Virus record (IMG/VR): IMGVR_UViG_3300025085_000105
Location: 1 to 32,329 of that record
Source of the DNA: a virus
Reading direction: 5' to 3' (one strand)
Length of the DNA: 32,329 bases
Position numbers and translations under genes: made by a program. Below the pieces are notes generated by a model. That model did not search any database. It saw only the letters and a program-made list of their open reading frames with translations, and was not told where the DNA came from. Positions 1 to 32,329 of the stretch are shown one piece after another. Numbering within the stretch: position 1 is the first letter of the stretch; the number at the start of each line of letters is the position of its first letter.

Positions 1-74
1 AGAAAGTAATCATGGTAGTCTTGATTACCTTTCTTAAATCCATAGTGAGTATCAGTAATCAGGGCAACTTTCAT
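1..74 (-). CDS. 47: gp47 recombination nuclease subunit (Mre11-like), N-terminus only
   Basis: Only the first 24 codons are inside the window; the gene runs off the left edge. The visible protein starts MKVALITDTHYGFKKGN. Its D-T-H is metallophosphoesterase motif I, in which Asp and His bind metal, at the usual extreme N-terminal place for SbcD/Mre11-type nucleases. In T4, gp47 with the ATPase gp46 forms the nuclease that resects DNA ends for recombination-dependent replication. Its ATG overlaps the gp55 stop (ATGA), implying translational coupling. The gp55-gp47 order matches marine T4-like phages. The identification rests on a short fragment plus synteny. Confidence 0.85.
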   Translation of the reverse strand, partial: MKVALITDTHYGFKKGNQDYHDYF

Positions 75-547
75 TTTCTAGTTTTCTGCTCGATGTTCTG
101 TTTGATACTATTGTATTCTGAAGAGGAGTAATTCAGTTCATTCTTATCAGCGTGGAGAACTTCATCGTATCCAGAACGCTCAAGAATTTTGCTTTTAATT
201 TCTAGTTGCTTCTTTTCTTTTTGAATTCTTCTCAAGAATGCATAGTAAATAATCTGAGTAAAGTATGCAAAAGGATTGCCACGGTTGGGATCAAAGTTAT
301 CGATGTACTGAACACAGTTCTCAATACCATCTGAGATCATGTCCTCACGGAAAGGATAGTTGATGAAGTTAGGACGGTAGGACAGATGCTGTGCGATCTT
401 CAAGAAGCACTCACCGATGTAATTCGGTATCCTAGGGCGTTCGGTCTCTTCTGTCAAGGCTCTTTCAACTTTGATCTTGTAATCTGAGAGTGCTGCCAAG
501 AATTCTTTATTATCTACATAATGTTCTGGCTTTTTTTTGATTCTCAT
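71..547 (-). CDS. 55: Late-transcription sigma factor gp55
   Basis: This 158-aa protein matches the T4-type late sigma factor, which joins host RNA polymerase core and directs it to TATAAATA-like late promoters with gp33 and the gp45 clamp. T4 gp55 is somewhat longer (about 185 aa). The central stretch (NYPFREDMISDGIENCVQYI, then a NRGNPFAYFTQIIYYAFLRRI segment) has the region-2-like helices of small phage sigma factors: aromatic/basic residues for -10 recognition and core binding. Many genes in this window carry the box it would recognise. It overlaps gp47 by 4 bp and has its own sigma-70-like promoter. A perfect 12-bp palindrome sits immediately before its start codon. Confidence 0.92.
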   Translation of the reverse strand: MRIKKKPEHYVDNKEFLAALSDYKIKVERALTEETERPRIPNYIGECFLKIAQHLSYRPNFINYPFREDMISDGIENCVQYIDNFDPNRGNPFAYFTQIIYYAFLRRIQKEKKQLEIKSKILERSGYDEVLHADKNELNYSSSEYNSIKQNIEQKTRK

Positions 548-550
548 TTT

Positions 551-562
551 GACACATGTGTC
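551..562. promoter_or_regulatory. Perfect 12-bp palindrome at the gp55 translation start
   Basis: GACACATGTGTC equals its own reverse complement. It lies 3 bp upstream of the gp55 ATG (minus strand) and overlaps the only Shine-Dalgarno-like AGGA. It could be a dimeric-protein operator or an RNA hairpin controlling translation. The symmetry is direct observation; function is inference. Confidence 0.4.
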
Positions 563-581
563 CTATACTATTTGTACTTAT

Positions 582-609
582 ATTATAACATACATTTATG
601 AATTAGCAA
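582..609 (-). promoter_or_regulatory. Sigma-70-like promoter for gp55
   Basis: On the minus strand, TTGCTA and a perfect TATAAT are separated by 16 bp. They sit in the 55-bp gap between the oxygenase stop and the gp55 start. A host-type promoter suits a gene that must be made before late transcription can begin. The -10 is strong and the -35 matches only partly. Confidence 0.5.
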
Positions 610-1142
610 TTAACTCCTGTAGTAAAACATATAAGGTTACCTGAAATAGTCGTTCCACTATTTCCTGGCAATACTTGATGAGGCAACCAAGAAGGAAATA
701 GAATCATATTTCCACTTCTCAACTTTGGTTCGTAATCAGTTTGGAACATTTGTGTCGGATGATTTTGATTCCATATGTCTGATTGATTGGGATTTATAAA
801 TTGTGTTTTTGATCTACTGACATCTTCATAAATTATGAAACTCCAATTAGAACCTGGATGTGTATGGTATCCCTGGAAATCAGTCTTCTCATATTTGTTT
901 CTCCATATTCTAACAAATTTTACATAATCAACTTTGCCTGGTATTTCATCAAAACATTCCAGTACTTTATTAGAAAGATACTGAAGAGTATCTACAGGAG
1001 GATTCATTTGATCGCTGGAATCAAAAGTAGTATAAACCTTACTCTCCCATGTTCGTTTATATGGCATTTCAGGAATATGAATCTTTTTCAAGTCAACTTC
1101 AAAGTCGAAAACTGGTACTGAAAATAGGTCATGTTTGTTCAT
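603..1142 (-). CDS. 2OG-Fe(II) oxygenase-like protein (PF13759-like), possibly lacking the 2OG arginine
   Basis: A 179-aa protein resembling the short putative 2-oxoglutarate/Fe(II) oxygenases common in marine phages. H93-T-H95-PGS followed by a hydrophobic strand (NWSFIIY), and later a GNMILFPSWLPHQV segment with H155, give the expected metal-site pattern on a double-stranded beta-helix. The second oxygenase at 18115-18711 shares HTHPGS. In families of this kind an Arg a few residues after the distal His binds 2OG. Here the equivalent stretch (NSGTTISGN) has Thr, so catalysis is uncertain. No clear Shine-Dalgarno precedes the ATG. Substrate unknown. It lies between the Sm-like gene and gp55. 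Confidence 0.75.
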   Translation of the reverse strand: MNKHDLFSVPVFDFEVDLKKIHIPEMPYKRTWESKVYTTFDSSDQMNPPVDTLQYLSNKVLECFDEIPGKVDYVKFVRIWRNKYEKTDFQGYHTHPGSNWSFIIYEDVSRSKTQFINPNQSDIWNQNHPTQMFQTDYEPKLRSGNMILFPSWLPHQVLPGNSGTTISGNLICFTTGVNC

Positions 1143-1216
1143 AATTTAGATAGGCTTGACAACATTAGGTTTTATCTGTAGAATAACTCTGTAAGGGTTC
1201 AAGAGTCAGAGTAGCT

Positions 1217-1630
1217 TTAATACTTATTGAATAGATCTTCAAACAATATTCTAGCATCATCAACTGATGCGCGATACCCTTGATATTTTTTTTGTGATGA
1301 TCTTTTTTTAATTTTTTGATGGAACTCTTTTTCGTGCCCGTTGATTTCACTAACTGCTTTTTTGTAATGAGAAAGTCCAGGTTCAATAAGTTCGTTGATA
1401 GTTATAATTTTAGCATCAGTTATGAAAAAGAAATTGTCTGTTGTTGATTTGATCCATTTAGATAATTTTAATCCAGATGTTTTTACATCTTCAAATAGAT
1501 CTTCTAAAGCACTCATGTCTTCTAGCAGTAAAGGATTACTGACTATTAAACCTTCATCATGAACTTCAACAAAAGCGACAATTTCTTCTCCAGTCATTAA
1601 TTTGATTGTGGCGAAGAATTTATCATTCAT
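1217..1630 (-). CDS. Conserved small protein with Sm-like N-terminus
   Basis: A 137-aa protein. The first 40 residues (TIKLMTGEEIVAFVEV, then LIVSNPLLLED) follow the beta-strand/turn pattern of an Sm/LSM barrel: 'hydrophobic-x-hydrophobic, TGEE, then NP'. The rest is charged and probably helical, with a Lys-rich segment around residues 105-115. Its start codon overlaps the UvsW stop by 4 bp (ATGA), so it is translated with the uvsY-uvsW unit. That context suggests a role in recombination or RNA handling, but nothing proves one. The Sm-like assignment is pattern-based. Confidence 0.6.
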   Translation of the reverse strand: MNDKFFATIKLMTGEEIVAFVEVHDEGLIVSNPLLLEDMSALEDLFEDVKTSGLKLSKWIKSTTDNFFFITDAKIITINELIEPGLSHYKKAVSEINGHEKEFHQKIKKRSSQKKYQGYRASVDDARILFEDLFNKY

Positions 1631-3099
1631 TTTTTTATGTTTACAGGGATGATTTCATAATTAAATTGCTCCTCATTGTAAACTTTAATTCTTTCCTTTA
1701 AATGATTGAGAGTATAGTTGATATAACTTCCTCTAGAAAAATCATCTGCAATGTCATAAAGTACTGCTTGTGATTTGTTATCTCCTTTACGCAGAACCCT
1801 ACCAATTGATTGTAGATTTCTAATCCTAGATTTGCTGGGAGAAGCAAAAATAATGTTATGTAGATTTTTAATGTTGATACCAGTAGAGAAGGTTCCGTAG
1901 GAAGCAATGATAACGCAGTTATCATTTACCTCTGCCAACTGTCTGATGTTTTCACGTTCAGATGCTTCCACACCACCATGAACAAAGAAAACTTTCTTGG
2001 TATCTCCTATGCTATTATTTATCAGATCAAAAAGTGGTTCACCATGTTTCTCGACATAATTAAATAACACTAAGGTATTTCCTTGTAGATCAGATACTAA
2101 ATTTTTAATGAATACATTTCTCTTATCATGTGTTACAATGTATTCCATCTCATCTTGATAGTTCGCAAACTTATACGATTCATGTTTGAGTGTAAGAATT
2201 TTAATTTTAAGTTGCGTCAACTGATCGCGTTGCATTAACTCAGTTGTACTGGTAACTCTATCTGAGACACCGAACAATCCTTCCAATACTAGACGATGCG
2301 TTTTAGTTCCATCTAAGGTTCCTGTAAAACCGATGCGATACTTAGCCTCATGAAGTTTAGTCATGATACTGGTGAGGGACTTTGCTTTGAATGTATGGCA
2401 TTCGTCTCCGATCACAGCAGTATATGAATCAAAGTATTTCTTAGGAAGTTTATAGATGGACTGCCATGTAGTAATGACTACAGGAGCATCAGATACTTTC
2501 GCTTCACCTTGATAGATCTTATGGCAATACTCTTCAGGGTTCCATCCATAGTCTTCAAAGTCTTTGAATAACTGTGTGACTAGTGATATGCTAGGAACGA
2601 TAATTAAAGTTTTAAGATTAGCAGCAGTGAAAAATCTCACTAGTGCATAGATCATAAAAGATTTGCCAGACCCTGTAGGTGATAGGATGATCTTTCTATA
2701 ATTTCTCAGTGCTTTGAATACAGCATTATACTGATAGTCCCTGGGTTTAATTGCAGTTCCTTCAGTGAGATAATTTAGATATTCCCTTACTGTCTCTGGC
2801 AGAATATCAGGATCGCGGTCAGCAGGTTTACCATAATATTCATTGTCTTTTAGAGAACAAGTATACTCTCGTTCATCCGCCCATTCAAACAAGTATGTAA
2901 GAAGTCCGATATAAAGTTGACCGTTACCAGGACTAAACAAACGAATTTTTCCATCCCACATTCTGTTCTTAAACTGTGGCATGAACTTTGCGTCAGGAAC
3001 TTCAAAAGTAAAATACTCACTCAGTTCCTGTTTAATATATGGTTCGCAATCAATCTGAAGATAGACTTCATTTCTTTTGCTGATAACAATGTCTGCCAT
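1627..3099 (-). CDS. uvsW: UvsW helicase (SF2)
   Basis: A 490-aa protein, near the length of T4 UvsW (about 500 aa). In T4, UvsW unwinds branched DNA and R-loops, and helps switch replication from origin-dependent to recombination-dependent initiation. Visible motifs are Walker A SPTGSGKS (residues 140-147, K146), motif II as DECH (232-235), motif III region GFTGT (257-261) and motif VI QSIGRVLRKG (about 430-439). The N-terminal 110 residues match the family's small substrate-binding domain (NRMWDGKIRLF). Its ATG overlaps the uvsY stop by one base (TAATG), so uvsY and uvsW are coupled. Confidence 0.95.
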   Translation of the reverse strand: MADIVISKRNEVYLQIDCEPYIKQELSEYFTFEVPDAKFMPQFKNRMWDGKIRLFSPGNGQLYIGLLTYLFEWADEREYTCSLKDNEYYGKPADRDPDILPETVREYLNYLTEGTAIKPRDYQYNAVFKALRNYRKIILSPTGSGKSFMIYALVRFFTAANLKTLIIVPSISLVTQLFKDFEDYGWNPEEYCHKIYQGEAKVSDAPVVITTWQSIYKLPKKYFDSYTAVIGDECHTFKAKSLTSIMTKLHEAKYRIGFTGTLDGTKTHRLVLEGLFGVSDRVTSTTELMQRDQLTQLKIKILTLKHESYKFANYQDEMEYIVTHDKRNVFIKNLVSDLQGNTLVLFNYVEKHGEPLFDLINNSIGDTKKVFFVHGGVEASERENIRQLAEVNDNCVIIASYGTFSTGINIKNLHNIIFASPSKSRIRNLQSIGRVLRKGDNKSQAVLYDIADDFSRGSYINYTLNHLKERIKVYNEEQFNYEIIPVNIKK

Positions 3100-3527
3100 T
3101 ACCTAATACCTTCAATAAATGATTTCCATTCAATGGCGTTTTTAATTTGATATGATCTAGTGTTTATCATTCTGATAACACTCTCAAGATATTCGATAAT
3201 AATATCGTACATATCTATCTTTAATTGTAAATCTTTGATGTGAGGATCAGATTCGATATACATTGTCAAATCTGATTTAAGAAGTTTTAGGTCAAAAGGA
3301 TTTTCCCTATAATCTTCTGGGTCTCCTTTACCTGAATAATATTCAAACTTGCGGCGGGTGAGTTGCTTTAAGTTTCCTGCTGCTTGTTTCTTTTTGAATC
3401 TGTACTCTGAAAAAATTTTAAAATATTTTGAATGTAGTTGTGGAATACTGAGTGAAGCAGTATCTAATTCAACAGGATCAATTTTTGCATCCTGTTCCCA
3501 CATCGCTTGGATTTCATCAAAAGTCAT
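3099..3527 (-). CDS. uvsY: UvsY recombination mediator
   Basis: A 142-aa protein (T4 UvsY is 137 aa). UvsY loads the UvsX recombinase onto gp32-coated single-stranded DNA. The diagnostic segment RKFEYYSGKGDPEDY (residues 59-73) matches the T4 'LDYYSGRGD' box. The rest is Lys/Arg-rich and mostly helical, as in the hexameric mediator. It overlaps both neighbours by one base (TAATG junctions) and is immediately followed by uvsW, the natural functional partner. Confidence 0.92.
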   Translation of the reverse strand: MTFDEIQAMWEQDAKIDPVELDTASLSIPQLHSKYFKIFSEYRFKKKQAAGNLKQLTRRKFEYYSGKGDPEDYRENPFDLKLLKSDLTMYIESDPHIKDLQLKIDMYDIIIEYLESVIRMINTRSYQIKNAIEWKSFIEGIR

Positions 3528-4042
3528 TAACTAATCACTGTGCCATCATACTTAATTCTATATATGAGATATTTAAAGGTGACTGTTGCGGTAACATATT
3601 GCACTCCGGTCTCAGTAGAATCGAATACTACAGGTGATAATGATACAGGCCATGCATCATCATATTCAATTACAAGATTGGATTGCCAATTACTATTTAA
3701 AATTTCTAATACAATCTGACCTTCGATCGGATCTTTATCTGTGTCATACTGTTCTGCCAAACCAGTCTTCTTCAACCACTTGTGAATAGTGGCATAGTTT
3801 GACATATCTTCATCAATCAAAAACTTAACTGTCAGATCTTCAAATTCTGTTTCAGTTCCAGCAATCGAATAATCTCTGAAAGGATTAGGTACTGTGATGT
3901 CAGTAATTCTGATACCAGGGATATCAACTGATTGACACAAAAATGATACCTTAGGAAATTTTAAAACCGATAGTTTAAATCCTTGAGGTGCCAGATAATT
4001 TGCATTATCAATTTTATCAACCAACCAATTTGCCTGGGTCAT
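3527..4042 (-). CDS. Tail-tube-family protein (gp19 paralogue; gp54- or gp3-like role possible)
   Basis: A 171-aa protein. It aligns by eye with the tail tube protein encoded at 9634-10221: KVSFLCQSVDIPG (31-43) with KFSFLCRSAGIPA; a VPxPFR/VPFR block; then 'F-x-x-hydrophobic-TV' and DEDM followed by a conserved Trp (W89). It is therefore a second copy of the tube fold, probably a tube initiator, terminator or baseplate-proximal component. Marine T4-like genomes often annotate the gene next to uvsY as gp3 (tail completion); the sequence here looks tube-like. A CTAAATA late box and a terminator lie just upstream. It is the first gene of the uvsY-uvsW coupled string. Confidence 0.75.
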   Translation of the reverse strand: MTQANWLVDKIDNANYLAPQGFKLSVLKFPKVSFLCQSVDIPGIRITDITVPNPFRDYSIAGTETEFEDLTVKFLIDEDMSNYATIHKWLKKTGLAEQYDTDKDPIEGQIVLEILNSNWQSNLVIEYDDAWPVSLSPVVFDSTETGVQYVTATVTFKYLIYRIKYDGTVIS

Positions 4043-4063
4043 TTTTCTATTATACCTTTTAAA

Positions 4064-4070
4064 TATTTAG
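4064..4070 (-). promoter_or_regulatory. Late promoter box CTAAATA
   Basis: Minus-strand CTAAATA, 22 bp upstream of the tube-paralogue start and just downstream of a terminator. This placement makes it the likely late promoter of the tube paralogue-uvsY-uvsW unit. Confidence 0.45.
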
Positions 4071-4086
4071 ATAAAAAAAGACCCCT
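4071..4086. repeat. 16-bp direct repeat, left copy
   Basis: ATAAAAAAAGACCCCT is identical to positions 4422-4437. The two copies are the left arms of the two terminators and bracket the 57-aa gene as a cassette. Confidence 0.7.
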
Positions 4087-4097
4087 TGCGGGGTCTT
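4073..4097 (-). terminator. Rho-independent terminator
   Basis: On the minus strand an 8-bp stem AAGACCCC/GGGGTCTT closes a 4-nt loop and is followed by a run of seven T. It ends the 57-aa gene at 4108-4281. The stem core is the same as in the capsid-gene terminator at 4424-4448. Confidence 0.85.
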
Positions 4098-4107
4098 CTA
4101 TATTTCT

Positions 4108-4281
4108 TTAGTTTAAAATTGTTCTACATACTCGTTTGCATTTACTTTGATTTAGTGAATCGCATTCGATTAAACACTCATAATAGTCATTGAGTTTTTG
4201 ATATTCTACCTCCGCTCGATCTACTGATTTTTCAAAATGTTTCCATTCAGATAGTTGACCTCTAGATAATAGATTGTGCAT
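4108..4281 (-). CDS. 57-aa small protein with paired CxxxC motifs
   Basis: This short reading frame lies in the gap between the capsid and tube-paralogue genes. It has a strong Shine-Dalgarno: GGAGG, 4 nt before ATG. The protein begins MHNLLSRGQLSEWKHFEKSV and is mostly charged and helical. It has exactly four cysteines, at 36, 40, 48 and 52 (C-x3-C-x7-C-x3-C), a spacing that could pin a two-helix hairpin by disulfides or bind a metal. The coding end lies 11 bp before a terminator. The good ribosome site, own terminator and regular cysteines argue for a real gene. Family not recognised. Confidence 0.7.
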   Translation of the reverse strand: MHNLLSRGQLSEWKHFEKSVDRAEVEYQKLNDYYECLIECDSLNQSKCKRVCRTILN

Positions 4282-4355
4282 TGTGCCTCCATGTAATTTT
4301 CAAAAAACATAATCAAAGAGAAGGGTTCATTGGTTACCTAACAATTCTACTAGTA

Positions 4356-4384
4356 TGTATATAAAAATGTTCGTTTCAGCACAA
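4356..4384 (-). promoter_or_regulatory. Possible promoter for the 57-aa gene
   Basis: Minus-strand TTGTGC, 17-bp spacer, TATACA. It lies between the capsid terminator and the 57-aa gene, which would otherwise depend on readthrough. The match to sigma-70 is partial; a weak late-like CATAAATT also occurs at 4397-4404. Confidence 0.3.
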
Positions 4385-4421
4385 TTAGGAAATAAAAATT
4401 TATGCCTACGAATATATACCC

Positions 4422-4437
4422 ATAAAAAAAGACCCCT
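4422..4437. repeat. 16-bp direct repeat, right copy
   Basis: Identical to positions 4071-4086; part of the capsid-gene terminator. Confidence 0.7.
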
Positions 4438-4448
4438 GTAAGGGGTCT
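4424..4448 (-). terminator. Terminator of the major capsid gene
   Basis: On the minus strand a perfect 8-bp stem AGACCCCT/AGGGGTCT with a 3-nt loop is followed by T7, 24 bp after the gp23 stop. Confidence 0.9.
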
Positions 4449-4471
4449 GTGTGAACCTGTGTGAGGTTATA

Positions 4472-5824
4472 TCACATAAGGTTGGTAACACGTACACGTC
4501 TGTAGTAGACGTTGGTGTTGACGTTGCCAGCGGCGACTGGATCGGAATCGGAAAGGGCAGTGTCACCCTTAGCGAAGGGATTAAGAACCATGCCGTAGCG
4601 TGTCTTAAATCCGATTTTGGGCTGGAAGGTGTCAGGACCAATTGCACGAACCATCTGAAGAGGAACGTAAGGGCAATAGAACAGACCAGCATCATATGCT
4701 GATGTACCTTTGTATCCAGCGATGAAGAACTGAGCAGCGTTAGCGCCCTCAGAAGGAAGTGCCGAATAAGGATCGATGTAAACGCGGATGCGTCCGTTCA
4801 GCGTACCAACGAAGGTGCTACCGGTGTCATCAACATTAAGACCAGTGTTAAGGGCAGGGTTGTAGTCGAGGACTCCAGCCATTGACAGAGCAGAAGCAAC
4901 ATCTGAAGAACAGATGAGCATGTTGCCCTTCCCTCTACGAGTCTCTTTCGCGATGGCGTTCATTTCACGCTCAATTTGGAAGAGAAGACCCTTGAACTTC
5001 TCAACGCTCCAACGTCCATTGGAGTCAACGTCGAGGTCGAAGGTTCCTTGTGTTGCGGTGTTCTGTTGAGCACCAGGCTTAGCGGAACGGAAGACTGTGC
5101 GAACGACTTCTCTGTTGATTTCCGTAAGGATCTCAGCAGAAAGGATGTTAGCAAGTTCAGTCTCAGCGTCAAGACCGTGGATTGCCTTAAGGTCTTGTGC
5201 CAGTTCCAAGCTGTACTCAGCTTTCAGGGCGCGTGACTTAGCAGTAACGGCGATCTTCTCGATCGAGAATGCCATCTCGGGGAATACAGCAGATGCTGCT
5301 TCGCCAAGTGCTTCAGCGGCGGTCGTTGCCATGCCAGCACCAGAAGTGTAAGTACCACTGTCGTTAAGAACGGCAGGGTTAGTTCCGGTTTGTGCAGTAC
5401 CACCAGCAGAGTTGCCGCTATCATAAGCGGTGCCAGACCATGCTTGGTTGACTTCGTTGAAGAATGTCTCAGTACCAGTCTGTGACTCGTAACGTGAGCG
5501 CATTGCGAAGATCAGTCCAGTAGGACCGTTCATGGGTTGAACGCCACAGATATCATAGGCGATCAGGTTAGGCATTGAACGACGGATCAGTGAGATCAGT
5601 ACGGGATCAAAGCCTTGGATGTTGCCACTACCAGTTGTAGCAGTATTGATAGGACCGGCGTTTGTAGGCGATTCGGTCAGCATTCTCTCCTCACGGAGGA
5701 ATTTTTCTTGGTTCTCCAGTAATTGTGAAGTAACGGCTTTCTTGTAACTATCTTTGATCTCGGGGAGATCGCCATGAGACAGAACAGGTGCCCACTTCTC
5801 TTGGAGTTGTTCGGTATTGAACAT
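4472..5824 (-). CDS. 23: Major capsid protein gp23
   Basis: A 450-aa protein (T4 gp23 is 521 aa) that forms the hexameric capsomers of the prolate head. The N-terminal text (LQEKWAPVLSHGDLPEIKD) and the segment RRSMPNLIAYDICGVQPMNG (81-100) with downstream IFAMRSRYE are hallmarks of T4-like HK97-fold capsids. The first ~50 residues are the scaffold-interacting peptide. MLTE at 48-51 contains the (L/I)-x-E consensus for gp21, so cleavage after E51 is likely. It has a good AGGAG ribosome site, an exact TATAAATA late promoter and a strong terminator, so it is essentially monocistronic. GC is high for this window: 33 of 60 bases in 5041-5100. Confidence 0.97.
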   Translation of the reverse strand: MFNTEQLQEKWAPVLSHGDLPEIKDSYKKAVTSQLLENQEKFLREERMLTESPTNAGPINTATTGSGNIQGFDPVLISLIRRSMPNLIAYDICGVQPMNGPTGLIFAMRSRYESQTGTETFFNEVNQAWSGTAYDSGNSAGGTAQTGTNPAVLNDSGTYTSGAGMATTAAEALGEAASAVFPEMAFSIEKIAVTAKSRALKAEYSLELAQDLKAIHGLDAETELANILSAEILTEINREVVRTVFRSAKPGAQQNTATQGTFDLDVDSNGRWSVEKFKGLLFQIEREMNAIAKETRRGKGNMLICSSDVASALSMAGVLDYNPALNTGLNVDDTGSTFVGTLNGRIRVYIDPYSALPSEGANAAQFFIAGYKGTSAYDAGLFYCPYVPLQMVRAIGPDTFQPKIGFKTRYGMVLNPFAKGDTALSDSDPVAAGNVNTNVYYRRVRVTNLM

Positions 5825-5864
5825 TAGGTGCTCCTAAAAGTTTTGTTAGTTGTGAACTATAATT

Positions 5865-5872
5865 TATTTATA
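5865..5872 (-). promoter_or_regulatory. Late promoter TATAAATA of gp23
   Basis: Exact match to the T4 late -10 consensus on the minus strand, 41 bp upstream of the capsid start. Confidence 0.8.
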
Positions 5873-5883
5873 ATATAATTAAA

Positions 5884-7002
5884 TCACTTGCTATAACGAG
5901 CGATTGCGCTTACATAAGAAGCCATGTGAGCAGGAACTTCCTTCTCAACAACGGGCTCAGATGCTTCTACGCTTTCGTTGACTTGAGCCTTGGGGAAATA
6001 GTTTTCCTTAATAGTCTCAATCTTTTCACGATATGTTTCCTCAGCGGTGAACTCTACACCCTCAGCGAGTGAGGAGAGTTTTTCTTTCTGAGTATCTGCT
6101 AAACCTTGGGATACTTCTACAACGATAGATTCTTTTACGAATTCTCCCAGAGCAGAGTTTAATTCCACATTTTTTTCAATTTGTTCGTTGAGTTTTGTCT
6201 CCATCTCATCTAGTTTGTTAGTCATCCCCTCAACCATGTTGTACTTCTCTTCAGGGATTTCCATGTAGTGTTCGGTGAACACACCCTTCAGAGCAGACAT
6301 AAATGACTCAGCAATCTCGGTACGAATACCTTCATCAATTGCGAGCTTGTTATCGCTAATCCATTGTTCTACAATATAATTCAAGAATGAGTCAACCTTA
6401 GAGGTCATCTCTTCCTTGATCACGTCAATTTGCTCATTTAACTGAGCGGCATACTTTTCTTCCAAACGTGTTGTTTCTTCTGTGATTTTAGAAGTAACAG
6501 CAGCAGTGAAGATTGTTGTTGCTTTTTCTTTGAAACCTTCTGAAAGTTCCTCGCCATTGACAAGAGCGTCAATGTCAGCAGAAACATCAACTGTTTCTAG
6601 AACTTCTTTAGTTTCATCGACAGCACCTTCTTTCTTAAGAGAAGGCATTGCGTCCCCGCCACCACGACTGACACTCTTGCCAGACATATCCTTACCGCCT
6701 TCTAATTTAGGCATAGGATCTTGCTTGCCTTCACCCGAGTTAACTGCAGTCTTAGACTTCTTAACAGCGGCAGCAGCTTTAGCGCCAGAGTTTTCAAACT
6801 TGCCTGAGTGACCTTCTGAAGAACCGGCAGCCATTGGTTCTACGTTAGCAACTGCAACTTCAGCACCTGATGCACTAGGAAGATTTGTACCTTCTGCTGG
6901 AGCTGCACCAGCATTTACAGCATTCTTCATTTCTGTAACGGTATCAGCATCAAAATTCTTTGATGCAAAGTCCTCAAATTTCTCGTTTAACGAATTAGCC
7001 AT
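5884..7002 (-). CDS. 22: Prohead core scaffolding protein gp22
   Basis: A 372-aa protein, about 100 aa longer than T4 gp22. The C-terminal 230 residues are Glu/Lys-rich and coiled-coil-like. The opening segment of this part (EELSEGFKEKATTIFTAAV, 151-169) and the C-terminal SAIARYSK are typical of marine gp22. Residues 30-130 are an Ala/Gly/Ser-rich, probably disordered extension with two similar short motifs, DPMPKL and DAMPSL. The core assembles inside the prohead and is cut up by gp21 before DNA packaging. It lies between protease gp21 and capsid gp23, as in T4, behind an ATAAATA box. Confidence 0.9.
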   Translation of the reverse strand: MANSLNEKFEDFASKNFDADTVTEMKNAVNAGAAPAEGTNLPSASGAEVAVANVEPMAAGSSEGHSGKFENSGAKAAAAVKKSKTAVNSGEGKQDPMPKLEGGKDMSGKSVSRGGGDAMPSLKKEGAVDETKEVLETVDVSADIDALVNGEELSEGFKEKATTIFTAAVTSKITEETTRLEEKYAAQLNEQIDVIKEEMTSKVDSFLNYIVEQWISDNKLAIDEGIRTEIAESFMSALKGVFTEHYMEIPEEKYNMVEGMTNKLDEMETKLNEQIEKNVELNSALGEFVKESIVVEVSQGLADTQKEKLSSLAEGVEFTAEETYREKIETIKENYFPKAQVNESVEASEPVVEKEVPAHMASYVSAIARYSK

Positions 7003-7043
7003 TTAAAATAACCCCTTATGGATACTTTTGATTTTCTATTACT

Positions 7044-7050
7044 TATTTAT
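7044..7050 (-). promoter_or_regulatory. Late promoter box ATAAATA of gp22
   Basis: Minus-strand ATAAATA, 42 bp upstream of the gp22 start, in the 53-bp gap after the gp21 stop. Confidence 0.5.
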
Positions 7051-7055
7051 TAAAA

Positions 7056-7700
7056 TTACAAGTTAGAAAGCAGTCTCTCAAACCCTTCAAGGATTTTACC
7101 CTCAAGTTGATTGCGAGATACACTGTCTAACTCTTCCTTAACTCTTTGGAGATCTGCTTCTTTAAATGCTCCATTATTCCAAACCCACTCTTTTCCTTCC
7201 ATGATTCCGTCAACAAAAGCGTCGGGAGCAGAAGGATCTGCTACAATATCGGCAGCAGTAGTAAGCATGAAATCATCACGGACATAGTTAGAACCACCTT
7301 TAGATTCCAAACTACCTACACCTCTAGAAGAAACTCCGAGTTGTACACCTTCACGAAGAAGGTTTTTTGCGATCTGACCCATAGGGGTTTCAAGCAGTTT
7401 CGCCTTACCAATATAGTTTGAACCATCCTGGTAAAGTTCCACAATCTTATGTGAAACGCGATCAAGGTTGATGGTAGGACCATCAGGGTGACCTAGTTCA
7501 CCGAGAGCACGGGACTTCTGTACAAAATTTTCATTGTAATTAGTCACTTCGCGCTGAAGAACAGGCATGGGATATACACGACCATTGCGATTTTTTAGAT
7601 CGCCCTGGAGAAATACTCCCTGAATGTATGTATACTCTTTTCCATCTTTCTCTTCAGTGAGGAGTTCAATATCCTCAATGTGCTCTACGATAAGTTTCAT
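7056..7700 (-). CDS. 21: Prohead core protease gp21
   Basis: A 214-aa protein, about the T4 gp21 length. It is a serine protease of the herpesvirus-assemblin/HK97 prohead-protease fold that matures gp23 and degrades the core at (L/I)-x-E sites. H71 in GELGHP and S124/S125 in GVSSRG occupy the catalytic His and Ser positions. NRNGRVYPMPVLQREV (38-53) is a family signature, and VADPSAPDAF is the downstream conserved box. Its start overlaps the gp67-like stop by 4 bp (ATGA). Confidence 0.95.
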   Translation of the reverse strand: MKLIVEHIEDIELLTEEKDGKEYTYIQGVFLQGDLKNRNGRVYPMPVLQREVTNYNENFVQKSRALGELGHPDGPTINLDRVSHKIVELYQDGSNYIGKAKLLETPMGQIAKNLLREGVQLGVSSRGVGSLESKGGSNYVRDDFMLTTAADIVADPSAPDAFVDGIMEGKEWVWNNGAFKEADLQRVKEELDSVSRNQLEGKILEGFERLLSNL

Positions 7701-7939
7701 GGTTCTTCTGTGGGTTCGGGTTCTGTGGTAGGTTCTTCAGCAGATGCTTCTACTTCAGGAACTTCAGACTCAACTTCAGGTTCTTCTTCAGTTGGGTTCA
7801 TCAGATGAGTGGCATACTCTTTTTTATATGTATCTAATGCTTCAGATGCCTTGGCATAAAGCACATCAATCACTTCATCAGATGCAACGGAGTTTTCTCC
7901 GTTAACAATTTGGTTAATCAATTCTTTAGTTACACTCAT
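7697..7939 (-). CDS. 67: gp67-like prohead core protein
   Basis: An 80-aa protein, the same length as T4 gp67. It has the same design: a short helical head (LINQIVNG to ALDTYKKEYATHLM, to about residue 47) and a strongly acidic tail (residues 49-80, mainly Glu/Pro/Thr). T4 gp67 is an essential minor core protein cleaved by gp21 during head maturation. Position between portal and protease agrees. Primary identity to T4 looks low, so the call rests on length, charge pattern and synteny. Confidence 0.7.
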   Translation of the reverse strand: MSVTKELINQIVNGENSVASDEVIDVLYAKASEALDTYKKEYATHLMNPTEEEPEVESEVPEVEASAEEPTTEPEPTEEP

Positions 7940-7962
7940 AATAGTAAATTAAATTATAATAT

Positions 7963-7969
7963 TATTTAG
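7963..7969 (-). promoter_or_regulatory. Late promoter box CTAAATA
   Basis: Minus-strand CTAAATA, 24 bp upstream of the gp67-like start. It overlaps the stop region of the portal gene. Confidence 0.45.
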
Positions 7970-9597
7970 TTTTCAACTTCTTTAGAAGTTTGTGCCTTCA
8001 TGGGAGGCTTCGATGTTGTATCAACAGGTCCGCCTGCCGGAGGTGCTACAGCATTAGGATCTTCCACTGGCATGACTGGAGTATCCATCAGTTCACCTGA
8101 CTTTTTCTCGATGTCAATTTGGATCTTAATCTCTTCCATTTCAGCTTCCGTTTGCTGTAGAATCTGACGTTTGATATGATCGTTAGAATAATATACTCCA
8201 AGGAAAGGTTGCATTCTCTCTACGAGATTTAACCTCTCGCCAATCATTTCAATTTCTTTTAGTTCAGTGAAATGGTTATCGAACAGGAAGTCATATTGAA
8301 TATGCTGTTCCATCATCTCCCAGTCATCTGTGGTGATAACACCTTTCAGAATGAGTTGTGTCTTCAACATATCATTGAAGAGATGTGCGAATTCTTTACG
8401 CAACCTGCCGACAAATTTTACGAACTTAAGTTCATCACGCAAGATCTCATTGGAACGTCCGAGACTAAATCCCTTCTCCTCGCCCACGCGAGATGGTGGG
8501 AGGTTAAGCGATTTGTAGAGTTTCTTCAGGAAGTATTCAACGTCCTTCAGTTCTCCGAGATTTTGAGCACCAGGAAGTGTAGTGATTTCTGTTCCTCTAC
8601 CACCTTCACGGCGAGGCAACCAGAAATCTTCCAGCATACTCATGAACTTTTTGTCGTCACGAATTTCACCAGTGTTAGCGTCATACACTAACTTATTTCT
8701 GTAGCGAGACATAACCTCTCTGAGGTATTGCTCCGCCTTAACTTTAGGAAGATTACCAACGTCAATGTAGAAAATTCTACGTTCTGGTGCTCTTGACATT
8801 CTGTAGATAACCAGAGAATCTTCAATCATTCTCAGTTGGTTAACTGCCTTCAATGCCTTATGGAGATAAGACAATGGAAGGTTATTATTCATGTCAAGCA
8901 AACCTGATGACACAAATGTAATCGCATCAGGAGAAATTTTTACCCCTAACTGATCGTTGCCTGCAATTGAAACTGTTGCTTTACTATTGAATACACCCTT
9001 AGGGTTATACAAATAATACTCAGTAATATTTCCGTAATCAACTTTACCATTGCTATCTGTAGCAGGGGTAGCTGACTTCTTAACCTCACGCATTTTCTTG
9101 ATCTTTAACGGATCAATGTAACGGAGTTCTTTGATACCCTCAGTGGGTTTGTTTATATCAATTACCTTATGATAATACAGTCTGCCATCAATGTACCAAC
9201 GCCTGAAAATGTGGTAACATTTTTTGTCAAACTTAATTAGTCTTTTAAGTTCTTTAAATTCTTCTCGAATTCTCTTCTTGATTGAGTCGCTTACTTCAAG
9301 GTTAGAGAGTTCAATTTCTACTGGTGAATCATCACCATCAGCAACGATTGCCTCGTTGACTACTTCATCAATCGCAGAATCTACTTCTGGATGTAATGAT
9401 ACCTCGCGATATTTTCTGATCTGCTCAAATTCATTTTTTGAGATACCTTCAATATCGACATATTGACCGTAATAACCTCCAGCAGAGATTGTTACGGTCC
9501 CATCATCGTTATTGGGAGCAACAGGAGATACTAACCCCTGCTGCTTTTTTTTCTTTTGATTATCTTTGTCTAAAGAAAATCCGAATAACTCCGCCAT
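7966..9597 (-). CDS. 20: Portal vertex protein gp20
   Basis: A 543-aa protein (T4 gp20 is 524 aa). Twelve copies form the DNA entry channel, the docking site for terminase, and the initiator of head assembly. T4-like portal hallmarks include YVDIEGISKNEFEQIRKYRE (47-66), HPEVDSAIDEVVNEAIV, RRWYIDGRLYYHKVID, MSRAPERRIFYIDVGNLPK, and EDFWLPRREGGRGTEI followed by LPGAQNLGEL. This gene is widely used as a cyanomyovirus diversity marker. The Pro-rich C-terminus (residues ~510-543) is probably disordered. Confidence 0.97.
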   Translation of the reverse strand: MAELFGFSLDKDNQKKKKQQGLVSPVAPNNDDGTVTISAGGYYGQYVDIEGISKNEFEQIRKYREVSLHPEVDSAIDEVVNEAIVADGDDSPVEIELSNLEVSDSIKKRIREEFKELKRLIKFDKKCYHIFRRWYIDGRLYYHKVIDINKPTEGIKELRYIDPLKIKKMREVKKSATPATDSNGKVDYGNITEYYLYNPKGVFNSKATVSIAGNDQLGVKISPDAITFVSSGLLDMNNNLPLSYLHKALKAVNQLRMIEDSLVIYRMSRAPERRIFYIDVGNLPKVKAEQYLREVMSRYRNKLVYDANTGEIRDDKKFMSMLEDFWLPRREGGRGTEITTLPGAQNLGELKDVEYFLKKLYKSLNLPPSRVGEEKGFSLGRSNEILRDELKFVKFVGRLRKEFAHLFNDMLKTQLILKGVITTDDWEMMEQHIQYDFLFDNHFTELKEIEMIGERLNLVERMQPFLGVYYSNDHIKRQILQQTEAEMEEIKIQIDIEKKSGELMDTPVMPVEDPNAVAPPAGGPVDTTSKPPMKAQTSKEVEN

Positions 9598-9627
9598 TGT
9601 ATAAATGAAACTACGTTTTACTGTAGT

Positions 9628-9634
9628 TATTTAT
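9628..9634 (-). promoter_or_regulatory. Late promoter box ATAAATA of gp20
   Basis: Minus-strand ATAAATA (GATAAATAAC context), 31 bp upstream of the portal start, abutting the gp19 stop. Confidence 0.5.
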
Positions 9635-10221
9635 CACGCAATTGAACTTGCCCCTACGTCATCAGTTTCCCACCAGTCATACTGGAATTCAACAGTGTAC
9701 TCAGCAACAGTATTATTGTTGTCATATGACAAGTCAATCTGAGCGATATTGCTTGGGAAAGCGTTGTTGAATTTATAGGATCTTACGACGCTATGAGGAT
9801 CGGAAGGATCATCTCCTGAATTAACTCCTCTACCAAGTTGATCAACTTGTAAAGTAGAAGCGAATTCTGAAGTATATCCAGCGCCATCATCATGCTTATT
9901 CAGACGATCCATCCACTTCTCAAAGTATCCTCTGAGTGCCATGTCTTCGTCAGCCATTACGGTAACAGTCCATGATTCAAACGTTCTGTCTCCAGGAAGT
10001 TTGATAACTCTACCTCTGAAAGGAACTTCTACAGTTCCAACACTGCTGGCAGGGATACCAGCAGAACGACATAGGAATGAAAATTTGCCATCACCGGCTT
10101 TAACGTCGGAAGCACCATCAATAGAACTGATGTTTGCTTCAAGATCTACTACGCTTACACGGAATAGATTAGGACGAAGACCGTAACCAATTTTTCCTTT
10201 AAATGCGGTTAAGTTTGCCAT
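9634..10221 (-). CDS. 19: Tail tube protein gp19
   Basis: A 195-aa protein (T4 gp19 is 163 aa) that stacks as hexameric rings to form the inner tail tube. The conserved core includes RPNLFRVSV (16-24), FSFLCRSAGIP (47-57), VPFRGRVIKLPGDRTFESWTVTV (66-88) and a C-terminal VEFQYDWWE. These match T4 gp19 closely in pattern. It lies between sheath gp18 and portal gp20. A paralogue occurs at 3527-4042. Confidence 0.95.
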   Translation of the reverse strand: MANLTAFKGKIGYGLRPNLFRVSVVDLEANISSIDGASDVKAGDGKFSFLCRSAGIPASSVGTVEVPFRGRVIKLPGDRTFESWTVTVMADEDMALRGYFEKWMDRLNKHDDGAGYTSEFASTLQVDQLGRGVNSGDDPSDPHSVVRSYKFNNAFPSNIAQIDLSYDNNNTVAEYTVEFQYDWWETDDVGASSIA

Positions 10222-10243
10222 TGTTTGATTATCTCCTTATTTG

Positions 10244-10250
10244 TATTTAT
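10244..10250 (-). promoter_or_regulatory. Late promoter box ATAAATA of gp19
   Basis: Minus-strand ATAAATA, 23 bp upstream of the gp19 start in the 35-bp gp18-gp19 gap. Confidence 0.5.
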
Positions 10251-10256
10251 TGTTAA

Positions 10257-12194
10257 TCAAACTCTACCAACTACTTCGTCAAAACTAACACCAGTGCGGG
10301 TGGCAACGAATGTAAGAGTGATGAAGTTAATTGATCTAGAAGGCTTGATATAGATGTCGGCAACAAATTCATTTCTATCGACAACATCAGCAGTGTTGTT
10401 TGATTCATCGGCAACTACGAGGAAATCAGTCATGCCTCTTCTTGCCTGAATGTCACGCATGTAGTTGTTTACTTGCGTAGCAAAGTTATTACGAGTGGTT
10501 ACATCATTCAACTCAAAGAGTACACTCTTAGAGAACTCTTTGATTGTTCTCTCAAGAATGAGGAACAAACGACGGACGTTGATACGATCGAATGCAGAAG
10601 GACTGCGAAGAGCAGTTTTATCTCCATAAAGAACGATACCCTGACCGGGGAACGAAACGATTGGATTGATACGCTTTCCGTAGAGTTCATCTCTTTGTGC
10701 TTGATTAGGATTGAAAGCAATCTTAATAGCATTTCTCAAGTTACCTCTGTTGAAACCAGCAGGTGAGAACCATGCTTCGGCAACGTTTGAAGCGTTTACG
10801 CAAAGACCAGCAACGTCAGCATCACATGGGATCCAACGATATGCATCATTAAATCTGTCGTAGATGTACTTATAGTTGTTAGAGAAAACAGCGTATGAAG
10901 AACTATCGCTGATTGATTCAAAGAAGTCTACAACGTTTTCAGTCTGAGAAGCAGCAGTAGAAGCACCAGATCCGATAACATCAGATTTCTGTGGTGAAAC
11001 AAGAGTGATACAATCTTTTCTGGTATTAGCCAGATTGATTAATGAATTTGCTTTTGCAAGACTTGAAGGACCAGTGAGGATATAATCAATCAACAGTGTC
11101 TCAGTGTCGGAGAAGACATCAAGATATGTTTGAGTTTCGTTTCCTACATTGTAATTCTGATAGTCAGTACCACCAGACAATGTATAAGACTTAGGTCCGT
11201 AGAGTTTGAAGATGCTTCCTGCAGTAGCAGAATCAGAAATATCTACACCAGAAGTAGGTGTGTATACTGCAGTATCTTCGTAAGCAGTTACATAGATATA
11301 CTTTGAACGACCTTTGATAACGTTCTTGAAGAAGTTACCTTCTCCTTCAGTAGTCTTAGCACCAGGTGCTTTTGATACGAAAAGAATTTTTTCAAGAATC
11401 GTATTTGATGTTCCAGTAACACCACCAGTTGCATCGATGATTGCGAAATGCATTTCATCGTTAGCACCATTTCTTTCAGCGGCGTAAGGTGATGTGCCAG
11501 GGCGAGGTGCGATTGCACTCCACTTAATTAAACCAGCGACAGCAAACTGCTCGTCATACCAGCTAGTAGCAGACTCAACGTTTTCTGTGCTTACTGTTCC
11601 ATTCTTAACGAACTTAGCAGAACCAGCATCGAGAACAACAGCAACCTTTGTGGTGTCGCCAGCGTTATCTTCATATGCAACACCAGTAGCAGTTCCGTCA
11701 GTAACTGCGTCTCCTTGTGAGAATGCTACACCGTTAGCAAGTGTCAGAATTTGATCTGCACCAGCATCGATTGATACAACCTGCAGTGAATTACCCCATG
11801 TTCCAGGAGTTTTGGAAGCAAAATCGTAGGCTTGTGAACTGCCTTCAAAGTTAGCTTCGTAATCAGATAAGTTATTAATGCTTACTGAAGGAGCACCTGT
11901 TGTGTTGGAGTTAGTTAAAAATCCAGCGGCAGCACTAGAAATTCTTGCTACTTGGAGATTGCCACCATAGTTAAGAAACTCGGAAGCAGTAAACCAAAAT
12001 TCGTAGTTATCTGCGGTTGGCTTACCGAAAGTTGAAACGAGTTCTTTCTCGTTTGTGATTAATTTTGCAACGCCTACTTCGCCTTTCGTGAAAGGACCAG
12101 CAATAGCGCCGACATTGGTAGATGTTTCTTGGAGACGTGAATTAGTAAAATCGCGCTCCTGAACAATAATACCTGGCGATGATTGAGATGCCAT
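10257..12194 (-). CDS. 18: Contractile tail sheath protein gp18
   Basis: A 645-aa protein (T4 gp18 is 659 aa). The N-terminus (SSPGIIVQERDFTNSRLQET, 5-24) and the segment ending FGKPTADNYEFWFTASEFLNYGG (56-78) are sheath hallmarks. The C-terminal third (FPGQGIVLYGDKTAL, then RINVRRLFLILERTIKEF) is the conserved core that forms the contractile lattice. Residues about 146-210 look like an inserted domain (VAFSQGDAVTDGTATGVAYE) resembling 'GD-x-V/TG' modules of marine phage surface proteins. Sheath subunits tolerate such outward insertions. Confidence 0.96.
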   Translation of the reverse strand: MASQSSPGIIVQERDFTNSRLQETSTNVGAIAGPFTKGEVGVAKLITNEKELVSTFGKPTADNYEFWFTASEFLNYGGNLQVARISSAAAGFLTNSNTTGAPSVSINNLSDYEANFEGSSQAYDFASKTPGTWGNSLQVVSIDAGADQILTLANGVAFSQGDAVTDGTATGVAYEDNAGDTTKVAVVLDAGSAKFVKNGTVSTENVESATSWYDEQFAVAGLIKWSAIAPRPGTSPYAAERNGANDEMHFAIIDATGGVTGTSNTILEKILFVSKAPGAKTTEGEGNFFKNVIKGRSKYIYVTAYEDTAVYTPTSGVDISDSATAGSIFKLYGPKSYTLSGGTDYQNYNVGNETQTYLDVFSDTETLLIDYILTGPSSLAKANSLINLANTRKDCITLVSPQKSDVIGSGASTAASQTENVVDFFESISDSSSYAVFSNNYKYIYDRFNDAYRWIPCDADVAGLCVNASNVAEAWFSPAGFNRGNLRNAIKIAFNPNQAQRDELYGKRINPIVSFPGQGIVLYGDKTALRSPSAFDRINVRRLFLILERTIKEFSKSVLFELNDVTTRNNFATQVNNYMRDIQARRGMTDFLVVADESNNTADVVDRNEFVADIYIKPSRSINFITLTFVATRTGVSFDEVVGRV

Positions 12195-12229
12195 CTTTTA
12201 CCTCTAAAGTTCAGATTTTATTCTGTGAT

Positions 12230-12236
12230 TATTTAT
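12230..12236 (-). promoter_or_regulatory. Late promoter box ATAAATA of gp18
   Basis: Minus-strand ATAAATA, 36 bp upstream of the sheath start, in the 79-bp gap after the zinc-ribbon gene. No terminator was seen there. Confidence 0.5.
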
Positions 12237-12273
12237 GAAATCCTATGTTTCAACTGGGGAAACAATGCATGAA

Positions 12274-12501
12274 CTACCAGTCTGGATAACCTATTTCGGT
12301 AAAGCGATCTTTCTTTTTTCTAGTCTCCATAACTCTTTTAACAGTACAGTCTTTACATTCATAAGAGTATGCTGATAATGTTGATCTTCCTTTCCTAGTT
12401 CTATAAAAATCTGTGAGTAGATCTTTGACTTTACTACAAGATCTGCATTTCCTTTCTTTGAATAGGAGATGTTCTAATTGAAACTCCTCCTCAAAGTCCA
12501 T
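12274..12501 (-). CDS. Small CxxC/CxxC zinc-ribbon protein
   Basis: A 75-aa protein with C19-x2-C22 and C49-x2-C52 framing a short basic/aromatic loop (DFYRTRKGRS), then a basic stretch ending near residue 65. This is the zinc-binding half of small HNH/endonuclease-VII-like phage proteins. No catalytic His-Asn-His follows, so it may only bind nucleic acid. Its ATG overlaps the gp17 stop by one base (TAATG), giving coupled translation with terminase and suggesting a packaging- or DNA-processing role. That role is inference from context. Confidence 0.7.
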   Translation of the reverse strand: MDFEEEFQLEHLLFKERKCRSCSKVKDLLTDFYRTRKGRSTLSAYSYECKDCTVKRVMETRKKKDRFTEIGYPDW

Positions 12502-14165
12502 TAGTTATAAGAACCCATGTAAGTAAATTCTGATGACACATCACCATACTCATCCAAGAACCAACGATCTCCATCTTTATCTACAAAACTTTCTTGATCT
12601 TCTAGACCATCAGAAATAAATCCAAAGGGTGACATATCCTGTTCGATTTGATTTTTCTGCTCGTCATAAATTCTTTGGCGAACATCATTATCCGTCATCT
12701 CTTTAAAGTAATCTTGTACTGCTAACCAGCAGAAGATAACCAGACACATTGCAAGGTCATCATGACATCCTTCTTCTGCTTCAAATGATTGACTTTTTTG
12801 AATGAACGTAGTAAGTTCACTGATAGTATCGTAATCTGGGATGACTAGTTTATCATCTTCAATAAAAGTTTTTAAGTTTAGACATCCAACCTTCTTCACG
12901 GTCTTAGACATCTTGACACCCAGTTGTGTTTTCTTTCCAGAAAATCCTGTACCTACAATTTGTCCTGCTCGCCCTCTCATGGCACACATTAAAATATTGT
13001 CATACTCCAAATCAAAATGCATCATCGATGCTATCTGATCTCCAATATCATTTACTTCCGTTAAAACATATGCCCTATTATATCCCTTTGCCATATCAGT
13101 GATAACGGTTGGGAACATCATAGGTTTGATTTCGTTATTTTTATAACGTGCTACCAACCTGTAAGGGAACTTTGTAATGTCAAAAACCAAAAATGCGCTA
13201 TAATCACTGCCCACACCACGGGCAACGTCAACAGTAATAATATAATCGTGTTCTTTTTTCGGGTTCTCATAAACTACTAATCCTTTTCCGTTATCGGCAA
13301 TAGGATCATCATACACCATTGTTCGCAGTTTGCTTGCTGCAATTAATGTATCTACAGATCCTAGGAACTCACACTCAAATTCTTGAGTGAACTGGCGTTG
13401 AGATGTATTAGCAATCGTTTGCTCTTTCCAGTTAGCATCTCTGCCAGGAACTTGACTCCAGTGTACTTCTGTAGTGATATATTCGTTCTTACCCCTCTCA
13501 GCATCATGCCAGAGCTTGTAGAACATATTCATCCCGTTAGGGGTGGAGATGATAATAACCTTGGTAGACTTACCAGAGGAGATCGTAGGGTATACTGAGG
13601 AGAAAAATTGCTCGGCAATGTGAGTTGGAACGAAAGCAAATTCGTCCAGGAAGATGATGTTGAATGACATACCTCGGACAGCAGAACTAGAAGTAGATGC
13701 TGCCATGATCTTAGAACCATTCTCAAGTTCTAGAGATCCTTTATTCCATGACACAATACCTTGCTGCATCCATTTAGGAAGGTTCTCGTAAGCAAGTTGC
13801 AACCTACCGAGAAGTTCTCTGGATGTACTTAGTTTGTTTGCTAGGATACCGATGTTGACATTATCATTAAAGATACAATAATGCAGCAGGTAAGAAACCA
13901 CAGTGGTACTCTTACCAGTCTGACGTGGTAGTTTAGCAATGTTAAAACGATTACTATGGAACCTTTCAATCATCTCTTCTTGAAAGTCCCACATCTTAAA
14001 TGGCACCAGACCCTCATCCAGTGACACAATCTTGATATAATTTTTAGTAAAGTAGACGGGATCGTCAGCACATTTCAACCACTCCTGAACCTGTTTGGGA
14101 GTGAAACTCATTTCCACGTTCGCCGCTTTTAGATTGGGCGAACCTTTATAAACTTTATCAGCCAT
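12501..14165 (-). CDS. 17: Terminase large subunit gp17
   Basis: A 554-aa packaging motor (T4 gp17 is 610 aa). The ATPase domain has Walker A RQTGKST (81-87, K85) and Walker B IIFLDE (170-175, D174/E175), followed by STPNG (207-211, coupling motif). The RNase H-like nuclease domain has D313 in TVDVARGVGSDYSAF, E370 and D469/D470 in GCHDDLAM, consistent with the Asp-Glu-Asp metal triad of T4. The motor docks on portal gp20 and cuts concatemers to headful length. It sits 3 bp after the upstream gene. Confidence 0.97.
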   Translation of the reverse strand: MADKVYKGSPNLKAANVEMSFTPKQVQEWLKCADDPVYFTKNYIKIVSLDEGLVPFKMWDFQEEMIERFHSNRFNIAKLPRQTGKSTTVVSYLLHYCIFNDNVNIGILANKLSTSRELLGRLQLAYENLPKWMQQGIVSWNKGSLELENGSKIMAASTSSSAVRGMSFNIIFLDEFAFVPTHIAEQFFSSVYPTISSGKSTKVIIISTPNGMNMFYKLWHDAERGKNEYITTEVHWSQVPGRDANWKEQTIANTSQRQFTQEFECEFLGSVDTLIAASKLRTMVYDDPIADNGKGLVVYENPKKEHDYIITVDVARGVGSDYSAFLVFDITKFPYRLVARYKNNEIKPMMFPTVITDMAKGYNRAYVLTEVNDIGDQIASMMHFDLEYDNILMCAMRGRAGQIVGTGFSGKKTQLGVKMSKTVKKVGCLNLKTFIEDDKLVIPDYDTISELTTFIQKSQSFEAEEGCHDDLAMCLVIFCWLAVQDYFKEMTDNDVRQRIYDEQKNQIEQDMSPFGFISDGLEDQESFVDKDGDRWFLDEYGDVSSEFTYMGSYN

Positions 14166-14168
14166 TTA

Positions 14169-14597
14169 TCAACAGTTCCAAGCTCTCAGTGATTTGTTGA
14201 TCCTGCTATCGGGATCACTAGCAGTCTTCTTACTAGTTAGTTTCTTTTTCATGCCCTTCATTCGAGCGCAGAAGGATGCCCTCCTGGGATTTCCAACCTT
14301 TTTGCTTGGTGCTTTAAGGTCAGATCCAGGATTTTCCTTTTCATAAGATTTTCGTCCTTTAGCGTTAAGTCCTCCTGACTTACTTTTTCCTGACTTTTTT
14401 GTCCAGGCTGCTCCTTCTTGGGTGAGTTCAAATTCTTCTTTAGCAGTCCTCTCTGATTTTTTAAAAGCATCCTTGTCTGGATAGTCGGAGGATCCAGGTT
14501 TAGCAGGTGCTTCTCCACGTTTTCTTTTTGCGTGGATATTGGCATAAAGTCCACGTTTCGCTTCGCTTAGTTCTCTAAATTCTTTAAATGACTTCAT
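14169..14597 (-). CDS. Basic DUF6321-like protein with T4-type capsid-targeting N-terminus; candidate internal head protein
   Basis: A 142-aa, strongly basic protein. It starts MKSFKEFRELSEA. This closely resembles the capsid-targeting sequence of T4 internal proteins (MKTYQEFIAEA), and LSE at 10-12 is a gp21 cleavage site ((L/I)-x-E). Two conserved blocks follow: GLYANIHAKRKRGEAPAKPG (16-35), seen in DUF5872-type phage and giant-virus proteins, and residues 75-142 (GGLNAKGRKSYEKENPG, RRASFCARMKGM, DPDSRINKSLRAWNC), which resemble DUF6321. Family names are from memory. It lies directly upstream of terminase behind a late box. Inference: made late, packed in the prohead, trimmed after E12, and delivered with DNA. 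Biochemical role unknown. Confidence 0.75.
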   Translation of the reverse strand: MKSFKEFRELSEAKRGLYANIHAKRKRGEAPAKPGSSDYPDKDAFKKSERTAKEEFELTQEGAAWTKKSGKSKSGGLNAKGRKSYEKENPGSDLKAPSKKVGNPRRASFCARMKGMKKKLTSKKTASDPDSRINKSLRAWNC

Positions 14598-14621
14598 GCC
14601 AGCAGGGAGGGTTTACTAGTT

Positions 14622-14628
14622 TATTTAT
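14622..14628 (-). promoter_or_regulatory. Late promoter box ATAAATA
   Basis: Minus-strand ATAAATA (ACATAAATAAAC context), 25 bp upstream of the basic-protein gene. It probably drives the basic protein-gp17-zinc-ribbon unit. Confidence 0.5.
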
Positions 14629-14631
14629 GTG

Positions 14632-14901
14632 TTAACCTAAATGTGCAACAGATGTGGCATATAAATCACTAACACCATTTGCTACTTCAATGGTATCTGT
14701 TCTTTGCTTTTGAATTGTCAGTGGTCTATGAGGAGCAACATATACACTACCAAGTACATCACCACCAACATTCTTGACTGTCACTAGGTGAGCATTGCCA
14801 CCATTGTGATTATGCTGAAGAAGAATTCTTTCCCCAGAGTCAATGTTGTTTGGTGTGTCTGACAGCACTGTTGATTCACCTAAAAGTTTTACTACGTTCA
14901 T
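14632..14901 (-). CDS. Hypothetical 89-aa protein, likely small beta-rich virion component
   Basis: No function recognised. The 89-aa sequence is rich in short Val/Thr/Leu strands and Gly turns (AHLVTVKNVGGDVLGSVYVAP) and has no Cys, signal peptide or membrane segment. Residues 66-77 contain KQRTDTIEV. The compact beta-sandwich character and the position between terminase small subunit and the predicted internal protein, with its own late box, fit a minor structural protein of marine T4-like phages. This is inference from composition and context. Confidence 0.6.
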   Translation of the reverse strand: MNVVKLLGESTVLSDTPNNIDSGERILLQHNHNGGNAHLVTVKNVGGDVLGSVYVAPHRPLTIQKQRTDTIEVANGVSDLYATSVAHLG

Positions 14902-14918
14902 TGTTCTATAATTTTTAA

Positions 14919-15335
14919 TTATTTATCTTCTAATTTATTTTTTGCTTGCTTCAACATCTTAGCAAGATCAGCAGTAGATCCTACAAACATAGTATTGTTA
15001 ACTGTTGTTGGTCCTTTCTTTTCTTCCTGACCTAGATCTTTCATCTTCTTCTGAAGATCAGATAATTTATCAGTGATGTCAGCAACGTTCTTAATGCCCT
15101 GGAAGGCGACTTCATATGCTCTTGGGTGATTACTGCTCCTAGCAACGTCAAGCAACTCCTCAATGGCAACCTGACCCTTCTGAATGAGTTCATATAACTC
15201 ACCACGGGCATACTTATAATCTGTCTCTATGTCAGCACTAGTAACATCAACCTTTTTGGGTTTAGGTTGCTCCTCTTCATCCATAGGAGTGATGTCAAAA
15301 ACATCTTCCATGTTCTGTTGAAATTTATTGTCCAT
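14919..15335 (-). CDS. 16: Terminase small subunit gp16
   Basis: A 138-aa protein (T4 gp16 is 164 aa). The central helical region (ETDYKYARGELYELIQKGQVAIEELLDVAR) followed by HPRAYEVAFQGIKNVADITDKL matches the T4-type small terminase oligomerisation helices. An acidic N-terminus and Lys-rich C-terminal helix flank it. gp16 forms rings that activate gp17 ATPase and select DNA for packaging. The start overlaps the gp15 coding end by 11 bp. Confidence 0.9.
   Translation of the reverse strand: MDNKFQQNMEDVFDITPMDEEEQPKPKKVDVTSADIETDYKYARGELYELIQKGQVAIEELLDVARSSNHPRAYEVAFQGIKNVADITDKLSDLQKKMKDLGQEEKKGPTTVNNTMFVGSTADLAKMLKQAKNKLEDK
14920..14926 (-). promoter_or_regulatory. Late promoter box ATAAATA
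   Basis: Minus-strand ATAAATA, 19 bp upstream of the 89-aa gene. It overlaps the gp16 stop region. Confidence 0.4.
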
Positions 15336-16131
15336 GATATATCATCCCCTCATTAAATCCGAAGTCATCATCTGGTTGTAGTAAAGCATCATCAGCAGCA
15401 TTAATAACACCATCAGTGTTCTTATCTTCTAATGCTTTAGGAGTAACATTATACTCAAGTGCTCTACCATTAGTATTTCTATCACCAACAAAAGTAGTAG
15501 CAATAGACTTTCTAATGATATCATTAGCAGCAACAGGACCATACATAAAGGTCTTGACGCTAAATCTTAATGTATAATAAATGTATCTTCTGGTAGAATA
15601 ATCACCTTCATAATCATCAGTAAAATCAATGCTTTCTAAGATGATTGGAATATCTCTTTTCTCATTCATTTCTGGAATGAGATTGACAGTCATGGTAAAC
15701 TGTGGTTGAAAGAATGGTAAAATCTGTTCGATGATTTGAAGAGCATCATCTTGAGATTTTGCGATAGCGTTAAGTTCAAATCCGATAGTATAAGGAACTG
15801 GGAGATACTGCACCTTAGTAGTGGTTGTTTCGCCATCACCAACTGCTCGGTTCCTTTGAATAGGAGGAACTTTTCTTCCAGCATCATACTGCAAAGATGT
15901 CATCTCAAATGATAACCTAGGAACAGTAATAGTTACTTTCTTATCAAGATCAGGAGATTGCTGAAGTCTTGCTAAAAATTTCTGAACCGGTCCATACGCT
16001 AAAGGAACTTTCTGCTGAGTGACTAGATCACCATTAGCATCAAGGGTCTTTAGTTGAATGTTATTGAAAAGAGTACCAAAAGTGGTTACAGTCTTTCTAA
16101 TAATTTGGTGATAAAAATAATTTCCTAACAT
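15325..16131 (-). CDS. 15: Tail sheath stabilizer / tail completion protein gp15
   Basis: A 268-aa protein, about the T4 gp15 length (272 aa). It caps the tail and joins it to the neck. The N-terminus (MLGNYFYHQIIRKTVTTFGT) and the block PRLSFEMTSLQYDAGRKVPP (70-89) are characteristic, as is the later SIDFTDDYEGDYSTRRYIYYTLRF stretch. It is placed between neck gp14 and terminase gp16, as in T4. The last ~30 residues (Asp-rich, ALEDKNTDGVINAADDALLQ) resemble a dockerin-like EF-hand loop (D-x-N-x-D-G-x-I-x-x-x-D). Confidence 0.93.
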   Translation of the reverse strand: MLGNYFYHQIIRKTVTTFGTLFNNIQLKTLDANGDLVTQQKVPLAYGPVQKFLARLQQSPDLDKKVTITVPRLSFEMTSLQYDAGRKVPPIQRNRAVGDGETTTTKVQYLPVPYTIGFELNAIAKSQDDALQIIEQILPFFQPQFTMTVNLIPEMNEKRDIPIILESIDFTDDYEGDYSTRRYIYYTLRFSVKTFMYGPVAANDIIRKSIATTFVGDRNTNGRALEYNVTPKALEDKNTDGVINAADDALLQPDDDFGFNEGMIYHGQ

Positions 16132-17279
16132 TAAAAGCTACCAGTAAAATTGCCAAATTCGCCAAACGGATTTACTTCTGTGAAATCAAGAATGTCATCC
16201 GCTTCTGTTTCAAGTTCTCTATTTTCAGAGAAACTATCAGTCATATCGAGAGTATCAAATGAACCTACGGTCCATCGTGCATTTGAATCCGCACCAACAA
16301 TTTCTTCATTTAAATCAAAATTGCCATTCATATAAGCAACTTTTAATGTCCTAGTACTAGGATCATATTCAGCTACTTTACCAACAATATTTGCTGGCGA
16401 TGAATCAATTATAATAGTTGGATCCCAACCAGTGATAGTATCAATATTCCCCTGCGAGTCATAAACAACATCTCCATATATGTATGATCCTTGAGGAGCA
16501 TTAACGGCACTGACTACACCATTGGTGATCGCAGTTGTAGATGAAGTAATGAATGTTCCAGTGGGAGAATACCAAAATGCATTCGGAGCAGTTTCGTATC
16601 TTTCACCACCTGATGTGATAGTAATCGCACCAAGAACTCCATTTGTATCAGCTACTGCGGTTGCAGCAGCATCAAATCTAGTTCCAGAAACTTTTTCATC
16701 TTCAGTAAAGTATCCACTTCCATTGAGGTTCAATAGAATTGGGAATACTCCAGATTCCATTTCAGTGTTATCAATAGAAGTAACGCCAGTATCAAAGATA
16801 CTATCGCCATATTCAAAGACTTCACACGTCAACGTATATGTATATAGACTTCCTAATTGGTAGAAAGGTTTTTGGTTTTCTACATACTTGATTTCAAATA
16901 CAGTTTCATTCAAAGGAAACCATACAAGATCTCCGTCATTAGGTCTTCCAGATACAATTTTATTTGTAGAGACATCTACAAAATCTTGCCACCTTCTTCT
17001 GGAAAGTGTAAGTGTTACTTCATCAGTTACTCGAAGACCAAACTTTGATAGCATGTCACCATTGCCACCAAAATTCTGAAAGTTTTCTAGATACATCTCA
17101 ATGAGATAACTATCTTTAAACTGAGAGTAGTAGATATCATTCCACAACTTATCTTCGTAGATCTGACGAGGAATGTAATAACATTCCAGACCATACATTT
17201 TGATCTGCTCGTCAACCAGATCCTGTACTAGGTTCTGTTCACCCTTAGTTCCTTGTGTAAAATATAAATTTCTAGTCAT
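16131..17279 (-). CDS. 14: Neck protein gp14 with a large inserted region
   Basis: A 382-aa protein; T4 gp14 is 256 aa. Residues 1-165 (GECYYIPR-type start, NDIYYSQFKDSYLIEMYLEN, LSKFGLRVTDEVTLTLSRRRW) and the last ~40 residues (DMTDSFSENRELETEADDIL, then DFTEVNPFGEF) match gp14. Between them residues ~172-340 form an insertion of about 125 aa net. It carries two module types common in marine phage structural proteins: 'NGVLGAITITSGGERYETAPN' and 'KVAEYDPSTRTLKVAYMNG...EEIVGADSNARW'. gp14 with gp13 forms the neck on the portal. The insert may decorate the collar. Confidence 0.92.
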   Translation of the reverse strand: MTRNLYFTQGTKGEQNLVQDLVDEQIKMYGLECYYIPRQIYEDKLWNDIYYSQFKDSYLIEMYLENFQNFGGNGDMLSKFGLRVTDEVTLTLSRRRWQDFVDVSTNKIVSGRPNDGDLVWFPLNETVFEIKYVENQKPFYQLGSLYTYTLTCEVFEYGDSIFDTGVTSIDNTEMESGVFPILLNLNGSGYFTEDEKVSGTRFDAAATAVADTNGVLGAITITSGGERYETAPNAFWYSPTGTFITSSTTAITNGVVSAVNAPQGSYIYGDVVYDSQGNIDTITGWDPTIIIDSSPANIVGKVAEYDPSTRTLKVAYMNGNFDLNEEIVGADSNARWTVGSFDTLDMTDSFSENRELETEADDILDFTEVNPFGEFGNFTGSF

Positions 17280-17280
17280 T

Positions 17281-18075
17281 TTATCCGATCATGTCTAGTG
17301 GTGGTTCTTCTGCTGCTAACCTAAATTCACCAAGAATTGTATCAATTTCTCCTTGTGCGTCTTCGTAGAACTCTCTACCGTTTAGAGTTGTTCCACCAGG
17401 CAGTTGAACGTTCTTGAATTTGATGAGGTTTTGACCCCACTGTCTTTTGATAAGAGCAGTAAGATAACGCTTCATCCATACATCATTATATACTTCGGTA
17501 GCAGTGTCTGGATCTATCATTCTATAGCATTCAATCAAGATCATATCACCACCATTTAACATATCCCAATCAGTATCGAGATATAGTTTATTTTCTCTTT
17601 TATTAAATCTAATCGGTTTGAAGTTGCCGATCACGAAATCAAGTGTTTCTAGATATTGCTTTACCATATAGTAATTCAATATTTCCATAGAACCGAAGTT
17701 ATAGAAATCATTCAAGAATAACTGATACTTCATACTGAAGATATTTCCTGACACTGCTGATGAACTATTGTCATAAGCATATATGTTGGTTATTCCCAGA
17801 ACATGATCTGGTACAGTTATGAAATTATTTTGCTCTTTAAAATCCGAACCAGCAATTGAACCGTTCACTTTCGCGTCGGCAATCATCTGATCGGTTACTT
17901 CTAGTTTTAAAAATGTTTTGACGCTTCCATCAAAATGACGCTCTTGAAAGAACTGAATTGCATCATCTACAAGATCTTCAATCTGATCATCATCTACATT
18001 AATCTCTAGTACTGGGAATCCTAATTTCCTCAGACAATAATCAATTAGCTCCTGGCGTGTCGAGGGTTTTGCCAT
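17281..18075 (-). CDS. 13: Neck protein gp13
   Basis: A 264-aa protein (T4 gp13 is 309 aa). The N-terminal signature TRQELIDYCLRKLGFPVLEINV (5-26) with DDDQIEDLVDDAIQFFQERH is the hallmark of T4-like gp13. A later block (YLTALIKRQWGQNLIKFKNVQLPGG) is also typical. It forms the head-completion ring between portal and gp14. One base separates its stop from... the gp14 start downstream reads TAA-A-ATG in reverse order: gp14 begins after gp13's coding end is reached from the right, so gp13 is the first gene of the neck unit, behind an exact TATAAATA box. Confidence 0.92.
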   Translation of the reverse strand: MAKPSTRQELIDYCLRKLGFPVLEINVDDDQIEDLVDDAIQFFQERHFDGSVKTFLKLEVTDQMIADAKVNGSIAGSDFKEQNNFITVPDHVLGITNIYAYDNSSSAVSGNIFSMKYQLFLNDFYNFGSMEILNYYMVKQYLETLDFVIGNFKPIRFNKRENKLYLDTDWDMLNGGDMILIECYRMIDPDTATEVYNDVWMKRYLTALIKRQWGQNLIKFKNVQLPGGTTLNGREFYEDAQGEIDTILGEFRLAAEEPPLDMIG

Positions 18076-18105
18076 GAATAAAAAAATACCCTAGTTTCCT
18101 AAAGG

Positions 18106-18113
18106 TATTTATA
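18106..18113 (-). promoter_or_regulatory. Late promoter TATAAATA of the neck/packaging unit
   Basis: Exact T4 late consensus on the minus strand, 31 bp upstream of gp13. Confidence 0.75.
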
Positions 18114-18114
18114 A

Positions 18115-18711
18115 TTAACGCAGGGATTTCAAATTTTCAAAAGATAAGTTAAATGAAATAACAATTTTTCTGGCATCTACTTCTTGCTTAGGAACTGAAT
18201 GAACAAAATCCGAATGAAACAGATACATCGTTCCTGGAGTGCATGGCATGGGATATGTATCTGTATTTAATTCAGTGGGTACACTGGGTTGTTCGCAAAG
18301 ATTCCTATGCATATCATAGAAATAAATGTTGTGGGACTCATCTGAATCTAGATAATATGCTCCAGATATTAATGATCCTGGATGAGTATGGGGAAATAAA
18401 TAGTCACCTTTTCCAGAAACATTAAACCACATATTAGTGATGTAGAGATTGTCAGTTAAGAACTCATCATACCCATATTCATATAAAAATTTTGTTGCAT
18501 TTGAAAGTACTTGTTTTGCTAATGGTTTGAAAGATGGTAGTCTATGAATTGTTTGAATAGATCTATGAGAAGATTCTACATTTAATGTACTATTTCTAAC
18601 AGTACCATATGATGATAGTTCTTCAACTTCACTTATCATTGATGGAATATTATCCACACATACATCATCAAACTCAGCAACAATTTTAGGAAATAATTTA
18701 TTTAATTTCAT
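18115..18711 (-). CDS. 2OG-Fe(II) oxygenase (PF13759-like), complete active-site pattern
   Basis: A 198-aa protein typical of the short marine-phage oxygenase family. PHTHPGSLISGAYYL (107-121) supplies H108/H110, GTMYLFHSDFVHSVP (160-174) supplies the distal H171, and R181 in DARKIVISFNLSF fits the 2OG carboxylate-binding Arg. Unlike the related protein at 603-1142, all key residues are present. The substrate is unknown; proposed roles for such phage enzymes include hydroxylation of proteins or metabolites. Stop and start abut the upstream gene (TAA immediately followed by ATG). The DNA is AT-rich compared with the neck genes. Confidence 0.85.
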   Translation of the reverse strand: MKLNKLFPKIVAEFDDVCVDNIPSMISEVEELSSYGTVRNSTLNVESSHRSIQTIHRLPSFKPLAKQVLSNATKFLYEYGYDEFLTDNLYITNMWFNVSGKGDYLFPHTHPGSLISGAYYLDSDESHNIYFYDMHRNLCEQPSVPTELNTDTYPMPCTPGTMYLFHSDFVHSVPKQEVDARKIVISFNLSFENLKSLR

Positions 18712-19032
18712 TTATAAGTCTTGCCTTATTTTAATATCAGTGTTGTCTTCTTTATTTTCTCTATTGCAATCTACAATAAACCAATGTTTTAATGCAGCAA
18801 TATTATCAAATACAGCAACTTGATTTTCAAATTCACACCAAAACCAAATTCCATCAGTTAGTTGCCATCCATTTGGTCTATAAATATCTTCTTCTCTAAT
18901 CAATGGATGAGGTTTATCTTCAACTGCTTCATCATTAGTAATGATCTCAATTACCATGTGTTTGTCTGAACCATGCACTTTCTCAATTTCCTGAACGATC
19001 TCATATAGGGGGATATCCGAAACAGTATTCAT
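18712..19032 (-). CDS. Hypothetical 106-aa protein
   Basis: No function recognised. It is acidic at both ends, with an aromatic core (PNGWQLTDGIWFWCEFENQV, 53-72) followed by DNIAALKHWFIVD. There is no signal peptide or membrane span. It is directly followed, without a spacer, by the 2OG oxygenase gene, so the two are probably co-translated from the CTAAATA box upstream. A partner or substrate-related role for the oxygenase is possible but unproven. Confidence 0.6.
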   Translation of the reverse strand: MNTVSDIPLYEIVQEIEKVHGSDKHMVIEIITNDEAVEDKPHPLIREEDIYRPNGWQLTDGIWFWCEFENQVAVFDNIAALKHWFIVDCNRENKEDNTDIKIRQDL

Positions 19033-19042
19033 CTTGTTATGC

Positions 19043-19050
19043 TATAAATA
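19043..19050 (+). promoter_or_regulatory. Possible late promoter TATAAATA, plus strand
   Basis: Exact late consensus on the plus strand in the divergent gap, 117 bp upstream of the plus-strand island. It may add late expression to the island, or be chance in AT-rich DNA. Confidence 0.3.
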
Positions 19051-19065
19051 TTGGTGAACTGAATT

Positions 19066-19072
19066 TATTTAG
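19066..19072 (-). promoter_or_regulatory. Late promoter box CTAAATA
   Basis: Minus-strand CTAAATA, 34 bp upstream of the 106-aa gene. Confidence 0.4.
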
Positions 19073-19116
19073 CGGGTTCCTAATTATCCCATGTAGGGGT
19101 TATCCGAATTGGCAGG

Positions 19117-19145
19117 TTGACGTGAACTAAATTCTGTATTATAAT
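19117..19145 (+). promoter_or_regulatory. Near-consensus sigma-70 (early-type) promoter of the plus-strand island
   Basis: TTGACG and TATAAT are separated by exactly 17 bp: 5/6 and 6/6 matches to the bacterial vegetative consensus. The -10 ends 22 bp before the first ATG, so the leader would be very short (about 15 nt), with only a weak A-rich ribosome site. It is the best host-type promoter in the window. Confidence 0.8.
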
Positions 19146-19167
19146 CATACCATACATTTAAAAAGAA

Positions 19168-19617
19168 ATGACAGTCAAACTTTGCCTATTAAAAAATCAA
19201 ACAACAATTGTTTGTGATGTTAAAGAAGCTTTGGATAAGGAAGAAAATAAAAGTTTAGGTTATGTAATCACAGATCCATTTACTATTGACTGTGTTAATA
19301 ACCATTTGTCTAATGTTGATCAGGATATGAATATCGAAGATGTTCCTAATCAAGAAGGTCAACTTCAATTTGGTAGACTATTTCCATTATCAAATGAAAG
19401 AAGTTTTAATGTTACGCACGATTTTATTGATGTCATTTATGAACCTCACGCTGATGTGACTAATGCATACCTTTCTATTTTAAGTAAATGGGTTCAGGAA
19501 TATGTTAAAACTCTCAGTCTTGATAATTCATTCTTAGTTCACTCTGATGAAGTTGATGCAAAACAAAATCAAATTTGGAGTGATGTTGCTTCAGGGACAC
19601 CTACAGTAGAGAACTGA
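19168..19617 (+). CDS. Hypothetical protein, Sm-like N-terminal pattern
   Basis: A 149-aa protein, first gene of the plus-strand island. The start (VKLCLLKNQTTIVCDVKEAL, then GYVITDPFTIDC) follows the same 'strand, turn, strand, xxP' layout as the Sm-like protein at 1217-1630. The middle (FGRLFPLSNERSFNVTHDFIDVIYEPHADVTNAYLSIL) resembles a conserved cyanophage small-protein family I know only as hypothetical. It is 2 bp from the next gene, in one operon. Function unknown. Confidence 0.65.
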   Translation: MTVKLCLLKNQTTIVCDVKEALDKEENKSLGYVITDPFTIDCVNNHLSNVDQDMNIEDVPNQEGQLQFGRLFPLSNERSFNVTHDFIDVIYEPHADVTNAYLSILSKWVQEYVKTLSLDNSFLVHSDEVDAKQNQIWSDVASGTPTVEN

Positions 19618-19619
19618 TT

Positions 19620-20531
19620 ATGAAAAATATTCAATCAAAAATTAGATATATAGATAACTTTGGATTTGAAATGTCCGAGGATTCTATGGTTCAGGAAAAA
19701 AGAGTATCTGACTTTAGCTGTTTAGTTATTGATGACTTCTTTGTTGATCCTGAAGGTAGTTTAGAAAATTTACTATCCGTTCCATTTGATACCGGACAAA
19801 AAGTTTTGGAATCAGAATCCAGAAGAGAAGATGAAAAATATGAATTTGTAAAAGCTATGGGCGAAAACCAATTGTTTCACCCAAATATCACTCAGCAACT
19901 AACAATGAATGCCATTGGTATTCTGAAGGAATGGGATTATATTCCAAATGATAGTAATAATCAATCAACTAAAGAAGAATTTGAACAACTTATTAGTAGT
20001 TGTATTTGGACGGGAAACTACTATTATCCCGATATGACAATTAACACTAATAAAGAAAAGTGTCATCCCGGAAATTTTTATATGAATATGAAAGTATTTT
20101 TGGGTACTGAAGATGAAGCACTTGGAAAGAGTGGAGTGTCATTCTACAATTTTTCTTATGAAAATAAAATTTACTATGGAGTAAGGGAATTATTTGAAGG
20201 TATTACAGATCCTGAGGAAAAACGAGAGATTTTAGATTTACTTAATTATAAGTATGTGCCTCAAACCACTACTAAACAATATGAATCTTGGAACGGTGAT
20301 GAATATTTTAATAAACTTATTCATGTCCCAGCAAAATTCAATAGAGCAATTCTTTATCCGGGTAACTGTTGGTATCAGAATACTTATGATAACGTTTCAG
20401 AACACTATCATATTGAGGGATGTTTGAATGTTCCTGCTAAAGAAGACGATGGTTTTGGAAATCAAACTTCAATAGGAAGTCAAATGTCCCGGTCTGATGA
20501 AATGCCAATGGAATTTATTTCATATGATTGA
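19620..20531 (+). CDS. Oxygenase-fold (DUF6445-like) protein with degenerate metal site
   Basis: A 303-aa protein. It has the layout of DUF6445-like 2OG oxygenase relatives: an N-terminal CLVIDDFFVDPE (34-45), a mid-domain strand pair (MNMKVFLG then SGVSFYNF), and late HVPAKFNRAILYPGNCWYQ (235-253). The expected H-x-D appears as H149-P-G151 and the distal His after 'YPGN' is Tyr252, so two of the three metal ligands seem lost. H262 and H264 lie nearby and could compensate. It may be a non-catalytic partner of the next gene product, whose ligands are intact. Family name is from pattern memory. Confidence 0.6.
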   Translation: MKNIQSKIRYIDNFGFEMSEDSMVQEKRVSDFSCLVIDDFFVDPEGSLENLLSVPFDTGQKVLESESRREDEKYEFVKAMGENQLFHPNITQQLTMNAIGILKEWDYIPNDSNNQSTKEEFEQLISSCIWTGNYYYPDMTINTNKEKCHPGNFYMNMKVFLGTEDEALGKSGVSFYNFSYENKIYYGVRELFEGITDPEEKREILDLLNYKYVPQTTTKQYESWNGDEYFNKLIHVPAKFNRAILYPGNCWYQNTYDNVSEHYHIEGCLNVPAKEDDGFGNQTSIGSQMSRSDEMPMEFISYD

Positions 20532-21309
20532 TTTTAGTTACGACAATATACCTAGGTTTAGTGCTGGAGAAATTAAAGAATTAACAGCAATAAATCCTGA
20601 AATGGATATTCAATCTTTTAGAGTAGAAGAACTTGAATATATTAAAGTTCTTAATTTTTTAAAAAATCCTATAGATCTAAGAAATTTTATATCTATTTTT
20701 CCTTCTGAAGATAAAACTAAATCTATACTTGATGGGTCTGATGCTGATAGCAATAGTAGTAGCATGGCTCCTGGTTTTCAGGCACCAGTTCCTGATACAT
20801 TTTTTAAAAGTAATTTATCGATAGCATACTATAATATTCTTAAGCACTATCATATGATAAAGTATGATTACAGTAGAATAAAATGGAATTATTATACTAA
20901 TTGTTGTTATCCTGGTATGCCATCATATTGCGCGAACTATCGTCCACACACAGATCCATTTTCATTCGCTTTAAATTTATTCTTAACTGAGAATGAAGAA
21001 AGTTATACGGATTTTTTTAGATACAAACTTAAAAATAATTCTTATAATTATAGGGGATCTCGCATGAATCTGAATAAGAATCTCATTGAATCTAAAGAAG
21101 ATGATGCTTATAACGATTCTTTAATGAAAGATAAAAAACTAGGTAAATGGATTAGATTTGAGTCAGACGATAAGTATGAACGATATCATTCAGTATCAGC
21201 TGATTTTAATTCTCTTACGATATATAAAGGTGATTTTTATCATAGCATAGGATATGATGTTGATAATCATAAATCTATTAGATATTCTTTGGTTGGCGCA
21301 ATTGCATAA
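20524..21309 (+). CDS. 2OG-Fe(II) oxygenase-like protein (DUF6445-like), intact ligands
   Basis: A 261-aa protein from the chosen ATG at 20524, overlapping the previous stop by 8 bp. An in-frame ATG at 20497 would add nine residues (MKCQWNLFH) but looks like read-through of the upstream gene. YRPHTDPFSFALNLFL supplies H142 and D144, DFNSLTIYKGDFYHSIGY the distal H240, and KSIRYSLVGAI the likely 2OG-binding R253: a full H-x-D...H...R set. A charged AT-rich-coded insert separates the two halves (residues ~155-220). It follows its degenerate relative in the same operon. Substrate unknown. Confidence 0.65.
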   Translation: MIDFSYDNIPRFSAGEIKELTAINPEMDIQSFRVEELEYIKVLNFLKNPIDLRNFISIFPSEDKTKSILDGSDADSNSSSMAPGFQAPVPDTFFKSNLSIAYYNILKHYHMIKYDYSRIKWNYYTNCCYPGMPSYCANYRPHTDPFSFALNLFLTENEESYTDFFRYKLKNNSYNYRGSRMNLNKNLIESKEDDAYNDSLMKDKKLGKWIRFESDDKYERYHSVSADFNSLTIYKGDFYHSIGYDVDNHKSIRYSLVGAIA

Positions 21310-21339
21310 AAAAAGGAGGGGTAACCCTCCATTTTTTTT
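21308..21339. terminator. Bidirectional terminator
   Basis: A 6-bp stem GGAGGG/CCCTCC with loop GTAA has eight T after it on the plus strand and seven A before it, so it can end transcripts from either side. It separates the plus-strand island from the convergent 89-aa gene. Confidence 0.85.
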
Positions 21340-21354
21340 GTTTATTTTATAAAC

Positions 21355-21624
21355 TTATTCAATTGACTCTGATGCTGGTGCATACTTGTTCCAGATAATA
21401 GCAATTGCTTGCATTTTTTCTTTATTGAAGTCAGATGGTTTTGCACCACTGAATTGATGTCTCAATCCATTTTCTAATACTTTAGCAGCATAGTAAGATT
21501 GTAATGCTGCTTCATCACCTTCAGCATAGTTCCAGTCAATCGCTTTAACAGCTTCTTCATAAGCGGCAAGTGTCGCAGCCTCTGGTGCCTCATTTAGAGG
21601 CACTTCGATTTCGTTTTGTGGCAT
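21355..21624 (-). CDS. Hypothetical 89-aa acidic helical protein
   Basis: No function recognised. It is Ala/Glu-rich and predicted helical (AATLAAYEEAVKAIDWNYAEGDEAALQSYYAAKVLENGL in two helices around residues 16-54), with a C-terminal QAIAIIWNKYAP. There are no cysteines or membrane segments. It has an AGGAGA ribosome site and starts 18 bp after the 1900-aa virion gene. That proximity suggests a small tail-fibre accessory or chaperone, which is inference only. The convergent terminator lies 16 bp past its stop. Confidence 0.6.
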   Translation of the reverse strand: MPQNEIEVPLNEAPEAATLAAYEEAVKAIDWNYAEGDEAALQSYYAAKVLENGLRHQFSGAKPSDFNKEKMQAIAIIWNKYAPASESIE

Positions 21625-21642
21625 GTTAGATTTCTCCTAAAT

Positions 21643-24600
21643 TTATGCTTGTGATTCCTGCCAGGTAACTCTAGCAGATACTGAATATGGGTTTGTAACA
21701 CTAACACCTGTTGAGTCAACGATGTTAGCAACGATACAAAGTAGGTCAGGTCCGTTGGGGAAGACTCCATCACCACCAAGGATTGAGTTACCCAAGTCAC
21801 TCAGTTTCGTGAGATCATATTCTGTTGAGAATGTGTTACCATCTCCAGAACCAGATGCTCTGAATGAAAGAATCTTAGAACCACCTGTAATAATATCGTT
21901 AGGACCATGCTTAACGAGTTGGCAGAGGGAAGGTTCATCAACATTCTGGAATTCATCTGTTGAAAGTTGTGGGTTCAGTACCAATGATAGTTCCGTCTCA
22001 TGTGTAGTTAGAATACCAACAGAGTCAAGTTTAAGTTGCATTCTGTTGATAATTTCACGTTCTCCGAGAGCACCAGTAATTGAAGAGTCAACTGAAGGTG
22101 CCAGTCTGATTGAAATCAGTGGGATGTTATCAGGAATAATGTTATCAACACCAGCAGGGGCACCGATATTCATTGTTGTTCCTGAAGGAACGGCAGGATT
22201 TCCTAATGCATTGTTAATTGCACCGGCATAGTTATATGGGAATACAGTTGCAGTTCCTTCTACATATTGAATTGCAGCTTCATAGTTGCTACCGCTGACA
22301 CGAGACTTGGAGTCAATTGGTCTACCTTCTAAGAAGTAACCATTAGCAACAGTATTCTCATAGATCAATGTGTTAATTGAGAACTTAGATGCTTCACTAG
22401 ATGGGAAACGCATGATGAGATAGAACGTTCTGTTCCACCATGTTCCTTGATAATAGGATCTCAGGAAAGTATTTTGGCTGGTAGAAGAACTTTCAGCAGT
22501 AGCATTTGTATACTTCTGAACGTTGCCTGATGCCGTAAACAGATATGCTTCGTCATCTTGCATTGTACCATCCATGATAACTGAAGTACCCCAGTGGAAC
22601 AAGGTTCCGACATATGTTGGTGAAGTGAAGTTAACTACTTCATAACGAGCAGGCAAGTTACCTGAACGGAAGTAAGATTCAGTCAAACGGTTATTGTGCT
22701 TGAATTCATGAACGTACTTAACATGACCTTCCTGATCTTTAAATCCGAAACGGATCTTACCAGCACCATACCAAGAGTAATCCATATAGCACATCTGAAT
22801 TCTATCAAGATTCAAGATGTAACCAGATGGACCATCGCCATCTGCTCTATCAATATTCCAATTTTCTTTCGCTACTACAGTATTAATAGTCTTAGTACAA
22901 ATAACGTCAGTACCAGTAACACCACGGTAAGCAGGTTGGATAGTAAGTTGAGTATTGCTAGCAATCTTAACAACTTGATATGTCATTCCGCGAATAACAA
23001 GATGTTCGCCAACAGCAACTTGAGATATGAACGATGTATTGGATCCAGTAACAATCTGACTGGAGTTTGTTACAGAGACAGTTCCAGGAAGTTGCTGTAC
23101 TGAAGATCTTCTAACACAATTAAGTGTCGTGCCGTCATATTCAAAGTAGAAACCATTTTGGTCGTCAAACATACCAGCACGGATTGAACAATCGGTCCAG
23201 GCAACAATAGATACAGTAGTGAATCCACCACCAACATCCTGAGTAGGTTGTGCTGGGAGAATATATTTGAATGTAAAGTCATCTACAAGAGTGTAAATAT
23301 CTGCTGTTACATTAAATCCGTCAACACTACAATCTTTGACTGTAACTTGAACATCAGATTCAAACTGGTGTGGTTTCGTACAAACGACAGTAGCAAGTTC
23401 AACTTTATGGAATGTGATTGTACCAGCAGTGATACTACCCGTACAACTTGTACTCATTTCCAGAGTTGTTCCATCAACGATTGCAACGATTCTGGAATTA
23501 CTTCCAAGACCAGGTTCTCCTGTGCCAATTTGTCCTACTGTCAAACCGGTTGTATCATTAACAGTCAATGTTGATTGACCTTGTGCCATCGAAGCACCTG
23601 TTACTACTGTAGTAGTTCCAAGGGGAGTATACGAAATTGTTTGAACTGGAACTTGAGGAATGAAGTTAATAGCGAATGAAGTCTGAATACCTTTACCTGA
23701 CTGATAACGGAAATACTTACGAGTCTGTCTAGAAATTCTAGAGTTAGGTGACTTAGAAGTACCGATTTCCATACCACCGTCAAATGGTCTGTGGAGATAG
23801 AATCCATCAGGTCTTACATAGATGTAAGAAGGAATCAGGTAGTTGAGTCCAGAGTTACTGAAGTCATATGGTGTATCAACCAACATATTATCATCATCAG
23901 TAATTGCTGTGACTGTCTTCTCGACAATTACACCAGGTGTAGTAGCATTATTGACAATTCTCAGTTTATCACCGATCTTATAGAATCTCTGGAATGCAGC
24001 ATTGGTTCCAACAACAAGTCTACTAGTTGCTGTAACTTCTACTGTGCCGGTTCCAGAAACCTGACCGGACATACTAGCACTAATGAATTGATGTGATTCA
24101 CTAGATCCGGGCTGAGATGTGAGAGTAACTACATTATTCGCGATGGCATTTGCCAAGCTTGTTGCTAGTTGGAAGATATTGTTATCAACAACAACAACAA
24201 AGTAATCAGCACCATCAGTCAATCCACCAATGGGTGTTCCTCCCTGAGCGTCATAAATGACTCTTGTTCCAGTAGAGAAATAGTGATTATTGATCGTGAC
24301 ATAATCATTAGCAATATCAACATTTGAATTTGCATCAAAACCTTTCAGTGCAGGTGGAATCTTGAATGGAATTGTTACAGCAAGTTTGGTATCATTAACT
24401 GCCTTGGTAGTTGTATATGAACCATCAGTTGTACCGAAAGCAGCGGTTGTATTCTCGAATGACTGAAGTCCAGTTCCTTTACTAGTGAAGTCAATTTCAT
24501 TAGAATCACCAATGTTTGCAAGCAGTTGGAATCTATTAGCATCAACAATTCTTACATAGTAAGAACTTCCAGAAGTAAGTCCTGCAATTGGCGCTGCACC

Positions 24601-27345
24601 AACTTGATCATATCTCAAATACTCATTATTTGAGAATTGGTGTTCGGAAACAAAAACTGAGTTTTTGAATGGTGATGTAAATGTACCGGAAAGTGCAGGA
24701 GCGCCTGTTACAGCTGCTAATCTAATGATGTTATTCCCACTATCCTTCAAACGAATTCTATTACTATCAATTTTTTCTGCAGTAATAGTTGTTCCGTTTG
24801 TAAGTTGGTTTCTAGTAGCATTACTACCACTATAGAAGTGAATATCACCACTAGTACTATCTAATGTATAACTGTGTCCGGTTTCCGCAAGGTGATTTTC
24901 TTTATAGATCGAATCATTTGTGGTAGTATTTTGCTTACCAAACATGATATACATGTTGGTCCCACCGTCACTGGTGTTAGATCCAAATCTTCTATCAAGA
25001 GTATATCCTCTACCATTTTGATGATACCAGAAGAAGTAGTTGTTACCACGCATTCTGATGTATGGGGAACTTCCAGTATTCACATAATCAATATAGAAAT
25101 TAGATGTCCAGTAGTAAGGATTTCCTACACCGGCAGGACCATTGCCCCCATAAGCACCAACCCAATATGAATTACTGTAACTACTGTTACTAAAACCATT
25201 ATGCTGAGTATCAGTCAACATATCATAATTTCCCTGGAACTGAGCAGATGTGCCTAGTGGGAGACTAGTAAGGTTGTATCCATATGTTTTCCAGAATGTA
25301 CCGAAGAATCTGAACCATGTATCGCAATATCTGAAGCGATCAGAACTATTATTACCACCGGCATGACTTCTGCTCTGAGAGAAGAAAATCGTTCTATCCC
25401 AGTTCTGATTTCCTAAACCATATTGATTATTTCTTAAGTCATAACCAGAGTATGTAGAACCAAAGTTATTATAGTAAGGGTAGTAATAAGTATACCAATT
25501 ATTATAAGTTTTACGCTCTCTGTAGATATTATATACTAGTCCAAGATTATGCTTACCGTGTGTAAATGAACCACCTACACTAAGGTTCTTCAGATAACTT
25601 GCCTGAACTCTCATCGAATCATATAATTCGACAGTATTATCATCAATTTTTTTGACATAATAAACTGACATTCTGCTCAGTCCACCAATAGGAGTGTCCC
25701 CTGGATTTGGATAGTACAGTAATGAATAACCAGTTTCAAGATTATGACCGACAATGGTAATTCTATCTTGACCGTAGTCAATATCTGCTTCTTCAAATCT
25801 TAATGTATATGTAGATTCGATATTATATGGATCTGTTTTAGTAATATCAGGTGTGATAACATTAGTAAATGTATCATCATCTGCAACTGTAGGCTCACCA
25901 TCTTCTGCAATTGCAGAACCATCTTGAATATCAAAGATCTTGGGAGAAACTGTATTAACAAAGTAGAAATTAGTGTTATCAGCAAAACCATGTTCTGCAG
26001 ATGTTGTTAAGAATACTTTGGATGTAGTTGTAATAGATGTTGTAATATCACCACCCATTCCAGAGTGTACTCCACAATAGTAGTACAAGTTAGCTGGTGT
26101 ATTATAATCAAAGTAAATTCTTACATAAGCGCCAGGAGTTCCTTGAGTTCCGTGCTTATAAACAAACGTTGTATATTCAGTACCACCATCATGAGTACCA
26201 TTAGAAGAAGTACTAAATTCAAATGGGTGAGATCCTATAGATAAATCAGATACATCAAAAGTATAAATTGCTTTCTTAGCAAGACTTAATGATTCTTGCT
26301 GAACATAACTCTGATCGTTATACTCAGTACCTTCTGCTTCACTTGAGTTAATGAAGAATTTGTTGCTTGCTCCTACAGCTGTTGTAACAACAACATCAAT
26401 TTGATTAGATGATAGTGTGTCACCATCCTGAGGATTGGATTGCGTGATAGAATTGAACCAGACATAAACGTCATTTCCATCAATGCGTGAAATAAGTCCT
26501 TCACCGCCGCTATCAATACTAATACTATCCTGTAAGTTCCAACCACTAGGAACTGATGGTAATGTAAATTGCCATACTTGATAAACTTTAACGCGGAAGT
26601 TGTAAAGTTCACTTACAATTCCTTGTGATTCATCAAGAGCAATTTGAGAACCTTGGAAGAATTTACCTGGAATAATAGAAGTATAAGTACCCTGAAGTTC
26701 TCTACTTACAGGTTGTGTTGCCCTACACTTAAATGTAAATGTTGTAGTAGTTGGTACTGACTGGATTAAATAAGTACCTTCTGCAGTAGTAGAAGAAAGA
26801 CCAGTTACTGTAATTGGAAGACCAGAAGTAAGACCATGGTCGAAACTAGTAGTAACAGTAATTAATTCACTATCAGCAAATGATTCTACTTTTGTGATAA
26901 ATGAAATGGTAGTATCAGAAGAAGACGAATAGAACGAAGGGATGTTGTTAATCGTCTGTAGAGTTTCCCACTTAGATGCTTGAGGACCGTACTCAAAGTC
27001 AGTATCAATCAGGTTTTCTGGGTTCGAGACTCTGAACTTTGAAACAGCGTCAACAAAAGTTTCAGAAGGTTCGATACTTACATATGGTTTATCATAGAAA
27101 ATTTGCAACTTATCCGAAGCGGACATCGTAGCACAACTACATGATAAGACAAACTCAGTTTCTTCTGTAGTTTGATTATAGGTAGCAGATTCTAGACCAA
27201 GAAATTGGTCTGAGAAAATGTAAATCGGTGTATTGTCAGTAATGTTTGTGATAAGCAGAAGCTTTTCTGCTTTAATATTACCAGGAATCTTTACAGTGTT
27301 TGTAGAAGGTTCAAAGGTATAATAGGTAACTAATTTCTTTGCCAT
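21643..27345 (-). CDS. Giant 1900-aa virion/tail-fibre-like protein with cupredoxin-like and repeated beta domains
   Basis: Large beta-rich protein, probably a virion-surface or tail-fibre component. Visible parts: unique head (1-110); a 'FDHGLTSG' module (~160-210) echoed at ~1315-1362; a cupredoxin-like module (359-432); three related modules with 'Y-D-x-x-GGTPIGGLT-x-G-x-x-Y-V-x-x-V/I-D-x-N-x-F-x-L' at ~525-580, ~895-950 and ~1010-1068; an unusual Tyr/Asn/Gly/Trp-rich stretch (606-800); two 'GTNAAF...IGDKLRI' modules (1098-1166, 1421-1480); and a unique C-terminal ~400 residues. It follows the tropism-domain gene. The modules recur in marine T4-like structural proteins. The receptor is unknown. 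Confidence 0.8.
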   Translation of the reverse strand: MAKKLVTYYTFEPSTNTVKIPGNIKAEKLLLITNITDNTPIYIFSDQFLGLESATYNQTTEETEFVLSCSCATMSASDKLQIFYDKPYVSIEPSETFVDAVSKFRVSNPENLIDTDFEYGPQASKWETLQTINNIPSFYSSSSDTTISFITKVESFADSELITVTTSFDHGLTSGLPITVTGLSSTTAEGTYLIQSVPTTTTFTFKCRATQPVSRELQGTYTSIIPGKFFQGSQIALDESQGIVSELYNFRVKVYQVWQFTLPSVPSGWNLQDSISIDSGGEGLISRIDGNDVYVWFNSITQSNPQDGDTLSSNQIDVVVTTAVGASNKFFINSSEAEGTEYNDQSYVQQESLSLAKKAIYTFDVSDLSIGSHPFEFSTSSNGTHDGGTEYTTFVYKHGTQGTPGAYVRIYFDYNTPANLYYYCGVHSGMGGDITTSITTTSKVFLTTSAEHGFADNTNFYFVNTVSPKIFDIQDGSAIAEDGEPTVADDDTFTNVITPDITKTDPYNIESTYTLRFEEADIDYGQDRITIVGHNLETGYSLLYYPNPGDTPIGGLSRMSVYYVKKIDDNTVELYDSMRVQASYLKNLSVGGSFTHGKHNLGLVYNIYRERKTYNNWYTYYYPYYNNFGSTYSGYDLRNNQYGLGNQNWDRTIFFSQSRSHAGGNNSSDRFRYCDTWFRFFGTFWKTYGYNLTSLPLGTSAQFQGNYDMLTDTQHNGFSNSSYSNSYWVGAYGGNGPAGVGNPYYWTSNFYIDYVNTGSSPYIRMRGNNYFFWYHQNGRGYTLDRRFGSNTSDGGTNMYIMFGKQNTTTNDSIYKENHLAETGHSYTLDSTSGDIHFYSGSNATRNQLTNGTTITAEKIDSNRIRLKDSGNNIIRLAAVTGAPALSGTFTSPFKNSVFVSEHQFSNNEYLRYDQVGAAPIAGLTSGSSYYVRIVDANRFQLLANIGDSNEIDFTSKGTGLQSFENTTAAFGTTDGSYTTTKAVNDTKLAVTIPFKIPPALKGFDANSNVDIANDYVTINNHYFSTGTRVIYDAQGGTPIGGLTDGADYFVVVVDNNIFQLATSLANAIANNVVTLTSQPGSSESHQFISASMSGQVSGTGTVEVTATSRLVVGTNAAFQRFYKIGDKLRIVNNATTPGVIVEKTVTAITDDDNMLVDTPYDFSNSGLNYLIPSYIYVRPDGFYLHRPFDGGMEIGTSKSPNSRISRQTRKYFRYQSGKGIQTSFAINFIPQVPVQTISYTPLGTTTVVTGASMAQGQSTLTVNDTTGLTVGQIGTGEPGLGSNSRIVAIVDGTTLEMSTSCTGSITAGTITFHKVELATVVCTKPHQFESDVQVTVKDCSVDGFNVTADIYTLVDDFTFKYILPAQPTQDVGGGFTTVSIVAWTDCSIRAGMFDDQNGFYFEYDGTTLNCVRRSSVQQLPGTVSVTNSSQIVTGSNTSFISQVAVGEHLVIRGMTYQVVKIASNTQLTIQPAYRGVTGTDVICTKTINTVVAKENWNIDRADGDGPSGYILNLDRIQMCYMDYSWYGAGKIRFGFKDQEGHVKYVHEFKHNNRLTESYFRSGNLPARYEVVNFTSPTYVGTLFHWGTSVIMDGTMQDDEAYLFTASGNVQKYTNATAESSSTSQNTFLRSYYQGTWWNRTFYLIMRFPSSEASKFSINTLIYENTVANGYFLEGRPIDSKSRVSGSNYEAAIQYVEGTATVFPYNYAGAINNALGNPAVPSGTTMNIGAPAGVDNIIPDNIPLISIRLAPSVDSSITGALGEREIINRMQLKLDSVGILTTHETELSLVLNPQLSTDEFQNVDEPSLCQLVKHGPNDIITGGSKILSFRASGSGDGNTFSTEYDLTKLSDLGNSILGGDGVFPNGPDLLCIVANIVDSTGVSVTNPYSVSARVTWQESQA
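26050..26271 (-). other. Cupredoxin-like domain inside the 1900-aa protein
   Basis: Residues 359-432. They begin with AIYTFDVSDLSIGSHPFEFS and end with LYYYCGVHSGMGG. H373, C424, H427 and M430 follow the type-1 copper order (His, then Cys-x2-His-x2-Met) of blue copper proteins. The 'YYC-x-x-HSGMGG' ending is recurrent in cyanophage virion proteins. Copper binding is inferred. Confidence 0.6.
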
Positions 27346-27384
27346 TTTTTAAATTTCCTTATGATTTTTAAATATAATAAACTA

Positions 27385-27573
27385 TCAAAGACCCATGGCT
27401 ATCGTATAAGCAACTAATGCTGCTCTAGAAGCCATTTCATGTCCTCCTGGTTGTACCCCATCATGAACGACAGCAGTTTTTTTATCTGTGTCAACGGTAA
27501 TTTCACCTTCAGCGCCAGTAAATGTTTGATGTTGAGATGTAGTTCCTCTACGAAACTGTACTTGGGTTGTCAT
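27385..27573 (-). CDS. Free-standing Mtd_N-like (major tropism determinant N-domain) protein
   Basis: Only 62 aa: VQFRRGTTSQHQTFTGAEGE, then ITVDTDKKTAVVHDGVQPGGHEM. The string 'F-RRGT...FTGA-GEITVDT...VVHDG...GG' is the hallmark of the short N-terminal attachment domain of many phage tail fibres and of the Bordetella phage tropism determinant. Here the domain is followed at once by a stop (after IAMGL) rather than by a fibre. It could be an adaptor or trimer seed for the 1900-aa protein downstream. It has an exact TATAAATA late box 31 bp upstream. Confidence 0.75.
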   Translation of the reverse strand: MTTQVQFRRGTTSQHQTFTGAEGEITVDTDKKTAVVHDGVQPGGHEMASRAALVAYTIAMGL

Positions 27574-27603
27574 TTTCTATTAAACTGGGAGTTTTTCTTC
27601 TTT

Positions 27604-27611
27604 TATTTATA
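27604..27611 (-). promoter_or_regulatory. Late promoter TATAAATA
   Basis: Exact late consensus on the minus strand, 31 bp upstream of the Mtd_N-like gene and just past the stop of the repeat protein. It probably also serves the 1900-aa gene. Confidence 0.7.
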
Positions 27612-27618
27612 AGAACTA

Positions 27619-30600
27619 TTATATTATCGTACTGAATATTCTTATTGGACTGAATAGTTTTAAAACATTGACAGATGCTCCACTCAGAACAAACTTCGCT
27701 GTTCCTGGTTGAGTAATTCTTGTAACACTACCTGGGTTATTGCCAACAACAGTGAATAGGTTGATTGATACTGGGGTTTCAATATCAATTGCTCTTGCTT
27801 CAGCAGCACCATTGAATGTTGAGAATGTACCAGTTCCAAGATAAGCATATGTCTGTCTGGCATTTGCTTCGCCATTAGTTGATACATATGCGAATACTCT
27901 CTCACTGCGAGTATTCTTAATATCAGAAGCTTCACCTGAAATTGTTGCACTTCCAGAAGTATCATAATTTCCTTCAGTAAAGCTTTCTGTGGCACTACCA
28001 CTTGGTTTGAATAGAACGGTGCTTTCAGAAGTAATTGTTCTGGATTCTGCAGCACCATTGAATGTTGAGAGTGTTCCTGATCCAGCAAATGCAATTGCTG
28101 CAACTGGAAGAGCATTGCCACTGATGAATACAGATTCAGAACCAGCAAAATCTCTTGCTCTAGTAACAACACCACGTCCCTCAACAGTGTAGAGAAGTGT
28201 ATTTTGTGGTAGATTAGTTGTAGTAGATTCGGTAGCACCACCAATTCCAAAGAGTGAACCTTTACCATTGTAAATTCTGGTTCTTGCTGCATCAGCATCA
28301 CCATAAACAAATGTTTCTCCACCATCAGGAGCAAAGAATCTAGTTCTGACTCCAAGAGCAGCACCAGTAATTTCAAACAGACCAGTTTCAAGATCAGGTG
28401 AAACAACCCTTGCTTCTGATGCTCCGTTAATACCAAATAGTGAACCTGAACCGGCAAAAGATCTATCTCTAACAATATTGGCATCACCAATAAAGTTAAA
28501 CAGACCAGTAGATTCTTCGTCTACTGTTACCGCTTCGGCAGCACCATTAAATCCGAAGAGCGAACCTTCGCCAGCATAAGGTCTTGCGAATGCTTCATCC
28601 AGATTGTCGCTGATAGTAACATTACCTTCAGCAATAGCAGATCTGACAAATGCATTTGCTTCTCCACCAGAAGCCTTGAATAGAACAGTGCTTTCTGCTT
28701 CGGAGATTGCTGTAACTTCTGCTGCGCTTCCTGCATTGAAGAGTGAACCCTCTCCTTGATATGCATTTGTAAGTGTTTCTTCAACAGATCCAGAAACAAT
28801 ATTTGTTCCTGAACCTTCATGTGTGCGAGCGAAGTTTTCTGTTCCTGAACCAGATGGAATGAATAGAACTGTGCTTTCTGGTGCAAGAATTGTTCTTGCT
28901 TCTGCAGCAGATCCGAAACCAAATAGTGATCCAGAACCAATATGTAACAGTGAGAATAGAACGAGTGGAGTACCACTTGCTCTGAATAGAACGGTATCTG
29001 TAGTTGGATTAAATCCACGAATTTCACTGGATCCATTAGTAGTAAATAATGTTCCAGAACCATCATAAGTGAGAGCAACTCTGAGATCTGTATTACTATC
29101 AAATTTGAATACTTCGACTTCAGGATTAGTGAAGATGTTGAATCTGAGTTGAAGTCCAGGAGTACCGGAAAGTCTGGGTGAACCATCAGGACGTGATGTC
29201 CATGCTGGGTTCCATTTAGAAACAGCAGATCCAGAAGCAGTATAAAGAACTGTATCTGTTACTGGATTATAACCAGCTACTTCTGTAGCACTATTGAATG
29301 TGAATAGTGAACCAGAAGTTCCTGGATCTCTATCATCACCATAATATCCATAAACATTAACTTTTTGAGATACTGATATACCAGCAACATTTGCTGATCC
29401 ACCGATCTTGCCATATACAGAGTTAACATAACGTGGTGATGGTCTATACTGTCTCCACTCAAATCCTTCATTAGGAGTGATGAATTTAAGCGTTCCACCT
29501 CTGGAAACATAGTTGATGAGAATATCTTCAACATCACTAGCACCCTTAAGGGTAATTGGAGATTCAAAGGCACGTCCTCTCCAATGTGGACGGAATCTAA
29601 CAGCGGCGTTGGGAGCGAGGGGAGTATCTTCTGGATATTTGATGGTTCCAGATCCAACCCAATTCTCAATATGCTTCTCAACTGCGCCACCACGCATCTT
29701 GAGGAGGAAGGTTTCTTCAGGTGTCTGCCAGATTGCTGCCTCAGCAGCATTGCCGATACCAAACAGAGTTCCACTAAAGACTTCGCGGAATGTCTGTTTG
29801 TGTCCTTTATCACCACCGGTAATTTTAAATAATCCGAATGGTCTTTCAGTTCCACGAACATCAAAGATGAATCCATGATTAGTAACAGGAGGTACAGTTT
29901 CGTTACCTACTGAACCATAATCATCATTTATAGATGCTGCATTAGTAATACTTCCACTGTCAAGATTTGAATCATCACTACTATCTGTGTAAGATGTTCT
30001 AATCGATTCTGTAGTATATCTGAATACTGCCTTCTCAACCTTTTCACCGATATGGAAGAGTGAACCAGAACCATTGTAAAGTCCCTTACCGAAACTTTCT
30101 GTGAGGTTACCAGTAAACTTAAACAGTACTGTGCTTTCTGGATAATCATCTGTTCTGCTTTCAATTCCACCGTTGAATGAGAATAGTGATCCACTACCAA
30201 CCTTAGTAAAGCACTGATGCCACTTATCAATGGAATCACCAGTGATATTAAACAGACCGAATGGTTGTGTGGTTTCGGTAATTACTAACTGACCGTTATC
30301 AAATTCACCTTCAGTTAGAATTCCACCAACTACACCATGGTCAAGATTTGATGTTACACTTGATGTAATAGATTGATAATCTTCGGAAGTTTCAACACTC
30401 GCGATCGAAGAATTATTATATGAGAATACTGCCTTCTCAATTCTATCTCCGATATGGAATAGTGATCCAGAACCAACAAAGTCTCTAGACCTTGGTGTCT
30501 CAGCATCACCAGTAAACGGAATTGTTCCAAGTGCAGGATTATTTGATGAAACTTTTTCAATAAGTTCACCAGAAATATTAATATCACCTTCGCCATAATA

Positions 30601-32329
30601 TGTTCCTGGGAAGTACTGAGTAAGACCAACACCTTGGAATTTAAATAATCCAGTGAGAGGATATTCAGTTTCAGTAATTACTATCTGACCGTTATCAAAT
30701 TCACCTTCAGTTACAATTCCATCAACTGCACCATAGTCAATTGATGTTCCTGATGCATTAGTAATGGAACCATAATCACCACCAGGACTAAACTCTGCAA
30801 TTGATGCCTGACTATAGACAACTGTTGCACTTTCAATCTTAGTACCATAACTAAAGAGTGGACCAGAACCAATGAAAGGTCTGGTTCTTGGTGTTTCAGC
30901 ATTACCAGTAAGTTTTCCTTGCTCGTAAGGACGTGATCTCCAATGTGGACGGAAAGTAAAGTCAGCAGGATCTTGCTGTTCGTTAAAGATCCTAAGTACA
31001 CCTTCTTTGGAAACATAACCACCACGGGTGAAGAATGTTTCAGCAATACCTTGGAAACTAAACAATCCAGTATTGGGTACTGTAGTTTCAGTAATTACTA
31101 ACTGACCGTTATCAAATTCACCTTCATTAACTATGCCAGTAATAGAACCATAATCAATATAAGCAGACGATGCTGATGTAATAGAACCATAGTCTCCACC
31201 TTGAGTGAATTCAACTACTGATGATTCATTATAATCATATGTTGCACTTTCAAGTTTGTCTCCAATATGGAAGAGTGATCCAGAACCAATGAAAGGTCTG
31301 ACCTGAGCATATGTGTTAAACTCTCCGTCTGGAGCATTTCTAAGTGTTGGAGGATTAGTTGTAGTATCAGTTCTCCAATGTGGACGGAATCTAAAGTCAG
31401 CAGGATCTTGCTGTTCGTTGAAGATCCTAATTGCAGGACTTTGACGGTTCCAAGCAAATGTTGGGAAGAATTCTTCAAATACTGATCCACTAATTTCAAA
31501 TAATTTTCCGAGTGGATTCAGATCTGATCCATCATTTGAAATTACTCCATAATTAATATTGGGATAATAATCTTCATCTACGGAACCATAATCTGTAAAC
31601 TGTGTGGCACTAGTTGCAATTAATCCATCATCAGTAGGTTCTTCATAAGTTATGATAGAAGAACTATTATAAGCATATACTGCCTTCTCTACACGATCTC
31701 CAATATGGAAGAGTGATCCAGAACCAATGAAAGGTCTGCTGAAACTATTAATATCTTCACCAGAAGTATTGAATAGAACTGTCGATTCATCAACCTGAGA
31801 AGTGAATTGGAGATTACTATATCCACCGGTAATTCTAATCTCAGCAGTAGCACCGAGATATGCTTTCGGGAAGGAATGAGCAATATCAGTTCCATCAAAT
31901 TCAAACAGTTTTCCGAATGGTTGTGTAGTTTCTGTAACTACTATTTGACCGTAACTTGTTTCTCCGACAGAAGGTTGGGTAACTTGACCGTAATCTGATG
32001 TAGACCCAACAGAAGATAGTGATCCATTATCAGTAGGATCTTGTACTACCGCAATAGAACTATCATTATAATCAAATACTGCTCTTTCATCATTCTTACC
32101 GAAAGCAAGTAATGAACCAATTGTATTATAACTTCCTACACTGTACTGCTCAGGCATTGTGCCTGATAATGTAAGAACACCGAGACCATCTACAATATAG
32201 ATTTGTGGAGATGGTTCTGCAAACTGAACCGTAGCACTACCGCGAACGAAAACAGTATCAGTTTTAAGATTAGGAGTTACAATATTTACATTAGCTGTAT
32301 TCAGTGTAGGAACAAATTGAATAGATCTT
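27619..32329 (-). CDS. Giant modular repeat virion protein, 5'-truncated by the window edge
   Basis: At least 1569 residues. The frame stays open from the Met at 32157 to the right edge, adding 57 residues that end IVDGLGVLTLSGT and continue the repeat pattern, so that Met is not the start. The N-terminal half has five or more modules of about 130-150 aa built on GSGSLFHIGD-(R/K)-x-E-x-A, YN-x-SSI, DYGSIT and EGEFDNGQ-(L/I)-VITET, then 'GLF-x-x-x-G'. The C-terminal half has shorter modules (GSGSLFGFNGAAEA then ESTVLFK-x-SG). No Cys-rich, enzymatic or membrane parts were seen. It is likely a long fibrous virion protein; role inferred. Confidence 0.8.
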   Translation of the reverse strand, partial: RSIQFVPTLNTANVNIVTPNLKTDTVFVRGSATVQFAEPSPQIYIVDGLGVLTLSGTMPEQYSVGSYNTIGSLLAFGKNDERAVFDYNDSSIAVVQDPTDNGSLSSVGSTSDYGQVTQPSVGETSYGQIVVTETTQPFGKLFEFDGTDIAHSFPKAYLGATAEIRITGGYSNLQFTSQVDESTVLFNTSGEDINSFSRPFIGSGSLFHIGDRVEKAVYAYNSSSIITYEEPTDDGLIATSATQFTDYGSVDEDYYPNINYGVISNDGSDLNPLGKLFEISGSVFEEFFPTFAWNRQSPAIRIFNEQQDPADFRFRPHWRTDTTTNPPTLRNAPDGEFNTYAQVRPFIGSGSLFHIGDKLESATYDYNESSVVEFTQGGDYGSITSASSAYIDYGSITGIVNEGEFDNGQLVITETTVPNTGLFSFQGIAETFFTRGGYVSKEGVLRIFNEQQDPADFTFRPHWRSRPYEQGKLTGNAETPRTRPFIGSGPLFSYGTKIESATVVYSQASIAEFSPGGDYGSITNASGTSIDYGAVDGIVTEGEFDNGQIVITETEYPLTGLFKFQGVGLTQYFPGTYYGEGDINISGELIEKVSSNNPALGTIPFTGDAETPRSRDFVGSGSLFHIGDRIEKAVFSYNNSSIASVETSEDYQSITSSVTSNLDHGVVGGILTEGEFDNGQLVITETTQPFGLFNITGDSIDKWHQCFTKVGSGSLFSFNGGIESRTDDYPESTVLFKFTGNLTESFGKGLYNGSGSLFHIGEKVEKAVFRYTTESIRTSYTDSSDDSNLDSGSITNAASINDDYGSVGNETVPPVTNHGFIFDVRGTERPFGLFKITGGDKGHKQTFREVFSGTLFGIGNAAEAAIWQTPEETFLLKMRGGAVEKHIENWVGSGTIKYPEDTPLAPNAAVRFRPHWRGRAFESPITLKGASDVEDILINYVSRGGTLKFITPNEGFEWRQYRPSPRYVNSVYGKIGGSANVAGISVSQKVNVYGYYGDDRDPGTSGSLFTFNSATEVAGYNPVTDTVLYTASGSAVSKWNPAWTSRPDGSPRLSGTPGLQLRFNIFTNPEVEVFKFDSNTDLRVALTYDGSGTLFTTNGSSEIRGFNPTTDTVLFRASGTPLVLFSLLHIGSGSLFGFGSAAEARTILAPESTVLFIPSGSGTENFARTHEGSGTNIVSGSVEETLTNAYQGEGSLFNAGSAAEVTAISEAESTVLFKASGGEANAFVRSAIAEGNVTISDNLDEAFARPYAGEGSLFGFNGAAEAVTVDEESTGLFNFIGDANIVRDRSFAGSGSLFGINGASEARVVSPDLETGLFEITGAALGVRTRFFAPDGGETFVYGDADAARTRIYNGKGSLFGIGGATESTTTNLPQNTLLYTVEGRGVVTRARDFAGSESVFISGNALPVAAIAFAGSGTLSTFNGAAESRTITSESTVLFKPSGSATESFTEGNYDTSGSATISGEASDIKNTRSERVFAYVSTNGEANARQTYAYLGTGTFSTFNGAAEARAIDIETPVSINLFTVVGNNPGSVTRITQPGTAKFVLSGASVNVLKLFSPIRIFSTII
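30278..30313. repeat. 36-bp repeat, copy 1
   Basis: Identical to 31091-31126 and one mismatch from 30674-30709. It encodes EGEFDNGQLVIT in the repeat protein. Copy spacing is a multiple of 3 (396 and 417 bp). Confidence 0.85.
30674..30709. repeat. 36-bp repeat, copy 2
   Basis: One mismatch relative to copies 1 and 3. It encodes EGEFDNGQIVIT. Confidence 0.85.
30938..30995. repeat. 58-bp repeat, copy 1
   Basis: About 95% identical to 31373-31430, 435 bp (145 codons) away. It encodes LRIFNEQQDPADFTFRPHWR. A shorter divergent trace lies near 29575-29605. Confidence 0.85.
31091..31126. repeat. 36-bp repeat, copy 3
   Basis: Identical to copy 1 at 30278-30313. Confidence 0.85.
31259..31300. repeat. 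42-bp perfect repeat, copy 1
   Basis: Identical to 31697-31738, 438 bp (146 codons) away. It encodes the RPFIGSGSLFHIGD module start. Confidence 0.9.
31373..31430. repeat. 58-bp repeat, copy 2
   Basis: Partner of 30938-30995. It encodes IRIFNEQQDPADFRFRPHWR. Confidence 0.85.
31697..31738. repeat. 42-bp perfect repeat, copy 2
   Basis: Partner of 31259-31300. The exact identity against more diverged flanks suggests recent duplication or gene conversion. Confidence 0.9.

Follow-up and report, generated by a model that had tools for sequence, protein, structure and literature searches.

Three genes transcribed against the late genes of an uncultivated T4-like phage are exchanged between relatives together with one class of the adjacent giant structural gene, fib. 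By profile and predicted structure they appear to encode an Sm-like (LSm) protein and two proteins related to the 2-oxoglutarate (2OG)-Fe(II) oxygenases, one of which has lost its active site. The island (I1-I2-I3, 19168–21309, + strand) lies in a window of 32,329 nt, the whole stretch of viral DNA analysed here, whose closest named phages are cyanomyoviruses (identity of ~71 % for gp23, ~64 % for gp20 and ~55 % for gp13). Accessory genes of late clusters are mostly filed as loose cargo; here an operon is tied to one structural-gene class. The reading we prefer, with slightly less than even confidence, is that of a hydroxylase operon with an early promoter, exchanged with fib, in which I3 would modify a protein and the fib product is the favoured candidate.

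Layout and transcription signals

The island is flanked on one side by OG5 and u106 (then gp13) and on the other by u89 and fib. The divergent neighbour u106 (18712–19032, − strand) accompanies the island in every case in the locus comparison and matched no Pfam or PHROG family; OG5 (18115–18711, − strand) is a 2OG-FeII_Oxy_5 oxygenase gene (Pfam E 1.1e-14, phrog_81). Between the island and fib lies u89 (21355–21624, − strand), a small fast-evolving gene. The giant gene itself (21643–27345, − strand) encodes a virion structural or fibre-like protein of 1900 aa, with matches to phrog_5838 (virion structural protein) and phrog_1980 (tail fiber protein). That three genes run against the surrounding late genes had been proposed from a sequence-only reading of this DNA and was confirmed: I1 (19168–19617, 149 aa), I2 (19620–20531, 303 aa) and I3 (20524–21309, 261 aa, or 270 aa from an upstream ATG at 20497) are + strand ORFs opposing late genes on the − strand. 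Their packing is operon-like, with the I2 start 2 nt past the I1 stop and the I3 start within the end of I2. On a related contig of 132.5 kb (L103) the island is the sole clear + strand cluster amid ~100 kb of − strand genes. An Rfam search of the window returned no family.

A sigma70-type (early-type) promoter, TTGACG-N17-TATAAT, precedes I1 at 19117–19145 (+ strand) and is the only 11/12 match within 17000–23500. Sites of at least 9/12 occur in that interval at chance level (32 found, 30.2 expected), and in an AT-rich window a single such sequence is therefore no proof of a promoter. In 15/15 representatives of the related islands, TTGAC[AG]-N17-TAnnnT starts at positions −50 to −53 relative to gene 1, sites of at least 10/12 occurring in the background at 0.25 per kb per strand. 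In the larger set the 110 nt preceding gene 1 contain a site of at least 10/12 in 44/44 islands. Upstream of the other genes the same site was found for I2 in 2/45, I3 in 1/45, u106 in 2/44, OG5 in 3/27, u89 in 0/32 and gp13 in 0/40. An apparent loss of the promoter in one lineage (L007) was rejected as an alignment artefact, TTGACA-N17-TACATT being found at −53. Judged by this conservation the match upstream of I1 is not a chance one, and the promoter named in the sequence-only reading is real. Like the early genes of T4-like phages, the island has a host sigma70-type promoter, and I1-I2-I3 very likely form an operon with early expression signals.

In T4-type phages early promoters are of the sigma70 type, and the late motif reads TATAAAT (PMC3037559). 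A motif of the late type, TATAAATA, which the sequence-only reading does not mention, reads into the island from 19043–19050 (+ strand); on the − strand of the window the late motif stands a few tens of bases before several late genes. It is present upstream of 26/44 islands; the lineages that have it show it between −81 and −85 relative to gene 1, 30 nt upstream of the sigma70-type promoter, and across five aligned lineages ATAAATA is invariant with variable flanks. In the window it lies at −124, owing to a 40-nt insertion missing from relatives. Of the early expression that had been suggested, the conserved sigma70-type promoter supports the early component; given the late motif upstream, expression is likely to be early and, in most lineages, also late, rather than purely early. 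The late motif is near the u106 start, and its conservation could in part reflect the u106 leader.

The insertion (19074–19116, ~40 nt) lies downstream of the late motif and ahead of the sigma70 promoter, is missing in all relatives and contains a sequence nearly identical to GGGGATATCCGAA at the u106 start (19009–19021 and 19096–19108). It looks like a recent local duplication.

The bidirectional terminator also proved to be as described: an intrinsic terminator stem at 21315–21330 scores on both strands and would be common to the island and the convergent u89 transcript. Most relatives have a terminator in the same place, with stem sequences that differ yet stay complementary. In one island clade, which has a fourth gene, there is no hairpin directly after I3. 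This fourth gene (L216 1474–2016, L220 7346–7894, L223 7298–7840, L228 7449–8021 and L232 7432–7983) encodes a small protein resembling 2OG oxygenases, which has an HxD...H...R pattern, a weak Pfam match to 2OG-FeII_Oxy_3 and a PHROG assignment, phrog_274, labelled DNA endonuclease V.

An LSm protein and a pair of DUF6445 proteins

I1 matches phrog_431 (E 1.3e-16), and DUF6561 was matched weakly in 11/16 members of the I1 family. Searched against the PDB, the I1 profile matched TIP60 (E 0.00037), a cage designed by fusing a pentameric LSm protein (PMC10374429), as well as 3by7 (E 0.0095); phmmer searches of the PDB with a single I1 or I3 sequence gave nothing useful. The similarity to a solved LSm protein, though modest, places I1 among the LSm proteins, and it probably forms an RNA-binding LSm ring. 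By profile it is a recognizable member of the cyanophage LSm family (3by7; DUF6561/phrog_431), a relative of which in S-CAM22 sits just upstream of the DNA polymerase. Unlike that family, I1 is located in a putative hydroxylase operon and not in the replication region, and has a C-terminal tail past the LSm domain. Three further LSm-type paralogues are present in the replication region on two contigs of the group. The L103 contig carries four LSm-like proteins besides I1 (L121 17037–17595; L122 1877–2203 and 7942–8352), and two of its LSm paralogues adjoin a putative DNA polymerase gene.

I3 belongs to DUF6445 by Pfam, and I2 scores at the cut-off for the same family. The two are homologous (HHalign 99.9 %) and are split in the tree by one branch with support of 92/97; on this topology the pair is the product of one ancient duplication. 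The I3 model (pLDDT 90.9) is predicted to be a double-stranded beta-helix, with a Foldseek probability of 1.00 and top matches of the types P. putida P4H and other 2OG hydroxylases. VIA-align superposed it on OGFOD1 (Z 13.8, rmsd 2.9, 174 aligned) and on the mimivirus lysyl hydroxylase (Z 13.8, rmsd 2.7, 164 aligned), and the I2 model (pLDDT 78.3) on OGFOD1 (Z 13.4, rmsd 3.3, 182 aligned), OGFOD1 being the best VIA-align match for both. Foldseek TM-scores of ~0.4–0.5 make the fold class clear but do not settle the substrate class. Both proteins, on these predicted models, almost certainly have the 2OG-oxygenase fold.

The active sites of the two have diverged. In I3 the motif is intact (HTD...H...R in the window), with HxD, the distal His and Arg present in every I3 sequence examined, and the protein is likely to be catalytically active. 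In I2 of the window, HxD/H/R is replaced by HPG/Y/H and the HxD...H triad is absent. The I2 site has been lost in most lineages; the full set is present in L239 and L244 and is mostly kept in L098, so the ancestor of I2 was probably active. A reading of I2 as a 2OG-dependent halogenase (HxG) was rejected: the window has Tyr in place of the distal His, and HxG is not conserved among I2 proteins. Compared with two close relatives, dN/dS is 0.19–0.21 for I2 and I3 and 0.24–0.28 for I1. The dead paralogue is thus under purifying selection, and I2 may well serve as a pseudoenzyme partner.

OGFOD1 and Tpa1 have tandem 2OG-oxygenase domains, one an active and one an inactive double-stranded beta-helix, which is an arrangement that I3 and I2 resemble. 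Unlike in OGFOD1/Tpa1, the pair here is encoded by two separate genes, the dead one first, with an identity of ~12 %; the comparison covered the fold. The P4H of P. putida, the mimivirus L230 lysyl hydroxylase and the chlorella virus vCPH share the fold and the HxD...H...R (or K) layout. Unlike these, I2 and I3 fall in DUF6445, a family without a curated Pfam function, and no collagen-like substrate was found among the proteins scanned. The 2OG-Fe(II) oxygenases of cyanophages (phrog_81, T4-GC 104 and others), of which OG5 is one, are of the same superfamily; I2 and I3 differ from them in their DUF6445 membership, in their divergent placement with a promoter of their own and in the inclusion of a putative pseudoenzyme. 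A further 2OG-FeII_Oxy_5 oxygenase gene is located at the opposite end of the window (603–1142, − strand).

Co-inheritance with fib and base composition

Loci were gathered by a scan with the fib C terminus, independent of the island, which took over from gp13-based scans that had yielded few group members. The resulting 80 loci are redundant; of the island-bearing loci whose genes are complete, 31 are >3 % apart in I3. The island is present in 46/46 loci with the window's fib class and in 0/34 with other fib classes, and gene order is identical in all complete island-bearing loci. In island-less loci fib is followed by gp13 within ~60–750 nt, apart from L283–L285, in which gp13 is absent within the fetched flank. 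The comparison of the gp13-to-fibre interval suggested in the sequence-only reading thus did reveal absence of the island, in 34 loci, yet the absence is not sporadic and follows the fib class. In three island-less loci of another fib class (L250, L254 and L272) a late-strand gene of ~80 aa lies between fib and gp13; TTGACA-N17-TATAAT stands before that of L254.

Two clades of the gp13 tree each contain both island-bearing and island-less phages. Three phages (L257, L259 and L260) have a gp13 of the window's clade, no island and adjacent flanking genes, the distance from the fib end to the gp13 leader (late motif and hairpin) being 60 nt. Their fib is of another class, which argues for block replacement rather than simple insertion. 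Within gp13 clade A, Mantel correlations with fib were 0.77 (I1), 0.86 (I2) and 0.87 (I3), and with gp13 0.04, 0.03 and 0.05, respectively; against the fib N terminus, I3 reached r 0.95. Likewise, L008 and L094 have identical gp13 sequences and share only 39–49 % in I1, I2 and I3. Island divergence tracks fib and not gp13, and therefore fib, u89, the island and u106 are exchanged as a block, with OG5 where present; OG5, which not all members have, co-varies with the block in Mantel tests. The breakpoint of the exchange is near the gp13 leader.

At the nucleotide level the island matched none of 50,697 phage records, and tblastn against the phage collection gave none for I2 and one distant match for I3; no cultured phage in the collection thus has a recognizable island. 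A profile search of genome contigs with I3 yielded no relative, and hence no host from that source. psbA was not found in the first nine contigs searched. A near-complete island-bearing contig of 177.7 kb (L224) has psbA/psbD-type genes, which supports cyanophage identity. In the tail/baseplate region of the L103 contig (L125 1–12450) is a giant protein of >4000 aa with many glycine-rich stretches.

The island has 30.4 % G+C, and of all 2.1-kb stretches of the window the one that holds it is lowest in G+C. The sequence-only reading had described a sharp drop in composition, and its counts of 8 and 14 of 60 in the island and 33 of 60 in gp23 are exact; its yardstick, however, is itself the outlier, and the flanks of the island are equally low. 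By gene, G+C is 28–32 % in the island, 31–32 % in OG5 and u106 and 50 % in gp23. Parity between island and flanks holds across lineages, only the highly expressed structural genes being richer. Among the genes listed, gp23 (4472–5824, − strand), at 50 % in a window of 38 %, is the strongest compositional outlier. In close relatives, the island and its neighbouring genes have equal dS. AT-richness as a sign of recent acquisition was therefore rejected, with flanks equally AT-rich and dS equal to that of neighbours. The sequence-only reading had named universal conservation with the composition of the core genome as counting against it; the island is in 46 of 80 loci, and its composition is like that of the flanking genes.

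Proposed function and alternative readings

In the preferred reading the host polymerase would transcribe the island from the start of infection and then again late. I3 would hydroxylate a Pro or Lys side chain of a protein with the help of Fe(II), O2 and 2-oxoglutarate, I2 would persist as a partner without catalytic activity or as a subunit that holds the substrate, and I1 would assemble an LSm ring, probably binding RNA. The target would be the co-inherited fib protein, modified during its accumulation; this assignment is conceivable and somewhat doubtful. Physical linkage by itself could produce co-inheritance with fib, a sigma70 promoter is early for the modification of a late protein, and in the proteins scanned no Gly-X-Y tract of the collagen type with many Pro or Lys residues was found. 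We consider it unlikely that the full system of live enzyme, dead paralogue and LSm ring is a mobile module for post-translational protein hydroxylation, both inherited with and acting on one fibre class, by which receptor-binding machinery would pass between cyanophages jointly with the enzymes that modify it. The LSm and 2OG-oxygenase-type proteins do indicate that, as had been suggested, the role of the island is probably other than virion assembly.

A host-translation target is the main possible rival to fib. Here I3, with I2, would hydroxylate EF-Tu or uS12 during early host takeover, the LSm ring would bind RNA of host or phage, and fib would be linked passively. The strictly conserved sigma70-type promoter, the LSm partner gene and the several LSm paralogues of these phages, two beside a putative DNA polymerase gene, would fit such a role, as would the fold matches of I3 to P. 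putida P4H, which was solved with EF-Tu, and to OGFOD1/Tpa1, the PDB title of Tpa1 naming Rps23 modification. That the island goes without exception with one fib class, and does so in two gp13 clades, would, however, be unexpected; the late motif is conserved too, and identity to the translation hydroxylases is ~10 %. We would give takeover through translation only a minor chance of being correct. Cyanophages often have several 2OG-Fe(II) oxygenases, for which roles in 2OG/nitrogen balance or DNA repair have been proposed (PMC3037559), and two more, OG5 and the gene at 603–1142, are in the window. The commonness of these enzymes in cyanophages (PMC3037559) would be in keeping with generic cargo whose substrates are small molecules or nucleic acids and which is unconnected with the virion or with translation. 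Yet the best structural matches of both models are protein hydroxylases, the maintenance of an inactive partner by purifying selection suggests that a complex acts on a macromolecule, and the island is linked to fib; generic cargo is accordingly held to be improbable.

The sequence-only reading saw in the island the design of a moron. T4-like phages are lytic; the morons of lambdoid phages are self-contained promoter-gene-terminator units in a late structural cluster. Like these, the island has its own promoter and terminator and is absent from relatives in which the flanking genes abut, and to that extent the comparison stands; its low G+C would also suit cargo of foreign composition that was acquired recently and moves on its own. 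Unlike lambdoid morons, however, the island is in a T4-like phage, always at the same site and in the same gene order in all carriers, and moves as a block with an adjacent structural gene rather than as a free-standing unit. Its composition is not foreign, OG5 and u106 being equally AT-rich, and with dS equal to that of its neighbours it is old. The claim of acquired, independent cargo was not borne out, and a classic moron is very improbable.

The preferred reading, a hydroxylase operon exchanged with fib, offers a testable lead on the substrate, as island and fib are swapped against a common gp13 background. If the fibre is the substrate of I3, phage-encoded hydroxylation of a protein would be tied to host recognition; with host translation proteins as its substrates, a new takeover route would result. 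The analysis also provides a concrete active-site prediction for DUF6445 and describes DUF6561 as LSm-like, and it suggests that the labels of phrog_1644 ('minor coat protein') and phrog_274 ('DNA endonuclease V') are misleading for these members. Within the set of papers searched there was none on DUF6445, or on a prolyl hydroxylase together with a phage tail fibre. In favour of the preferred reading, a gene with an S74-peptidase domain in phage Sf-FS3 is directly followed by a gene of DUF6445 and another for a 2OG oxygenase.
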